A stretch of 64,000 bases of DNA from positions 2,418,001-2,482,000 of the forward strand of contig NZ_CP147915.1 in the NCBI RefSeq assembly GCF_039645585.1, read 5' to 3'. The stretch comes from Sulfurimonas sp. HSL-1656. GTDB lineage: Bacteria > Campylobacterota > Campylobacteria > Campylobacterales > Sulfurimonadaceae. The notes under the pieces were generated by a model. It was not told the origin of the DNA. It saw only the letters and a list, made by a program, of their open reading frames with translations, and searched no databases. Shown one piece after another: positions 1 to 64,000 of the stretch (position 1 is its first letter; each line of letters begins with the position of its first letter). Both the position numbers and the translations under genes were made by a program.

Positions 1-457
1 ACGCATAAAGGCTACCCTGCACCGGTTTGACCTCGGCTTTAACATACTGGCCATCGTCGTCGGGGTCAATATCCTCGCCCCCCTCGCTTTTCACCAGCAC
101 CAGCCGTGTCGAGGCCAAGCCGCCAAGTGACGAAACGGTAAACTTTCCGACCGTCTGCTCCGCGTACGGCACCAACGTCAGATTGTCATCCATCAACTCT
201 GTTGCAGCATTGAATGTTGTTGTTTCCGTTTGGTAGAGACTCTGCCCCGCAACATCCCATACGGTGACCGTTGCCCCGCTGATGGGGCCAAGGGCGATAC
301 TGTTTGCGACCGTTGCTGTCGGATCAGTCGGAACGACCGGGTCATCCGGCGTCGACCCCGAACTCGTGCTCGTCCCGCAGCCGCTGAACAACAGTGCCAG
401 TCCGAATATCATCATACTGCTGCCCGTCGCCACCCGGCGGAATACATTCTGCTGCAC
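1..457 (-). CDS. Putative lipoprotein, 3' part outside window
   Basis: About 152 codons are visible; the gene runs off the left edge. I chose a GTG start at 457 because AAGGGG lies about 6 nt upstream. The N-terminus has two arginines, a hydrophobic stretch and a lipobox (LLFSGC, Cys about residue 27), so the mature protein should be a lipid-anchored envelope protein. A Ser/Thr/Pro-rich linker follows, then a beta-rich segment (SGATVTVWD) of the kind seen in small Ig-like or prealbumin-like surface modules; that fold is inference. A TATAAT box lies at 490-495 on the same strand. No function can be assigned. Confidence 0.7.
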   Translation of the reverse strand, partial: MQQNVFRRVATGSSMMIFGLALLFSGCGTSTSSGSTPDDPVVPTDPTATVANSIALGPISGATVTVWDVAGQSLYQTETTTFNAATELMDDNLTLVPYAEQTVGKFTVSSLGGLASTRLVLVKSEGGEDIDPDDDGQYVKAEVKPVQGSLYA

Positions 458-489
458 AGATCCCCTTTTTATAAAAACTATCTATTCAG

Positions 490-495
490 ATTATA
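490..495 (-). promoter_or_regulatory. -10 box for the lipoprotein gene
   Basis: TATAAT on the minus strand, about 33 nt before the GTG start at 457. No convincing -35 is visible, which is usual for this phylum. Confidence 0.5.
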
Positions 496-735
496 CATGA
501 TGGCCGGCAAATACACGGAGCGGTCATCTTCCCTCTTTCAGAACACCCTATAAATAAAATACTATATTATATTTTATAACATTTAAACATTTAAATCAAA
601 TAAAATTCTTAGGGATAAAAAATGCCTTTAGAAAATCAGACGCATCAAAATGGCACTGGATTATGATGTGATGTTATATCTCGGCGGAGACGAAACTCTC
701 TTTTTGGCGATCTACAGACATGGGAGGAGAACACC

Positions 736-2076
736 ATGAAAAAAAATCGAATCGCTTCGATAACGGCTATCGGTCTTTGTGCGCTTATGACAGTTGGCGG
801 CCCTTCTTTATACGCAGGAAAAGGCGGTGTTAAAGGTCCCGGCGGTGGCGGCGGGAATGACGGCGGTGGCACAACCACCCCAACCTACGATATCTCCAAA
901 GGAATCGTCAGCGGCGATGCCTACAGTCTGGGAGTAGACGCTTCCCTCCTGAGCGGTGCCGTCCTCATTGATGTCGGTCCCGTTCCCGAAGTGCAGCTCT
1001 GCCCTACCGGTGGCTTCGACGAAGCAACCCTGCTAAAGGTTGATCTGCTCGGCCTCGTTCAAAGCAAAACGCTCTTCAATGCCACGGCAGGCGGGATCGG
1101 TGGAAATAAAGCGGGTGCACATAGCGTCAGCACTGTTGAAGATCTCAGTCTGCTCCGGGGGTTGATCAAGGCCAAGCTGCTGAGCGCCTCATGCAGCAGC
1201 TTTTCAAATGCAACGACGGCTGGCAGCAATGCAGGCAGCGTTATCGTCGGACTTTCCATCTGCGAAACAAACATCAATATCGGTGCGGCGGCCAATACGG
1301 AAGTCGCCTTAATCGATCTCACGCTTGTCAAAGGTCTGCTTGGCATCGGTAACAAAGTTGTGATTAAGCTGTTTGATAAAACCGGTACGCTGCTTTCGAG
1401 TACCGACTGTCTTGTCAGCAGTCTCAGCGGAACGCTGCAGTCTCTGCTCAATTCCGTGCTCGGACTTCTTGACAGTCTTCTCGGCGGAAGCATTCAGCTC
1501 GCCACCATCACAATCAATGAGCAGCTCCCGTCGGGCAACGGCGTTAATGTCACCGCCATGACTAACAGCGCCCTGCACGTTCATCTCGACACGAATCTGC
1601 TTGCACTTTTGAACCTCGGCGGCAGTGATCTTCAAATCGCCGGCGGAGACATTTACATCTCCGCGACACAGTGCGGCGTCGAAGTGAATGACGGCGGCGA
1701 TGAGCCCGAACCACCGATACCTCCCGGAGATGAAACAGGCTTCGTAACCGGCGGCGGTACAATCGGCCATGGCAACGACAGCGCCTCTTTTGCCTCTTTC
1801 GGCTTCAATGCGCGTCCGGACAAAGGGCACATCAACGTCGTAGACCATGACCTTGGAGTCCATATCCAGGGTTACTCCGTCAGCAGTTTCAATGTCAGCG
1901 GCACCTGTGCAACATTCTCGGGAATGGCGAAGGTCGACCATCAAAGCGGCTACACCTATACGGCTGAAGTGTGCGATAACGGCGAACCGGGGGATACGGA
2001 CACCTTTAGCGTCTCAGTCACCAGCGGCTATGCCAACAGCGGCGTGCTGACCGGCGGCAATATCCAGCTCCACTAG
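736..2076 (+). CDS. Secreted post-COAP-like surface protein
   Basis: 446 aa. It begins with a Sec-type signal peptide (Lys-rich n-region, hydrophobic core, cleavage near LYAGKG at about residues 26-30), then a Gly-rich, disordered-looking stretch. The middle (about 60-300) is rich in Leu, Ser and Gly and looks like a beta-sandwich anchor domain. After an acidic/Pro linker, the last 110 residues start with GFVTGGGTIGHG and contain ASFGFNA, matching the pattern I know from post-COAP-1 domains that follow choice-of-anchor modules. GGAGGAG lies about 8 nt upstream of the ATG. The 195 bases before it are very AT-rich and should hold the promoter. Function unknown; probably exported or cell-surface. 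Confidence 0.7.
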   Translation: MKKNRIASITAIGLCALMTVGGPSLYAGKGGVKGPGGGGGNDGGGTTTPTYDISKGIVSGDAYSLGVDASLLSGAVLIDVGPVPEVQLCPTGGFDEATLLKVDLLGLVQSKTLFNATAGGIGGNKAGAHSVSTVEDLSLLRGLIKAKLLSASCSSFSNATTAGSNAGSVIVGLSICETNINIGAAANTEVALIDLTLVKGLLGIGNKVVIKLFDKTGTLLSSTDCLVSSLSGTLQSLLNSVLGLLDSLLGGSIQLATITINEQLPSGNGVNVTAMTNSALHVHLDTNLLALLNLGGSDLQIAGGDIYISATQCGVEVNDGGDEPEPPIPPGDETGFVTGGGTIGHGNDSASFASFGFNARPDKGHINVVDHDLGVHIQGYSVSSFNVSGTCATFSGMAKVDHQSGYTYTAEVCDNGEPGDTDTFSVSVTSGYANSGVLTGGNIQLH

Positions 2077-2218
2077 TAGCGCAATGACTCAAGGGGCTCA
2101 GTTTCCCCAGACGTTCTCCCTGCGGGAGAGCGTAACGCTTTCTCGGAAAAAATCAGCGAAATCAGTACATTGTAAAAATTGTCTATCGTCAGTGTGGATT
2201 GTTAAAGAGTGAAAAAGG

Positions 2219-2307
2219 TGGCGGACAGACAGGGATTCGAACCCTGGGAGGTATGACCCTCGCCGGTTTTCAAGACCGGTGCATTCAACCAGCTCTGCCA
2301 TCTGTCC
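2219..2307 (-). tRNA. tRNA-Ser (anticodon TGA)
   Basis: 89 nt including an encoded CCA (2219-2221). The acceptor stem GGACAGA (2301-2307) pairs with TCTGTCC (2223-2229). The anticodon loop reads CTTGAAA, anticodon TGA. A long variable arm, as expected for serine, and a standard GGTTCGAATCC T-loop are present. It is the last gene of a four-tRNA cluster. Confidence 0.95.
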
Positions 2308-2329
2308 ATAAAAAAAGTCGGAGTTTTGG

Positions 2330-2403
2330 TGGAGGCGCCACCCGGACTCGAACCGGGGATCAAGGTTTTGCAAACCCATGCCTTACCACTTGGCTATGGC
2401 GCC
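2330..2403 (-). tRNA. tRNA-Cys (anticodon GCA)
   Basis: 74 nt with encoded CCA (2330-2332). The acceptor stem GGCGCCA (2397-2403) pairs with TGGCGCC (2334-2340). The anticodon loop is TTTGCAA, anticodon GCA. It lies 22 nt upstream of tRNA-Ser and 5 nt downstream of tRNA-Leu in the direction of transcription. Confidence 0.95.
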
Positions 2404-2408
2404 ACCGG

Positions 2409-2496
2409 TGGTGCCCGGAGCCGGGATCGAACCGGCACGATCGCAATGATCGAGGGATTTTAAGTCCCTTGCGTCTACCAATTTCGCCATCCGGGC
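2409..2496 (-). tRNA. tRNA-Leu (anticodon TAA)
   Basis: 88 nt with encoded CCA (2409-2411). The acceptor GCCCGGA (2490-2496) pairs with TCCGGGC (2413-2419). The anticodon loop CTTAAAA gives anticodon TAA, and a long variable arm fits leucine. Its 5' end is only 10 nt after the U-run of an intrinsic terminator, and I see no promoter in that gap. Confidence 0.95.
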
Positions 2497-2506
2497 TCAA
2501 GACACC

Positions 2507-2558
2507 AAAAAAAACCCCAACTCAAACCTCTTGCAAAGAAAAGAAGTTTCAGTTGGGG
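2507..2558 (-). terminator. Intrinsic terminator inside the tRNA operon
   Basis: On the minus strand CCCCAACT (2551-2558) pairs with AGTTGGGG (2515-2522). Beyond one mismatch the stem extends with AAAC/GTTT and TCTT/AAGA, closing a loop of about 8 nt. Eight T residues (2507-2514) follow directly. This is a textbook Rho-independent terminator between tRNA-Gly and tRNA-Leu. Confidence 0.85.
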
Positions 2559-2576
2559 TGTTTAAATGAATAAAAA

Positions 2577-2651
2577 TGGAGCGGGAAACGAGGTTCGAAC
2601 TCGCGACCCCAACCTTGGCAAGGTTGTGCTCTACCACTGAGCTATTCCCGC
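2577..2651 (-). tRNA. tRNA-Gly (anticodon GCC)
   Basis: 75 nt with encoded CCA (2577-2579). The acceptor GCGGGAA (2645-2651) pairs with TTCCCGC (2581-2587). The anticodon loop TTGCCAA gives GCC. It is the first gene of the cluster, directly downstream of a consensus promoter and upstream of a strong terminator, so it can form its own short transcript. Confidence 0.95.
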
Positions 2652-2671
2652 ATCTGTTGTTGTGGACCGAA

Positions 2672-2700
2672 ATTATAGGGAAATTCACTCCCAATGTCAA
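2672..2700 (-). promoter_or_regulatory. Perfect sigma70 promoter of the tRNA cluster
   Basis: On the minus strand TTGACA (2695-2700), a 17-nt spacer, then TATAAT (2672-2677). Both boxes and the spacing match the consensus exactly. The expected start is about 14 nt before tRNA-Gly. Confidence 0.9.
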
Positions 2701-2731
2701 GGGCTTTTCGCCGTTTTTGCGAAAACTTCGT

Positions 2732-2737
2732 TATAAT
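2732..2737 (+). promoter_or_regulatory. -10 box for ilvD
   Basis: TATAAT about 43 nt upstream of the ilvD ATG, back to back with the tRNA promoter. No matching -35 is evident. Confidence 0.6.
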
Positions 2738-2780
2738 CTCGAAAATATGCATTTTATATAAATATAGAAGGACCTGACCT

Positions 2781-4469
2781 ATGCGCAGCGATACAGTCAA
2801 ACGCGGCTTCGACCGCACCCCGCACCGGAGTCTTTTCAGAGCGACCGGCCTCAAAGACGAGGATTTCGACAAACCGTTTATCGGAGTCGCCAACAGCCAC
2901 ATCGACATCATTCCGGGCCACTTCTTCCTGCAGGAGTACGGACGTATCGTCAAAGAAGCGATCCGCGAAGCGGGCGGCGTCCCGTTCGAATTCAACACGA
3001 TCGGCGTTGACGACGGGATCGCCATGGGCCACGACGGGATGCTCTACTCCCTGCCCAGCCGCGAACTGATCGCTGACAGTATCGAAACCGTCATGAACGC
3101 GCATAAGCTTGACGCGCTCATCTGTATCCCCAACTGCGACAAGATCGTCCCGGGAATGATCATGGGCGCCCTGCGCGTCAACGTCCCGACCGTTTTCGTC
3201 TCCGGCGGCCCGATGGCGGCAGGCCACAAAAAAGACGGTACGCCGATCGACCTTGCGACCGCATTCGAAGCCGTCGGCCAGCACGCCGAAGGCAATATGA
3301 GCGATGAGGAGCTCTACGAGATCGAATGTGAAGCCTGCCCGTCCGGCGGCTCCTGCTCGGGGATGTTCACCGCGAACTCCATGAACACGCTTTGCGAAGC
3401 GATGGGAATAGCCCTGCCGGGCAACGGAACGGTACTGGCGATGACGCCGGAGCGTATCGAGATGGTCAAGCAGGCGGCGAAGCGCATCGTCGAAATGGCC
3501 AAGGCCGATGATTCGAAGTACAACCTGCGCAACGTTCTCAACGAAAAAGCGATCCACAACGCCTTCGTCGTCGACATGGCGATGGGCGGTTCGAGCAATA
3601 CGGTCCTTCACATGCTCGCGATCGCCAAAGAGGCGGAGGTTGATTTCGACATCACCAAGATCAACCAGATCGCCAAGAACGTCTCGCATATCGCGAAGAT
3701 CTCCCCCTCCCTCGGAACGGTCCACATGGAGGACATCGGCCGTGCCGGCGGCGTCAACGCCGTCATGAAAGAGGTCAGCCGCCGCGGCGGACTGCTGCAC
3801 CTGGACAACCCGACGGTCACGGGCGAGACGATCGGCGAGCGCATTGCCGATGCCGAGATCAAGGATACCAACGTCATCCACACCAACGAAAACGCCTACT
3901 CGCCGGTCGGCGGCCTCTCCATCCTCTTCGGCAACCTTGCCGAAGAGGGCGCGGTCGTCAAAACGGCCGGGATCGCGCCGAGCATGCGCCAGTTCAAAGG
4001 CACCGCCGTCTGCTTCAATTCGCAGCAGGAGGCGATCGCCGGTATCATCGGCCACAAGGTCAAGCCGGGCAACGTCGTCGTCATCCGCTACGAAGGCCCC
4101 AAAGGCGGACCGGGTATGCAGGAGATGCTGGCACCGACATCGCTCATCATGGGAATGGGCCTCGGCGAAAGCGTCGCCCTCATTACCGACGGCCGCTTCT
4201 CCGGTGCGACACGCGGTGCTTCCATCGGCCACGTCAGCCCCGAAGCGGCCGAGGGCGGGCTCATCGGTCTGATCGAAGACGGTGACGAGATCGAACTCGA
4301 CGTTGACACGCACCTGCTGCAGCTCAACGTCGACGGCGAAGAGCTTGAACGCCGCCGCCTCCATTTCAAACCGCACAAGAAAGCCATCAACTCCAAGTGG
4401 CTCAAGCGCTACAGTCTGTTGGTCTCCAACGCCTCCAACGGTGCGGTACTGAAGACGGAACTGGACTGA
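2781..4469 (+). CDS. ilvD: Dihydroxy-acid dehydratase
   Basis: 562 aa, the normal full length for IlvD/Edd enzymes. It dehydrates 2,3-dihydroxy-isovalerate and -methylvalerate to the 2-keto acids of valine and isoleucine synthesis, in the cytoplasm, using an Fe-S cluster. Visible family signatures are the cluster motif NCDKIVPGM (about residues 117-125), the second cysteine motif [15 protein letters not shown] (about 190-204), and the C-terminal [11 protein letters not shown] and [16 protein letters not shown] lies a few bases before the ATG. It is monocistronic by position, between the tRNA cluster and the convergent end of the glycosylation operon. leuC later in the window belongs to the same branched-chain pathway. 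Confidence 0.97.
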
Positions 4470-4524
4470 CGTCCCGTCCGTCAACAGCAAACGACCTCAC
4501 ACCCTCTCTACTCTGCACGGCCCT

Positions 4525-6303
4525 TTAGGGCTTGTGATCAAACTCCGGAACGATCTTTTTCAACGCCGACACCTTGTCATCCTCCGCCAGTAACGCAGCG
4601 ATGTCCTCTTCCAGATTCCCGATAGGGTAATCCGTCTTGCCCGCGATAAAGATGGAGCTGTACTGCGTTTTTCGCTCATTGTCGTCGATCAGGAGCTCCT
4701 CGTAGAGCTTTTCGCCCGGCCGCAGGCCGCACAGTTCGATCCCGACCTCATCCTCTTTGCCGTAGAGCCGGATCATCTGGCGCGCCAGATCAATGATCTT
4801 CACCGGTTCACCCATGTCAAGGATAAAGAGCTCACCCCCTTTGGCGATGGCGGCCGCCTGCAGCACCAGCTGGCACGCCTCGGGGATCAGCATGAAGTAG
4901 CGCGTCATCTCCGGGTGGGTCACCGTCACAGGTCCGCCCGCTTCGATCTGGCGTTTGAACTTCGGGATGACACTGCCGCTGGAGCCAAGTACATTACCGA
5001 AGCGTACCGCCACGATCTCCGTGCCGCCGCTCTGCACGTTCCCCGCATAGAGCTCCGTCACCCGCTTCGTCGCTCCCATGACATTGGTCGGGCGTACCGC
5101 CTTATCCGTCGAAATAATGACCACCTTTTCCACCCCGGCGGCGATACTGGCATCGATAACGTTCTTCGTCCCCAGCACGTTATTGCATACAGCCGTCGCT
5201 TTGTTGGCTTCACAGAGGGGAACATGCTTGTAGGCCGCGGCATGGATGACGATATCCGGATTGAAACCCGCCATCTTTTCATCCAGCAGATGCCGGTCGG
5301 TCACACTGAACATCTCCAGCTCCGCCCCCGGGATCTCCTCGCCGACACTGTAGAGATTGAACTCGCTGTGGTCGACCAGGGCAAGTGCCGCCGCTTCGAA
5401 ACGGCGGCACTGACGGGCGATCTCGCTACCGATACTGCCCCCTGCCCCGGTAATGAACACCCGTTTACCTTTGACAAAAGAGGCGATAACGGCTTTGTCC
5501 AGGTCCTTCGGATGTCGCGCAAGAAGGTCCTCGATGGAGAGATCTTCGAGTTTGTCGTACTGTCCCCCCAGCAGCCGGACCCGTTTAACCTCAGTCACCC
5601 CGGCATCGCTCAGCCTTGTTACCAGCGCCTGAAGTTCAGCCTGGGGCAGACTGCTCGCCACGATTGCCGCAGTGATCCCGCGTTCGTCGATCAGGGTTTC
5701 CAGCGTCTCCTCGCCGTACACCCGGATATTGCTGATGTAGGTCCCCACGGCACTGCGGTTCTCCTCGGACAGTACGACGACGGCAGAGGGGTAGTAGGGG
5801 ATATCCCCCTCCTGGGCACTCTTGATGATCGCGGCCGTTTTGGGGTTGACGCCAAGCAGCAGCACGGGCTGCTGGCGGGAGGAATACTCCTGCTCCGTCA
5901 GCAAGCGTTTTGAAATGCGCAGCGCCCCGATGGCAAAGAGGGAGAGAAAAAAGTCGATGACGATGACACTGCGGGGGAACGGATCGAAGGCCCCCGGGAA
6001 CAGCAGGTAGACAGCCGTAAAAACCGTATAGGCAGCCAGGTGGGCTTTGACGATATTCTTTGCCTCTGCAAAACCGACGAAACGCCAGACGATGAAATAG
6101 ATCCTGAAAAGGAAAAACGCGGCGATCTTGATGCTCACAAGATAGAGGTAGACCGTATCGAAGGATGAAAAGAAACGCAGCGGGATGTCAAAATTGAAAC
6201 GCAGGGCATAGGCACCGTACAGGGTGGCCAGGGAGAGCAGCATATCCAGCAGCAGAAAGAATGCGATCCGTTTTCCGGACGTGGGCCGCAGCAGACCGGT
6301 CAC
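4525..6303 (-). CDS. pglF: UDP-GlcNAc 4,6-dehydratase PglF
   Basis: 592 aa, close to the roughly 590 aa of Campylobacter PglF. It should convert UDP-GlcNAc to the 4-keto-6-deoxy sugar, the first step to UDP-diNAcBac. The N-terminal third has about four membrane helices. A CoA-binding-like Rossmann domain follows, then the SDR domain with TGAGGSIGSE near residue 286 and the C-terminal PGEKLYEEL of the WbpM/FlaA1 family. I set the start at the GTG at 6303, not an upstream codon, because GGAAGG lies 7 nt before it and it overlaps the pglE stop as GTGA. It is the last gene of the 13-gene operon, after pglB-C-D-E as in Campylobacter. Confidence 0.92.
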   Translation of the reverse strand: MTGLLRPTSGKRIAFFLLLDMLLSLATLYGAYALRFNFDIPLRFFSSFDTVYLYLVSIKIAAFFLFRIYFIVWRFVGFAEAKNIVKAHLAAYTVFTAVYLLFPGAFDPFPRSVIVIDFFLSLFAIGALRISKRLLTEQEYSSRQQPVLLLGVNPKTAAIIKSAQEGDIPYYPSAVVVLSEENRSAVGTYISNIRVYGEETLETLIDERGITAAIVASSLPQAELQALVTRLSDAGVTEVKRVRLLGGQYDKLEDLSIEDLLARHPKDLDKAVIASFVKGKRVFITGAGGSIGSEIARQCRRFEAAALALVDHSEFNLYSVGEEIPGAELEMFSVTDRHLLDEKMAGFNPDIVIHAAAYKHVPLCEANKATAVCNNVLGTKNVIDASIAAGVEKVVIISTDKAVRPTNVMGATKRVTELYAGNVQSGGTEIVAVRFGNVLGSSGSVIPKFKRQIEAGGPVTVTHPEMTRYFMLIPEACQLVLQAAAIAKGGELFILDMGEPVKIIDLARQMIRLYGKEDEVGIELCGLRPGEKLYEELLIDDNERKTQYSSIFIAGKTDYPIGNLEEDIAALLAEDDKVSALKKIVPEFDHKP

Positions 6304-7406
6304 ACCACGACCTTCCGGATGATATCGCAAACCCTGGCAACGTCCTCCCGGCCCATCTGGGTGCCGCTTGGGAGGCAGAGCCCTTGCAAGAACAACTGTT
6401 CACTGACACCGTCCGTCACCGCTACCGCCCCGGAAAACAGGGGCTGCATGTGCATCGGTTTCCAGAGAAGCCGGCTTTCGATATCCTGGGCTTCCAGTGC
6501 CGTACGGACCCGCTCGGGATCGGTGTGGCTGAAGGTGATCGTCGTCAGCCAGCGGTTCCCATGCGCTCCCGGGAGTTCGGGCATAAAGGCGATCTCGTTG
6601 ATCTCCCCCAATGCTTCACAGTACCATTCAAAGATCTGCCGCCGCTGTGCGACACGTTCGGAAAGCACCTCCATCTGCGCCACGCCGATGGCCGCGAGCA
6701 CGTTGCTCATACGGTAGTTGTACCCCAGCTCTTTGTGCTCGTACCACGGGGTCGGCTCTTTGGCCTGCGTCGCGTAAAACATTGCCTTTTTGATCGCCGC
6801 CTCGCTTTTGGCGACGAGCATCCCCCCGCCGGAGGTGGAGAGGATCTTGTTCCCGTTGAAGGAGTAGACGCCGAAGTCGCCCCAGGTCCCCGTATGGATG
6901 CCGTCCAGGGTCGCCCCGAGGCTTTCGGCCGCATCCTCGATCACCACAATACCGTGCCGCCGGCAGATTTCCATAATCCGCCGCATCTCCGCGCACTGGC
7001 CGTAGAGGTGAGTGACAATGAGGGCCTTCGGCGGTTTCGGGGAACGCGCAATCGCGCTCTCGAGCAGTTCGGGCGAGAGGTTCCAGCTCGCCATGTCCGC
7101 ATCGATGAACAGGGGCGTTGCATGCTGGTAAAGGATGGCGGCTACGGAACCGATAAAGGTGAACGACGACGCGAGCACAATGTCGCCCTCACCGATACCG
7201 CTGACCCGCAGTGCCAGATGCAGCGCCGCGGTACCGCTGGACGTTCCCAGTGCATAGGGTGCCTGCGTATAGTCGCAAATCGCCTGCTCGAAACGCGTCA
7301 CCATCGGCCCGAGCGGCGCGATGTAATTGCTCTCGAACACTTCGGCGATGTAGCGCTGCTCGTTGCCGGTCATATGCGGCGGGGAGAGGAAAAGGCGTCC
7401 GTTCAT
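6300..7406 (-). CDS. pglE: UDP-4-amino sugar aminotransferase PglE
   Basis: 368 aa DegT/DnrJ/EryC1-type PLP aminotransferase. It should aminate C4 of the PglF product, with glutamate as donor. The N-terminal LSPPHM, SNYIAPLGP, the ASSFTFIGS segment and the PLP-lysine motif SFNGNKI with TSGGGML closely follow Campylobacter PglE, as does the C-terminal LCLPSGT. The ATG overlaps the pglD stop by 4 nt and its own stop overlaps the pglF start, so the three are translationally coupled. The resemblance to PglE is clearer than to WbpE-type C3 aminotransferases, so I do not think it fills the missing WbpE step. Confidence 0.92.
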   Translation of the reverse strand: MNGRLFLSPPHMTGNEQRYIAEVFESNYIAPLGPMVTRFEQAICDYTQAPYALGTSSGTAALHLALRVSGIGEGDIVLASSFTFIGSVAAILYQHATPLFIDADMASWNLSPELLESAIARSPKPPKALIVTHLYGQCAEMRRIMEICRRHGIVVIEDAAESLGATLDGIHTGTWGDFGVYSFNGNKILSTSGGGMLVAKSEAAIKKAMFYATQAKEPTPWYEHKELGYNYRMSNVLAAIGVAQMEVLSERVAQRRQIFEWYCEALGEINEIAFMPELPGAHGNRWLTTITFSHTDPERVRTALEAQDIESRLLWKPMHMQPLFSGAVAVTDGVSEQLFLQGLCLPSGTQMGREDVARVCDIIRKVVV

Positions 7407-8017
7407 TGTCTCAGCTCCTTTTTAATCACGGCGGGGACGCCGGCGGCCATCACACCGTCCGGGAGCGAAGCGATGACGGCCGATCCCGCGGCAATCACGG
7501 CATCAGCGCCGATGCTCACGCCCTGCACGACGCTGCTTCCGATTCCCACATGCGTCCGCAGGCCGACGCGCACCGCACCTGCCAGCGCAACCTTCGGACT
7601 CAGGTGTGCAAAATCTCCGACATGGCAGTCATGCTCGACGACGGCGCCGGAATTGACGATGACCCCTTCCCCGATCGTTGTACCGGTGTTGACAACGGCC
7701 AGCGGCATAATCACGCTGCCGCACCCGACAGCCGCATCCGCTGCGATGACGGCAGAAGGGTGGATGAGCGTCAAGGGTTCCACCCCTATGGCCGCCAACT
7801 TTTCAAAAACGCGCTGTCGGGCCGCATTGCTTCCGACGCCGAGGGCGACAGGGATGTCCGCATATGCCGTTTTGAATGTCTCAAAATCGTATGCATTCTC
7901 TTTTACAGCATCGTCGATCCAGAGGATCTCGCTATAGCCGCAGGCCCGTGCGATCTGTGCGACGACCCGGCCATGCCCCCCGACCCCATAGATACCGATG
8001 CGTTTAATTGTTTCCAT
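7403..8017 (-). CDS. pglD: UDP-4-amino sugar N-acetyltransferase PglD
   Basis: 204 aa. It should acetylate the C4 amino group from acetyl-CoA, completing UDP-diNAcBac. The N-terminal Rossmann-like part has IYGVGGHGRVVA (about residues 9-20). The C-terminal half is a left-handed beta-helix with hexapeptide repeats (for example GAVVEHDCHVGDFAHLSPKV, with the catalytic-type His). The length and PglD-like order of elements fit the family. The start overlaps the end of pglC and the end overlaps the start of pglE. Confidence 0.92.
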   Translation of the reverse strand: METIKRIGIYGVGGHGRVVAQIARACGYSEILWIDDAVKENAYDFETFKTAYADIPVALGVGSNAARQRVFEKLAAIGVEPLTLIHPSAVIAADAAVGCGSVIMPLAVVNTGTTIGEGVIVNSGAVVEHDCHVGDFAHLSPKVALAGAVRVGLRTHVGIGSSVVQGVSIGADAVIAAGSAVIASLPDGVMAAGVPAVIKKELRQ

Positions 8018-8609
8018 TGAACTTCTCCACCGTCACATGTCCCTCGGCATTGATGCCTTCGCGGACAAACACTTTTTTGATCGTCAGAAGTGCGATCCTG
8101 AGGTCCAGCCGCCAAGACAGATGATCGACGTACCAGACGTCGTAGGCGAACTTCTGTTTCCAGCTGATCGCATTGCGCCCGTTGACCTGGGCCCAGCCCG
8201 TTATCCCGGGTTTGACGTCATGCCGGCGCTTCTGCTCCCCATTATACAGCGGAAGATACTCCTCAAGCAACGGGCGGGGGCCGATGAAACTCATCTCCCC
8301 GCGCAAGACGTTGTAGAGCTGCGGCAGCTCATCCAGACTCAGCGACCGGATCACCTTTCCCGCACCGCGAAGCCGCTGGTCATCAGGCAGAAGATTCCCC
8401 CCCGCGTCACACCGTTCATCCATCGTCCGAAACTTGTAGATCGTGAAAAGCCTTCCGCCGAGCCCGGGACGGCGCTGGGTAAAGAAGAGCGGGCGTCCGA
8501 GTGAAATATACACCGCCGCCAAAGCGACGGCCATCAATGGCGAAAACAGCAGCAGCAGTGCCGCTGCTCCGGACCGGTCAAGCAACGGCTTGAGAAGACG
8601 GCGGTACAT
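8004..8609 (-). CDS. pglC: Phosphoglycosyltransferase PglC
   Basis: 201 aa monotopic phosphoglycosyltransferase. It transfers phospho-diNAcBac from UDP to undecaprenyl phosphate at the inner membrane, the first membrane step. One N-terminal re-entrant hydrophobic helix (about residues 14-35) precedes FTQRRPGL, the KFRTMDE motif with the catalytic Asp-Glu pair, RSLSLDELPQL, SFIGPRPLL and PGITGWAQVNGRN. The C-terminal EGHVTVEKFNG is nearly the same as in Campylobacter PglC, which sets it apart from general WcaJ-like enzymes. It lies 3 nt after pglB. Confidence 0.95.
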   Translation of the reverse strand: MYRRLLKPLLDRSGAAALLLLFSPLMAVALAAVYISLGRPLFFTQRRPGLGGRLFTIYKFRTMDERCDAGGNLLPDDQRLRGAGKVIRSLSLDELPQLYNVLRGEMSFIGPRPLLEEYLPLYNGEQKRRHDVKPGITGWAQVNGRNAISWKQKFAYDVWYVDHLSWRLDLRIALLTIKKVFVREGINAEGHVTVEKFNGNN

Positions 8610-8612
8610 CGG

Positions 8613-10721
8613 TCAGTTTTTAACCCTGAATATCTTGACATACGGCGACATCTCGACCGGCTCGAAGAGCGCCGGGTCGTAGCGCCCCAGCACGAACATC
8701 TGAATATAGTTGGAATTCAGTACCGAATCGTCGATCAGCAGCATCCGGCCGTACGATGCCATATAGATCAGTGAAAGGGTACCGTCCATCTTGACCAGAT
8801 GCGATTTGACTTCTACGTCTCCGTTGGCCGAAAGGCTGGCCGTATAAAAAGCTTTGAGGGAGACTTCCTGCCCTCCGGCCCTGATAATGCCGCGGCGCTG
8901 GTCAAGGGTGATCCCGTTACCGAGAAGCAGCATCCCCTGCTGTTCCTGAAACTGCGACGTTACATATAAGAATGGAGGGGAATAACGCTGTCCGGAGTTA
9001 AGATCAAGGTTGCTGAAGGTGCAGACGGTCGGGAAGATGTCGAGCATGCGCAGCGGCAGGTAGACGAAAATATCGCGTGTGCTTTCAGGCAGCGTGATAT
9101 CGCCGTAGCGGAGGGATTCCAGGAAGGCGTTGGGCTCTACCTGATCGGGCTGATTGTTGCGGAAAAGGATATCCGCCGCCGGTTTTTTATAGTCGGCGGC
9201 GACATAGGCCTCGACGGCCAGGCGCCCCAGCCGGGCCGCTTCAAGCTGCGATTCGCTGCACACCATCTGCGAAACGATAAAGTTGTCATGGTTGTGTTTC
9301 CCGCCGTCGATCAGCGTGTTTTTGTCCCCGTAGAACCAGATGGGATAGCCGTAGTCCCACCAGGTCAGGACATAATCTTTCGGGCTTCCCGTTTTTGAGA
9401 GCTTATCCAGCGCCTGCACTTCGGGTACGCTGAAGACCGTCGGGACCTTATACCCAAGAATATGCGTAATATTAGGGTAGAGTACCAACCCCGTCAGTGC
9501 CGCCACTACCCCGTAGCGCGCCCAGTGGTTGGTCAACTGAAATGTCAGCATGTAAAAGAGGTAGACGACGCTGATCGCCGCTACCGGAACGGCATAAACG
9601 GTAAAACGCAGCCCTCCCCACAGTGAAAAAATACCGATCCCGATCAGCGGCAGCGCCAGGATAAACCCGCGGTGGCGCACCACCAGGACGATATACCCCG
9701 CCAGTGCCGCCAGGACGGCCGCGACGGAACCGCTGATGCGGTTGGCCATCATTTCGAACGGGATCTTCCCCGCCTCGCGCACGGTCTGGGCCACTTCGTA
9801 AAACCGCAGACCGCCGCTCTCGTCGACGCCGCGGTAGAAGTAGGTGGAGAACTTCGCCCAGATCAGGGTGAAGACGTTGCCCGTGTATAAAAAGAGCAGG
9901 ACGGTGATCCCCGCGGCGATCATCAGTTTCTGCTGAGTAAACGCCGTTTTCGAAAAGAGCAGGTAGAGTCCGATGATCAGTACGAACTTCGCCACTGTAG
10001 GGATGCCCATCAGTGCGACGGCGATCAGGATGATGGAGTGCCACGTGAACGTGTCATTGCGGTGGAAGACGACCATGTAGCCCATATAGAGCAGCCCCAT
10101 CGCGTAGATCAGCGAAAGCCCCGAATCGTACAGGAACGGGTAGATCATAATCGAGAGCGCCGACAGCAGCATAAAGATGCGCTTTTCCGTCTCCAGGGTC
10201 GCCAGCAGGAAATAGAGGATGAACATCGGCATCATCGCCGAGAACATATCCGTGTCGTAATATCCCGTCATGGTACGGTTGTAGTAACTCCAGGCGATCG
10301 AACCGATCAATGCCGCGAAGAAGCCCAGAAGCGCCGACCCGTAGAGCCGCCCTATCAGAATGATCGGTACGACGACGATACTTGAAACGACCGCGGGTAG
10401 ATAGAGCATGACGGTATCAAGGGAAAACGGCGTGTATTTTGTCAGCAGGACCGTGAAAAAGACGACGCCCGAGCCCAGCCAGTCAGGCAGCCGGGGGTTG
10501 AACTGGTGCAGCCCCTCCAGGGCCTTCTGCGCCGCCGCGCCGAAGTAGTAGCCGTCGTTGGTATTGATCATCAGCTGGCCGTTCCAATGGAAATCAGCGA
10601 CACCGCCCATCTGGTAGACCCAGATCATACGGATCAGAAGCGAAAAAAGGTACGCCGTCGACATCAAAATAACGATAAAGCCGAGCCGGTTACTGCCAAA
10701 ATCAATCTGTTTTATACTCAT
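8613..10721 (-). CDS. pglB: Oligosaccharyltransferase PglB
   Basis: 702 aa, against about 713 in Campylobacter jejuni. It is the STT3-type enzyme that moves the lipid-linked glycan onto Asn in (D/E)xNxS/T sequons at the periplasmic face. The first about 400 residues hold roughly 13 membrane helices, with the DGYYFG loop (about 36-41) and TGYYDTDMF (about 152-160) carrying acidic metal-binding residues. The soluble part has the hallmark WWDYG (about 452-456) followed by LIDGGKHNHDNF. GAGG lies before the ATG. The gene overlaps the upstream glycosyltransferase by 20 nt. This gene decides the identity of the whole locus as N-linked protein glycosylation. Confidence 0.97.
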   Translation of the reverse strand: MSIKQIDFGSNRLGFIVILMSTAYLFSLLIRMIWVYQMGGVADFHWNGQLMINTNDGYYFGAAAQKALEGLHQFNPRLPDWLGSGVVFFTVLLTKYTPFSLDTVMLYLPAVVSSIVVVPIILIGRLYGSALLGFFAALIGSIAWSYYNRTMTGYYDTDMFSAMMPMFILYFLLATLETEKRIFMLLSALSIMIYPFLYDSGLSLIYAMGLLYMGYMVVFHRNDTFTWHSIILIAVALMGIPTVAKFVLIIGLYLLFSKTAFTQQKLMIAAGITVLLFLYTGNVFTLIWAKFSTYFYRGVDESGGLRFYEVAQTVREAGKIPFEMMANRISGSVAAVLAALAGYIVLVVRHRGFILALPLIGIGIFSLWGGLRFTVYAVPVAAISVVYLFYMLTFQLTNHWARYGVVAALTGLVLYPNITHILGYKVPTVFSVPEVQALDKLSKTGSPKDYVLTWWDYGYPIWFYGDKNTLIDGGKHNHDNFIVSQMVCSESQLEAARLGRLAVEAYVAADYKKPAADILFRNNQPDQVEPNAFLESLRYGDITLPESTRDIFVYLPLRMLDIFPTVCTFSNLDLNSGQRYSPPFLYVTSQFQEQQGMLLLGNGITLDQRRGIIRAGGQEVSLKAFYTASLSANGDVEVKSHLVKMDGTLSLIYMASYGRMLLIDDSVLNSNYIQMFVLGRYDPALFEPVEMSPYVKIFRVKN

Positions 10722-11922
10722 CTATTGCCTCTTTCAAAACCGACTCGAATGCACCTGCGATGACATCCATGCCAAAGTGGGAACGTACATACGCCTCCCC
10801 TTTCGCTGCCATGGCGGAGCGCTCCGACGGTGTGTAATTATATAGTGTCAAGATTGCATTTGCAATCGCGTCCGGATTGTCCGGCCGGACGATCAGACCG
10901 GAACCTGCCTTTTCGACCGGGTTCTCGGGTACGGCGGCGGCGAAAACGACGGGACGCCCCGCCGCCATATAGTCGAACACCTTGTTCATGCTCATCCCGT
11001 AACGGTAAAGCGGCAGGTCTTTCAGGCCGACATAGAGCAGATCCGCTTCGGCGAGCAGCGGCGCAACCGCCGTCTTAGGGACCGCATCCAGCACCGTGAC
11101 GTTCGCAAGCTCTTCGGCCTGCCCTGCAAAGGTCCCCTTCAGCGGTCCGCTCCCCACCAGGGTAATGTGGATGTCCGTCGTCGCGGCGAGCAGCGCCGCG
11201 GCGGCCATCAGGGGTTCCAGGTTATTCGCCTGCCCCATCGTTCCGGCATAAAGGACGTTGAACTTCCCGGGATCGAGCAGATGCGACCGCTGTACGGAAA
11301 CGAACGGCGTGAGGTCGACACCGTTGGAGACCCAATGCACCTTTTCTTTGGGAACGCCGAAAACAGCGATATGTTCTGCTGCCCGGGGAAGGAGCGTGAT
11401 GATCCGCACCGCGCGCCGGTACAGAAATGGCTCCAGGACGCTCAGCAGCAGGACGAAGGGGTGCCACCAGGGCACGCCCATGTCCACCAGCGTCTTCGGC
11501 CAGATGTCGCGGACCTCCATGACAAACGGAACGTGCAACGCCCGGGCCAGCCGATAGGCGCCGAAGACGGCAAAAAGATGGACCGACGACCCGACGATAA
11601 CCTCGGGCATCGGCAGGTCGAGTTCACGCAAACGGCGCAGTTTCCAGGTAAATTCGAACATGCTGCGCACCCTGCCGATGCCGTTGCCGCGGTAGGGCGC
11701 GGTCTTCACCCAGACAAACCGGATACCGTCAAGCATTTCGACCTGAAACGTCTCCCCTGCGCCGTACCGCTTCGTCTCGGCCAGTGTCGCATAATGAAAG
11801 CTCGAGGCGATGACCGTGACGTCATGCCCCCGTGCGGTCAGCTCCCGGGCGAGATCATAGTGGCGCGTTCCGCCCGGATGGCCCGGCGTCACGGCATAAT
11901 GGTTGATCAGCCAGATCGTCAT
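10702..11922 (-). CDS. Glycosyltransferase, GT4 / WbuB-like
   Basis: 406 aa. The N-terminus WLINHYAVTPGHPGGTRHYD and the GHDVTVIASSFHY segment are typical of WbuB-like GT4 enzymes. The C-terminal Rossmann half has YAGTMGQANNLEP and a donor-binding YGMSMNKVFDYMAAGRPVV loop, so a nucleotide-sugar donor and a lipid-linked acceptor at the cytoplasmic face are expected. It sits directly before pglB, where Campylobacter carries its own glycan-extending transferases. Which sugar it adds cannot be read from the sequence. Its ATG overlaps the previous stop by 4 nt. Confidence 0.85.
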   Translation of the reverse strand: MTIWLINHYAVTPGHPGGTRHYDLARELTARGHDVTVIASSFHYATLAETKRYGAGETFQVEMLDGIRFVWVKTAPYRGNGIGRVRSMFEFTWKLRRLRELDLPMPEVIVGSSVHLFAVFGAYRLARALHVPFVMEVRDIWPKTLVDMGVPWWHPFVLLLSVLEPFLYRRAVRIITLLPRAAEHIAVFGVPKEKVHWVSNGVDLTPFVSVQRSHLLDPGKFNVLYAGTMGQANNLEPLMAAAALLAATTDIHITLVGSGPLKGTFAGQAEELANVTVLDAVPKTAVAPLLAEADLLYVGLKDLPLYRYGMSMNKVFDYMAAGRPVVFAAAVPENPVEKAGSGLIVRPDNPDAIANAILTLYNYTPSERSAMAAKGEAYVRSHFGMDVIAGAFESVLKEAIDEYKTD

Positions 11923-13028
11923 GTCATCACCGCCCCGTAAAGCCGCATAAGCGCCGCTTTTTCATGCGACCAGTTGTAGACCGAATGCACGGCCGCTTTC
12001 CCATTTTCACCCATCCGCGCCACCGCATCCGGATGGTCGAACAGGAAAACGATCGCCTCCGCCAGCGCTTCCGGGGAGCTGGGATCGATGCAGATCCCGC
12101 ATCGGTGTTTCTCGACGACATCCTTGTACAGTTCGAAGTCGGAGGTGATCACCGGCAGGCCTATTGCCATGTATTCAAATATTTTCGTCGAATAGGAGTG
12201 CAGGTAATTACCGATGGGCTGCAGGACCGACAGGCCTGCTTTCGCATGCCGTGACAGCCCGTACGCCTCATCCAGCGTCAGTCGGCCGTAAAAAACGACC
12301 TCCTCTTCGATCCCCTCGAGATCAAGCCCTTCGCGCGTGCTGCCCTGCAGGTTGCCGATATAATGCATTTTGAACGCCACGCCTCTTTGCTTGAGCAGCT
12401 TCAGGGCGCGAAGCGTCACATCCAGCCCCCGCGCATCCGAGATCGCCCCGACGTAGAAGAGTTCGTTCCGGTCCCGCTGCGAAGAGACGAACGGCGCCAG
12501 AAAAGCGGCATCCGGCATATTCTGCACGACGGCAACGGTACCGTTCAACGGAGCGTAGCGGGAACGGTAGGAGGCTTCGGCGAGGACCAGCCCGTCGAGT
12601 TTCGGCAACAGCATACGTTCCAGCATCCCGTACGCCAGTGCTACCCCCGCGCGCAGCCATTTCGGAAGATAGTGTTTCGACTTGATCTGTTCGGTGACCA
12701 TTTCGTGTATGTCGAATACCACGGTCTTTCCCCGCCTCTTAAGCCTCAGTGCGGCCCAAAGCAGCTCCGGATCGTGGCAGTGGTACAGATCGGCATCGAG
12801 TGCCAGGGCCTTGCGGTATACCCTGTTCGCGGCATTCACGATACGGTCGGTCCGGCCTTTGGACGCCCCGGCATCTACGATCCGCACACCCGTTTTGACC
12901 TCATCCCCTTTGCCGTCTGCCACGACGAGCGACACCCTGAATTTTTCTGCCAGTGCGCCGCACTCCTTGAGAAAAATACGCGTATCGTACCTGGGATGGG
13001 CCGACGTCATATGCACGATATGTTTCAT
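11919..13028 (-). CDS. Glycosyltransferase, GT4 family
   Basis: 369 aa from the ATG at 13028. I preferred it over an upstream codon because GAGGG precedes it by about 8 nt and it overlaps the previous stop as ATGA. It has a GT-B fold: HMTSAHPRYDTRIF at the N-terminus, YHCHDPELLWAA and FDIHEM in the first domain, and FYVGAISDARGLD plus YSTKIFEYMAIGLPVI (with the donor-site Glu) in the second. It should add one sugar to the undecaprenyl-linked intermediate. Donor and linkage unknown. Confidence 0.85.
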   Translation of the reverse strand: MKHIVHMTSAHPRYDTRIFLKECGALAEKFRVSLVVADGKGDEVKTGVRIVDAGASKGRTDRIVNAANRVYRKALALDADLYHCHDPELLWAALRLKRRGKTVVFDIHEMVTEQIKSKHYLPKWLRAGVALAYGMLERMLLPKLDGLVLAEASYRSRYAPLNGTVAVVQNMPDAAFLAPFVSSQRDRNELFYVGAISDARGLDVTLRALKLLKQRGVAFKMHYIGNLQGSTREGLDLEGIEEEVVFYGRLTLDEAYGLSRHAKAGLSVLQPIGNYLHSYSTKIFEYMAIGLPVITSDFELYKDVVEKHRCGICIDPSSPEALAEAIVFLFDHPDAVARMGENGKAAVHSVYNWSHEKAALMRLYGAVMT

Positions 13029-14152
13029 CTTTTTTCCCTCAGCAGATGCGCATACAGTGCTTTCCACGCCCCGATCACCTCATCCCAGCGCGACAGCGCC
13101 GCGATGGCCCGCCTGTTCCCGTCACGATACTGTTCACACCCATGCAGATTCCCGATCTGCTCCGCCAGTATCCGGGGCAATGCGTCAAAAGAATCCGCCC
13201 GCGCCATGACGACCCCTCTCTGCTCAAAAACGCCATAGGGAAGCCATGTGCCTGCAATGACGCAATTGCCGGCATACAGATGCTCCTGCATCGACCCCGA
13301 CAGCTGATCGCTGACAAGCATGTTGACCATGATATCGGGCAGGAGCCGGACATAGGCATTCAGCTCACCGTGTAAAAAGGTCTCCAGGACCGTATAGTGC
13401 AGCCCGCTCGCCTTCAACGCGCTTATGACGCTCTGCTTGTACGGTTCGCTCCCCCCATAGGTCAGCGGAAACAGGAAGAGCGTCGTGCGGCGCAGCGGCT
13501 CCGGGAGCTTTTGAAGCGCTTCGATCATTTTCAGGTGCTGCTGGCCGGTATTGGCATTGTAGCCGCAGCAGACCGTCACGGGAAATCCCGGTACGCCGAG
13601 GGCCTGCCGCATGCGTTCCCTGTCCGTGCCGCGGTACCGGTCGATCGCCTCAAGCGGTGTGAGGCCGAAACGGGTGACGGAGCACTTCGCCTCCAGCGTC
13701 CCGTCCTCAGCCAGCAGCGACTGCATCGTCGCCTCATTGGTGAACGTTACGGCGTCGACGGCATGAAAAAAACGGCGCTGCAGCCAGCGTTTCCAGCGGG
13801 GGATGCGGTAGTAGTCGCTGCCGTACACCGTCACGGCGACAGGTTTCCCCAGCCGTCTGATGACCGGTACAAGCAAAAAGTAGAACCACCGGGCATAATG
13901 GAAATGCACGATATCCTCGGACGATTCCTCAAGCATTTTCGCCAAAATACCTATCCGTGCGAGGCTCTGCAGCTTCATTGGGAGCCGGCTGTTCCGAAGC
14001 AGGCTGGCATAGGTCGCATCCGTGCCGTCCCCGCGCTCAACGGCAAGCGATACGAAGTCCACATGGGAGACACTGATGCCGTTATCGCGCAGTTCTCGGG
14101 TTACTTCGCCGGGGAAAACACTCCCGTGGTTTCCGATCAGCAGCAGGGTCAT
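13025..14152 (-). CDS. Glycosyltransferase, GT-B fold, divergent
   Basis: 375 aa. There are features of a GT-B transferase: IGNHGSVFPGEV at the N-terminus, DIVHFHYARWFYF, a TVYGSDYYRIPRW loop, and in the second domain VCCGYNANTGQQHLKMIEAL and DQLSGSMQEHLYAGN, where a GT4 enzyme would have its ExxxxxGxP loop. The last element recalls WecF-like (GT56) enzymes, but I am not certain of the family. It lies between the asparagine-synthetase-like gene (4-nt overlap) and a GT4 gene, so a role in the same glycan is likely. Confidence 0.7.
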   Translation of the reverse strand: MTLLLIGNHGSVFPGEVTRELRDNGISVSHVDFVSLAVERGDGTDATYASLLRNSRLPMKLQSLARIGILAKMLEESSEDIVHFHYARWFYFLLVPVIRRLGKPVAVTVYGSDYYRIPRWKRWLQRRFFHAVDAVTFTNEATMQSLLAEDGTLEAKCSVTRFGLTPLEAIDRYRGTDRERMRQALGVPGFPVTVCCGYNANTGQQHLKMIEALQKLPEPLRRTTLFLFPLTYGGSEPYKQSVISALKASGLHYTVLETFLHGELNAYVRLLPDIMVNMLVSDQLSGSMQEHLYAGNCVIAGTWLPYGVFEQRGVVMARADSFDALPRILAEQIGNLHGCEQYRDGNRRAIAALSRWDEVIGAWKALYAHLLREKR

Positions 14153-15888
14153 CGCCTGCCTCCCGGAAAATGCAGTGCGAGCGCCAGCAGTACGGTCACG
14201 GCGAGGTATTTGTTATACCGCCCGTAATGACCCCGCTCCTGGGGAGGCGCATACATCTCCAGCAGCAGCGTGCGCAGCATCGGGTCTGAAACCTCCTCGA
14301 TGCGCTCACGGAAGACCTTATCGAGATTATCTCGGAGACGGGGGTTGCCGTGGTACCACTGGTCAAACGGGTTCATGTCGTTAACGCGCAGTCCGAGCCG
14401 GCGCCGCAGTGCGTTGTGGTAACGCTTCCACTGCCTTCCCCACACCGTTTTCCGCACGGAGGTCGGCCGGACCCCGGCCTGTTCCCAGACATACTTCGCG
14501 ATGGACGGGTGCCGGGCATTGATCCACTTCAGGTAGATGCCTTCATGCAGCTTTGCCGCTTTGGGCATTCCGTAGCAGTAGCGGATCAGCTCCCTGTTGT
14601 AGAAAGGGGAACTGATATCGGTAAAGTGCGCCAGGCTCCGGTCGCCGTTGAACGTGCCGTGCATGACCCGCTGTTCGTACCCGAAGAGCTCCGGCCGGTT
14701 TTCATAGCGCTGCCGCAGCGGTTCAAACCACTCGATCGCCTCCAGAAGTCTCCGCTCCTTCGTCAGGGCGGCCTGCTGAAGCGAGAAGTGCGGCTTGACG
14801 TAGGAGCCGAAAAGCAGGTCTCCTATCTGTCCGGTATGAAGCGTCCCGTAAGTGCGGTGGTCCATCCGGCTGAGGAAATCGAACCCGGCGGCGGAGCCGA
14901 TCAGCAGGTTCATCCCGTCCCCGGCCGCAACGAATCGCGTCAGGTCCCCTTCGAGATAATGGCCGCCGTCCAGGGGCATGAAGCGGTAGTCGAACCCGTA
15001 ATCCGCAGCGATCCGTTCGGCGATGACCGCGTCATCGCTCTGACGCTGCGCAAACGTCAGAGCCGTTGTCCCCGTGAACCCGAGCTCGTGGGCCAGCAGG
15101 GCATTGACGCGGCTGTCCAGCCCGCCGCTGAGAAAGAGATAGTGCCTGTACCCGTACGCTTCATCTTTGCGCCACTGGTCGGCGACACCGGCCGTCAGCA
15201 GTGCATCGATGTGTTCGATCATCTCCGCCTCATCCTCCGGGGCATTCTCCCCGATGGCGGAGAAGTCGAAATAGTGCGCCTGCGTCATCTTCCAACGTTC
15301 CGCGTCCAGCGTCATCAGGGTCCCGTAGGGGAGTTTCCTGACATTTTCAAGCAGAGTCGTATTATCGAGCACATAGCCGAAGGCGGCCAGCGAGAGAATC
15401 CCGTTGCGGTCCGGCGCCGTTTTTATCCCGAGGCCGGGCAGCAAAGCACTCAGGACCTTCAGCTCCGAGGCAAAAACAAAGTAGGCATCATTTTGGAAAA
15501 AGTAGAGCGGCTTGGTATTGAGATGATCCGTAAAAAGCAGCAGCGTGTTGGTGCGTCTGTCCAGAAGAAAGCCGCTGAAATTGCCGTCGATCTCCTCGAC
15601 AAAGCCTGTCCCCTTTTCCCGGTAGAGTGCCAGAAGCATTTTCCCCATATGGTCATACGGAGCCCCAAGATTGTAACAGAGTCCCTCAAACGCGATTATA
15701 ACGTCCCCTTCCTCATACAGGACACGGTCCCTGTCGAAACGGTCGGGGACGCTCCGGCCGAACAGCATCCGTCCTGTAACGATCTCCTCGTTGCGCGTCC
15801 CTTCGACCGACGCGGAAAAGAAGAGACGGTAAACCTCCCGGACTTCCGGCAGGGCCTCCCTGGAAATAACCCCGTAAATTCCCGCCAC
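14149..15888 (-). CDS. Asparagine-synthetase-like protein lacking Cys nucleophile
   Basis: 579 aa from a GTG at 15888. The start is fixed by AGGAG 7 nt upstream and a 1-nt stop/start overlap (TAGTG) with the flippase gene. The order is that of AsnB: an N-terminal Ntn-type glutaminase domain (about 1-190) and a C-terminal ATP-PPi synthetase domain with LFLSGGLDSR (about residues 230-239). However, the N-terminus reads M-A-G-I-Y-G-V where true glutamine-dependent enzymes have M-C-G-I; the nucleophilic Cys is Ala. It may use free ammonia, a partner's glutaminase, or do another ATP-dependent ligation. In this operon amidation of a uronic-acid sugar is the best guess. Confidence 0.8.
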   Translation of the reverse strand: MAGIYGVISREALPEVREVYRLFFSASVEGTRNEEIVTGRMLFGRSVPDRFDRDRVLYEEGDVIIAFEGLCYNLGAPYDHMGKMLLALYREKGTGFVEEIDGNFSGFLLDRRTNTLLLFTDHLNTKPLYFFQNDAYFVFASELKVLSALLPGLGIKTAPDRNGILSLAAFGYVLDNTTLLENVRKLPYGTLMTLDAERWKMTQAHYFDFSAIGENAPEDEAEMIEHIDALLTAGVADQWRKDEAYGYRHYLFLSGGLDSRVNALLAHELGFTGTTALTFAQRQSDDAVIAERIAADYGFDYRFMPLDGGHYLEGDLTRFVAAGDGMNLLIGSAAGFDFLSRMDHRTYGTLHTGQIGDLLFGSYVKPHFSLQQAALTKERRLLEAIEWFEPLRQRYENRPELFGYEQRVMHGTFNGDRSLAHFTDISSPFYNRELIRYCYGMPKAAKLHEGIYLKWINARHPSIAKYVWEQAGVRPTSVRKTVWGRQWKRYHNALRRRLGLRVNDMNPFDQWYHGNPRLRDNLDKVFRERIEEVSDPMLRTLLLEMYAPPQERGHYGRYNKYLAVTVLLALALHFPGGRR

Positions 15889-17147
15889 TACTGCGCTCCT
15901 TTCGTCAGATGCAGCATCCAAAACAGGTTAAAAGTGAGCATCACGACGCCGCTGGCACTGAAAAGTGTCAGTGCGAGATAGACATCGCCGTACAGCGCAC
16001 CGGCCCCCAGAGACGCAAGCCGCAGAAGCGAATAGACGATCTCGATCCGGAGCGCGGTCCTCTGCCGACCGTAAAGGTTCGGAATGTAGGCGATCATCGA
16101 CACGATGAATACCATGAAGAGCCAGGGGGAGAGGAGCTGCGTATAGACCCCCGCTTCCCGCCACACTTCCCCGAAAACCAGTGAAAAGAGCTCCGGGGCG
16201 AACAGGACGAACAGCGCAAACGGCCCGGCCAAAACCAGCGCACTCTTTCTTGCAAGGTTGAGCGCCAGAGCGTGGACATCCCCTCGTGTGTTACGGAGTG
16301 CCGCCGCCTCGGCATTGAACACCTTGGCCATGGAAGCGGAGATGATCATGGCCGGGCCGAAGACGACCCGGGTACCCAGGGCATACAGCCCCACAATCGA
16401 AGCGGTAAAAAATGTGCTGAAGACGTATACCGGCAGTTGGGACGAAAAGGTGTTGAGGAACACATGCGGTACCTGGTACTTCGGAAAATTGGCATGGCTC
16501 AGCGCAAGACGCTTCATCGACGGCCAGGAAACACGGTCCACACTTTTGAGATCCACCCCGCGCATGATCATCCGAACCGTCGCGGCAAAATTGGAAACGA
16601 TCTGACCGGCAATAAGCCCGAATGCGCCGGACTTCATCACGCCGAGACCGATTTGCACCGCCGCGAGTATGATCGATTTCAAAACGGTGGCCTGCGCGAT
16701 CAGCGTGTAATCGCCCCGGCGGTTGCCGTATGCCGTCATCAGGTTGAAGAAGGCCGTCAGGAAAACCGCCGGCGGTACCCAGTAGAGCCAGACGTCCAGC
16801 CCTGACTCCGGGGCCAGTGCGGACACCTGTGCACCGAAAAGTGCTATAAGCAGAAGCAGTACGATGCTCACCCCCGTCACCAGCAGCGCGGCCAGCGCCA
16901 GGAGGTTGAGAGCATCCTCGTCCGAATCGGGCAGCAGTACCGCCATCTCGTAACGCCCGCCCGCCATCGCGCTGAAGAGTGCAACGACGGCGATAAAAAC
17001 GGCAAAAAGTCCGAAATCCTGCGGGGAATAGATCCGGGTCAGAAGCGGGCTGATGGCGATCGGGATCGCCTGTGCGAGCGAACTTCCCGTCATCAACGTC
17101 AGGACGTTTCTGGAAAAAACGTTTTCTTTCCCGTGATAATGCCGCAT
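15888..17147 (-). CDS. Wzx-type lipid-linked glycan flippase
   Basis: 419 aa, almost entirely hydrophobic, with about 12 membrane helices, as in MOP/Wzx polysaccharide translocases. Visible family features are the N-terminal SRNVLTLMTGSSLAQAIPI followed by LLTRIYSPQDFG, and a second half with SFFTASIVGLYALG-like and MAKVFNAEAAA segments. It should flip the undecaprenyl-diphosphate glycan to the periplasmic side for PglB. Campylobacter jejuni uses the ABC flippase PglK for this; no ABC transporter is present in this operon. ATG overlaps the wbpD stop by one base. Confidence 0.85.
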   Translation of the reverse strand: MRHYHGKENVFSRNVLTLMTGSSLAQAIPIAISPLLTRIYSPQDFGLFAVFIAVVALFSAMAGGRYEMAVLLPDSDEDALNLLALAALLVTGVSIVLLLLIALFGAQVSALAPESGLDVWLYWVPPAVFLTAFFNLMTAYGNRRGDYTLIAQATVLKSIILAAVQIGLGVMKSGAFGLIAGQIVSNFAATVRMIMRGVDLKSVDRVSWPSMKRLALSHANFPKYQVPHVFLNTFSSQLPVYVFSTFFTASIVGLYALGTRVVFGPAMIISASMAKVFNAEAAALRNTRGDVHALALNLARKSALVLAGPFALFVLFAPELFSLVFGEVWREAGVYTQLLSPWLFMVFIVSMIAYIPNLYGRQRTALRIEIVYSLLRLASLGAGALYGDVYLALTLFSASGVVMLTFNLFWMLHLTKGAQ

Positions 17148-17800
17148 TACAGTGTCATCAACCGGCCGTCGCTGAGGCGATAGCGTGAGCTGTCATAGGG
17201 ATCAAGCGCCTCGCCGTTCTCGTCAAAAACCAGCCGGTTCCCGGCCAGACTTACCCAGCCGATCTGCGTGGCCGGTACCCCGGTCACCAACGCGAAATCA
17301 GGCACGTCCTTCGTCACGACGGCCCCGGCACCGATCATGGCGTACCGACCGACGGTGACGCCGCAGACAATGGTCGCATTGGCCCCCACCGTGCACCCTT
17401 TTTTCAACAGCGTTTTTTTGAACTCCGTCTTGCGGACGATAAAGGCGCGGGGGTTGATGACGTTGGTGAATACCATCGAAGGGCCCAGAAAAACGTCATC
17501 CTCTAGCTCAACCCCTTCGTAGATGCTGACGTTGTTCTGTACCTTCACGCCGTTGCCGATGACGACCCTCGGGCCGACGACGCAGTTCTGGCCGAACGAA
17601 CACTGGCGCCCGATACGGGTGTGCGGCAGAATATGGCAAAAATGCCAGATCTTCGTCTCGTCCCCGATAGCAACCTCAGCATCGACGAACGCGGATTCAT
17701 GCACGAAAAAGGATACCGGTCTTTCCGGCTGTTCCGCTTTTCCCTTCGAACGCAACCGTTTTTTCCACTCCTCCGGCGTCAATTTTCTGGGTTCGTCCAT
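17147..17800 (-). CDS. wbpD: N-acetyltransferase, WbpD-like (left-handed beta helix)
   Basis: 217 aa. A polar N-terminal extension of about 30 residues precedes hexapeptide repeats: VHESAFVDAEVAIGDETKI, FCHILPHTRIG, CVVGPRVVIGNGVKVQNNV, FLGPSMVFTNV and the C-terminal GAGAVVTKDVPDFALVTGVP. The pattern fits WbpD, which acetylates the C3 amine of UDP-GlcNAc(3N)A. The gene sits 2 nt after wbpB and before the flippase, and its partners WbpA and WbpB are adjacent, which supports this substrate over other acyltransferase substrates. Confidence 0.8.
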   Translation of the reverse strand: MDEPRKLTPEEWKKRLRSKGKAEQPERPVSFFVHESAFVDAEVAIGDETKIWHFCHILPHTRIGRQCSFGQNCVVGPRVVIGNGVKVQNNVSIYEGVELEDDVFLGPSMVFTNVINPRAFIVRKTEFKKTLLKKGCTVGANATIVCGVTVGRYAMIGAGAVVTKDVPDFALVTGVPATQIGWVSLAGNRLVFDENGEALDPYDSSRYRLSDGRLMTL

Positions 17801-17802
17801 CT

Positions 17803-20041
<2,239 letters not shown>

Positions 20042-20067
20042 AAAAGCTTCTTACATGAAAGTGACAT

Positions 20068-20073
20068 ATTATA
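20068..20073 (-). promoter_or_regulatory. -10 box of the glycosylation operon
   Basis: TATAAT on the minus strand, 26 nt before the wbpA ATG. The 13 downstream genes overlap or are spaced by at most 4 nt, so this may drive all of them. Confidence 0.6.
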
Positions 20074-20115
20074 ACGCCCCATCACCAACAGAACTCTAAA
20101 CGCTTCCGTTTGCTG

Positions 20116-20121
20116 TAAAAT
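20116..20121 (+). promoter_or_regulatory. -10 box of the asnB leader
   Basis: TAAAAT, followed by 6 nt and then an ATG (20128). The transcript would be expected to begin at or next to that ATG. Confidence 0.5.
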
Positions 20122-20127
20122 AGCGCC

Positions 20128-20172
20128 ATGTATTTCCCTGTCACCCTTCCCTTTTTCCGGCGGGCCGCCTGA
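20128..20172 (+). CDS. 14-codon leader ORF coupled to asnB
   Basis: A short frame of 14 codons (MYFPVTLPFFRRAA) begins 6 nt after a -10 box and ends in TGA, whose A is the first base of the asnB ATG (TGATG). asnB has no visible Shine-Dalgarno sequence, so ribosomes finishing this peptide could restart on asnB. It contains no Asn codons, so classical asparagine attenuation is unlikely. It may be chance; the coupled geometry is the main support. Confidence 0.35.
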   Translation: MYFPVTLPFFRRAA

Positions 20173-21965
20173 TGTGTGCCGTCTTCGGCATCCTCGGCGA
20201 CTACGATCCTGCAACGGCCCGCAGGGGTCTCGCCGCGCTGGCGCACCGCGGGCCGGACTACTGCGGAATCGTCGAGGAGCGGGGGCTCTTTTTCGCCCAG
20301 CACCGTCTCAGCATCCGCGACATGCACGAACGCTCCCACCAGCCGCTGCGTGAAGGCAATGTCCTGCTCAGTTTCAACGGGGAGATCTACAACTACCGTG
20401 AAATTGCGGAGACGCTGCAGCTCCGGGCAGCCACGGAAGCCGAAACGGTTCTGGCCGCCTACCTGCGCTGGGGCATCGACTGTGTCCACCGGTTCCGCGG
20501 TATGTTCGCCCTGGCAATCTACGACGACGGGACCCTCTATCTGCTCCGCGACCGGCTGGGGAAAAAGCCGCTCTTTTTTGCCAAACAGAAAGAGCGTTTC
20601 GTGTTTGCCTCCGAGATCAAAGGGCTCCTCCCTTTCCTTTCTCGCGTCAGGATGAACGACGATGCGATGATGGGTTTTCTCTCCTTTCAGGCCCCCACAG
20701 CGCCCCATACCTTCTTTGAAGGCATTGAAAAAATCGCACCGGGCGAACTCATAACAGTGACAAACGGCAGCGTTAGCCGGCGTTCGTATTACTGTTTGCT
20801 CGACCATGCCGAACCGGTGGATGACGGCAGTGCCCCGCAGCGTATCGAAGCACGCATGGAAGAGAGCATCGCAATGCGCCTCGATGCCGACGTTCCCGTC
20901 GCGGCCCTGCTCAGCGGCGGGATCGACAGTGCCGCCGTGAACGCCTTTGCCAAGAAGCTCGGCCGTCCGCTGCAGACCTTCAGCCTGGGCTACGCAGAGC
21001 GCTGGAACTACGACGAGAGCGAGAGTGCCGCCGAAACGGCACGCATCCTGGGGATACAGAATACGAAGATCACCATCGGCCAGACTGACTTCATCGATGC
21101 CATCGACCCGGTCATGGACGCCCTCGACGAGCCCCTGAACGACCCTGCGGCGATTCCGCTCTACCTCCTCTTCGGCGCCATCAAGAAAGAGGGCTACCGC
21201 GTCGTGCTCAGCGGCGAGGGGGGAGACGAACTCTTCCTGGGCTACCGGCAGTACTTTGACTACCTCGATATCGAGCAGCTGGCCTCCCTGCAGCGCAAGG
21301 CGTGGCTGAAGAAGTTTTTTCACGGCCACTTCTCCGTCAACCGCGAATGGGAGTGGTACAAGCGCGCCTTCGACGATACGCTTCTTTTCCGGGGGGCGGG
21401 TGAAAAGTTCACGGACCTGCAGAAAAATGCCCTGATGCGCCGGAACGTCCGCGACGAGGAGGGGCTGCGCTTCATCCAGCCCGAACGCGACCGTTTCGAT
21501 GCCAGCCGCTGGAAACACCCCGCGCAGTGGTACAGCTACCTCGACCTGCGCCATCTCCAGGCCGAATACTACCTTGCCAAGCTCGACCGCGTCTCCATGG
21601 CCCACGGCATCGAGTCCCGCACCCCCATGCTCGACCACCGCCTGGCAGAGACGGTCTTCGGTACGTCGGCGGCACTCAAGATCGGCAACGGCCGTCCGAA
21701 AGCGCTGCTGAAGCAGATCATGCAGCCCTACCTCGGCGACGCGATACTGAATCGCAAAAAGAAAGGGTTTGCCTCGCCTTATATGGAGTACCTGCACGCC
21801 TCGGGGAAGATCGACCTCATCACCGAGGTCAACGAACAGACGGGGCTGTTCAAAAAAGAGATGCTGGAGCGCTACATCGACGCGGCCGTGAAGCGGGGCC
21901 GATTCAAGCAGCAGGTGTGGAGTCTCTTCGTGCTCTCACACTGGATGAAAAAGCACCTGCTGTAG
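20172..21965 (+). CDS. asnB: Glutamine-hydrolysing asparagine synthetase
   Basis: 597 aa, a complete two-domain enzyme. The start MCAVFGI carries the Cys2 nucleophile of the glutaminase domain; LAHRGPD, SFNGEIYNY and RDRLGKKPLF follow. The synthetase domain has the PP-loop LLSGGIDSA (about residues 249-257) and LSGEGGDELF. It can thus use glutamine to amidate aspartate, or, as known for related enzymes in O-antigen loci such as WbpS, a sugar uronic acid. It is divergent from the N-glycan operon with 130 nt between them, and a Cys-less paralogue lies inside that operon. Either role is possible. Confidence 0.9.
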   Translation: MCAVFGILGDYDPATARRGLAALAHRGPDYCGIVEERGLFFAQHRLSIRDMHERSHQPLREGNVLLSFNGEIYNYREIAETLQLRAATEAETVLAAYLRWGIDCVHRFRGMFALAIYDDGTLYLLRDRLGKKPLFFAKQKERFVFASEIKGLLPFLSRVRMNDDAMMGFLSFQAPTAPHTFFEGIEKIAPGELITVTNGSVSRRSYYCLLDHAEPVDDGSAPQRIEARMEESIAMRLDADVPVAALLSGGIDSAAVNAFAKKLGRPLQTFSLGYAERWNYDESESAAETARILGIQNTKITIGQTDFIDAIDPVMDALDEPLNDPAAIPLYLLFGAIKKEGYRVVLSGEGGDELFLGYRQYFDYLDIEQLASLQRKAWLKKFFHGHFSVNREWEWYKRAFDDTLLFRGAGEKFTDLQKNALMRRNVRDEEGLRFIQPERDRFDASRWKHPAQWYSYLDLRHLQAEYYLAKLDRVSMAHGIESRTPMLDHRLAETVFGTSAALKIGNGRPKALLKQIMQPYLGDAILNRKKKGFASPYMEYLHASGKIDLITEVNEQTGLFKKEMLERYIDAAVKRGRFKQQVWSLFVLSHWMKKHLL

Positions 21966-21966
21966 T

Positions 21967-22812
21967 TCAGAAAGTGTAGCGATAGGTCAGTACTGTTTCC
22001 GTGATCTCCGTCGTGAAGCTAGCCGGTAATGTTCTGTAGTGCGGACCGTAATCGTAGTAATAATGCATGTCGGTGTCTCCTTCGAGGCGGCGGTAGGAAA
22101 TTCCGGCGCTGATTTCGGAACCGGCATGCCGGAACAGCACGGCACCGGCCCCGAGTGAAATCCCCGTCATCCATCCGTCACTGAGGGTATAAAACCCTCT
22201 TAGCAGATGTTCGTCTCTGGAGTGCTGACGGGAAAGCAGAATAGCGCCGCGGAAAGTCCACGGCAACGTAAAAAGGGTTGCCTCGTATTCACCGTACAGA
22301 CCCGCCACTCCCGACTGCTGTGTGAAGTCAACGGTATCGCCGACGAAATAGGTCTCTGTACCGTCCGTATAATCGGTCTGCCGGGTCTGCGACCAACCAA
22401 GCTGCCACTGATCATAGAAAAAGTCCGTACCCAATGCAAAATTTGGCGTCACCTGGTGACGGAAATCGACATGGAAGGCATAATAGCTTTCCAGCGCCGT
22501 GTCCGACTCCGAGTAGACCGTTTTGTTGCCGTCTTTCCAGTCGGTATCGTTCCCGTTACGTATTTGAGAAGTGAAGGCGGAAGCGAATGAAAAGCGGAGC
22601 ACGCCCGCCGGTGTATCAAGAGCATATCCCAGCTCCCAGACCGCTGCCGTTGCGGGAAAGCGGAGGCGTGCTTCGAGCCTCTGCGCAGGATCTTTTACCC
22701 TGTAGGAGAGCGTGGCATTGAGCCCTTTGATGCCGACAAAAAGTCCATCCCCCGACAGCGATACAGCTGCCAGTATTACAGACGCGATTGTACGGCGCAA
22801 GGCGGTCGTCAA
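21967..22812 (-). CDS. Putative outer-membrane beta-barrel protein
   Basis: 281 aa with a TTG start at 22812 overlapping the stop of the preceding lipoprotein gene. The N-terminus is a short signal peptide (two Arg, then a hydrophobic run to about residue 22). The rest alternates polar and hydrophobic residues with many aromatics and ends in Tyr-Thr-Phe, the C-terminal pattern of outer-membrane barrels. No named family is recognised. It is probably co-translated with the lipoprotein, suggesting the two work together. It ends 1 nt from the convergent asnB stop. Confidence 0.6.
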   Translation of the reverse strand: MTTALRRTIASVILAAVSLSGDGLFVGIKGLNATLSYRVKDPAQRLEARLRFPATAAVWELGYALDTPAGVLRFSFASAFTSQIRNGNDTDWKDGNKTVYSESDTALESYYAFHVDFRHQVTPNFALGTDFFYDQWQLGWSQTRQTDYTDGTETYFVGDTVDFTQQSGVAGLYGEYEATLFTLPWTFRGAILLSRQHSRDEHLLRGFYTLSDGWMTGISLGAGAVLFRHAGSEISAGISYRRLEGDTDMHYYYDYGPHYRTLPASFTTEITETVLTYRYTF

Positions 22813-23774
22813 AGCGTAACGTTGATGTCCGTACCGTTTTGATCCGACACCGTAATGGTATTGATATCAGTGACGTTGACGTAGATCAATCCGCCGCCGG
22901 AACCGATCAAGCGCATGCTGCCGCTAAGCAAATCAAAATCTTCGTAATAGAATTTGTAATCACAGTATGAATCATACGCTTCATCGATATCAAGGCTCGC
23001 GGTCAGGTCATTGACATAGATACGGCCTGACTTGTAACAGTAGGTCTCAATTGGGATGCTGTAATAATCCTCCGTGAACACTACGGTCAAGTTGTCGTAA
23101 CGTCCCATGTCGCCATCGACACCCCACTGCACACTGCTTGTCATCGTACCGGCAAAGTAGCCATAAACGTCGTCATACTCGCTGTAGTCCGTCCGCATGT
23201 TACTGCCCGCACTGATATAGAACGTATACATATCATCCGTAATGGTGAAATCGGCAGGGAAAGAGACTTCCATATAGCTCAACGTATCGCCGTAGTTGGT
23301 CCCCGCCGCACGCATACGCATCTTCCCGTCCATCACAAAATTCACATCAAAAGCGCACTCACTGAATGTCACCGTTGCATCCATTTGCGTTTCGGTAGAA
23401 CTCTCCGTATACGACATTGTCCCACCGTAAGGACAGTCGTAGGAGTCCGAATAGGTCGCATTGAGCGTTTGGGTACGATACCCCATCACTTTCGAGACCG
23501 GGCCCGCTTTGTCGAGCATGAAATACGTCGCATCAAACCCAGCCGGTTGCGGTACAGTTGCTGCCAAGGGGAGATAACCGGTCAAGCCGCCAATCTGGCC
23601 GGAAAAAATAGCGATAACGGCTTCCGCACCGTTCGCCGCCGTTGCATTCGCCTCCGGTACATTCAGTGTCGGCAGACTGGTCGTTCCGCTGCCGCCGCCC
23701 CCGCCGCAGCCGCTCAAAAACAGTACAGTTGCCGCGGCAATCGCCACGCCGCTTTTGCACAACGTATCAAACAT
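22809..23774 (-). CDS. Putative lipoprotein
   Basis: 321 aa from the ATG at 23774, chosen because AAGGAG lies 6 nt before it; an upstream in-frame codon lacks this. The signal peptide ends in the lipobox LFLSGC (Cys about residue 23), followed by a GGGGGSG spacer. The mature part is rich in Tyr, Asp, Ser and Thr with several Cys residues (for example DSYDCPYGGTMSY, FSECAFDVNF), suggesting a disulfide-stabilised beta fold outside the cytoplasm. No family recognised. Overlaps the downstream barrel-like gene. Confidence 0.65.
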   Translation of the reverse strand: MFDTLCKSGVAIAAATVLFLSGCGGGGGSGTTSLPTLNVPEANATAANGAEAVIAIFSGQIGGLTGYLPLAATVPQPAGFDATYFMLDKAGPVSKVMGYRTQTLNATYSDSYDCPYGGTMSYTESSTETQMDATVTFSECAFDVNFVMDGKMRMRAAGTNYGDTLSYMEVSFPADFTITDDMYTFYISAGSNMRTDYSEYDDVYGYFAGTMTSSVQWGVDGDMGRYDNLTVVFTEDYYSIPIETYCYKSGRIYVNDLTASLDIDEAYDSYCDYKFYYEDFDLLSGSMRLIGSGGGLIYVNVTDINTITVSDQNGTDINVTL

Positions 23775-23869
23775 GTTCACTCCTTCAATGCTATCGCTTC
23801 CGGACAATATAACACCCGTTCTCTTTAACAATACTTATTGATTATCGTTATAGAGTGACCGGCGGCAGG

Positions 23870-24280
23870 TTACATATCGGCGCGCGCTTCCTCCATCAGG
23901 ACCCGGGCGATATCCGTCATGCTGATCACCCCCGTCAGGCGCCCTTCCCAAGTCACGGAGAGATGCTTGATCTTCTGGTTGATCATGAGTTGTGCCGCGT
24001 AGCGGATGTCAAGGTCCGGTACGATCTGCACCATCGGCTTGCTGGCGATGTCGTAGACGTTCAGCAGGTCCATATCGCCGTCGTTGCTGTAGATCGCCTC
24101 CAGGATATTGGAGTAGGTGACGATCCCGTAGGCGTCGTTGTCGCTGGTACGCTCGACGATGACCGAACGCACGTCGCGCGTGTCCATCATGTTGATCAGC
24201 TCGCGCACCGTCGCATAGGGCGAAATCATCGCGATCTCGTCCGCCGGCGTCATAATATCCCGCACTGTAATCAGTTTCAT
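23870..24280 (-). CDS. CBS-domain protein
   Basis: 136 aa made almost wholly of one CBS pair. The first copy starts near VRDIMTPADEIAMISP and the second near IASKPMVQIVPDLDIRYAAQ, with SVTWEGRLTGVISMTDIAR closing it. CBS pairs bind adenine nucleotides and regulate partners. It is the last gene of a three-gene operon after DUF1538 and a PII-like gene, each joined by a 4-nt overlap, so it is likely a nucleotide-sensing subunit for that membrane protein. Confidence 0.85.
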   Translation of the reverse strand: MKLITVRDIMTPADEIAMISPYATVRELINMMDTRDVRSVIVERTSDNDAYGIVTYSNILEAIYSNDGDMDLLNVYDIASKPMVQIVPDLDIRYAAQLMINQKIKHLSVTWEGRLTGVISMTDIARVLMEEARADM

Positions 24281-24630
24281 ACCTCTTTCTCCTCTTTGAG
24301 TCTGTTGGCAAATGCTTCGATCTGGTTGTTGGCGATCCCCGCGAGATGTTCGATGGGCAGCGACATGACGATCCCCTTGTTCTCGGTTTCGAGGTGCAGT
24401 TCGTTCTTGAGCGCCTTCATCACCTTCACCGAGGTCCGTTTCTCAAGGATGAAGAGCAGCACGCTCTCCGGACGCTCATACGTCAGGCCGAAAAACGTCT
24501 TCTTCTCGTTCAGCCCCGTTCCTTTACCGGTCAGGCTCGTCACCCCGCCGGCACCGTTGGCCTTGGCGATATCGATCGCCTCCTCTTCCAGCGACTGTTC
24601 CACGATCGCTACCAATAATGCAAACCTCAT
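24277..24630 (-). CDS. PII-like regulatory protein
   Basis: 117 aa. The order of alternating strands and helices, [15 protein letters not shown] in the T-loop position, and the C-terminal [16 protein letters not shown] are those of small PII-superfamily proteins found next to DUF1538 genes. It lacks the classical GlnB T-loop tyrosine motif, so it is not GlnB/GlnK. It is expected to be a trimer binding a small effector and acting on the DUF1538 permease encoded immediately upstream (4-nt overlap). The effector is unknown. Confidence 0.7.
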
Positions 24631-26147
24631 TCAAACTCCTCCTTGTGTTGAGTTTTTGTGCTCCTGGCACTCAGTTCCGTGATCACCCCGTAGGCCATGA
24701 CGGTGATCATCGGAAAGAGTGACGCAAACGCGATCAGCCCGAACCCGTCAATGAGCGGGCTCCGCCCCTCGATGTTGGTCGCCAGCCCCAGCCCCAGCGC
24801 CGCGACGAGCGGCACGGTGACGGTCGACGTCGTCACCCCGCCGCTGTCGTAGGCGATCGGGATGATGTAGCGCGGGGCGAAATAGGTCAAAATGATGACG
24901 ACGATGTAGCCCGCGATAATGTAGTAGTGGATGGGGTCCCCCGCCACGATACGGTACGCCCCCAGCGCGATGCCCACCGCCACCCCGAGGGCCACGGCGA
25001 TCCTCAGGACCATCTGCCGGATCTTCCCGGCGGAGATCTCCTCGACCTTGATCGCGATCGCCAGCAGCGCCGGCTCCGCCATCGTCGTCGAAAAGCCGAT
25101 CAAAAAGGCGAACAGGTAGATGAGCAGCCGGTTATCCTGCTCCGTGAGCTGCAGCGCCATCGTCTCCCCGATAGGAAAGAGCCCCATCTCAAGTCCGACG
25201 ATAAAAGCATACAGCCCCAGGATCACCAGCAGGATACCGAAAACGATGCGGCGCAGGTAGGGCACCTGTTTCTTGATAATGGCATACTGGAAAAAGAAGA
25301 TGACGCCCAGGATCGGCAGCACGTCCTTGATGACATCAACGAGCTCGAGCAGCAGCGCCAGCGCCTGCTGACCGATGGTACGGCTGTGTTCCACATGCTC
25401 CGATACGCTCTGCGCCACGGCGGCGATCGCCTCGCCGTTTCCGGAGGCGTAGACGACGATCCCGTAGAGCTGTACGAAGATCATCGGCGTCAGCGAGGCA
25501 AACGCGATCAGCCCGAAACCGTCGATGACCGGGTTCCGCCCGCGGATACTGCTCGCGAGCCCCACGCCGAGCGCCGCGACCAGGGGAACGGTCACCGTCG
25601 AGGTCGTCACCCCGCCGCTGTCGTAGGCGAGCCCGACGATCTCCGGCGGGACGAAGAAGGTCAACATGACGACGATGACATAGCCGGTAATGATGTAAAA
25701 GTGGATGGGATGGCCCGTCAGGATGCGGAACGTCCCCAGGGCAATGGCGAAACCGACCGAAAAGGCAACGGTCAGCCGCAGCACCAGAGAGTCGATCTTC
25801 CCCTCGCTGATCACGGCCGCCTTGTCGGCGATGGCGATCAGGGCCGGTTCCGCGATGGTCGTTGAGAAGCCGATGAGAAAGGCGAAGAGCAGCAGCCAGA
25901 ACGCGGAGCCTTTGCGCGCGAACTCCTGCGCGAGGTTCTCCCCGACGGGGAAGATACCGACTTCCAGCCCCTGGATAAAGAGCGCGAGCCCTACGGCGAC
26001 GATGAAAAGTCCCGTCGCGACAGAGAGGAGGTTGTCGGGCATCTGCTGCAGGATGAAGATCTGGAAAAAGGCGATGACGGCAATGATGGGGGCCAGGTCA
26101 GTGAAGGAGCCTTTGAGCATGATCAAAAAGAGTCTGAGTTGTTCCAT
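24627..26147 (-). CDS. DUF1538 membrane protein with internal duplication
   Basis: 506 aa integral inner-membrane protein with about 12-14 helices. Two halves repeat: [20 protein letters not shown] (about 88-107) and [20 protein letters not shown] (about 343-362); also [20 protein letters not shown] occurs in both halves (about 189-208 and 443-462). Such inverted or tandem repeats are typical of transporters. The substrate is not known. The gene starts 6 nt after TAAAAT with no Shine-Dalgarno, suggesting a leaderless mRNA. PII-like and CBS genes follow and probably regulate it. Confidence 0.85.
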
Positions 26148-26153
26148 TGGGAT

Positions 26154-26159
26154 ATTTTA
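26154..26159 (-). promoter_or_regulatory. -10 box, leaderless start of the DUF1538 operon
   Basis: TAAAAT on the minus strand, then 6 nt, then the ATG at 26147. Confidence 0.5.
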
Positions 26160-26221
26160 CGCATTTTTGTGATCGATGTCATGGCACGCCTCATGCAAAG
26201 GGGGGCAAATCAGAAAAGCGT

Positions 26222-26227
26222 TACAAT
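26222..26227 (+). promoter_or_regulatory. -10 box for arsC
   Basis: TACAAT, 20 nt upstream of the arsC ATG; AAAGGAG lies between. Confidence 0.45.
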
Positions 26228-26247
26228 TTCGGAAAAAAGGAGTCTCG

Positions 26248-26604
26248 ATGCATTCGACAGTGACCATCTGGCACAACCCCCGCTGCGGCAAATCCCGCGA
26301 AGCCCTGAAACTGCTGGAGGAAGAGGGGATCACCCCGGAGATCGTCCGCTACCTCGACGACGTTCCGACCGAGACGCAGCTGCGCGATCTCCTGGCGATG
26401 CTCGGCATCGGTGCGCGCGACCTGATGCGCACGAAAGAGGCCATTTACAAGGAGCTCGGTCTCAAAGACGTCACTGACGAATCTGCCCTGATTAAAGCCA
26501 TGACGGAGCATCCGAAACTGATTGAGCGCCCCGTCGTCATCACAAACGGGAAAGCCGTCATCGGACGTCCGCCGGAAAAAGTGGTCGATCTGGTAAAAGC
26601 GTAG
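26248..26604 (+). CDS. arsC: Arsenate reductase, ArsC/Spx fold
   Basis: 118 aa from the ATG at 26248, which has AAAGGAG about 7 nt upstream. It belongs to the glutaredoxin-coupled ArsC family: IWHNPRCGKSREALKLLEE holds the catalytic Cys (about residue 13), and the anion-binding Arg lies in IERPVVITNGKAVIGRPP (about 92-109). It should reduce arsenate to arsenite in the cytoplasm. No arsB, acr3 or arsR is next to it, so it is not part of a visible ars operon; a general YffB-like role is possible. Confidence 0.88.
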   Translation: MHSTVTIWHNPRCGKSREALKLLEEEGITPEIVRYLDDVPTETQLRDLLAMLGIGARDLMRTKEAIYKELGLKDVTDESALIKAMTEHPKLIERPVVITNGKAVIGRPPEKVVDLVKA

Positions 26605-26606
26605 GG

Positions 26607-26629
26607 GAAAAGGCCGCCTTCGGGCGGCC
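26607..26629 (-). terminator. Intrinsic terminator between arsC and ydcH
   Basis: GGCCGCC (26612-26618), loop TTCG, GGCGGCC (26623-26629). On the minus strand TTTT follows, so it should end the dcd/ydcH transcript; it may also slow the convergent arsC transcript. Confidence 0.6.
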
Positions 26630-26639
26630 GGGAGTCAAT

Positions 26640-26876
26640 TTAGAGGTTGTTTTCTTTTTTGTACTTGATGATCTCGGCGTACGCCTCATCCTTGAGTAGC
26701 AGCTTCTCTTTTTTCAGCTTTTCGATCTCGACGTCATCCATCGGGATCTGACCGCCCTCACCCTTCGTGATCAGATCGTCCAGCTCGTTGTGACGCTCGA
26801 AAATTTTCAGAAAATGCGCATTGGCGCTTCCGTCTTCCTTCATCTTGGTGATGATTTCACGGTATTCGTGCAGCAT
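26640..26876 (-). CDS. YdcH/DUF465 family small protein
   Basis: 78 aa from the ATG at 26876, preceded by GAGGACAAAAC. It is an all-helical, highly charged protein with the DUF465 pattern: HLFEKHNELD-like FERHNELDDLI (about 25-36), then KLKKEKLLLKDEAYAEI. Family members are common small cytoplasmic proteins without an agreed function. It lies 59 nt downstream of dcd and may share its transcript. Confidence 0.85.
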   Translation of the reverse strand: MLHEYREIITKMKEDGSANAHFLKIFERHNELDDLITKGEGGQIPMDDVEIEKLKKEKLLLKDEAYAEIIKYKKENNL

Positions 26877-26935
26877 GTTTTGTCCTCTTCTTTTTTGGGC
26901 TCCGCTTCCACGTCCCATAACGCCACTATAGCGTA

Positions 26936-27496
26936 TTACTGTAAAATGCGCGGTAAAGTAATACCCTCTTGTCCCTGGTATTTTCCGCCCTTGTCGCCGT
27001 AGCTTGTTTCGCACATTTCATCGCCTTTCAGGAAGAGCACCTGGGCGATCCCCTCGTTGGCATAGATCTTCGCCGGCAGCGGTGTGGTGTTGGAGATTTC
27101 GATCGTGATGTGCCCTTCGAATTCCGGTTCGAAAGGGGTCACGTTGACGATGATCCCGCAGCGTGCATAGGTGGATTTCCCCAGACAGATCGCCAGCACG
27201 TCACGGGGGATCTTGAAGTACTCGACGGTCCGCGCCAGCGCAAACGAGTTCGGCGGGACGATACAGATGTCGCCTTTGTAATCTACGACGTTCGCGTCAT
27301 CAAAATGTTTCGGGTCGACCACGGTGGAGTTGAGGTTCGTAAAGATCTTGAACTCATCGCTGACGCGGATATCGTACCCGTACGAGCTCAGCCCGTAACT
27401 GACCACGCCCTTGCCGACCTGATCCTCGCAAAAAGGCGTAATCATGGCGTGTTCAAGCGCCTGCTCCCTGATCCAGCTGTCCGCCTTCAGTCCCAT
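26936..27496 (-). CDS. dcd: dCTP deaminase
   Basis: 186 aa, normal length. It makes dUTP from dCTP for thymidylate synthesis. It has [14 protein letters not shown] (about 36-49), [20 protein letters not shown] (about 110-129) with the conserved Ser/Arg pair, the catalytic Glu in [14 protein letters not shown], and the C-terminal [19 protein letters not shown] lies 6 nt before the ATG, and TATAAT (27552-27557, minus) gives an untranslated leader of about 50 nt. Divergent from accB. Confidence 0.96.
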
Positions 27497-27551
27497 AAAA
27501 ATCCTTCCCTGCCACGGGGTGTTTCCCGGGCGGCTTAAATTAAGTTGTGCT

Positions 27552-27557
27552 ATTATA
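27552..27557 (-). promoter_or_regulatory. -10 box for dcd
   Basis: TATAAT on the minus strand, in the 141-nt divergent gap between dcd and accB. Confidence 0.5.
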
Positions 27558-27637
27558 ACGCATTAAAATTTAGGCGGCCCCGACGCAGGAAACCGATGGT
27601 TTTCAGACATTTCCGGGGTCCCCAGGAGCGTTTTGAC

Positions 27638-28090
27638 ATGGATATGAGACAGATCAAGGCATTGATGCAGGAGTTTGACGAGAGCGGCCTTTCCAAACTG
27701 AAGATCACCAAAGAAGGGTTCGAGATGGAACTGGAAAAAGTCATCGGTGCCGTCGCGGCACCGGTAGCCGCCCCTGCACCGGTCGCAGCACCTGCAGCCG
27801 TCCCGGTGGCAGCAGCAGCCCCGGCAGCAGCACCGGCCCCTTCTGTCAGCGGTGACGAGATCCTCTCCCCGATGGTCGGAACCTACTATGCGGCACCGTC
27901 ACCGGATTCCGCCCCGTTCGTCAAAGTCGGCGACACGATCAAAAAAGGGCAGGTCATCGCGATCCTCGAAGCCATGAAGATCATGAACGAACTCGAAGCG
28001 GAATTCGACTGTAAAATCCTTGACGTGCTCGTCTCCGACGGCCAAGCGGTCGAGTACGACATGCCGCTGTTCGTGGTAGAGAAGCTATAA
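27638..28090 (+). CDS. accB: Biotin carboxyl carrier protein
   Basis: 150 aa from the ATG at 27638, with AGGAG about 9 nt upstream. It is a subunit of acetyl-CoA carboxylase (fatty acid synthesis). An N-terminal helical segment is followed by an Ala/Pro-rich flexible linker (about 43-70) and the biotinyl domain, with EAMKIMNE carrying the biotin lysine near residue 114. Its stop TAA overlaps the accC ATG (TAATG), so the two subunits are translationally coupled, as usual for this pair. Confidence 0.96.
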   Translation: MDMRQIKALMQEFDESGLSKLKITKEGFEMELEKVIGAVAAPVAAPAPVAAPAAVPVAAAAPAAAPAPSVSGDEILSPMVGTYYAAPSPDSAPFVKVGDTIKKGQVIAILEAMKIMNELEAEFDCKILDVLVSDGQAVEYDMPLFVVEKL

Positions 28091-29430
28091 TGGCAGAGAT
28101 CAAGCGTATCCTGGTCGCGAACCGCGGCGAGATCGCCCTGCGTGCCATCCGTACCATTAAAGAGATGGGGAAGGAAGCCGTTGCCGTCTATTCCAAAGGG
28201 GACAAAGGCGCTTCCTACCTCGAGCTGGCCGACGCCGCCATCTGTATCGGCGAAGCGCCGAGCAGCGCCAGCTACCTCAATATCCCCGCCATCATCTCCG
28301 CTGCGGAAGTCAGCGGCTGTGATGCCATCTTCCCGGGCTACGGCTTTTTGAGCGAGAACCAGCACTTCGTAGAGATCTGTGCGCACCACGGTATCAAGTT
28401 CATCGGGCCGACGCCGGAAGTCATGGTACTGATGTCGGACAAGTCCAAAGCCAAGGACGTCATGATCGCTGCAGGCGTCCCGGTCGTCCCGGGAAGCGAC
28501 GGTGCCATCACCGATATCGAGGACGCGAAAAAGCGTGCCCGCGAAGTCGGCTACCCGGTCATCCTCAAAGCTGCCCAGGGCGGCGGCGGACGCGGGATGC
28601 GCGTCGTGGAGGATGAGAGCTACCTCGAAAACGCCTTCCTTGCCGCCGAATCCGAAGCGATCACCGCGTTCGGCGACGGCACCATCTATATGGAGAAGTT
28701 CATCCTGAACCCGCGCCATATCGAGGTACAGATCATGGCGGACAGCCACGGCAACGTCATCCACGTCGGCGAGCGCGACTGCTCCATGCAGCGCCGCCAC
28801 CAGAAGCTTATCGAGGAGTCCCCGGCGGTCATCCTGACCCCGGAAGTCCGCGAACGCCTCCACGCCGCCGCCGTCCGTGCCACGGAGTTCATCAAGTATG
28901 AAGGCGCCGGGACATTCGAGTTCCTGCTCGACGCGAACCTCGACTTCTACTTCATGGAGATGAACACCCGTCTGCAGGTCGAGCACACCGTTTCCGAAGA
29001 GGTAAGCGGCCTCGACCTTATCGAGCTGATGATCCAGGTGGCCGAAGGAAAGACGCTCCCGAAACAAGAGGAGATCGTACTCAAAGGTCACGCCATCGAG
29101 TGCCGTATCACGGCCGAGGACCCTATCAAGTTCCTCCCGTGCCCCGGCAAGATCAGCGAATGGATCGCACCGGGCGGTATCGGCGTGCGTATGGACACCC
29201 ACGCGCATGCAGGCTACATCGTTCCGCCGACCTACGACTCCATGATCGGCAAACTGATCGTCTACGGACGCGACCGTGACCACGCGATCAAACGCATGCA
29301 CCGTGCGCTGAGTGAATTCACCATCAGCGGTATCCGCACGACGATCCCCTTCCACATCAAAATGATGGCGAACGACGACTTCATCTCCAACAACTTCGAT
29401 ACGAAGTACCTCGAAAACTACAAAGGGTAA
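28090..29430 (+). CDS. accC: Biotin carboxylase
   Basis: 446 aa, full length. It carboxylates the biotin on AccB with ATP and bicarbonate. It has the N-terminal RILVANRGEIALRAIRT, FPGYGFLSEN, the ATP-grasp glycine loop KAAQGGGGRGMRVV (about 158-171), HVGERDCSMQRRHQKLIEE and EMNTRLQVEHTVSE (about 293-306). It follows accB directly. Downstream, the convergent PPIase gene ends 62 nt away without a clear terminator. Confidence 0.97.
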   Translation: MAEIKRILVANRGEIALRAIRTIKEMGKEAVAVYSKGDKGASYLELADAAICIGEAPSSASYLNIPAIISAAEVSGCDAIFPGYGFLSENQHFVEICAHHGIKFIGPTPEVMVLMSDKSKAKDVMIAAGVPVVPGSDGAITDIEDAKKRAREVGYPVILKAAQGGGGRGMRVVEDESYLENAFLAAESEAITAFGDGTIYMEKFILNPRHIEVQIMADSHGNVIHVGERDCSMQRRHQKLIEESPAVILTPEVRERLHAAAVRATEFIKYEGAGTFEFLLDANLDFYFMEMNTRLQVEHTVSEEVSGLDLIELMIQVAEGKTLPKQEEIVLKGHAIECRITAEDPIKFLPCPGKISEWIAPGGIGVRMDTHAHAGYIVPPTYDSMIGKLIVYGRDRDHAIKRMHRALSEFTISGIRTTIPFHIKMMANDDFISNNFDTKYLENYKG

Positions 29431-29492
29431 GGCCTCAGGCCCCACCCGCTTTCACCCGCAAACAACGCTACGCTGTTTTACGCTTTGGTTCC

Positions 29493-30338
29493 CTATTGCC
29501 GGTCCGGCAGACGGACGACAGTGATCTCCGCATTCAGGCGGGCACGGTCGAAATAGTCCTTGAGGGTCTGTTCGCGCGCATCGTCCATCATCTCCTCCTG
29601 AACCTGCGCCTTGACCGTCTCAAACGGCTGCATCATCGGGAGGCTTTTGTTGCGGACATAGAAAGATGCAAAGCCCCCTTTCGGGTCGGTCAGTATCGGC
29701 GTGAAGGCACCGATCTCCGTTTTGATCAGCAGTGCTGCGAGCTGCGGTTCGATCTTTTCATACGGCAGCGACGCTTCTTGCATCGTCACCTCCGGGAGCA
29801 TCAGCATCGGGTTGTCCATCTTCCGTTTCAAAACGCCCTGGCCGGTGGCGTGGTAAACGGTCACGTCAAAGCGCTCCGGGTGGGAGAATTTGTCCGAGTG
29901 CAGGCGGTAATACTCCTGCATCTCCGCATCGCCGGGCTCCTCCATATTGGCCATCGCGATCGCCCCGTACAGCTTCTGGGTCAGCATCGACTTTTTGAGC
30001 TTGGCTTCAAAATCGCTGCGGCTCAGGTGCTCGGTCTGCCAGACCGCATCGAAGAGCTGGGCCGTCGTCATGTTGTTCTGCCCGGCGATCTGCTTGATGC
30101 GCTCCTGCAGCTCGGTCTCGGTGACGCTGAGCTCGCGCTGGGCGACCTCCTGGGCCTCCAGTTTTTCGCGGATCAGCATGTCAACGGCCTGCGCCTGCGT
30201 CATGCCGTTCTCCTTCATCTTCTGCGTGATGGCATAGAGGGTGATCGGCTCCTCCTTGACAAGGATGGCGACGCCGTCGACCATCCCGGCGTACAACGCC
30301 ACGGTAAAAAGTATGAAAAGCAGTGCGGTTTTTTGCAA
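29493..30338 (-). CDS. Periplasmic parvulin-like peptidyl-prolyl isomerase
   Basis: 281 aa from a TTG at 30338, chosen because AGGAG lies 7 nt upstream and the product then starts with a clean signal peptide (QKTALLFILFTVALYAG). A longer frame upstream has no such features. The region from about 20 to 150 looks like a SurA-type helical chaperone domain; the remainder (about 160-260) resembles a PPIC parvulin domain (IGAFTPILTDPKGGFASFYV). It probably helps outer-membrane proteins fold. gltX is divergent. The exact family is inferred from overall pattern. Confidence 0.7.
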   Translation of the reverse strand: MQKTALLFILFTVALYAGMVDGVAILVKEEPITLYAITQKMKENGMTQAQAVDMLIREKLEAQEVAQRELSVTETELQERIKQIAGQNNMTTAQLFDAVWQTEHLSRSDFEAKLKKSMLTQKLYGAIAMANMEEPGDAEMQEYYRLHSDKFSHPERFDVTVYHATGQGVLKRKMDNPMLMLPEVTMQEASLPYEKIEPQLAALLIKTEIGAFTPILTDPKGGFASFYVRNKSLPMMQPFETVKAQVQEEMMDDAREQTLKDYFDRARLNAEITVVRLPDRQ

Positions 30339-30514
30339 AGAGATCTCCTGATTGAAAGGTACCATTTTACCCGTTTTTGTTGAATGGACGCTCCGGCGTC
30401 CGTTTTTCGCCCCGGCCGGCACCGCACGCGGACGTCTTTGCCGCTCCGCTTTTGGAAAAACCGGCAAAGCCTGCCGCCGCGCCGCGCTTTTCCTACCTCC
30501 AAACCGCAATGAGT

Positions 30515-30520
30515 TATAAT
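30515..30520 (+). promoter_or_regulatory. -10 box for gltX
   Basis: TATAAT followed by GGCGCC, the same 12 bases as at 52829-52840. Here AAAAAAAAGG follows, so gltX has a short leader with a ribosome site. Confidence 0.6.
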
Positions 30521-30546
30521 GGCGCCAAAAAAAAGGTTTGTATACC

Positions 30547-31935
30547 ATGGTTGTCACCCGTTTCGCTCCCAGCCCGACCGGATACCTGCACATCGGGGGG
30601 CTGCGCACCGCCCTCTTCTCCTGGCTCTGGGCCCGCCGCAACGGCGGGAAATTCGTTCTGCGTATCGAGGACACCGACCAAAGCCGCAACAACGAGGATG
30701 CGGCCCAGGCGATCGTCGATGCCTTCGAATGGATCGGCCTCGAACATGACGGCGAGATCCTCTACCAGTCCAAGCGCACGGGTGTCTACCAGATGTATAT
30801 CGACCAGCTCCTCCAGGAGGGCAAGGCGTACAAATGCTATATGAGCAAAGAGGAGCTTGATGCCCTGCGCGAAGCGCAGACGGCGCGCAAAGAGCGTCCG
30901 CGCTACGACGGCCGCTACCGCGACTTTACCGGCACGCCGCCCGAAGGCGTCAATCCCGTCATCCGCATCAAGGCGCCGACCGAGGGGACCATCACCGTTT
31001 ATGACGGCATCAAGGGCGAAGTCACCTTCAACGTCGACGACATCCTCGACGACTTCATCATCGCCCGCGCCGACGGCACGCCTACTTACAACTTCGTCGT
31101 CGCCGTCGACGATGCGCTGATGGGCATCAACGAAGTCATCCGCGGGGACGACCACTTCTCCAATACGCCGAAACAGCTCGTCGTCTACGAGGCGCTGGGC
31201 TTCAAAGCCCCCGCTTTCTACCACGTACCGATGATCCACAACAGCGAAGGCAAGAAACTCTCCAAACGCGACGGCGCCACGGACGTGATGGAGTACAAGC
31301 GCCAGGGGTACCGCCCCGAAGCGCTGCTGAACTTCCTCGTCCGCCTGGGCTGGAGCCACGGCGACCAGGAGATCTTCTCCGTTGACGAGATGAAAAGACT
31401 TTTCGATCCGAACAATATCAACAAGTCGGCGTCCATCTACAATACCGAGAAGCTCGACTGGCTCAACGCCCATTACATCAAGAACCTCGCCAACGAGGCA
31501 CTGGCCCGCGAACTGACCCCCTTCGGTGTCGACCTGAATGCCCATGACAAGAAAGAGATCCTGCTCGACGCCCTCAAAGAGCGTGCCAAGACGCTCGTCG
31601 AACTCGCCGAAATGGTCAAAGAGGTCCTGACCGCACCGGCCGAGTATGACGACAAGGCTTTCAAAAAAGCCGTCAAACCCGACTCGAAAGCCGTCCTGAA
31701 AGCCTTCGCCGCCAAAATCGAAGCCACGCCCGAGCTTCACCTCCCGACCGACTACCACGCCCTGATGGAAACAGTCGTTTCCGAGATGGAAATCGGTTTC
31801 GGCAAGATCGGCATGCCGCTGCGCCTGGCCCTGATGGGCAAACTTTCCGGCCCGGGCGTCGATACCATCATGGCGGCAATCGGCCGTGAGGAGACGCTTG
31901 CACGCATCTCCGGACTGACGGCACAACTCGACTGA
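30547..31935 (+). CDS. gltX: Glutamyl-tRNA synthetase
   Basis: 462 aa from the ATG at 30547 (AAGG about 10 nt upstream; a TTG 9 nt before is less likely). It charges tRNA-Glu. Class I signatures are RFAPSPTGYLHIGGLRTALF (HIGH-type motif, about 4-23) and KKLSKRDGATDVM (KMSKS-type, about 235-247). Campylobacterota often carry two GltX proteins, one with preference for tRNA-Gln; this one cannot be sorted by eye. The anticodon-binding C-terminal half is present. maeB-type malic enzyme follows by 12 nt. Confidence 0.95.
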   Translation: MVVTRFAPSPTGYLHIGGLRTALFSWLWARRNGGKFVLRIEDTDQSRNNEDAAQAIVDAFEWIGLEHDGEILYQSKRTGVYQMYIDQLLQEGKAYKCYMSKEELDALREAQTARKERPRYDGRYRDFTGTPPEGVNPVIRIKAPTEGTITVYDGIKGEVTFNVDDILDDFIIARADGTPTYNFVVAVDDALMGINEVIRGDDHFSNTPKQLVVYEALGFKAPAFYHVPMIHNSEGKKLSKRDGATDVMEYKRQGYRPEALLNFLVRLGWSHGDQEIFSVDEMKRLFDPNNINKSASIYNTEKLDWLNAHYIKNLANEALARELTPFGVDLNAHDKKEILLDALKERAKTLVELAEMVKEVLTAPAEYDDKAFKKAVKPDSKAVLKAFAAKIEATPELHLPTDYHALMETVVSEMEIGFGKIGMPLRLALMGKLSGPGVDTIMAAIGREETLARISGLTAQLD

Positions 31936-31947
31936 AAGGGAGTTCCC

Positions 31948-33228
31948 ATGTCCAACCCGCTTACCAATGACGAGGCCCTCGCCTACCACGCCGAACCCAC
32001 CCCCGGCAAACTCGGCATCAGCGTCACCAAATCCTTCAAAAGCCAGCGGGACCTCTCCCTGGCCTATACCCCCGGGGTCGCCGTGCCCTGCCTTGCCATC
32101 GAGCAGAACCCCGAAGACGCCTACCGCTATACCGCCAAAGCGAACCTAATCGGGGTTGTCTCCAACGGCACCGCGGTCCTGGGACTCGGCGATATCGGCG
32201 CACAGGCTTCCAAGCCCGTCATGGAGGGGAAAGCCGTCCTCTTCAAGAAGTTCAGCGACCTGGATGCGTTCGACATCGAAGTCGATACGAAGGACATCGA
32301 ACGTTTCTGCAGCGTTGTCGAGGCGATCGCCCCCACCTTCGGGGGTATCAACCTCGAGGATATCAAGGCACCGGAGTGCTTCGAGATCGAGAAACGGCTT
32401 GCCGCCCGCCTCGACATCCCCGTGATGCACGACGACCAGCACGGCACCGCCGTCATCAGTGCCGCGGGCATCATGAACGCCTGCCGCCTGACGGGGCGCG
32501 ACATCAAGACCCTGCGCATTGTCATCGTCGGGGCCGGGGCCGCGGCCATCAGCTGCGCCCGCCTCTACCGCTACCTGGGCGTGGAGAACATCATCCTGAT
32601 CGACTCCAAGGGCGTCGTCCATACGGGCCGCAGCGACCTCAATGCCTATAAAACGGAGTTCGCCATCAAGGTGCCCGCCAGCCAGAGTGACGCCTTCGAA
32701 GGCGCCCATGTCGTCGTCGGCCTCTCGCGCCCGGGCACCTTCAGCACGGACGACGTCAAGCGCATGGCCGAAAACCCGGTCGTCTTCACCCTCGCCAATC
32801 CCACCCCGGAGATCATGCCGGAACTGGTGCGCGATGCCCGTCCCGACGCCATCGTCGCCACCGGGCGCAGCGACTTCCCCAACCAGGTCAACAACGTCCT
32901 GGGCTTCCCCTTCATCTTCCGCGGGGCCGTCGACGTACGCGCCAAAGCGATCAATACGGAGATGAAAATCGCCGCCGCCGAGGCCCTCGCACGCCTGGCC
33001 CGGACGGAAGTCCCCGACTACCTGAACGAACTCTACGGCACCGAACTCTCTTTCGGCCGTGACTACCTCATCCCCAAACCCTTCGACAAGCGCCTCATCG
33101 TCGAGGTCTCCAGTGCCGTCGCCGCGGCGGCGATCCACACGGGCGTCGCCCGGATCGGTGCCTTCGATATCGATGCCTACCGCAAAGCGCTCGCCGAGCG
33201 TATCTGCGTCGACTGCCAGCCCGAATAG
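31948..33228 (+). CDS. NADP-type malic enzyme, short form
   Basis: 426 aa, so only the malic enzyme part is present, without the phosphotransacetylase-like C-terminal domain of MaeB. It decarboxylates malate to pyruvate with NAD(P). The catalytic Tyr and Lys are in SLAYTPGVAVPC (about 37-48) and VMEGKAVLFKKF; the metal site is in EDIKAPECFEIE and DIPVMHDDQHGTAV (about 153-166), with a Rossmann motif IVGAGAAAISCA. AAAGGGAG precedes the ATG. It ends 3 nt from the convergent glutamate dehydrogenase gene. Confidence 0.93.
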   Translation: MSNPLTNDEALAYHAEPTPGKLGISVTKSFKSQRDLSLAYTPGVAVPCLAIEQNPEDAYRYTAKANLIGVVSNGTAVLGLGDIGAQASKPVMEGKAVLFKKFSDLDAFDIEVDTKDIERFCSVVEAIAPTFGGINLEDIKAPECFEIEKRLAARLDIPVMHDDQHGTAVISAAGIMNACRLTGRDIKTLRIVIVGAGAAAISCARLYRYLGVENIILIDSKGVVHTGRSDLNAYKTEFAIKVPASQSDAFEGAHVVVGLSRPGTFSTDDVKRMAENPVVFTLANPTPEIMPELVRDARPDAIVATGRSDFPNQVNNVLGFPFIFRGAVDVRAKAINTEMKIAAAEALARLARTEVPDYLNELYGTELSFGRDYLIPKPFDKRLIVEVSSAVAAAAIHTGVARIGAFDIDAYRKALAERICVDCQPE

Positions 33229-33231
33229 GCG

Positions 33232-36200
33232 CTAGATCACCGAGGTCATCAGCAGGTTGACCAGAAGCGTCACGTCCCGCAGGGACGGCTTCTGGTTCGT
33301 CTCCAGCGCCGCGATCGACTCCAGAATATCGGCAAACGCCTCCCGGTCGTTGGCCAGGAAGTTCTCGAACGCTTCCACCGGCGGTTCGTTGATACGCTGG
33401 AAGGCCAGGATGCGGTTCGTATAGTGCACGGCGATATACTCGACGAACTGCAGCAGCTGCCGCCGCAGGTTGAGATCCCGTTCGTCTTTGAGATCGAGGG
33501 CATTGAGAATATTGATGATCTTGAGAATCGCAAACCGCTCGATGACCAGGTAGAAGAGCGTCGCAACGTCGCTGAAGGAGTGCTTGCTCTGCTCTTTGGT
33601 AACGATGACCGCCACCGCGAAGCGCAGGTAATCCAGCACGTCGAAGAAGCGGTTGAAGGTGTCGTTCCCCTCTATGAGCATCCGCGGCTGTTTCGGTTTG
33701 ATCTTCGAGAGCATGTCGAACAGCTCCTCCCTGTGCTCGATGAAATGGAGCGCGTCGATTGATTCGACATCGACATATTTGACCATCCAGCGCGTCGCGA
33801 AATTGAGCACGTGTTCGATCTGGTCCAGCAGCGCATACTGCTGCCGTACCGGCATGATATAGTCGGAACGGAAGATCGTGTGGCGGATGTCGTTCGCCCC
33901 GAAGAGGGCGTTACAGATCAGGTAGGCGCGGACCTTCGTCAGGAAACGCGCCTTGCCCAGCCGCCGGAAGTCGCTGACGAATGAGACCCCCTGGTTGTTG
34001 ATGACCATGTCGGCGATCATCGTCGCGATGATCTGGCGGCGCAGCGGGTGGTGGCGTATCTCCTCCTCGTAGGCACTGACGAAGGCCTTCGGGAAGTATT
34101 TGTACAGGTAGCGCTGGGCGAACTGCTCGTCGATCAATTCCGTATCGATGATCAGCTGTTTGATAAAGATCTTCGCATACGAGAGCAGCGAGCCGAGGAT
34201 CGGCCGCACGATCCCCCCCTCGGCGGAGAGCACCTCGATGATGTTCTCTTTTTTCGGGATAAAGAAATCGCGGCGGTTGAAGACCGGGTTCTCCTCGGCG
34301 ATGACGTCGATCGCCTCCTGGAAATCCTCCAGGTAGACCCGGCTGAGCTGCTCGTCGCGCGAGATCGCCAGCGCCTGGCGGTAACAGCTCCACAGGACAC
34401 TGTTCTCCACCTGCTCGCCGTGGCGCCCGAGCACCTCCGTGCGGCTCTGTTGATCGAGCAGCCCTTTCCGGCTCAGCGATTCCAGCAGGATTTTGATATT
34501 GACCTCGTGGTCGGAGGTGTCGACCCCGCCGGCATTGTCGATGCCGTCAAGGTTGATTTTGCCGCCGCCGAGGGCATACTCGATGCGGGCGCGCTGGGTA
34601 AAGCCGAGGTTCCCCCCTTCGCTGACGGCGAAACAGCGCAACTGTGCGGCATTGATCCGCACCGATTCGTTCTGCTTGTCCCCCAGTTCGAAGTCGCTCT
34701 CATCGGAGTGTTTCACATAGGTACCGACCCCGCCGTTGAACAGCAGGTCGACCTTCATGCACAGCAGGGCCCGGGCCAGCTCCTCCCCGCTCATGTAGCG
34801 CACCTGGGTCTGGAGCATCCGCCGTATCTCGTCGCTGAGCGGGATCGCCTTGTCGCTGCGGTTCCAGACCCCGCCTCCGGCGGAGATCAGCTCCCTGTTA
34901 TACGCCCCCCAGCTGCCGTCTTTAGAGCCAAAGAGACGCTTGCGCTCCTCGTACGCTTCCTGCGGCGAGGGGTTCGGATCGATGAAGATCTCCCGGTGGG
35001 AGATCGCGCCGAGCAGTTTGAACGCCCGTGAGAGGAGCACCCCGTTGCCGAAGACGTCGCCGTTCATCGACCCGATACCGACGACGGTGATGGGGTCGTT
35101 GTAGAGGTCGATGCCGCGCTCGAGGAAGAAGCGCTGTGTCGAGCGCATGGCCCCTTTGGCCGTGATCCCGATCGCTTTGTGGTCGTACCCGTTGCTTCCG
35201 CCGCTGGCAAAAGCATCCCCCAGCCAGAAAGCCCGTCTGAGCGCGATGGCATTGGCCGTATCGCTCATCGCCGCCGTGCCCTTGTCCGCCGCGACGACGA
35301 AGTAACTGTCCTCCCCGTCATAGGCCACGATCCGGTCGTCGTGCACGGCCTCGCCATCCACAACGTTGTCGACAAGGTCCAGCAGGTTCTCGATAAAGGT
35401 GCTGTAGATCTCGCTGAAGAGCTCTTTGGTGATCTCGCTGCGCGGCCGGTCGATGACGAAGCCGCCTTTGGCGCCGTCGGGGATGATGATCGCGTTCTTG
35501 CCCTCCTGGGTCACCATCAAGGAGCGTATCTCGCTGCGGTAGTCGTCATACCGTTCGCTCCAGCGCAGTCCCCCGCGGCTGACGGGGCCCATGCGCAGGT
35601 GCACGCCCCGGAAATCCCGGTGGTAGACGAAAGCCTCGATGCGCGGCTGAATTCCGCGGAGGTGTTCGGCGAACTTCGTCATATCGAGCTTGAAGGCGAT
35701 TGCGCCGCGGTCAAGGTAGTAGTTTGTCCGGCTCATGGCGCCGAGCATCGCGAAGAGCAGTTTGAGGATCCTGTCGTCCATGATGTCGGGAACCGCTTTG
35801 ATCGCCTCGGTGATAATCCCCTCTATTTCCGTACTTTTCTGGGACCGCGTTTTGACCTCCGGGTTGAAACGCGCGGCGAAATAGTGCAGCAGCATGGCCG
35901 AGAGTTCGTCATGCCGGGTGACGGTGTGCAGGATCGTCTCGAAATTGATCGACGGCACGGCCTGGTTGATATATTCGATAAAGGAGCGCAGCAGCGTCAC
36001 CTGGCGCAGGCTCAGGTTCTGCTTATAGACCAGCGAATAGATGCGGCAGCTGCTGAAGGTCCGCCCCAGCAGCGAATCGGTGATGACCGACTCGATATTC
36101 GTTTTGGCCCTGGAGAAGGCCTCCGTGTCATCGACCTGCAGATTGAAGCGGCAGACATGGACCGGCTTCTTCTCCGGTTCGATCGTATAGGTCACCTCAT

Positions 36201-36420
36201 CCACCACCACAAAGGCGAAGTCGTGCAGGATCGGGGTAATGTCGGAGAGCAGCAGCTGCTCCCGGGAATAGAGCCTCACGGCGGCCTTGCCTTCGGCTTG
36301 GGTGATCTGCGTGACGATGGGGGTCTGCCGCAGCGCGCTCAGCAGTTCATCCCCGATCTCCAGGTCCTGGGGATGCAGCAGCTGCGAACAGACCGCGCCG
36401 AGCTGGCTTTCCGGGCTCAT
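33232..36420 (-). CDS. Large NAD-specific glutamate dehydrogenase
   Basis: 1062 aa. It oxidises glutamate to 2-oxoglutarate with NAD. The catalytic region around residues 275-360 has RMGPVSRGGLRWSERYDDYR and IIIPDGAKGGFVI, and later GIGSMNGDVFGNGVLLS and NGGVGTYVK, all hallmarks of the large bacterial GDH family. Classical members are about 1600 aa; this one lacks roughly the first 500 residues of their N-terminal regulatory half. AAGGAG precedes the ATG by 5 nt, inside the end of the upstream GGDEF-EAL gene, so they form one operon. Confidence 0.9.
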   Translation of the reverse strand: MSPESQLGAVCSQLLHPQDLEIGDELLSALRQTPIVTQITQAEGKAAVRLYSREQLLLSDITPILHDFAFVVVDEVTYTIEPEKKPVHVCRFNLQVDDTEAFSRAKTNIESVITDSLLGRTFSSCRIYSLVYKQNLSLRQVTLLRSFIEYINQAVPSINFETILHTVTRHDELSAMLLHYFAARFNPEVKTRSQKSTEIEGIITEAIKAVPDIMDDRILKLLFAMLGAMSRTNYYLDRGAIAFKLDMTKFAEHLRGIQPRIEAFVYHRDFRGVHLRMGPVSRGGLRWSERYDDYRSEIRSLMVTQEGKNAIIIPDGAKGGFVIDRPRSEITKELFSEIYSTFIENLLDLVDNVVDGEAVHDDRIVAYDGEDSYFVVAADKGTAAMSDTANAIALRRAFWLGDAFASGGSNGYDHKAIGITAKGAMRSTQRFFLERGIDLYNDPITVVGIGSMNGDVFGNGVLLSRAFKLLGAISHREIFIDPNPSPQEAYEERKRLFGSKDGSWGAYNRELISAGGGVWNRSDKAIPLSDEIRRMLQTQVRYMSGEELARALLCMKVDLLFNGGVGTYVKHSDESDFELGDKQNESVRINAAQLRCFAVSEGGNLGFTQRARIEYALGGGKINLDGIDNAGGVDTSDHEVNIKILLESLSRKGLLDQQSRTEVLGRHGEQVENSVLWSCYRQALAISRDEQLSRVYLEDFQEAIDVIAEENPVFNRRDFFIPKKENIIEVLSAEGGIVRPILGSLLSYAKIFIKQLIIDTELIDEQFAQRYLYKYFPKAFVSAYEEEIRHHPLRRQIIATMIADMVINNQGVSFVSDFRRLGKARFLTKVRAYLICNALFGANDIRHTIFRSDYIMPVRQQYALLDQIEHVLNFATRWMVKYVDVESIDALHFIEHREELFDMLSKIKPKQPRMLIEGNDTFNRFFDVLDYLRFAVAVIVTKEQSKHSFSDVATLFYLVIERFAILKIINILNALDLKDERDLNLRRQLLQFVEYIAVHYTNRILAFQRINEPPVEAFENFLANDREAFADILESIAALETNQKPSLRDVTLLVNLLMTSVI

Positions 36421-36421
36421 G

Positions 36422-38536
36422 TTAACTCCTTGTATTGCATGTCACTCCCTCCGGCGACGGTGCGGGATGGCCGTAGTAGTATCCCTGTCCGTACTCGACG
36501 CCCATCGTCTCCAGCACGGCAATCGTTGCTTCATCCTCGACGAATTCCGCGACGATCTCGAAGCCGAGCTGCTTGGCGAAACGGACGATGGTTTTGACGG
36601 TATGCTTGGTCATCTCGTCCCCGACCACCTTCGAGATCAGCGAACCGTCGATCTTCAGGATATCGATATCCAGTTCCAGCAGGTAGGCGAAGTTGGAGTA
36701 CCCGACGCCGAAATCGTCGATGGCGACCCGGCAGCCGTACGCCTTGACCCGCTTGATGAAATCTTTGACCGACTCCAGGTCGTCAAGCTCTTCGCTCTCG
36801 AGCAGTTCGATATCAAGACGGCCGGCACGCTCTTTGTAGGTCTCCAGCAGGGAGAGCAGCATCGAGACCATCTTTTCGTCGGCCAGGTCACGCATCCCGA
36901 GGTTGATGGAGAAACGGGTATCGTACCCCGCCATCACCTCGAAGACCTTCTGCACCATGACCGCGGTGATCCGGCGGTAATAGGGGGTCTGCATCGCCGT
37001 TTTCAAAAAGGCCGCCGGGCCGCTGACGGCCCCGTCGCTTCCCACCATCCGCACCAGGGCTTCATACTTGGCGACCTCGCCGCTTCTCAGCCGCACGATA
37101 GGCTGGAACCACGGTACGATGGCGTCGCGGTCGAGGGCTCTTTTGAGCCCATGTGCCGTGGCGATGTTCCTGGCCGCCTGCTCTTTGAGATGCAGCTCCT
37201 CCGAGAAGACCAGCACCCCTTCGCTGTGTCGCGCCTTGTCATACTTGAGGATCAGGTCCGCATTCTCCAGCAGCGGCGCCACGCCGTTGACCGCGACGGA
37301 AACGGTCAGGTAAACCTCGATATCGTCCACGAAGAAGGTGTACCCCTCGATGCTTTTTTTCAGCATCACCCCCATCTGCCGCGCGCGTTCGGCGTCGATC
37401 CCCTGGAGCACCACGCCGAACTCATCCCCGCCCAGTCGGAAGTAGTGGGGGCGGTACGGCTCCAGGACCGGCTGGCGGATCAGCAGGCCGATCTCTTTGA
37501 GAATCGCATTGCCGGCGGCACTGCCGTAAAAGTCGTTGACATGTTTGAAACGGTCCAGGTTGAGCAGCAGCAAATACGGAGATTCGAACTGCGCCTGCAG
37601 CTGTTCGAAGCGGTTGCGGCTGAGCAGTCCCGTCAGCTGGTCATGGCTGATCGCGTGGCGCAGCTCCCCCTCGAGCTCCCGCAGACGGCGGTTCTCGTTG
37701 CCGGCATGGACCAGCAGGCCGATGACCAGGGTCAGGGCCGCCAGGAAAAGTGCCGCCAGGATGACGACGAAACGGTCAAGCATCTCGTAATCCAGCTTCG
37801 CCTCATCGAGGAAGTGCGTCTCCAGCTCCACGATCCGCCGGTCGAGGTCGAAAGTTTCGATACGGTTCACGTTCTGCACGAACCCCGGATAGTTTGCGGC
37901 AATGTAATGCACGTGCAGCATAAAACTCCGGATCAGGGTCGCCTGTTCTTTGGACATGCCCGAAAGATACCCCAGCGGTTCCACCTCTTCATTGAGATCG
38001 CCGAGGAAGGTGGCATCGAAAAGGATCCGGGCCTGGGAGACTTCCGCGATGATGGAGAGGATACGGGCATAGGTCACCGGATCGTCTTCGAAAAGCTTCA
38101 CCTTCTGCGCCGAAAGCGAGGTGATGTAGACAAAGGAGTTCTTGATCCCGGCGTTGAGCATCATAAAGTCGCCGATCATCGTTTCGTACCGGTTCAGCGC
38201 TTCGCCCAGCCGTACCAGGGAGCGGTAGCTCTGCCCGTAGGCATCGCGCCGCAAAAACGCGTTTTTCCGCAGCGCCTCGAACTCATGCTTCAGCGTATCG
38301 AGATCCCCCGTGATTTCGTCCTGGTTGGAATAGGCGAAGAGGGAGCTGCGCAGGATCTCGTAGTTGAGCCGGTGGTAGTTGCGGTCGATCGTATGAAAAT
38401 GCCCCCGCACCTCCCGGAAGTTGTACTCGACATGGCGCTGTGACAGGTAGAAATAGAGCAGGAGTGAAAACGACCCTATCCCGGCCGCAAGCGCCAGGAA
38501 GGGTTTCCAGCCGATCTGCCGGAGCAGCGCACTCAT
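36422..38536 (-). CDS. Membrane GGDEF-EAL protein (c-di-GMP)
   Basis: 704 aa. A membrane helix at about 14-33, a helical periplasmic sensor of about 200 residues and a second helix at about 237-256 precede a GGDEF domain (intact GGDEF at about 366-370) and an EAL domain (KYEALVRM at about 489-496; DDFGVGYSNFAYL later). Both catalytic signatures look intact, so synthesis and breakdown of c-di-GMP are possible. The residues before GGDEF do not show a clear RxxD inhibitory site. The start overlaps the upstream peroxidase gene by 4 nt and a large GDH gene follows after 1 nt. Confidence 0.92.
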   Translation of the reverse strand: MSALLRQIGWKPFLALAAGIGSFSLLLYFYLSQRHVEYNFREVRGHFHTIDRNYHRLNYEILRSSLFAYSNQDEITGDLDTLKHEFEALRKNAFLRRDAYGQSYRSLVRLGEALNRYETMIGDFMMLNAGIKNSFVYITSLSAQKVKLFEDDPVTYARILSIIAEVSQARILFDATFLGDLNEEVEPLGYLSGMSKEQATLIRSFMLHVHYIAANYPGFVQNVNRIETFDLDRRIVELETHFLDEAKLDYEMLDRFVVILAALFLAALTLVIGLLVHAGNENRRLRELEGELRHAISHDQLTGLLSRNRFEQLQAQFESPYLLLLNLDRFKHVNDFYGSAAGNAILKEIGLLIRQPVLEPYRPHYFRLGGDEFGVVLQGIDAERARQMGVMLKKSIEGYTFFVDDIEVYLTVSVAVNGVAPLLENADLILKYDKARHSEGVLVFSEELHLKEQAARNIATAHGLKRALDRDAIVPWFQPIVRLRSGEVAKYEALVRMVGSDGAVSGPAAFLKTAMQTPYYRRITAVMVQKVFEVMAGYDTRFSINLGMRDLADEKMVSMLLSLLETYKERAGRLDIELLESEELDDLESVKDFIKRVKAYGCRVAIDDFGVGYSNFAYLLELDIDILKIDGSLISKVVGDEMTKHTVKTIVRFAKQLGFEIVAEFVEDEATIAVLETMGVEYGQGYYYGHPAPSPEGVTCNTRS

Positions 38537-39459
38537 CGCAGCACTTCCGGACGCTCGCCGGTCAGCGTTTTGAGGAACGCCACGATCGCCTTGACGTCCT
38601 TGTCGCTCAGTTCCACCCCCAGGTTGTGGTAGCTCATCTTCTGCACCGCGTCGGTCAGGGTCTTGGAAGATGCATCATGGAAATAGGGCGCCGTCAGGGC
38701 GATGTTACGCAGCGTCGGGACCTTGTAGACATTCACATGGCTGCGTTTATTCGTGATGGCATGCAGGTCCGGGGCCGCTTCATCGTGTTCATAGGGGACG
38801 AAGAGCCCCATCTTCTGGAAAGAGTTCCCCCCGATATTGACCCCGTTGTGGCAGGTGATACAGCCGTAGGCCTTGAACCGCTGGTACCCCTCAAGCTCCA
38901 GCGGAGAGAGGGTGGTTTCGCCCCGCAGGAAGCGGTCGAAGGGGCTGTCGGGCGTCACCAGCGCCTTTTCGAACTCGACGATGGCGTCGATCACCTGCTC
39001 ATAGACAATCCCTTCTTCGCCGTAAACGGCGGCAAAGGCGTTGACATAGGCGGGATCCGCGTTGAGGCGCCGGGTCACCGTGGCACTCTCCATTCCCATT
39101 TCGACGGGGTTGTGGATCGGCCCGCTGGCCTGCTCCGTGAGCGACTCCGCACGCCCGTTCCAGAACTGCTTGAAGTTGTAGCGGGCATTGTACACGGTCG
39201 GCGACTGGACGTTGCCCGTTTTCCCGCCGACCCCGATGGAGACCGGGCGGGGGTCCGCGCCGCCGTAGTTGAAACTGTGGCAGGTGGCACAGGCCACCGT
39301 TTTGTCACTGGAAAGCAGGGTTTCGCTGAAGAGCTTCTTCCCCAGCGCCGCCTTGGCCGGATCATACGCCACATGCCGGGGAAGCGGCTCGATGGGTTCC
39401 TGCCCCAACGCAAGCGAAGAAAAGGCCGATAAAACGATCGCTGCGAACCAGTATTTCAT
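38533..39459 (-). CDS. Di-haem cytochrome c peroxidase (MauG/CcpA family)
   Basis: 308 aa with a Sec signal peptide ending near SLALGQE (about residue 20). Two haem c sites are visible: CATCH at about 55-59 and CITCH at about 197-201, as in bacterial di-haem peroxidases, which reduce H2O2 in the periplasm. The spacing of the two sites and the C-terminal PTLRNIALTAPYFHDAS are family-typical. The ATG is 7 nt after TATACT with no Shine-Dalgarno, suggesting a leaderless mRNA. First gene of an operon with a GGDEF-EAL protein and GDH. Confidence 0.92.
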   Translation of the reverse strand: MKYWFAAIVLSAFSSLALGQEPIEPLPRHVAYDPAKAALGKKLFSETLLSSDKTVACATCHSFNYGGADPRPVSIGVGGKTGNVQSPTVYNARYNFKQFWNGRAESLTEQASGPIHNPVEMGMESATVTRRLNADPAYVNAFAAVYGEEGIVYEQVIDAIVEFEKALVTPDSPFDRFLRGETTLSPLELEGYQRFKAYGCITCHNGVNIGGNSFQKMGLFVPYEHDEAAPDLHAITNKRSHVNVYKVPTLRNIALTAPYFHDASSKTLTDAVQKMSYHNLGVELSDKDVKAIVAFLKTLTGERPEVLR

Positions 39460-39466
39460 GAGATCG

Positions 39467-39472
39467 AGTATA
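39467..39472 (-). promoter_or_regulatory. -10 box, leaderless start of the peroxidase operon
   Basis: TATACT on the minus strand, 7 nt, then the ATG at 39459. Confidence 0.45.
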
Positions 39473-39509
39473 GCATAAGCGGCCCCCGCTTTTTAAACGG
39501 AAGGTGTGT

Positions 39510-40163
39510 TCAGCGCCCCTTTTCCGTCAGACGCCAGAAAAGGTGAAGACTGCGGCGGGCACGGTGATCCAAACGGTAGTGGATCCCCTCCAGATAGGCA
39601 AGGATATCCTGCGGGCGGACGCCGGTACGCGCGGAAGCGCGTTTGAGCAGGTACTGCGGGATCTTCTGGCGACGGCGGGCGAAAGCATCGGCCAGCCGCC
39701 GCATCTGTTTTTCGTTCGCCTGGTACGACAGCAGTCCGAAAACAAAAGGGAGGCCGTAGCGTTTATGCCACTCTTCGGCGAGGTCCAGGGCTTCGACGCC
39801 CTCCAGGTAGGCCCGCAGCGCGGGATCGCCGATGAGGACCCTCCCTTCAAGCCCCAGCACCCGGACCAGGGCGTTGGAGGTTTCCGAGGCCCTATCCGTC
39901 TGAGAGGTCTCGGAAGGCAGCAGCAGCACGCTCTGCACGGGACCGTCGGCAATAATCCCCAGGTCCAGGTGTTTCTGCCCCTTGGCACGGATGCTGGAGA
40001 TGAACGCGGCATCGATCTTGCGCATCCGGTAGGCGCGGTTGATGGCGGAAGGGACGTTCGAGCCGTGGCGCAGCATCATCTGCGACTGCGACGAACGTAC
40101 GTAGCGTTTCATAAAGACGTGAAACGGCAGCAGATTCAGGTATTCGATCCGGCCAAAACGCAT
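39510..40163 (-). CDS. mqnA: Chorismate dehydratase MqnA (futalosine pathway)
   Basis: 217 aa. It should dehydrate chorismate to 3-enolpyruvyl-benzoate, the first step of menaquinone synthesis by the futalosine route used by Campylobacterota. The N-terminal RFGRIEYLNLLPFHVF matches the family's ISYLNxLP motif, and KIDAAFISSIRA fits its substrate-binding loop. It is at the short end of the family. CAGGAGG lies before the ATG. It is divergent from moaD, with a 109-nt gap. Confidence 0.85.
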   Translation of the reverse strand: MRFGRIEYLNLLPFHVFMKRYVRSSQSQMMLRHGSNVPSAINRAYRMRKIDAAFISSIRAKGQKHLDLGIIADGPVQSVLLLPSETSQTDRASETSNALVRVLGLEGRVLIGDPALRAYLEGVEALDLAEEWHKRYGLPFVFGLLSYQANEKQMRRLADAFARRRQKIPQYLLKRASARTGVRPQDILAYLEGIHYRLDHRARRSLHLFWRLTEKGR

Positions 40164-40236
40164 AGTCCCTCCTGAAATAAAGCTAACAATTATACGGCGC
40201 CTCCTCTGAAATAACCCGTCCTCAACTCCGCTTTGT

Positions 40237-40242
40237 TATAAT
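40237..40242 (+). promoter_or_regulatory. -10 box for moaD
   Basis: TATAAT, 30 nt upstream of the moaD ATG; AAGGA lies between. It is the likely start of the moaD-moaE-moeA-rdgB transcript. Confidence 0.6.
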
Positions 40243-40272
40243 CACGGACTTGTTTTCATAAGGATTGTCAAT

Positions 40273-40494
40273 ATGGTTCGTATCGAATTCCTGGGGCCGA
40301 TCAGCAAACCGGCCATCGAGATGGAAGCCGCCACCCTGGCCGATGTCGCCAAGGCCCTTCGCGAGGACGCGGAACTCGCCCCCTGGCTGGAGAACAGCGC
40401 CGTCGCCGTCAACGACACCCTCGTCTCCGGCCTCGAGACCCCGCTGAAATCCGGGGACAAAATCTCCCTGCTTCCGCCGGTCTGCGGAGGCTGA
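40273..40494 (+). CDS. moaD: Molybdopterin synthase sulfur carrier subunit
   Basis: 73 aa, ubiquitin-like. It ends in VCGG, the C-terminal Gly-Gly that is adenylated and converted to a thiocarboxylate as sulfur donor for molybdopterin. LPPVCGG at the end and the preceding GDKISL are typical. An ATG with AAGGATTGTCAAT upstream gives the start. moaE begins 3 nt after the stop, as expected for the two subunits of molybdopterin synthase. Confidence 0.93.
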   Translation: MVRIEFLGPISKPAIEMEAATLADVAKALREDAELAPWLENSAVAVNDTLVSGLETPLKSGDKISLLPPVCGG

Positions 40495-40497
40495 GGG

Positions 40498-40947
40498 GTG
40501 CTGGAACTCTATGACGGGGCACTCGACGTGCCCGCACTGCTGACACGCTGGTATGAAGAGGAGGCGCAGAGCAACTACGGCGCCTATATCCCCTTCGTCG
40601 GGACCGTCCGCGACGAGAACGGCATCGAAGGGCTGAGCTTCGACATCTACGAACCGATCCTAAACAGCTGGTTCGACGCCTGGCAGGAGAAAGCCGCCGA
40701 ACGGGGTGCCGTCTTGAAGATGGCCCACAGCCGCGGCGATGTCCTACTGCATGAATCCTCCTATATCGCCGCCGTCTTCTCCCCGAAACGCCGCGTCGCG
40801 CTGGAGATGATCGAAGAGTTTGTCGAGGATTTCAAAGCCAGCGCCCCCATCTGGAAGTATGACCTCGTAAACGGCGAACGCATCTATGCCGATGACCGCT
40901 CCACCGCCATCAAAGGCAGCGGGCTGCTGGCTGGAGGTGACGCGTGA
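40498..40947 (+). CDS. moaE: Molybdopterin synthase catalytic subunit
   Basis: 149 aa with a GTG start at 40498; GAGG lies close before it in the end of moaD. It forms the dithiolene of molybdopterin from cPMP together with MoaD. Visible family elements are YIPFVGTVRDENG (about 31-43), MAHSRGDVLLHE and SPKRRVALEMIEEFVEDFKA, and the catalytic lysine region PIWKYDLVNGERIY. Its end overlaps the moeA start by 4 nt. Confidence 0.93.
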   Translation: MLELYDGALDVPALLTRWYEEEAQSNYGAYIPFVGTVRDENGIEGLSFDIYEPILNSWFDAWQEKAAERGAVLKMAHSRGDVLLHESSYIAAVFSPKRRVALEMIEEFVEDFKASAPIWKYDLVNGERIYADDRSTAIKGSGLLAGGDA

Positions 40948-42158
40948 GTTTCCTCTCCTATACCGAATCCGTCGACCGCCTGCTCTCCCTCGACACCGGC
41001 CGCGTCCGTGTCGAAAAGGTCGCCCTGCCTGACACGCTGGGACGTATTCTCGCCGAGCACATCGTCGCCGACGAGGACTACCCGCGCCACCCGACGGCCT
41101 CCATGGACGGCTATGCCATCGTGGCCAATGATCAGGCGCAAGGTACGATCGCCCTGGCCCACAGCGACAACCCCGCGGGCAGCGACGGCCGCGAAGCCGT
41201 CCGCAGCGGCATTGCCGTCAAGACCTTCACCGGCGCCAAGATGCCCGAGGGTGCCGACACCCTTATCCCCATCGAGAACGTCACGGTCGAAAACGGCGCC
41301 ATCCGCATCGACACGCCCGTCCGCGAAGGGTTCAGCGTCCGCCCCGTCGGCGAGAGCTACTTCAAAGACGAGATCCTCATCCCCGCCGGCACGACTATCG
41401 GCTATGCCGAGATCGGGGTGATGGCGGGACTGAACCGCGTCATGATCCCCGTCGCCCGCCGCCCCCGCGTCGGCGTCCTCTCGACCGGCAGCGAGATCCT
41501 CGACCTCGGCGAACCCGAACGCACCGATTCGCAGATCCGCAGCTCAAACAACTACACCCTCGCCGCACTGGCGCTAAGCGCGGGTGCGGAAGTCGTCCAG
41601 CTCGGGACCGCCGAGGATGACCGCGACAGCATCACGGCCGCCTTCGAAAATGCGCTCGCGTGCAGCGATATCGTCGTCAGTACCGGCGGGGTCAGCGTCG
41701 GCGACTACGACTTCGTCAAGGACGTCGTCCCCGCGCTGGGGGCGACCGTCATCTTCAAAGGGGTACGGATGAAACCGGGACAGCATGTCATGGTCGCCCA
41801 GCGCGGCAGCCAGTTCATCCTGGCCCTGCCCGGCTTCGCCTACTCTTCCACCGTCACCTTCGTCCTCTATGCGCTGCCGCTGATCCGCAGAATGCTCGGG
41901 CGCGACCCCGGCCACGCCATCGTCGAAGCGACCCTGGCCGAGCCCTTCAACAAGCGCTCGAACAAGAGCGAATTCACAACCTGCAACCTGAGACTCAGCG
42001 AAGGGCGCTACCTGGTCGACTTCGAAGAGAAGAAGACCGCCTCCTCCGCGGTGCTCACCAACATGCTCGGCAACGCCGCCCTGATGATCACCGACGAGAG
42101 CGACGGCCCGCTGGAAGCCGGGACCGTCGTCCGGGTCATCCGCCTCGACCGGCTGTAA
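40944..42158 (+). CDS. moeA: Molybdopterin molybdenumtransferase
   Basis: 404 aa. It inserts molybdate into adenylated molybdopterin. It has [10 protein letters not shown] (about 49-58), [27 protein letters not shown] (about 177-184), the SSNNYTL and [16 protein letters not shown] motifs and the C-terminal [12 protein letters not shown]. The GTG start overlaps the moaE stop by 4 nt. Operon partners moaD and moaE supply its substrate, and the molybdoenzyme SoxC is encoded later in the window. Confidence 0.94.
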
Positions 42159-42172
42159 CGATGGGAGAGAAG

Positions 42173-42775
42173 ATGCAACTCGTACTCGCCACCTCCAACA
42201 AGGGCAAGATCCGGGAGATCGCCCAGCTCTGCGACAGCTTTGAGGTCGTCGCCTTCAGCGACCTCGTCGACCTCGGCGAGATCGTCGAGGACGGCGACAC
42301 CTTCGCCGCAAACGCGATGATCAAGGCACGCACCGTCTATGACGCTCTGAACGACCCGGACGCCATCGTCCTCTCCGACGACAGCGGCATCAGCGTCGAG
42401 GCACTGGACAACGCCCCGGGCATCTACAGCGCCCGCTACGCCGGCAAAGGCGCGACGGACAAAGACAACCTCAACAAGCTCGTCGACGCCCTCAAAGCCA
42501 AAGGACTCACGGAGTCCCCCGCCTTCTACACCGCGGCCATCAGCATCGTCTGCCGCGAAGGCGAATACACCGTCCACGGCTGGATGCACGGGAAGGTCAT
42601 CGACACCCCCCGCGGCGACGGCGGCTTCGGCTACGACCCGATGTTCATCCCCCAGGGATACGATCAGACCCTCGGCGAACTCGACGGCGAGATCAAGAAG
42701 CGTATCTCCCACCGCTCCAAGGCCCTCGGCCTCGCCAAGGTCGTCCTGGCCACCATCCGCAAGGCGCGCCACTAG
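42173..42775 (+). CDS. rdgB: RdgB/HAM1-type XTP/dITP pyrophosphatase
   Basis: 200 aa. I take the ATG at 42173 because GGGAGAG precedes it, giving the expected N-terminus [14 protein letters not shown]; an ATG 12 nt earlier has no ribosome site. It removes ITP and XTP from the nucleotide pool. Signatures: [20 protein letters not shown] (about 66-85), SARYAG, and [11 protein letters not shown] with SHRSKAL near the C-terminus. Located 14 nt after moeA, so cotranscribed. Confidence 0.95.
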
Positions 42776-42813
42776 CGCCTGCCACATCATCCCAGCCTTA
42801 ACGACATTTCAGT

Positions 42814-42819
42814 TATAAT
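42814..42819 (+). promoter_or_regulatory. -10 box, leaderless start of kdsD
   Basis: TATAAT followed by 6 nt (CTCTCT) and the kdsD ATG; no Shine-Dalgarno fits. Confidence 0.55.
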
Positions 42820-42825
42820 CTCTCT

Positions 42826-43794
42826 ATGAAACAAAACTATATTCCCGTAGCACGCGAGGTGCTTTCCATCGAGGCCGACACCCTGAAAACGGCCTCGGAC
42901 GCCCTTGATGAAAGCATCAACCTCGCCGTCGACCTTATCCTCGGAACCCGCGGCAAACTGATCGTGACGGGGGTGGGAAAATCGGGCCTGATCGGCGCCA
43001 AAATCGCCGCCACCATGGCCTCGACGGGAACCCCGAGCTTCTTCCTCCACCCCACCGAGGCGCTGCACGGCGACCTGGGCATGATCGGCAAGGAGGACGC
43101 CGTCCTCGCCATCAGCTACAGCGGCGAGAGCGAGGAGCTCAGCTCCATCCTGCCGCACATCAAACGGTTCGACATTCCGCTGATCGGCCTGACGCACAGC
43201 GCCGAGTCGACGCTGGGGCGCTACAGCGACGTGCTCGTGCCCATCCGCGTCGAACGCGAAGCCTGCCCCCTGGGCGTCGCCCCGACGAGCTCAACGACCC
43301 TGACCCTCGCCGTCGGCGACGCTCTGGCCGTCTGCCTGATGAAAGCCAGGGACTTCCGGAAAGAGGATTTCGCCTCCTTCCACCCCGGCGGCAGCCTCGG
43401 CCGGAAGCTCTTCGTCAAGGTCGCGGACGTCATGCGCAAGGAGCAGCTGCCCGTCACCGACGAGAACACCCCGCTCAAAGAGGCTATTGTCACCATGAGC
43501 GAGGGTCGCCTGGGCGCCGTGCTGCTGACCGGCAGCGACGGCACGCTTCACGGCCTGCTGACCGACGGGGACCTCCGCCGCGCCCTGATGAAGCCCGGCT
43601 TTGACATCAATGCCCCGGCGAAAACCTATGCCACCCCCGAACCGCGGACCGTCAGAGAGAGCGAAATGCTCGCCAGCGATGCGCTGGTACTGATGGAAGA
43701 GAAAAAGATCCAGCTGCTTATCGTCACCGATACGGCCGGCCATATCCACGGCGTGCTCCACCTGCACGACCTCGTTGAAAAGGGGATCGCATGA
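42826..43794 (+). CDS. kdsD: Arabinose-5-phosphate isomerase, KpsF/GutQ family
   Basis: 322 aa: an SIS sugar isomerase domain (about 35-185; VTGVGKSGLIGAKIAATMAS, PTEALHGDLGMI, ISYSGESEELS) and a C-terminal CBS pair (about 205-320; VADVMRK, LTDGDLRRALM). It makes arabinose 5-phosphate, the precursor of Kdo for lipopolysaccharide core. The length and domain order match the family exactly. It has its own -10 box and apparently no leader. The end overlaps the next gene by 4 nt. Confidence 0.94.
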   Translation: MKQNYIPVAREVLSIEADTLKTASDALDESINLAVDLILGTRGKLIVTGVGKSGLIGAKIAATMASTGTPSFFLHPTEALHGDLGMIGKEDAVLAISYSGESEELSSILPHIKRFDIPLIGLTHSAESTLGRYSDVLVPIRVEREACPLGVAPTSSTTLTLAVGDALAVCLMKARDFRKEDFASFHPGGSLGRKLFVKVADVMRKEQLPVTDENTPLKEAIVTMSEGRLGAVLLTGSDGTLHGLLTDGDLRRALMKPGFDINAPAKTYATPEPRTVRESEMLASDALVLMEEKKIQLLIVTDTAGHIHGVLHLHDLVEKGIA

Positions 43795-44561
43795 CGCGTC
43801 TCAACAAATTCATCTCGCACCACTCCACCTATTCGCGCCGCGAGGCCGACCGCGCCATCCAGGACGGGTATGTCCGCATCAACGGCGAGGTCGTCACGAA
43901 CCCCGCTACCCAGGTCGACGAAAAGAACGACGAGGTCTACATCAGCGGGAAAAAAGTCAGTACCGTCGAGAAGATGACCGTCATCGTCTACAACAAACCC
44001 CGCGGCGAACTCGTCACCAAAAAAGACCCCCAGGGGCGCCGTACCATCTACGACACCCTTGAGAAGCCGTACAAGCACTTCATTCCCGTCGGACGGCTCG
44101 ACTACGCCACCGAGGGGCTGCTGCTGTTGACCGACAGTCCCCGCGTCGCTTCCGTGCTGATGCACTCCGCGCTGGAACGGGTCTACAAGGTGAAGATCAA
44201 AGGGCCCGTGACCGAGGCGATGGAAGAGGCGATGCGGGAGGGGATGCACCTCGAGGACGCCTCGGCCGGAGGCCATGGCAAAAGTGATATCGAAGCAATG
44301 ACCTTCGCCCCCTTCTACGCCTTCCAGGTGCAGAAGAACCGCCACGACTACTCCATCCTCAAGATCGCTATCGGCGAGGGGAAGAACCGCGAGATCCGCC
44401 GTTTCTTCGCCCATTTCGGCGCCGAGGTCGCCGACCTGAAACGCCTCTCCTACGGCGGGGTCGAACTTAACAACCTGCCGACGGGGAAAACGCGCTTCCT
44501 TTCGCGCAGCGAATACGCCAGTCTGCGCGACTTCATCAAAGAAGAGGAGAAGAAGAAATGA
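43791..44561 (+). CDS. rluB: RluB-type 23S rRNA pseudouridine synthase
   Basis: 256 aa. An N-terminal S4 RNA-binding domain (RLNKFISHHSTYSRREADRA, about 2-21) precedes the RsuA/RluB catalytic domain with VGRLDYATEGLLLLTD (about 101-116; catalytic Asp) and GKNREIRRFFAHFGAEV (about 199-215). It should modify a uridine of 23S rRNA; RluB fits better than RsuA or RluE but the target is not provable. It overlaps kdsD and yjbQ by 4 nt each. Confidence 0.88.
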   Translation: MTRLNKFISHHSTYSRREADRAIQDGYVRINGEVVTNPATQVDEKNDEVYISGKKVSTVEKMTVIVYNKPRGELVTKKDPQGRRTIYDTLEKPYKHFIPVGRLDYATEGLLLLTDSPRVASVLMHSALERVYKVKIKGPVTEAMEEAMREGMHLEDASAGGHGKSDIEAMTFAPFYAFQVQKNRHDYSILKIAIGEGKNREIRRFFAHFGAEVADLKRLSYGGVELNNLPTGKTRFLSRSEYASLRDFIKEEEKKK

Positions 44562-44956
44562 AAACATTGACGCTCACGACCAAAAGCAAAACGGAGATCA
44601 CCGACATTACTGAAGACGTCAGGGAAGCCGTGATCACTTCGGGGGTCAAAGAGGGGATCTGCGTCGTCTTTACCCCGCATACGACGACGGGGATCCTGCT
44701 CTCCGAGAACGTCGACCCGCGGCTGCAGCGCGACCTGCTGGGATCGCTCGCGCGGATCGCGCCGGACAACGTCCGTTACGCCCACGGCGGCGGCAACGCC
44801 GCGGCCCACATCAAGTCGGCGCGCACCGGTGTCAGCGTGACCCTCCCCGTCGTCGGCGGCCGCCCGCTGCTGGGCGAATGGCAAGGCGTGCTCTTTGCCG
44901 AGTTCGACGGGCCGCGCGAGGCACGCGAAGTCATGATCAAGATCATCGCCGGCTAG
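44558..44956 (+). CDS. yjbQ: YjbQ family protein
   Basis: 132 aa, full length for the UPF0047/YjbQ family. VFTPHTTTGILLSENVDP (about 47-64) and the C-terminal GEWQGVLFAEFDGPRE are its signatures, including the conserved His residues. Family members show weak thiamine-phosphate synthase activity; the physiological role is unsettled. In an operon with rluB (4-nt overlap) and rarA (2-nt gap). Confidence 0.92.
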   Translation: MKTLTLTTKSKTEITDITEDVREAVITSGVKEGICVVFTPHTTTGILLSENVDPRLQRDLLGSLARIAPDNVRYAHGGGNAAAHIKSARTGVSVTLPVVGGRPLLGEWQGVLFAEFDGPREAREVMIKIIAG

Positions 44957-44958
44957 GG

Positions 44959-46149
44959 ATGGACTTCACCGCACTGCTCCGTCCCGACTCCTTCGACGCC
45001 CTGCTGGGGCAGCCGCATCTGAGCGCGCCGGACGCGCCGCTGCGGACCCTCTGCGAAAAAAACGCCCTGGGCCACACCTTCTTTTACGGTCCCCCCGGCA
45101 CGGGCAAGACCTCGATCGCCCGCATCATCGCGAAGGTGATGGACCTCCCCTTTTACGAATTCAACGCGACCTCGCTGAAAATCGAGCAGCTGCGCAAGAT
45201 CTTCGACCAGTACAGAAACGCACTTACCCGCCCCCTCCTCTTTATCGACGAGGTGCACCGCCTGGCCAAGAACCAGCAGGAGGTTCTGCTGCCCGTTATG
45301 GAGACTAACAGCGTGTTAGTCATCGGTGCATCCACTGAAAACCCCTATTTTTCGCTGACGGCGGCGATGCGCTCGCGCTCGATGCTCTTTGAGCTGAAGC
45401 CCGTGGACGAAACGGCGATGGCCACGATCCTGGAGAAGGCCGTCGCCCAGTCGGGGTGCACCATTGAAGAGGATGCCCGCGACTACCTTATCCGCACCAG
45501 CGGCGGAGACGCCCGGGCGATGCTGAAACTGCTGGAGTTCGCCCTGGCGATCCGCAGCAGCATCGACCGCGACCTGCTGCAGAGCCTGCGCCCCGCCGCC
45601 CAGAGCCGGGGCAGCGCCGAAGCCACGGAGCATTATGATCTCGCCTCGGCGCTGATCAAATCGATCCGCGGCTCCGACCCGGACGCAGCCGTCTACTACC
45701 TCGCCCGGCTTATCGAGGGGGGCGAACCGCCCGAGTTCATCGCCCGCCGCCTCGTCATCCTGGCCAGCGAAGACGTCGGCAACGCCAACCCCCAGGCACT
45801 GACCCTCTGCACCTCCGCCATGACCTCCGTCAAGCAGATCGGCTACCCCGAGGCGCGGATCATCCTTTCACAGGCCGTCATCTACCTCTGCGCCTCGCCC
45901 AAGTCCAACAGCGCCTACAATGCCATCAATGCCGCGCAGCAGGCGGTCAGGAACGGCGTTTTGCTCGATCCGCCGCCGACGATACGCCAGTTCAACGAAC
46001 ACTACCTTTACCCCCACGACTTCGGCGGCTGGGTGCCGCAGGAGTACCTTACCGAACCCCTGCACTTCGTCGACTTCAACCCCATCGGTTATGAACAGAA
46101 GATGGGAGAGTGGCTGCGTAAAATACGCGGGGACGGGGAGCCAGCTTAA
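44959..46149 (+). CDS. rarA: Replication-associated recombination ATPase RarA
   Basis: 396 aa from the ATG at 44959, just after the yjbQ stop; TAGGG is all that resembles a ribosome site, so coupling is likely. It is an AAA+ clamp-loader-like protein acting at stalled forks. It has FYGPPGTGKTSIARIIA (Walker A, about 39-55), LLFIDEVHRL (Walker B), GASTENPYFSL (sensor 1) and the C-terminal LIEGGEPPEFIARRLVILAS tetramerisation part. Last gene of the 40273-46149 group. Confidence 0.95.
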   Translation: MDFTALLRPDSFDALLGQPHLSAPDAPLRTLCEKNALGHTFFYGPPGTGKTSIARIIAKVMDLPFYEFNATSLKIEQLRKIFDQYRNALTRPLLFIDEVHRLAKNQQEVLLPVMETNSVLVIGASTENPYFSLTAAMRSRSMLFELKPVDETAMATILEKAVAQSGCTIEEDARDYLIRTSGGDARAMLKLLEFALAIRSSIDRDLLQSLRPAAQSRGSAEATEHYDLASALIKSIRGSDPDAAVYYLARLIEGGEPPEFIARRLVILASEDVGNANPQALTLCTSAMTSVKQIGYPEARIILSQAVIYLCASPKSNSAYNAINAAQQAVRNGVLLDPPPTIRQFNEHYLYPHDFGGWVPQEYLTEPLHFVDFNPIGYEQKMGEWLRKIRGDGEPA

Positions 46150-46208
46150 ACGAACAATAAAGCCACCTTCTGTACCGAAAGTAAACATACACCCTAAGTA
46201 TTTCTTCT

Positions 46209-46214
46209 TATAAT
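46209..46214 (+). promoter_or_regulatory. -10 box for the YajR-like transporter
   Basis: TATAAT, 30 nt before the ATG at 46245, with AAGGA between. Confidence 0.55.
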
Positions 46215-46244
46215 ACGGGGATTTTTTCCGTCCAAGGATGCTTG

Positions 46245-47579
46245 ATGAAAACCATCATGAAGAAAACCCTCCCGCTGAGTATGATCATCGGCCTGCGCTT
46301 TTTCGGGCTCTTTATCGTCCTCTCCGTGCTGTCGCAATATGCCCTGGAACTGCCGGGCGGTACGCCCTTCCTCGCCGGGGTCGCCCTGGGCGGCTACGCG
46401 CTGACGCAGGCTTTTTTGCAGGTCCCCTTCGGGGCCATGAGCGATAAACTCGGCCGCAAAAAGACGATCCTCGTCGGCCTGCTGATCTTTGCCGCCGGTT
46501 CCGTGATCGCCGCCCTGGCGGACAACGTCTACTGGCTGCTCTTCGGCCGCTTCCTGCAGGGTGCGGGTGCGATCGGCTCCGTCGTCACCGCGATGATCGC
46601 CGACCAGGTCCGCGAAGACGAACGCGCCCACGCCATGGCCGTCATGGGGATGGTCATCGCGATGAGCTTCGCCGCCTCCATGATCATCGGGCCGCTCGTC
46701 GCCGGCGTCTGGTCCGTCTCCACCCTCTTCTGGCTGACGGCGATCCTCTCCGTTACCGCCCTCGTCATCCTTTTCACCGCCGTACCGGAACCGCCGCAGA
46801 TCGTCCACCACTACAGCGAAGACGAGGCGCAGATCAAGCACGTTTTCAAGGACAAGGAGCTGGTGCGTATGTACGTCACCTTCCTCTTCCACAGCTCGAC
46901 GATGGCCATCGCTTTCTTCCTGATTCCGATCATCATGAAACAGCAGTTTGAAATGAGCACGATGGAGTTCTGGAAGGTCTATCTCCCCGCTGTCGTATTC
47001 GGGATCCTCGCGATGGGACCGGCGGCCGTCTTCGGCGAGAAATACGCCAAAGGCAAGCAGATCTTCCTCATCTCCATCGGCTTCATTATCGCCGCGTTCG
47101 CGCTGATGGGCTTCACGACCTCCTTCTGGGCCTTCGCGGTCGGCGCCGTCTTCTTCTTCATCGGCTTCAACATGTTCGAGCCGCTGCTCCAGAGCTTCGT
47201 CAGCAAATTCGCCAAGGTGCACCAGAAGGGGGCGGCCTTGGGCGTCGCCAATACCTTCGCCTACATCGGTATCTTCATCGGCGGCGCCCTGGGCGGGGCG
47301 CTCTACCAGCACTACTCCAAAGAGGGGGTAGCCCTTTTCGTCATGGGTGCATCGGTCCTCTGGTTCCTCTGGATCCTCGGCATGCGCAATCCGGGGCTGC
47401 GCGCGACGATCTTCCTCGACTTCGAATCCTATGACAAGGCAAAAGTACCGACGCTCAAAGGGATGGAGGGGATCTCCGACTTCTACGTCAACGAGACCGA
47501 AAGCCTCATTATTATCAAGTACGATGCCGAGATCCTCACCGAAGAGGGACTCAAAACCCTTATGCTCAAAGCGGCCTGA
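46245..47579 (+). CDS. YajR-like MFS transporter with C-terminal domain
   Basis: 444 aa from the ATG at 46245 (AAGGA 6 nt upstream). About 12 membrane helices fill residues 10-385, with the MFS loop motif GAMSDKLGRKKTILVG (about 66-81). The last about 55 residues form a soluble tail (VPTLKGMEGISDFYVNETES, then LIIIKYDAEILTEEGLKTL) with a ferredoxin/HMA-like strand-helix pattern, as in Escherichia coli YajR, where it is called the YAM domain. Substrate unknown. 84 nt separate it from the convergent recJ. Confidence 0.85.
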   Translation: MKTIMKKTLPLSMIIGLRFFGLFIVLSVLSQYALELPGGTPFLAGVALGGYALTQAFLQVPFGAMSDKLGRKKTILVGLLIFAAGSVIAALADNVYWLLFGRFLQGAGAIGSVVTAMIADQVREDERAHAMAVMGMVIAMSFAASMIIGPLVAGVWSVSTLFWLTAILSVTALVILFTAVPEPPQIVHHYSEDEAQIKHVFKDKELVRMYVTFLFHSSTMAIAFFLIPIIMKQQFEMSTMEFWKVYLPAVVFGILAMGPAAVFGEKYAKGKQIFLISIGFIIAAFALMGFTTSFWAFAVGAVFFFIGFNMFEPLLQSFVSKFAKVHQKGAALGVANTFAYIGIFIGGALGGALYQHYSKEGVALFVMGASVLWFLWILGMRNPGLRATIFLDFESYDKAKVPTLKGMEGISDFYVNETESLIIIKYDAEILTEEGLKTLMLKAA

Positions 47580-47663
47580 CGCCGCGCGGGCCCCTCACTG
47601 CACTCCTGTAAAAATCTTCTGAAAAACGGGTAAGAAATAAAGCGCCGGTAAAACGGCCGATGC

Positions 47664-49262
47664 CTAGCCGTAGAGGCGTTCGAGCATCATCTGGATGGAG
47701 ACCCGGCCGCCCCATTCGTTGCGGGCCAGGGTATAGCTACAGGTGAGGCGGCCGCTCTCGGGACGTTCCAGTTTCCGCCGGAAGGCCATGAGGTCGAAGG
47801 TCTGGCGTTCATGCCTGAAAAGCCGCAGGCTCACCTTGGAGTGGTCACCGTCGCTGCCGAGGTAGCGGATCCCGACCACTTCGGCGTCCCGCGCCAGGAA
47901 GCGCGGCCGCGGGTTTCCCTCGCCATAGGGCTCGTAGCGCTCCAGGATCTCCAGCAGTTCGAAATCCACGCTGCCCGTATCGAGCTGCCCGACGATCTCT
48001 TCGACCGGCAGAAAATCGTCCGGATCGAGCGCAGCCGCTTCCGCGTTGATCCCTTCGCGGAAGGCGTCAACGTCCCCGGCACGCAGGGAGAGCCCCGCCG
48101 CCATCTTGTGGCCGCCGAACTTTTCGAGCAGCGCCTCCTGGGTGGCGATCAGATCGTAGATACTGACGTTGCCGAGCGAACGCGCGCTCCCCTTGGCCCG
48201 TCCCTCCTCGATACTCAGCACGATGGCCGGCCGCTCGAACCGCTGGACCAGCCGCGCGGCGACGATACCGACCACCCCTTCGTGCCACCCCTCGTGCGCG
48301 ACGACGATCACCCGGTCGTCCGGCCGGACCAGCGCGATCGCCTCTTCCGTCGCTTCCGCTTCGATGGCCTTGCGCATCGCGTTGAGCTGGGTCAGGAGCT
48401 CGTACTGCCTGAAGGCCGTCTGCTCATCCGGCGCGATCAGCAGCTCCAGGGCCAAAGAGGCGTCTTCCAGGCGGCCGGCAGCGTTGATGCGCGGCGCGAC
48501 CTGGAAACCGATATCTTCCGCGCCCAGTTTCGTTTTCCCCAGCGCCTCGCGGACAATGACGGAGAAAGGGCGGGAAGAGTGTTCCATCTGGGAGAGCCCC
48601 GCCTGCACGATCGCACGGTTGATCCCCACGAGCGGCATGACGTCGGCGATGACCGCCAGGGCGAGAAGCTCGAGGAACTGCCCCATATCGATAGCGAGCC
48701 CCAGCTCCTTCTTGATCAGCGCCATCAGCAGCCATGCCACCTGTGCCCCGCAGATCTCCGGAAAGGCGTAGTGGTCGTCCTCGCGCTTGGGATCCACGAC
48801 GGCGTAGGCGTCGGGCAGCGTGTCCGAAGGGGTATGGTGGTCGGTGATGATCAGGTCGATGCCGCGCGCTTTGCACACCTCGGCCGCGGCGAAGGCGTTG
48901 ATGCCGTTGTCGACGGTAAAGACGACGTCGGCATCGATGCGCTCAAGCACGCGCTCCGAAACGCCGTAGCCGTCCGTAAAACGGTTGGGAATCGTCACCT
49001 CGAGCGGGTAGGGAATCTGCCGGAAAAAGAGGGTCGTAATCGCCGTTGCGGTCACCCCGTCGACGTCGTAATCCCCGACCAGGGCGATGCGTTCGCCGCC
49101 TCTGATGGCATCGGCGATCCGTTTGGCGGCCTTCGCGGCGTCGGTCAGACCGGCGGGGTCCGGGATATCGGAGAGTTTGGAAAAGCCCGAGCCGAAGCGC
49201 GAACGCAGCAGTGCCTCGAGCGAACGCTTGTCCAGCAGCGGGGCGTCAGGCGCCTTTGGCAT
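47664..49262 (-). CDS. recJ: Single-strand DNA exonuclease RecJ
   Basis: 532 aa from the ATG at 49262, which overlaps the end of pyrG by 17 nt and has AAGGCGG about 9 nt upstream; longer frames start inside pyrG. DHH-family motifs: [14 protein letters not shown] (about 62-75), [19 protein letters not shown] (DHH, about 140-148) and VDPKRED, then the DHHA1 part with [12 protein letters not shown]. It degrades 5' single-stranded ends in repair and recombination. Cotranscription with pyrG is implied by the overlap. Confidence 0.94.
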
Positions 49263-50874
49263 GGGCCAGTGCCGCCTTGACGAAGGCGAGGATGGAAGGG
49301 TTCGGCGTCTGCAGGCGCGACGTGAATTCCGGGTGGAACTGGACACCGAGGAACCACGGGTGCGCCGGGATCTCGACGGCTTCGATCAGGCCGTTGGATT
49401 CACCGGTCACGATCATGCCGGCATCTTCAAGCGCCTTGCGGTAGGTCGGGTTGGCCTCGTAGCGGTGGCGGTGGCGTTCGAAGATCGTCTTTTCGCCGCG
49501 GTAGGCTTCGCGCAGCAAAGAGCCCTCTTTCGTATCACAGGGGTATTCGCCCAGGCGCAGGGTCCCGCCCATCGGGGACTTGTGCGTACGCAGTTCGGTC
49601 TCGCCGCTCTGGTTGATGAAGTTGTCGATCAGGTAGATCATCGGGTACGGCGTCTCTTCGTCGAACTCGACGGAGTTGGCACCCTCGTAGCCCAGCACGT
49701 TGCGGGCGTACTCGACAAGGGTGAGCTGCATTCCCAGACAGATGCCGAGGTAGGGGACCTTGTTCGTACGGGCGTAGTGGATCGCCTGGATCTTCCCTTC
49801 GACCCCGCGCGAACCGAAACCGCCGGCGACGAGGACCGCGTCGCAATCCTGCAGCAGCGCCTCCGCGCCGCGCTCCTCGATCTCCTCGCTGTCGACCCAG
49901 CAGAAGTCGACTTTCGTATCCAGGTGGGCACCCGAATGGATCAGCGCCTCGATCAGGGACTTGTAGGACTCTTTGAGCTCCAGGTACTTGCCGACGAAAC
50001 CGATGCTGATACGCTCCTGCGGGGAGACGATCTTCTTCACGAGCGCGTCCCACTGCTCCATATCCGGGTTCAGGTCGCCCAGCTCCAGCGCCTTGGCGAT
50101 CGGAGGCAGGATGTTCTGGTGCATGAAGCTGATGGGCACCGCGTAGATGCTCGGTGCATCCAGGGCCTCGATGACGCTGTCCTGGGGGACGTCACAGGAG
50201 AACGCCAGCTTTTTCTTGAAAGTCTTCGGTAGGGCATGCTCGCTGCGCGCGATGATCATCTGCGGCGTGATACCGATACGGCGAAGCTCCTGGACCGAGT
50301 GCTGCGTCGGTTTGCTTTTGTGCTCGCCGGCCGCTTTGATGTAGGGGATCAGGGTGACGTGGATGAAGAAGGTGCCGGCGACCTCCTCGTCGTGTTTCAT
50401 CTGACGCACGGCCTCCATGAACGGCTGCCCCTCGATGTCACCGACGGTCCCGCCGAGCTCGACGACGAGGATATCATGCCCTTCGCCCGCCATTTTGATA
50501 CGGTCGACGATCTCGCCGACGATGTGCGGGATGACCTGGATGGTCTGCCCCAGGTAGCCCCCGGCACGCTCGCGCTCGATGACCGAGCTGTAGACCTGGC
50601 CGGTCGTGAAGTTGCTCGTTTTCAGGAACGCCGTATCGAGGAAACGTTCGTAGTTCCCGATATCGAGGTCGGTCTCGGCACCGTCTTTGGTCACGAAGAC
50701 CTCGCCGTGTTCCAGGGGGCTCATCGTCCCCGGGTCGACGTTGATATAGGGGTCGATCTTGAGCATCCCGACCTTTTTGCCGGCATGCTTCAGCAACGCA
50801 CCGATGGAAGCGGCCGTGATCCCTTTTCCGAGGGAACTCAGTACCCCGCCCGTTACAAAGATATATTTCGTCAT
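49246..50874 (-). CDS. pyrG: CTP synthase
   Basis: 542 aa, full length. It aminates UTP to CTP with glutamine. The N-terminal synthetase domain starts [20 protein letters not shown] and has [15 protein letters not shown]. The C-terminal glutaminase domain has [14 protein letters not shown] and LGICLGMQ (Cys nucleophile, about residue 379), and [12 protein letters not shown] with the catalytic His-Glu pair. TATAAT lies at 50908-50913 on the minus strand. Confidence 0.97.
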
Positions 50875-50907
50875 CGCAGACCCCGTTTGAAGCTTTATTT
50901 TTTCGCA

Positions 50908-50913
50908 ATTATA
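50908..50913 (-). promoter_or_regulatory. -10 box for pyrG-recJ
   Basis: TATAAT on the minus strand, 33 nt before the pyrG ATG. Confidence 0.55.
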
Positions 50914-50977
50914 TCGGGCCGCGGCTTATCGCTGTATGAGAAAGACCTGCTATACTTACCGGAAAAAAGAAACGTCA

Positions 50978-52588
50978 ATGGACCAGCCCCTGATCTACGC
51001 CGTTACGGCCCTCGCCATCTCCGTCGTTCTCAACATCCTGCTCAAGAAGATCGGCGTCTCCCAGGTGATCGGCTATATCCTGACGGGCACGAGCATCGTC
51101 TACGCTTTCGACCTGCGCCACTTCAGCGATTCGCACGCCCTGGAACAGATGGCGGAATTCGGGATCGTCTTTTTGATGTTCACGATCGGGCTGGAACTCT
51201 CCCTGCCGCGGCTGGGGGCGCTTAAACAGATCGTCTTCGTCAACGGCCTGCTGCAGGTCCTGGTCACGGCGGTGACGGTTTTCGCCTTCGCCTACGGCCT
51301 TTTCGGCATCGGCCTCACCTCCTCCATCATCATCGCGAGCGCCTTTGCGCTCTCCTCCACCGCCGTCGTGCTCAGCTATCTCAAAAGCTCCAAGGAGATC
51401 CATCTCCCCTACGGACAGCGCGCCATGGGGATCCTGATCTTCCAGGACATCGCCGTTATCCCGATTCTGCTGCTCATCGGCTTCCTCGCCAGCGAGGGGG
51501 GAGACTGGCAGAGCACCCTGCTGCACACCGCGGAGAGTGCCGTCCTGATCCTCCTCATCCTCTTCACCGTCGGCCGGCCGCTGATGACCTGGCTGCTGCA
51601 CTTCGCCGCCGACAGCGGAATAGAGGAGCTCTTTCTCGGCTCCGTTCTCGTGATCGCCGTCGGGGCTTCCCTGCTGGCCGATGCCATGGGGTTTACCTAC
51701 TCGCTGGGCGCCTTCCTGGCCGGGGTCATCATCGCCGAAACACGCTATCACCACAAGGTCGAGGCGGATATCGCCTCGTTCAAAGACCTCCTGCTGGGGG
51801 TTTTCTTCGTCACTGTCGGCATGAAGATCGATATCGCTTTTTTCGCCGAGCACCTCGTCAATATCCTCGGCATCCTCGCGGCCGTCATGCTGCTCAAAAG
51901 CCTGATCATCTTCGCATTGATCCGCCTCAGCAGCCCGACGCCCGTCGCCCTGAAAACGGCGCTGTCGCTCTCCCAGCTCGGAGAGTTCTCCTTCGCCATC
52001 TTCGCCCTCGCGGCCTCGGACGGGCTGCTCGACCCGGCCCTGGAGCAGTACCTGATCATGATGGTCGTCGTCTCCCTCGTCCTGACCCCTTTTTACCTGC
52101 CGAAAGTCCACCCCTTCGTGCTCAAGCGGTTCCAGCAGAAGGGACTCCACGACAACCTTGCCCCCATCGCGGAACACCGTGACCACATCATCGTCTGCGG
52201 TTTCAGTACCGTCGGGAAGTTCGTCGCGGCCGAACTCAAGGCCCTGGGCATGGACTATGTGATCATCGACAACTCCCTCAAACATGTCAGGGAGGGGCTG
52301 GCGTGCAATGAGGCCATCTACCTCGGCGACCTCTCCAAACCGGCCATTGCGGAAGCGCTGCATACGGAGAACGCCTCCGCCGTCATCGTGACGCTCGACA
52401 ACCCCGAAAAGAAAAGCCTGATCTGCGAAACGGTCCTCGCCATCAACCCGCAGGCCAACCTCGTCGTGAAAATCGTGACGCTCGAAGAGAAAAAAGGACT
52501 TGAAGCACTGCATGTCGGCCATATCGTCGACGGAAAGCATGAAGTTGCAAAGGTCCTGGTTTCCCAGGCCATGCAATGTGAAATGTAA
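50978..52588 (+). CDS. Kef/CPA2-type cation:proton antiporter
   Basis: 536 aa from the ATG at 50978; an earlier in-frame ATG would add 14 polar residues and lacks a ribosome site. About 12 membrane helices (1-385) carry the CPA2 elements GYILTGTSIVYAF, FTIGLELSLPRLG and LSSTAVVLSYLKSS. A cytosolic TrkA-N/RCK domain follows (IIVCGFSTVGKFVAAELKAL, about 406-425, NAD-binding). It exports K+ or Na+ in exchange for protons. A full TrkA-C domain is not evident. TATACT lies about 25 nt upstream. Confidence 0.88.
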   Translation: MDQPLIYAVTALAISVVLNILLKKIGVSQVIGYILTGTSIVYAFDLRHFSDSHALEQMAEFGIVFLMFTIGLELSLPRLGALKQIVFVNGLLQVLVTAVTVFAFAYGLFGIGLTSSIIIASAFALSSTAVVLSYLKSSKEIHLPYGQRAMGILIFQDIAVIPILLLIGFLASEGGDWQSTLLHTAESAVLILLILFTVGRPLMTWLLHFAADSGIEELFLGSVLVIAVGASLLADAMGFTYSLGAFLAGVIIAETRYHHKVEADIASFKDLLLGVFFVTVGMKIDIAFFAEHLVNILGILAAVMLLKSLIIFALIRLSSPTPVALKTALSLSQLGEFSFAIFALAASDGLLDPALEQYLIMMVVVSLVLTPFYLPKVHPFVLKRFQQKGLHDNLAPIAEHRDHIIVCGFSTVGKFVAAELKALGMDYVIIDNSLKHVREGLACNEAIYLGDLSKPAIAEALHTENASAVIVTLDNPEKKSLICETVLAINPQANLVVKIVTLEEKKGLEALHVGHIVDGKHEVAKVLVSQAMQCEM

Positions 52589-52598
52589 AGTGTGGCTT

Positions 52599-52705
52599 AA
52601 AAACATCCCGGTAAAAGGAGGGGGGGGGAAAACCGGGATGCGCTTCATAGGTATATAAGGAGTGTATAAATGAAACTCAATGACTGCTACTGTTGTCGTT
52701 GAGAC
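52599..52705 (-). ncRNA. Candidate small RNA with C-rich anti-SD loops
   Basis: On the minus strand TATAAT (52712-52717) is followed after 6 nt by a region of about 107 nt that folds into three hairpins. Stem 1: CTCAACGAC (52695-52703) with GTCATTGAG (52676-52684), one mismatch. Stem 2: TTTCAT (52670-52675) with ATGAAG (52643-52648), its loop holding CACTCCTTA. Stem 3: CATCCCGGT (52632-52640) with ACCGGGATG (52604-52612), loop TTTT-C9-TCCTTTT, directly followed by TTTTT. Promoter, compact fold and U-tailed terminator are the hallmarks of a bacterial sRNA. The two C/U loops could pair with Shine-Dalgarno or poly-G sequences. Confidence 0.6.
52604..52640 (-). terminator. Terminator hairpin of the candidate sRNA
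   Basis: Perfect 9-bp stem, 19-nt loop with nine C, followed by five T (52599-52603) on the minus strand. It may also bound the convergent antiporter transcript. Confidence 0.65.
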
Positions 52706-52711
52706 AGCGGA

Positions 52712-52717
52712 ATTATA
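52712..52717 (-). promoter_or_regulatory. -10 box of the candidate sRNA
   Basis: TATAAT on the minus strand; predicted start about 52705. No -35 match. Confidence 0.5.
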
Positions 52718-52828
52718 GGGCAGAAGAAGTAAACTGGCCGTAAATATGCAACTATAATACAAATCTTTTATGTTATGTTTAAGTATAACAAATAGTTTTA
52801 CTTGGCCTTTGGCCGCCGCCCCTTTCGC

Positions 52829-52834
52829 TATAAT
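52829..52834 (+). promoter_or_regulatory. -10 box, leaderless start of the RDD gene
   Basis: TATAAT, then GGCGCC, then the ATG at 52841. No Shine-Dalgarno can fit. Confidence 0.6.
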
Positions 52835-52840
52835 GGCGCC

Positions 52841-53350
52841 ATGCGATGGCGAGAGATCAAACACACCAAACCGAAACCGAAGTCAAAAAGCGGCCCGACA
52901 GTAACCTATGCCGACTTCCGTACGCGGGCACTGGCCTTTGTCACGGACATCTTCATGATCGGCATTCCTATCACCCTGCTCATCATGATCGTCTTCGGGC
53001 ATGACCAGATGATGAACAGCGCCGGGGGGATGGACGTGCTGATGAACCCGGCCGAGGCGCAGAAACATGCCCCCAACCCCTACGCATCGATGACGCAGAT
53101 GCTGCTCTATGCCGTCACCTTCGTCCTTTTCTGGCATAAAAGCGGCCAGACGCCGGGCAAAAAGATGATGCGCATCCGGGTCGTCGACGCAGCCACCTTC
53201 CGAACGGCCTCCTGGGGGCGCCTGCTCCTGCGCTTCATCGGCTATTTTCTCTCAGCTTTCACCCTGATCGGTTTCTTCACCGGCCTGTTCCGCCGCGACG
53301 GCAGGGCCCTGCACGACCTGATCAGCGGCACCGCCGTCATCAACGCCTGA
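52841..53350 (+). CDS. RDD family membrane protein
   Basis: 169 aa from the ATG at 52841, set by the -10 box 6 nt before it. A Lys-rich N-terminus is followed by three membrane helices (about 35-55, 85-102, 133-153). The Arg-Asp-Asp signature appears as RTRALAFVTDIFMI (about 26-39), and the later SGQTPGKKMMRIRVVD is also family-typical. RDD proteins are small inner-membrane proteins of mostly unknown role, some linked to ion transport. A transporter gene follows with no gap. Confidence 0.88.
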   Translation: MRWREIKHTKPKPKSKSGPTVTYADFRTRALAFVTDIFMIGIPITLLIMIVFGHDQMMNSAGGMDVLMNPAEAQKHAPNPYASMTQMLLYAVTFVLFWHKSGQTPGKKMMRIRVVDAATFRTASWGRLLLRFIGYFLSAFTLIGFFTGLFRRDGRALHDLISGTAVINA

Positions 53351-54439
53351 ATGCCCCTGCTCGTCTCCGCCTTCTACTTTTTCTACTTTGCCATCATCGG
53401 CGTCTACGTCATTTTTATGCCCAAGGTACTCGAGATGGTCGGCTACGCCCCCTCCGAGATCGGCATCATCTTCGCCAGCGCGCCGCTGGTACGCTTCGCC
53501 GTGCCCTTCGCTTTTATGCGCGGTCTCCGGCTCGACCGGACCGTATTCAACGGCGCCCTGGTGCTGATGCTCGGCGCCGCCGCCGCGTTTTTCCCCGCCC
53601 TGCCCCACTTCTGGGCACTGCTGGCCGCCAACATCACGTTGGGAATAGGGCTCAGCCTGATCCTTCCCTATATCGAAGTGATCGTTCTGGAACTGATCGG
53701 CAAGGAGCGCTACGGGAAGGTGAGGCTCTTCGGTTCGGTCGGCTTCATCCTTGTCGCCCTGGCACTGGTCAAGGTTCTGGACGCACCGCAGACAGCGCTC
53801 ATTTTCTTAATGGGCACCACGCTCCTGACGGCCCTTTTCGGCTACCTCATCGCCGGGCACGATGCCAAAAAACAGGCCGAGGCGCCTGCGGCAGCCGGCA
53901 GCGGCGGCTTTACGCTGCTGACGCACCCCGGGCTCTGGCTTGGTTTTTTGCTGATGCAGATCAGCTTCGGTCCCTTCTACAACTTCTTCACCATCTACGA
54001 GACCGCCCACGGCGTCAGTCTCGACATGACCATCTACCTCTGGAGTTTCGGCGTCATCGCCGAGATCGTCCTCTTCTACTTCCAGGGGCCACTGCTGCGC
54101 CGCAACCTGCACGCCCTGCTGGAGTTCGCCGCGGGTGTGACCGTACTGCGCTGGCTGATCGTGTGGCAGTTCCCCGAAAGCCTGCCGCTGTTGTTCACCG
54201 CACAGAGCATGCACGCCATCAGCTTCGCCCTCTTTCACACCGCGGCCATCAGCTACCTCTACACCCTCTTTACGCAGAAAAAGCTGGCACAGCAGTTCTT
54301 CTTCGGGATCAGCTACGGGCTCGGGGGATTTATCGGGGCCGTCGGTTCGGGCTATATCTATGAATATCTGCCCGGGGCGCTCTTTCTCACCGCGGCGGGC
54401 GCATCGGCGCTGGCCGTCCTCGCGCTGCGGCGCGGCTAG
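53351..54439 (+). CDS. MFS_1-like transporter
   Basis: 362 aa with about 10-12 membrane helices. The start is the ATG immediately after the RDD stop, so translation is probably coupled. The N-terminal FYFFYFAIIGVYVIFMPKVL with GYAPSEIGII resembles MFS_1-like/HcaT-type transporters, as does YGKVRLFGSVGFI (about 118-130). Substrate unknown. Its stop codon interlocks with that of the convergent next gene in the four bases CTAG. Confidence 0.78.
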   Translation: MPLLVSAFYFFYFAIIGVYVIFMPKVLEMVGYAPSEIGIIFASAPLVRFAVPFAFMRGLRLDRTVFNGALVLMLGAAAAFFPALPHFWALLAANITLGIGLSLILPYIEVIVLELIGKERYGKVRLFGSVGFILVALALVKVLDAPQTALIFLMGTTLLTALFGYLIAGHDAKKQAEAPAAAGSGGFTLLTHPGLWLGFLLMQISFGPFYNFFTIYETAHGVSLDMTIYLWSFGVIAEIVLFYFQGPLLRRNLHALLEFAAGVTVLRWLIVWQFPESLPLLFTAQSMHAISFALFHTAAISYLYTLFTQKKLAQQFFFGISYGLGGFIGAVGSGYIYEYLPGALFLTAAGASALAVLALRRG

Positions 54440-55188
54440 AATTTGAAGGTGAACAGGGTCCGCTGTGAGAAATCGTCCTGCTTGATGCCGACGGCAGGGT
54501 CCGAATCGTGGGCGTATTCCACCGAGAACCCGAGGTAGAGCTGCCGGTAGATCTGCAGCTCTATCCGGGCGGAACTTACGATGTAGTAGTCGTTGATGTC
54601 GTCAACCTTGGGCTGGTAATAGCCGACGACCGTGAACTGCCCTTTATCGGACAGGGGCAGGCTGTAGGCAAGGTAACTGTTAAAGCGCAGGTTGCGTTCC
54701 AGCGGATCGACGGCGGTCGAATAGCCGATATATTCGGCATAGGCCCCCGCACCGACGAACAGCCCGCCCCACTGTCCGCGTTTCTTGTTCAACACTTTCC
54801 AGCGCACCCCGCCGCCGACCAGAGCCCGTTCCTCAATCGACTTGAACTCATCTTTTTCCATCTGAGCGAAGGCTTCCGTCGCGATGTCGGGGCCGGCAAT
54901 GTTGCGAATATAACGCAGGTGGGCGAAGAGGTTGTTCGTATCCCTGACACCGCTTGCCTCGCCGTATTCGCCGCGCGCCACCCCCCAGACCACATAGGTC
55001 GTATTGCTGTCAAACTGCAGCTGGAGGCTCCCCGCGTAGTTGTCCTTCTCCGTATTGCCGCGCTTCGTCTCGAAGGCGCCGGTCAGTTCGCCGGAAAGGC
55101 CCGGCTTCTCGCCGACCTCGCGGGGTTTGATCGCCACGATGGCAAAGAGCTGAATGGAAATGAGCAGGAGAAATAGCGTACGTAACAA
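54436..55188 (-). CDS. DUF481-like outer-membrane protein
   Basis: 250 aa with a TTG start at 55188 (GGAG 8 nt upstream). A signal peptide covers about residues 1-17. The remainder has alternating beta-strand patterns with RGNTEKDNYAGSLQLQFD near the N-terminus, similar to the GNT-type opening of DUF481 proteins, and it ends in FTFKF, an outer-membrane barrel C-terminus. The neighbouring gene upstream is another DUF481 protein. Function unknown. Confidence 0.65.
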   Translation of the reverse strand: MLRTLFLLLISIQLFAIVAIKPREVGEKPGLSGELTGAFETKRGNTEKDNYAGSLQLQFDSNTTYVVWGVARGEYGEASGVRDTNNLFAHLRYIRNIAGPDIATEAFAQMEKDEFKSIEERALVGGGVRWKVLNKKRGQWGGLFVGAGAYAEYIGYSTAVDPLERNLRFNSYLAYSLPLSDKGQFTVVGYYQPKVDDINDYYIVSSARIELQIYRQLYLGFSVEYAHDSDPAVGIKQDDFSQRTLFTFKF

Positions 55189-55197
55189 AAAGAGGCT

Positions 55198-55217
55198 CCG
55201 TCTGAAAAATCAGACGG
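55198..55217. other. Perfect hairpin between two DUF481-type genes
   Basis: CCGTCTGA (55198-55205), loop AAAA, TCAGACGG (55210-55217). On the minus strand it lies just after the stop of the 55230-56021 gene and before the ribosome site of the next. It may be a terminator (AGCCTCTTTTTG follows) or a leader structure; a TATAAT (55219-55224, minus) abuts it. Confidence 0.5.
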
Positions 55218-55229
55218 CATTATAGTGGA

Positions 55230-56021
55230 CTAGTAGTCGATAATCAATGAAGTCATGAAGGTCGTATCCGTACGTTCGTTCCCTGCCGGAGGGAGGTTCG
55301 TGTAATCGACCTTGTAGCTGACCCCCATCGAGAAGGTGCTGTTGATCTTGCTCTCGAGCGCCGTTTTCGAGTAAACGAAATAGTTCTGGTCATTGTCGAA
55401 GCCGCTGCGGTAGCTCGCCTCTTCGATGAACTTGAACCCCTCGACGATGATCCAGCTGAACGCCCCTTTGAGCATGTAGCCCCAGTAGTCGTTGTAGGTG
55501 CCGTCGACTTTGGTCAGGCCGGCCGTACCGTTGGGGTAGGGGTAAGGGACCTCCGTGCCGTTGACGTCGTAGTACTTGTTCATCCCCTGGTCGATGCTGT
55601 AGAGCACGTTCCCCTGGAACTCCAGGGCGTAGGGCTTTTCATCCAGGACGATCACTTTCGCACCGGGGCCGGTGTAGAACTGATAGGCGAAACCGGAGAA
55701 CTTGTCATCCTTGTAGCCGGTCACGTAGTTCAAGGCAACATGTCTTGCGAACTGCCAGTCGTAGTTGAGCTCGCCGAAAAGCTTGTTCTTGTTCTCCTGG
55801 CTGTTCTCCGTGCCGTAAAGCGCATCCGCGTGGAGCTTCAGACTGTGTGCACCCCAGCTCTTTTTCCCGTTGAAATCAAGCGAGAAGGCGGTCGTATCGG
55901 TATTCCCCTGGGTCTGGACGTAACTGAGCTCCGTGTGGGTGACAAGAGGGTTCGGTTTCGGCGCCGTCTCAGCGGCGAAAAGGGCCGAAACGGCCAGGAT
56001 CGGGGTCAGAAAACGTTTCAT
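55230..56021 (-). CDS. DUF481 family outer-membrane protein
   Basis: 263 aa, secreted (signal peptide to about residue 18, LFAAETAP). It has the DUF481 pattern: SYVQTQGNTDTTAFSLDF at the N-terminus, then pairs of strands with KLHADALYGTE, NYDWQFARHVALNYVTGY and FTGPGAKV-like FYTGPGAKVIV; it ends in LIIDY. Predicted beta-barrel of the outer membrane with unknown cargo or role. Its start overlaps the mscS stop by 4 nt. Confidence 0.85.
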   Translation of the reverse strand: MKRFLTPILAVSALFAAETAPKPNPLVTHTELSYVQTQGNTDTTAFSLDFNGKKSWGAHSLKLHADALYGTENSQENKNKLFGELNYDWQFARHVALNYVTGYKDDKFSGFAYQFYTGPGAKVIVLDEKPYALEFQGNVLYSIDQGMNKYYDVNGTEVPYPYPNGTAGLTKVDGTYNDYWGYMLKGAFSWIIVEGFKFIEEASYRSGFDNDQNYFVYSKTALESKINSTFSMGVSYKVDYTNLPPAGNERTDTTFMTSLIIDY

Positions 56022-56860
56022 GCCTGGGGCTCCTCGTTTTCGGTGGAATCGAGATGGACATCCATCTGCGGATAGGGGATGGTGATGCCGTTGGCGTCCA
56101 GCGCGAGCTTAACCTCCTCGATGATGCCAAAGTAGGCATCCCAGTACTCCTCGGATTTGACCCAGGCGCGGACGGTAAAGTTGACGCTGCTGTCGCCGAG
56201 TTCACTCACCGCGACCAAGGGTGCAGGCTCGTCGAGCGTGCGGGGATTATCACGGATCACGCCGTACAGCACCTCTTTGGCTTTTTTGAGATCGTCATTG
56301 TAGCCGATGCCGACGACATGGTCGACGCGCCGGTGCGGCTTATTGGAGAAGTTGACGATGTTCCCTGCCGTGATTGCGGCATTCGGAACGATGATGGTGC
56401 GGTTGTCGACCGGGCTGATGGTCGTCGTAAAGAGGCTGATGCTCTCCACCGTCCCCGTTGCGCCGCCGGCCTCGACAAAGTCGCCGACCTTGAAGGGGCG
56501 GAAGATCAGGATAATGACGGCAGCGCCGACATTGGCCAGGGTGTCTTTCAATGCCAGGCCGACCGCGAGGCCGGCGGCACCGAGGATCGCCATGAACGAG
56601 GTCGTCTCGATCCCCAGCTGTCCGAGCGCCGCCATGATGACGACGACCAGCAGGACAAAATAGACGCTGCTCGACACAAACTTCGTCAGCGTCTCGTCGA
56701 CACCGTATTTCGACATCGCCTTGTTTGTCACGTTGCCCAGCGCCTTCGCCACCCTTTTCCCGATCAGGAAGATAAGCAGGGCACCCAGGAGCTGCAGCGT
56801 GTAGCCGAGGGCCAGGTCAAGATAGGGACCGTACGTTTCCGGATCCAGATAAGCTTCCAT
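56018..56860 (-). CDS. mscS: Small-conductance mechanosensitive channel
   Basis: 280 aa, the size of Escherichia coli MscS. Three membrane helices (about 18-38, 62-85, 92-118); the pore helix has AAGLAVGLALKDTLANVGAA. The cytoplasmic beta domain starts with RPFKVGDFVEAGG (about 120-132) and contains ISLFTTTISPVDNRTIIVPN. It releases solutes on hypo-osmotic shock. GGGAGG lies before the ATG. Operon with the DUF481 gene downstream. Confidence 0.93.
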   Translation of the reverse strand: MEAYLDPETYGPYLDLALGYTLQLLGALLIFLIGKRVAKALGNVTNKAMSKYGVDETLTKFVSSSVYFVLLVVVIMAALGQLGIETTSFMAILGAAGLAVGLALKDTLANVGAAVIILIFRPFKVGDFVEAGGATGTVESISLFTTTISPVDNRTIIVPNAAITAGNIVNFSNKPHRRVDHVVGIGYNDDLKKAKEVLYGVIRDNPRTLDEPAPLVAVSELGDSSVNFTVRAWVKSEEYWDAYFGIIEEVKLALDANGITIPYPQMDVHLDSTENEEPQA

Positions 56861-56965
56861 TTGGAGCCTCCCGTTATAGAGTTTAGCCAGTATACCACAG
56901 CAAACAACGGCGAAAAGTTACCGCTGCCTAAAAAATGGCGTCAGGGGCCGGAGAGCGAAAAATGG

Positions 56966-56971
56966 TATAAT
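56966..56971 (+). promoter_or_regulatory. -10 box for leuC
   Basis: TATAAT about 54 nt before the leuC ATG. Confidence 0.55.
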
Positions 56972-57025
56972 CGCGGCACTATTTTTGCGCGGAAACTCTA
57001 TCTCCGCCGGACAAGGCAAACAATT

Positions 57026-58294
57026 ATGGGTCAGACTATCACCGAAAAAATCTTCTCCGAGCACGCCGGCAAAACCGTCTATGCGGGCGAGATCGTTCGG
57101 GTGCCGATCGATATGGTCATCGGGAACGACATTACGACACCGATCTCCATCAAGGCATTCGAGGACGCGGGCGCGACCGAACTGGCGAACCCGGACGGTT
57201 TCTCCATCGTCCTGGACCACTTCATCCCCGCCAAGGATATCGCGTCGGCCAACCAGGCGCGCATCAGCCGCGACTTCGCCAAGAAGCACAAAATGAAGCA
57301 CTTCTTCGACGAGAAGGATATGGGAATCGAACACGCGCTGCTGCCGGAAAAGGGCCTCGTCGTCCCGGGTGACGTCATCATCGGCGCCGACAGCCACACC
57401 TGTACCCACGGCGCCCTGGGCGCCTTCTCCACGGGGATGGGTTCCACCGACCTCGCCTTTGCCATGGTCACCGGCGGCAACTGGTTCAAAGTCCCCGAGA
57501 GCATCAAAGTCGTGCTCTCCGGAAAACCGGGTCCCTTCACGACCGGCAAGGACATCATCCTCGAAGTCATCCGCATGATCGGGGTCGACGGGGCGCTTTA
57601 CCGCACCCTCGAGTTCACGGGCGACACCATCGCTCACCTCAGCATGGATGACCGTTTCAGTATGTGTAACATGGCGATCGAAGCGGGTGCCAAGAGCGGG
57701 ATCGTCGCCGTCGACGAGATCACCGAAGCCTTCCTGGCCGACAAAACACTGGCACGCCCGGCGAAGATCCACTACTCCGACCCGGATGCAACGTACGTCC
57801 AGGTCCTCGAGATCGACGTGGACAAACTCGAACCGGTCATCGCCTACCCGTTCCTGCCGTCCAACGGCCACAGCCTGAGCCAGGCCGTCAGCGACCATAT
57901 CAAGGTCGATCAGGCTTTCATCGGCAGCTGTACCAACGGCCGCCTCAGCGACCTGCGCATCGCCGCGAAGATTTTGGAGGGTAAAAAGGTGCACGAGGAC
58001 GTCCGCCTCATCGTCACCCCGGGGACGCAGCGCATCCTGCGCGAAGCGACGAAACTTGGCTACATCGACATCATCGTCGATGCCGGCGGCGTCGTCTCCA
58101 ACCCGACCTGCGGCGCCTGCCTGGGCGGGTACATGGGGATCCTCGGTGACAACGAAGTCGCCATCTCCACCACGAACCGCAACTTCGTCGGCCGCATGGG
58201 TTCTCGCTCCTCCAAGGTCTACCTGGCCAACTCCGCCGTCGCCGCCGCGTCGGCCATCACCGGCTACATCACCGACCCGGCAACGATCGACTAG
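57026..58294 (+). CDS. leuC: 3-isopropylmalate dehydratase large subunit
   Basis: 422 aa; this is the shorter archaeal/epsilon-type LeuC. It isomerises 2- to 3-isopropylmalate in leucine synthesis, using a 4Fe-4S cluster. Cluster cysteines are in GSCTNGR (about 290-296) and PTCGACLGGYMG (about 350-361); GADSHTCTHGALGAFSTGMG is the family signature. The ATG at 57026 has AAGG upstream. The small subunit leuD does not follow; a GDPD-like gene does. Confidence 0.94.
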   Translation: MGQTITEKIFSEHAGKTVYAGEIVRVPIDMVIGNDITTPISIKAFEDAGATELANPDGFSIVLDHFIPAKDIASANQARISRDFAKKHKMKHFFDEKDMGIEHALLPEKGLVVPGDVIIGADSHTCTHGALGAFSTGMGSTDLAFAMVTGGNWFKVPESIKVVLSGKPGPFTTGKDIILEVIRMIGVDGALYRTLEFTGDTIAHLSMDDRFSMCNMAIEAGAKSGIVAVDEITEAFLADKTLARPAKIHYSDPDATYVQVLEIDVDKLEPVIAYPFLPSNGHSLSQAVSDHIKVDQAFIGSCTNGRLSDLRIAAKILEGKKVHEDVRLIVTPGTQRILREATKLGYIDIIVDAGGVVSNPTCGACLGGYMGILGDNEVAISTTNRNFVGRMGSRSSKVYLANSAVAAASAITGYITDPATID

Positions 58295-58302
58295 GTCACG
58301 CC

Positions 58303-59154
58303 ATGTCCTGGAAGGCGATCACGCTCGGCACGGTTCTCGTCATCGCGATCGCCTGGAACGCGGCGGTCTATTTCGCCGACCGCCAGCTTGAAACAAAGCA
58401 GTACGACGGTGTCTACGACAGCTGCCACAAGGTCTGGTCCTCCCGCGGACTCTACGACACCAAAGAGGAGCGCAACTCCCTGACGGCCTTCCGCCGTGCC
58501 TTTGACGCGGGCGCGCATGGCGTCGAAGTCGACTTCAGTTACGACACGGCCACCGACCGCTTCATCATCGGGCACGGCCACCCCCGTAAAGGCCCGGACG
58601 GCAAGCCCATCTACACGGAAAAAGAGGGGGGCCTCTTCACCCTTGAGGTCCTCTTCCGGGAACTGGGCGAAGGGCACGCCTTCTGGCTTGATTACAAGAA
58701 CCTCGATCACCTGAGCGTCGAAGCGACGCAAAAAGCGATCCGGCGGCTCGAGACCATCGCCATCAACGGCAGCGTGCACGACCGTCTCTACATCGAAGGC
58801 TCCAACCCCCTGCGCCTCTCCCTCTATACCGATGCCGGTTTCAAAACGCTCCTCGGTACCTTCCCGCTGCCTGATGGCAATCCGTTCGCTTCCATTGTCG
58901 TCAGTGCCTACAAACTGCTCTTCGCTTCGTTCAATATTACGGGCATCGCGATGAACTACGGCGGCATCGACAAGCCTATCTACGGGGAGAATACCCAAAA
59001 ACAGCTCGGAGATCTCCCGGTGTTCGTCTTTCACATCCCCGATGATCCGTCACTGCTGCAGCAGCTGGTACACGACAGCCATGTCCGCGTCATGCTCGTC
59101 GGCCGCGACATCAGCATTGACCGCTTCGCCGTCACAGACTGCGGCCGGGATTGA
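58303..59154 (+). CDS. GDPD/PLC-like fold protein, membrane anchored
   Basis: 283 aa with one N-terminal membrane helix (about 5-24). The next part resembles the TIM-barrel of glycerophosphodiester phosphodiesterases: SSRGLYDTKEERNSLTAFRR (about 46-65), GAHGVEVDF with the Glu-x-Asp metal pair, and FIIGHGHP. In active GDPD enzymes the first motif is HRG; here His is Ser, so the activity is doubtful. It faces the periplasm. It lies 8 nt after leuC and 32 nt before mobA. Confidence 0.6.
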   Translation: MSWKAITLGTVLVIAIAWNAAVYFADRQLETKQYDGVYDSCHKVWSSRGLYDTKEERNSLTAFRRAFDAGAHGVEVDFSYDTATDRFIIGHGHPRKGPDGKPIYTEKEGGLFTLEVLFRELGEGHAFWLDYKNLDHLSVEATQKAIRRLETIAINGSVHDRLYIEGSNPLRLSLYTDAGFKTLLGTFPLPDGNPFASIVVSAYKLLFASFNITGIAMNYGGIDKPIYGENTQKQLGDLPVFVFHIPDDPSLLQQLVHDSHVRVMLVGRDISIDRFAVTDCGRD

Positions 59155-59186
59155 CGAACGGCCCGGTTCACCAAAGGAGCGCCGCC

Positions 59187-59783
59187 ATGTCTGAAAGCAC
59201 TTTTCCCCTTCCCTGCGTCATCTTTGCCGGCGGGAAAAGCTCGCGCATGGGACGCAACAAGGCCCTGCTCCCCTTCGACGGTTTCGCCACCCTCGCCGAA
59301 TACCAATACGCCCGTCTCTCTCCCCTCTTCGACGCCACCTTCATCTCCGTCAAAACAACCGAGGGCTATCCGGAACGGCTCCCCTATCTCCCCGACGATC
59401 CGTCGATAACAGATTCCGCACCGACCGCAGGCTTTATCAGCGCGTTCCGGAGTCTGGGGGCGGAGCGCATCTTTGCGCTCAGCGTCGACACCCCCTTCAT
59501 CAATGCTGCGGTCATCCGTGCATTGCTTTCCCGCGACAGCGGGGAGCTTGATGCCGTGATCGCCAGAACCGAGGGGGGCACGCATCCGCTCTGCGGCATC
59601 TACCACCGCAGCCTGCTGGCACGCTTTGAAACGATGGCCGCGACCGGTGATCATAAACTGGGCAGGATGCTCTCGGAGCGCCGGGTCTGCTATGTCGATT
59701 TTGAGGAAGAGCAGCTTTTCAGCAATCTCAACCATCCGTACGAATACGAAGCGGCATTGGAAAGAGTGAACAAAACAACGTAG
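59187..59783 (+). CDS. mobA: Molybdenum cofactor guanylyltransferase
   Basis: 198 aa from the ATG at 59187 (AAAGGAG about 7 nt upstream). It joins GMP to Mo-molybdopterin to form the bis-MGD precursor. The nucleotide-binding signature is VIFAGGKSSRMGRNKALLPF (about 12-31); SVDTPFINAAVIRAL carries the conserved Asp, and GGTHPLCGIYHRSLL is also MobA-typical. moaC follows 308 nt later, moaD-moaE-moeA lie at 40 kb. Confidence 0.93.
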   Translation: MSESTFPLPCVIFAGGKSSRMGRNKALLPFDGFATLAEYQYARLSPLFDATFISVKTTEGYPERLPYLPDDPSITDSAPTAGFISAFRSLGAERIFALSVDTPFINAAVIRALLSRDSGELDAVIARTEGGTHPLCGIYHRSLLARFETMAATGDHKLGRMLSERRVCYVDFEEEQLFSNLNHPYEYEAALERVNKTT

Positions 59784-60091
59784 ATTCCGGAAGAAAAGGC
59801 GCCGCCGTAGGGCGGCAGGAGAGGAGAAACGTTTTTTAATGATACATCAATCATGGGGCTTACCTATAGTAGGCGGCTATAGTGCCCAAAGATGCATGTT
59901 TGGCTTTGAAAACTTCGTAGGCAAAAGGTCTGGTCCCTGTTGCACTCTCAAATCATAGAACAAATTATCCACAATTAATCCAGCACGATGATTAATTATT
60001 AAACAACAACCTGCCCATACTCTACTTTTCGCCATCAAGTTCCCTCTAATCGGCTTTACTATAAGATAGCGTTAAAAACGGGATACAATAT
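59784..60091. other. 308-base gap between mobA and moaC
   Basis: It holds a short hairpin, GCCGCC (59801-59806) with GGCGGC (59811-59816), possibly a terminator for mobA with a distant TTTTTT (59834 region), CTATAG given twice near 59855-59880, and one exact DnaA-box-like TTATCCACA (59965-59973). No convincing small gene or known RNA was recognised on either strand. Confidence 0.4.
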
Positions 60092-60565
60092 ATGCAGCTG
60101 ACCCATCTGGATGAAAAAGACCGGCCGAAGATGGTCGATGTTTCCGCCAAAACCCCAACGGAACGCGTGGCGGTCGCCAGCGGTAAAATCACGATGAGCC
60201 CGGATGCCTACAACGCCATCGTCGAGGAGCGGACCAAAAAGGGACCGGTGCTTCAGACAGCCGTGATCGCCGCGATCATGGGAACCAAGAAGACCTCGGA
60301 CCTCATCCCGATGTGCCACCCCCTCAACCTCAGCGGCATCAACTGCGACGTGGAAGAGCTGCCGGAGCTCCCGGGCTTCAGACTCAGCGTCACTGCCAAG
60401 CTGACCGGACAGACCGGGGTGGAGATGGAGGCGCTGACCGGGGTCAGCATCGGCCTGCTGACCATCTACGACATGGTCAAAGCCATCGACAAAGGGATGA
60501 TTATCTCTGACGTACAACTCGAAACGAAACGAGGAGGCAAAAGTGGTGAATATCAACGATCTTGA
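60092..60565 (+). CDS. moaC: Cyclic pyranopterin monophosphate synthase
   Basis: 157 aa, full length. With MoaA it makes cPMP from GTP. KPKMVDVS-like [10 protein letters not shown] (about 11-20), [16 protein letters not shown] (about 70-85) with the active-site His, [18 protein letters not shown] (about 111-128) and KAIDKGM with the catalytic Lys are all present. No clear ribosome site precedes the ATG. It overlaps the next gene by about 23 nt. Confidence 0.95.
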
Positions 60566-60812
60566 TCAGAAACTTGAGCTGGAATACCCCTGTAACTGGT
60601 GTTACAAAGTCGTCGGCGAAGAGCGCGAAAAACTGGAAAACGCCATCCGGGAAGTCATCCAGGAGCGCGAACACAAACTCGCCCACTCCAATACAAGCCG
60701 TACCGGGAAATATATCAGCCTGAATCTCGAACTGCTTGTGCACAACGAAGATGACCGTCAGTTCATCTTCGATGCGCTTAAAGCGCACCAACACGTCAAA
60801 ATCGTTTTATAG
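60543..60812 (+). CDS. YbeD/DUF493 family protein
   Basis: 89 aa with a GTG start at 60543 (or the next GTG, 60546); GAGGAGG lies 5-8 nt upstream. It is a small ACT-like alpha/beta protein: [13 protein letters not shown] at the N-terminus, [18 protein letters not shown] in the middle and a C-terminal [11 protein letters not shown], matching the YbeD/DUF493 layout. The function of the family is not settled; regulation is assumed from the ACT-like fold. Confidence 0.85.
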
Positions 60813-60821
60813 GAGCCTTTG

Positions 60822-61847
60822 ATGCTGGACCTGGAACAACTGCAGCGCGACATCCGCAACCATTACAAGAACCAAGAACCGATGGGCCTCGAGGCCCGCA
60901 TCGCCGACCTCATCGGCTACCTGGGAAGCGAATACGGGCTGAACGAAACGGATCTGACGCTTCCGGAGATCCGGCTCGTCGTCAACACGATCCTTGCGGG
61001 GCAAACGGCAGCGTTGCAGGAGGAACTTGAAGCGCTGCTGGTACAGAAAGAGCGGATCGAGCGTCAGATCGAACGCAAGAGCGAACGGATCCAGGAAGAG
61101 AAACACCAGATTTTCAATACCCTCGAGGGGATTCTCGGCGACGCTCCCGGTGAAGCCCAGGCGAAACTGCACCAGATCAAGCTGCAGTCCATCGACCTCT
61201 TCGATATGCTCGAGGAGGTCGTCGAATCCGCCATCATCACGACCCTCGAGAAAAACCACGACATCGAAGAGACCATTGAGGAGATCTGCAAAGAGATCAC
61301 CTACGAGACGCTGGGAGAGGGGCCGCTGGAGACCGGACGTATCCGCCTCGTTATCGGCAGTATTCTCCACAGTGCCGTCGAAGTCGGCGAAGCCACCCCG
61401 AACCAGGCGGAGGCGATCCTGCTCGGGACCCTACGGGGGGTGCGCAGCGGTCTCATCAAAGCCATCCGCCGTCTCAAGAAGCAGCTCCTCTACATGCCCG
61501 AAGAGCTGAAGCTGACGGCGTCGATGCAGACAGAACTTCTGCGTACCGACATCCTCTTTACCCAGGTGCTGCAGGACGAAGCGCTGCAGTGCAGCAGTGA
61601 AAGCCGTGCCCTGCTCGAAAAGCTCGCCAAAGAGATCCGCTACGACCTCGAGGAACTCGTCGAGGTCTCCAAAGAGACGGTCGACCTGATGCGCACCCAG
61701 CTCAGCCAGGCCATTTCCCGTTCGCAGGTCCTCAACTCAAAAACCGCCGCAGAGGCCAAGCGGGTCGGTATCTCCGCCTGGCGCTCGGCCAAAACGGCCC
61801 TTGAAGGCGCCCTGCAGAACGCCAAGGGAAAGATCGAAAAAAAATAG
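60822..61847 (+). CDS. Conserved helical protein, function unknown
   Basis: 341 aa, AGGAG 6 nt before the ATG. It has no signal peptide or membrane helix. It is almost purely helical, with a strong coiled coil at about 65-100 (QEELEALLVQKERIERQIER) and long amphipathic helices to the end; the C-terminal 40 residues are Ala/Lys-rich. A central region near 180-215 (IGSILHSAVEVGEATPNQAE, then ILLGTLRGVRSG) looks like a repeat of small helices. I recognise no catalytic motif. Operon with the YbeD-like gene (9-nt gap). Confidence 0.7.
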   Translation: MLDLEQLQRDIRNHYKNQEPMGLEARIADLIGYLGSEYGLNETDLTLPEIRLVVNTILAGQTAALQEELEALLVQKERIERQIERKSERIQEEKHQIFNTLEGILGDAPGEAQAKLHQIKLQSIDLFDMLEEVVESAIITTLEKNHDIEETIEEICKEITYETLGEGPLETGRIRLVIGSILHSAVEVGEATPNQAEAILLGTLRGVRSGLIKAIRRLKKQLLYMPEELKLTASMQTELLRTDILFTQVLQDEALQCSSESRALLEKLAKEIRYDLEELVEVSKETVDLMRTQLSQAISRSQVLNSKTAAEAKRVGISAWRSAKTALEGALQNAKGKIEKK

Positions 61848-62002
61848 TGCCTGCCTCCCCTGCACGCCGTACGGCCTTGTCTACGCGTGCACTCTCCCAT
61901 CAAATTCAACGAAAATATATTCATACTCACCCATCTTGCATGCATTCCAATTGAAACAAACGAATACTTTCAAAAATTTAGAAAAAGCGAAGAATAAAAA
62001 CT

Positions 62003-62008
62003 TATAAT
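62003..62008 (+). promoter_or_regulatory. -10 box, leaderless start of the haem-binding gene
   Basis: TATAAT, 7 nt, then the ATG at 62016. An in-frame ATG at 62007 overlaps the box and is unlikely to be on the mRNA. Confidence 0.5.
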
Positions 62009-62015
62009 GATTCGC

Positions 62016-62450
62016 ATGAAAAAGGTATTGATCATTGTATTGCTGGTTGTAGTAGGGATTCAATTCATTCCGATGAATGTTCCCGCCGAGGTGCCGACGA
62101 AGGCTGAAGATGAACTGGAGGCACCTGAAGAGGTACTTGCCATTCTCAAACGTTCCTGTTTTGACTGTCACTCGAACCATACCACTTACCCATGGTATAG
62201 CTCGGTTGCACCCGTTTCATGGTTTACCAAAATGCATGTCAAAGAGGGTCGCGAACATATGAACTTCTCCACATGGGCAGGTTATGATGATGAGAAGAAG
62301 GCAAAGTATCTTGATAAGATCCCCAAAGCGATCAAGAGCAAAATGCCGCTTCCAAGTTATCTGATCATGCACGCAGATGCCAAACTGAGTGAAGATGATA
62401 AAAAAGTCCTCACGGATTGGGCAACCGAAGCGGCTTTCGAACTAGAGTAA
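62016..62450 (+). CDS. Haem-binding domain protein, exported
   Basis: 144 aa from the ATG at 62016. A signal peptide or N-terminal anchor (KKVLIIVLLVVVGIQFIP) is followed by a single CxxCH haem c site, SCFDCHSNHTTYPWYS (about 48-63), and by later Met residues that may be the axial ligand. The pattern is that of the small haem-binding domain family of cytochrome-c-like proteins. It should be a periplasmic electron carrier. Its base composition is clearly lower in GC than the neighbours, which hints at separate origin. Confidence 0.82.
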   Translation: MKKVLIIVLLVVVGIQFIPMNVPAEVPTKAEDELEAPEEVLAILKRSCFDCHSNHTTYPWYSSVAPVSWFTKMHVKEGREHMNFSTWAGYDDEKKAKYLDKIPKAIKSKMPLPSYLIMHADAKLSEDDKKVLTDWATEAAFELE

Positions 62451-62779
62451 TCAACAGAGCGACTCAACACGCTTAAGCGTTCTTTCCGCTTCCATCTTCC
62501 GTGACGGGAGCGGACCCCCGCCCCCTACAAACACTTCCTGCTATCTCAACCATTTTCGTCCTGCTTTACCCTGCTAACTGTAATTAAGTTCCTTTCCGGG
62601 CGATTTCCCCTTCCCTGCCAAGGTAGTACCAGATTATGACGAAAACTTGAGAGCTGCAGTATCACTGCCTAAACCGTCGGCAGCCTTTCCAAACCGGTTC
62701 CGGGCCATCAGCGCAGAAGCGGAAAGAGAAAGCGGGTAATTCAACTCCCCCGTGCTACAATCGCACAAAAGGAGTTGCA
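62451..62779. other. 329-base gap, no gene recognised
   Basis: It contains a perfect 12-bp palindrome (ACGCTTAAGCGT, 62469-62480) shortly after the haem-binding gene, which may be a terminator stem or a binding site, and at its right end a TACAAT box (near 62755) plus AAAAGGAG for the next gene. Apparent frames on the minus strand lack start context and known motifs. Confidence 0.4.
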
Positions 62780-62998
62780 ATGCAGACACTGCTGTTGCTC
62801 GTGGATGACACCTATGCCGAAACACTGAAACAGTCGCTCCCAAACGACAAGGCCTGGATCCTGGATGAACGGTACGACAGCTTCCGCTGCCGGGTCCGGA
62901 TCGCCCTGGAAGAGTACCGGACATCCCCCGAAGATGTTACGATCTACCACGAAACCATCGCCGATATTGACACATGGCTTGCGGAGCAGATCTCATGA
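62780..62998 (+). CDS. Putative antitoxin of a RelE/ParE-type pair
   Basis: 72 aa, AAAAGGAG about 6 nt before the ATG. It is small and acidic. It begins with a hydrophobic strand (QTLLLLVDDTYAETLKQSL) and ends in an acidic helix (ADIDTWLAEQIS). No classical DNA-binding fold is visible, so the call rests on its size and its 4-nt ATGA overlap with the toxin-like gene. Function as antitoxin is inference. Confidence 0.55.
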   Translation: MQTLLLLVDDTYAETLKQSLPNDKAWILDERYDSFRCRVRIALEEYRTSPEDVTIYHETIADIDTWLAEQIS

Positions 62999-63270
62999 AA
63001 GTCGTCGCAACTCCACGCTTCTCCGAACAACTCAAAACGCTGCTGTTGGGCATGGCCGAAACCGATGCGGAAGAGGCGAAACGGTTCAAGCTCTACCTCG
63101 ACACCATTCTGCTCAACCTGCCGAGCAAAGCGCAGAAATACAAACCCTCTATCTATAGTAATGAGACGGATGTCCGGGATATCGAGCACCAGGGGTGTAC
63201 TATTCCATTTTATTATGACAGCGCTGCGTCTGCCTGCGTGCTTTTGGGAATTATTGACAATCGTGTATAA
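62995..63270 (+). CDS. Putative RelE/ParE-family toxin
   Basis: 91 aa. The order of elements fits ParE/RelE toxins: an N-terminal strand (VVATPRFSEQLKTLLLGM), two helices with FKLYLDTILLNLPSKAQKYK, then strands with DVRDIEHQGCTIPFYYD and a C-terminal CVLLGIIDNRV. It would poison gyrase (ParE type) or translation (RelE type); catalytic residues are not clear by eye. It starts inside the stop of the putative antitoxin gene. Confidence 0.65.
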   Translation: MKVVATPRFSEQLKTLLLGMAETDAEEAKRFKLYLDTILLNLPSKAQKYKPSIYSNETDVRDIEHQGCTIPFYYDSAASACVLLGIIDNRV

Positions 63271-63621
63271 AACTTAACGGATTTTGATTTTTTATTACTA
63301 GTATGAAAGCGGCAGATATTTTAAGCTATACTTATTTAAATTTTATACATTTGTTATAATAATATTTTTAAGTCATGTAATTACCGCCGTTTTTGTTTCA
63401 TTTCGTAACGATATCCGGCGTAGCGGTTTAGCATTCACTCTGAATACACGTTTCGTATTGTATACTTACGTTTGATAAGATCGTGATATTGGGTTCAGCG
63501 CCTGTAAAGACAGCACATCAACAGTCGAATAACGTAAAGTTTCCGATGGTTGGTGTGCTGTTTTGGTCTTATGACTATCGAAATAGTAATTAGTAAAGTT
63601 ATTAATAAAAAGGGAGGAAGA
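63271..63621 (+). promoter_or_regulatory. soxC leader region, 351 bases
   Basis: AT-rich, with possible -10 boxes TATAAT (63355-63360) and TATACT (63461-63466). Between the second box and soxC lies a long hairpin (63507-63570). The Shine-Dalgarno AGGGAGGAAG precedes the soxC ATG. I see no gene here. Confidence 0.5.
63507..63570 (+). other. Long hairpin in the soxC leader
   Basis: ACAGCACATCAAC (63510-63522) pairs with GTTGGTGTGCTGT (63549-63561) over 13 positions with one wobble. AAGAC (63507-63511) can also pair with GTCTT (63566-63570). TTTT follows the inner stem, so it may act as an attenuator. Confidence 0.5.
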
Positions 63622-64000
63622 ATGAGAAACGAACATTCTCAACACGATGCTGAAAACGTGTCGGCCGAAAGAAGAAACTTCTTCAAAAAAACCGCCGCAC
63701 TCTCAGCCACGGCGATCGCCGGTGCCGGAATGCTCTCCGGTACACGTGCGATGGCCGAAGATGATCCTGTCATTATGAACACACCGGACTGGGGTCACAA
63801 GATCGGCTATCCGGTCACAAAAAACCGCTACGGTATGCCTTCACCGTACGAGCACAACATCACCCGCCGCAACGCGCAGCTCCTCTCTTCAGGAAACTGG
63901 CAGGCATCTATCGCGATGTGTCCGATCCAGGACCTCAGCGGTATCATGACGCCGAACGGCCTCTTCTTCAGCCGCTGCCACGGTGGTATCCCGACCATCA
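63622..64000 (+). CDS. soxC: SoxC, sulfane dehydrogenase molybdopterin subunit, partial
   Basis: 126 codons are visible; the gene runs off the right edge. Start ATG with AGGGAGGAAG upstream. The N-terminus is a Tat signal of the form RRNFFKK followed by a hydrophobic run to about residue 48, as expected for an exported molybdoenzyme. The mature start has NTPDWGHKIGYPV and YGMPSPYEHNITRR, matching SoxC of the thiosulfate-oxidising Sox system, and LFFSRCHGGIP near the edge. It should work with the cytochrome SoxD in the periplasm on protein-bound sulfane sulfur. It uses the molybdenum cofactor made by genes in this window. Confidence 0.9.
   Translation, partial: MRNEHSQHDAENVSAERRNFFKKTAALSATAIAGAGMLSGTRAMAEDDPVIMNTPDWGHKIGYPVTKNRYGMPSPYEHNITRRNAQLLSSGNWQASIAMCPIQDLSGIMTPNGLFFSRCHGGIPTI

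Follow-up and report, generated by a model that had tools for sequence, protein, structure and literature searches.

Between kefB and an RDD-family gene lies, very probably, the gene of a ~105-nt small regulatory RNA, a real RNA as far as its sequence can tell. It is a previously undescribed sRNA family of a known functional kind. We read it, with a probability of about 0.75, as a stand-alone, trans-acting anti-Shine-Dalgarno (anti-SD) sRNA that has its own promoter, is probably switched by an OmpR-family regulator and masks the ribosome-binding sites of a few mRNAs. What is known of post-transcriptional regulation in Campylobacterota comes, to our knowledge, almost entirely from Helicobacter and Campylobacter, and H. 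pylori has neither Hfq nor ProQ. An sRNA that is conserved in free-living relatives and has a promoter of its own, apparently a regulated one, offers a non-pathogenic comparison for RepG-type loops.

The host is a complete 2.56-Mb Campylobacterota genome (G000), in which the sRNA lies at ~G000:2470657, inside the 64,000-nt stretch of DNA analysed here (the window). The plus-strand gene kefB (50936-52588) encodes a Na/H exchanger with a TrkA-N domain, the RDD-family gene starts at ~52841 on the same strand, and the gap between them holds the following features:

52729-52744, minus strand: direct repeat TTTAC-N6-TTTAC (11-bp period) at the -35 position, a putative OmpR/PhoB-type response-regulator box
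52712-52717, minus strand: -10 box TATAAT (TATAAT, TATACT or TAAAAT in 21/21 relatives)
52599-52706, minus strand: predicted sRNA, ~105-108 nt (5' end +/- 2), with homologues in 21 genomes
52676-52703, minus strand: 5' hairpin CTCAACGAC...GTCATTGAG (hairpin 1), with pair conservation, also predicted in each relative folded
52654-52675, minus strand: anti-start box UUUCAUUUAUACACUCCUUAUA, 22 nt, nearly invariant in 21 relatives
52604-52640, minus strand: terminator hairpin, 9-bp stem with loop UUU-C9-UCC-UUUU; the stem is replaced in other genera, the loop stays pyrimidine-rich
52620-52628, minus strand: C9 run in the terminator loop, differing in length among genus members
52599-52603, minus strand: terminal U run (U5)
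52670-52702, plus strand: short ORF MKLNDCYCCR (10 codons and a stop), judged not to be a gene, its frame and peptide not being kept in relatives

The minus-strand TATAAT, the 9-bp terminator stem, the C9-TCC loop and the TTTTT end are present as the initial annotation described them. By reading of the sequence, the stem arms CATCCCGGT/ACCGGGATG pair 52640-52632 with 52612-52604 and enclose TTT-C9-TCC-TTTT. The minus strand folds at -25.4 kcal/mol, compared with -14.6 +/- 2.8 for dinucleotide shuffles (z = -3.9, 0/200 as good), and the folds of relatives reach z values of -2.0 to -6.8 in 9/10 tested, the remaining one being at -1.9. Among the three hairpins first reported, relatives share the 5' and terminator hairpins but not the middle one, which is weak in the window and missing when G001, G006 and G002 are folded; other genera have a different middle stem, ACACU/AGUGU. 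Likewise, the SD complementarity of the reported CACTCCTTA loop is correct, but the element is, more exactly, a 22-nt box that is mostly single-stranded (core CACUCCUUA unpaired with a probability of at least 0.83) and complements a whole SD-spacer-AUG-AAA start. A complete translation start, AAGGAGUGUAUAAAUGAAA, has its exact complement within the box, and a block of initiation by base pairing is therefore the best explanation of the box's function. Fold, conservation and promoter all support the proposal of a structured minus-strand sRNA with anti-SD elements: sequence and fold predictions give it its own promoter, an intrinsic terminator, no coding capacity and a conserved unpaired anti-SD seed. 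A search of 4227 Rfam families at gathering and permissive thresholds returned no match, the best sub-threshold hit (E = 3.4) being on the plus strand.

Homologues were sought with a covariance model that spans hairpin 1 and the box and leaves out promoter and terminator. At E <= 2e-5, it matches 21/228 genomes of the family, from sulfur-oxidiser-type bacteria of four genera (g1, g8, g12, g16), and finds the sRNA in 8/8 genomes of the window's own genus; the -10 box accompanies every one of these 21 homologues though it lies outside the model. Matches with E >= 6e-5 were discarded, and the nine of them inspected have neither promoter nor terminator. A box-plus-promoter pattern run over 399 genomes of the order gave no convincing homologue beyond the four genera of this one family. 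For hairpin 1, we used an alignment of three genera (A5), a single gapless stem with arms excised by hand and five distinct rows; the counts of the automatic structural alignment (A4) were not used, as it misaligned this hairpin in g8 and g16. In A5, 97.8% of pair cells are standard, with 8 further pair types and 2 doubly changed pairs, and slid controls give 26-63% standard cells and 0-4 further types; column shuffles are not decisive by themselves because there are so few distinct rows. Judged from these aligned sequences, compensatory changes have preserved hairpin 1. The g16 version is longer and has CUCCCCUU in the loop.

The terminator stem is wholly different in sequence between lineages, and its loop remains rich in pyrimidines, most loops having C4-C9 or CUCCUU. 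That the C run may vary had been anticipated, and between species it does: the run measures 9, 8, 6, 6, 5, 4 or 4 among genus members, or is interrupted (CCCCACCC). This natural series (9, 8, 6, 5, 4) could serve for measuring how run length affects pairing. At one locus (L057, in G033), the terminator hairpin is duplicated in tandem ~45-115 nt past the box, both loops having UUUUCACUCCUUA/U.

The likeness to RepG (HPnc5490) of Helicobacter pylori, pointed out in the initial annotation, holds for the architecture. Both RNAs have a TATAAT promoter, a length of ~90-105 nt, a 5' hairpin and an intrinsic terminator whose large C/U-rich loop contains an identical CCCCCUCCUUU, and RepG has a second UCCUUA motif in its 5' half, which we count as a further likeness. 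A blind pattern of this layout (TATAMT-N-CCCCTCCTTT-N-TTTTT) across 399 genomes of the order returned RepG and the sRNA as recurrent loci, plus scattered single matches. Common descent would account for this, and we consider it unlikely, since the differences are extensive. By reading of both sequences, the 5' hairpins look unrelated (CCAACCAUUCCUUAUGGUUUGGUUGG in the sRNA, CUCAACGAC..GUCAUUGAG in RepG), RepG is without the CAUUUAUACACUCCUUA anti-start box, and no TTTAC repeat is seen before its -10 box. RepG is flanked by hsrA/hp1044, whereas the sRNA is flanked by RDD/kefB, and nothing RepG-like was seen near the hsrA/cosR orthologue of the sRNA's genome. RepG targets a variable poly-G leader, whereas the genome hosting the sRNA has no leader with G >= 8, and the sRNA loop is not poly-C in other genera. 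The authors of the RepG work found no homologue outside Helicobacter (PMC8295292). The two RNAs have CCCCCUCCUUU in common and little else; thus, the sRNA is RepG-like in layout and loop and probably not RepG itself.

Two other systems resemble the anti-SD sRNA in part. In Campylobacter jejuni, CJnc230 carries an anti-SD single strand between two stem-loops and directly represses mRNAs (PMC11187230). CJnc230/FlmE is processed from the flgE transcript and lies downstream of flgE; a C-rich terminator loop is not described for it. The cyanobacterial Yfr1/Yfr10, from a different phylum and with no C/U terminator loop that we know of, share with the sRNA a conserved single-stranded UCCU-containing motif. 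This motif pairs with mRNAs, the tested case being the 5' region of ppa, and the first validated targets were porins (PMC6778093).

It is very unlikely that the RNA acts in cis, as a convergent terminator or an antisense RNA tuning kefB or RDD. Its 3' end, ~10 nt past the kefB stop on the opposite strand, would suit such a role; however, the sRNA does not overlap the kefB coding sequence, and a plain terminator would not preserve a 22-nt box. Moreover, the RNA is kept in g8 and g16, where kefB is not adjacent, and RDD is not adjacent in most g16 genomes. The neighbours vary by lineage (RDD/kefB, RDD/other, diguanylate cyclase/radical SAM), and since flanking genes change while the RNA stays, it is an independent gene and not part of a flanking one.

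Still less credit is due to a functional plus strand, on which an SD and the short ORF MKLNDCYCCR between kefB and RDD would yield, for example, a small protein or a leader peptide. The plus-strand reverse complement does read a perfect AAGGAG-N7-ATG, and this strand also folds (z = -2.75); however, the start-like sequence owes its conservation to the minus-strand RNA, of which it is the complement. The frame changes between lineages, and the peptide differs in every other one (MKLNDCYCCR, MKLNDCYMSLRQ, MKLNDYCCR, MELKRLHLVN, MKTQQLLL..., MKNSTISI..., MKIFKNVK...); no U run follows the stem on the plus strand, the conserved -10 box and repeat indicate the minus strand in 21/21 genomes, and the plus-strand genes downstream differ between lineages. 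Loss of the stems with retention of the plus-strand reading had been named beforehand as the outcome that would speak against an sRNA, and the opposite was observed: hairpin 1 is kept and the plus-strand frame is not.

With regard to targets, two expectations of the initial annotation found no support. First, poly-G leaders were suggested as partners of the C run, but the genome has just three other G runs of at least 8, none in a leader, and no other gene start in the genus genomes searched has AAGGAGGGGGG. This absence argues that the C-rich loop reads SD sequences, not G repeats. Second, the RNA was proposed to regulate many mRNAs, but extended matches to the box complement are scarce: few starts come within 3 mismatches of it, and when 396 start regions were ranked with RNAduplex, shuffled boxes paired at least as well as the box itself (the genome background was twenty 20-kb stretches). 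Without an excess over shuffled boxes, only few targets are supported, and we claim no regulon or global effect. Two results count against our best explanation: starts similar to the box complement are also present in genomes with no detected sRNA homologue, and we found no target gene that recurs between genera. Exported proteins seemed enriched, but we discounted this as an artefact of the search, which is biased by the ATGAAA in its pattern.

The best target candidate predicted from sequence is a 111-aa secreted protein (G000:464182), whose gene is preceded by TAGGAGTGTATATATGAAA (CAGGAG in G005) in four species (G000, G004, G005, G007). The predicted duplex of the box with this start has -22.4 kcal/mol and ~20 pairs, from the SD to AUG-AAA. 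This locus (L109) encodes a Gly/Leu-rich protein of 108-111 aa with no Pfam match, conserved in the four species. That the box is instead a sponge, decoy or protein-binding site, its strong mRNA complements being chance starts, would fit its missing genome-wide preference for gene starts and the missing recurrence of targets between genera, but this is highly improbable, as the three motif positions (g16 loop 1, box and terminator loop) all complement the SD, as mRNA pairing predicts.

For the trans-acting anti-SD sRNA, we propose the following mechanism. The RNA's own promoter would drive a transcript of ~105 nt, probably switched by an OmpR-family response regulator at the -35 position. The 5' and terminator hairpins would then leave two pyrimidine-rich surfaces exposed: First, the box may pair with a few mRNAs over their SD, spacer and AUG. 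Second, strong SD sequences (AAAAGGAGGGG) may be bound by the terminator loop C(4-9)UCCUUUU, which is complementary to them. Pairing would hide the ribosome-binding site and thus repress translation. A more ambitious reading, which we offer tentatively and consider doubtful as a whole, is that this undescribed family masks whole starts (SD, spacer and AUG) in one 19-nt complement, reads SD sequences in a tunable way through a C-run loop of variable length, answers to an OmpR-type regulator and arose in parallel with RepG; if so, the homopolymer sits in the regulator and not in the target.

Considering the promoter, a TTTAC-type repeat stands 10-11 nt from the -10 box in 21/21 relatives, again outside the model; the strict motif TTTAC-N5-xTT(A/T)A(C/T) is found in 19/21, and the other 2 have a variant second half, TTTACAATTGGTTAGT. 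TTTAC-N5-TTWAC 10-11 bp before a -10 box also precedes, within the window's genus, a soxX-like cytochrome gene (G000:767656) and ruvA (G000:866590), and in g16 genomes the TTTAC-type repeat with a -10 box is also upstream of gltX and guaB. A reversed control pattern gave 0 matches in 17/18 genomes. The repeat thus appears before housekeeping and sulfur-oxidation genes as if it marked an OmpR-family regulon, perhaps of a CosR/HsrA-like regulator. The genome encodes a CosR/HsrA orthologue (G000:1900869), which scores 366 bits to chain 8uvx_B, a sequence we take to be Campylobacter CosR, and 292 bits to 2HQR (HP1043 structure); in all, the OmpR-type DNA-binding domain has 18 matches in the genome. 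One OmpR-type regulator gene lies at G000:768913, near the soxX-like gene. A comparable arrangement is that of H. pylori CncR1, where HsrA/HP1043, an orphan regulator of the OmpR family, binds the promoter at a repeat with an 11-bp period; CncR1, however, is 213 nt long and has other targets. The HsrA box is TTTAAG-N5-TTTAAG (PMC5253667), and the TTTAC repeat of the sRNA shares its period and place and differs in the fifth base (TTTAC, not TTTAA).

Two minor observations concern the rest of the window. On the plus strand, a TATAAT (52829-52834) lies only 6 bp before the ATG (52841) of the RDD gene, a spacing that suggests a leaderless RDD-family mRNA. On the minus strand, 2219-2651 holds four clustered tRNA genes (Gly, Leu, Cys, Ser).
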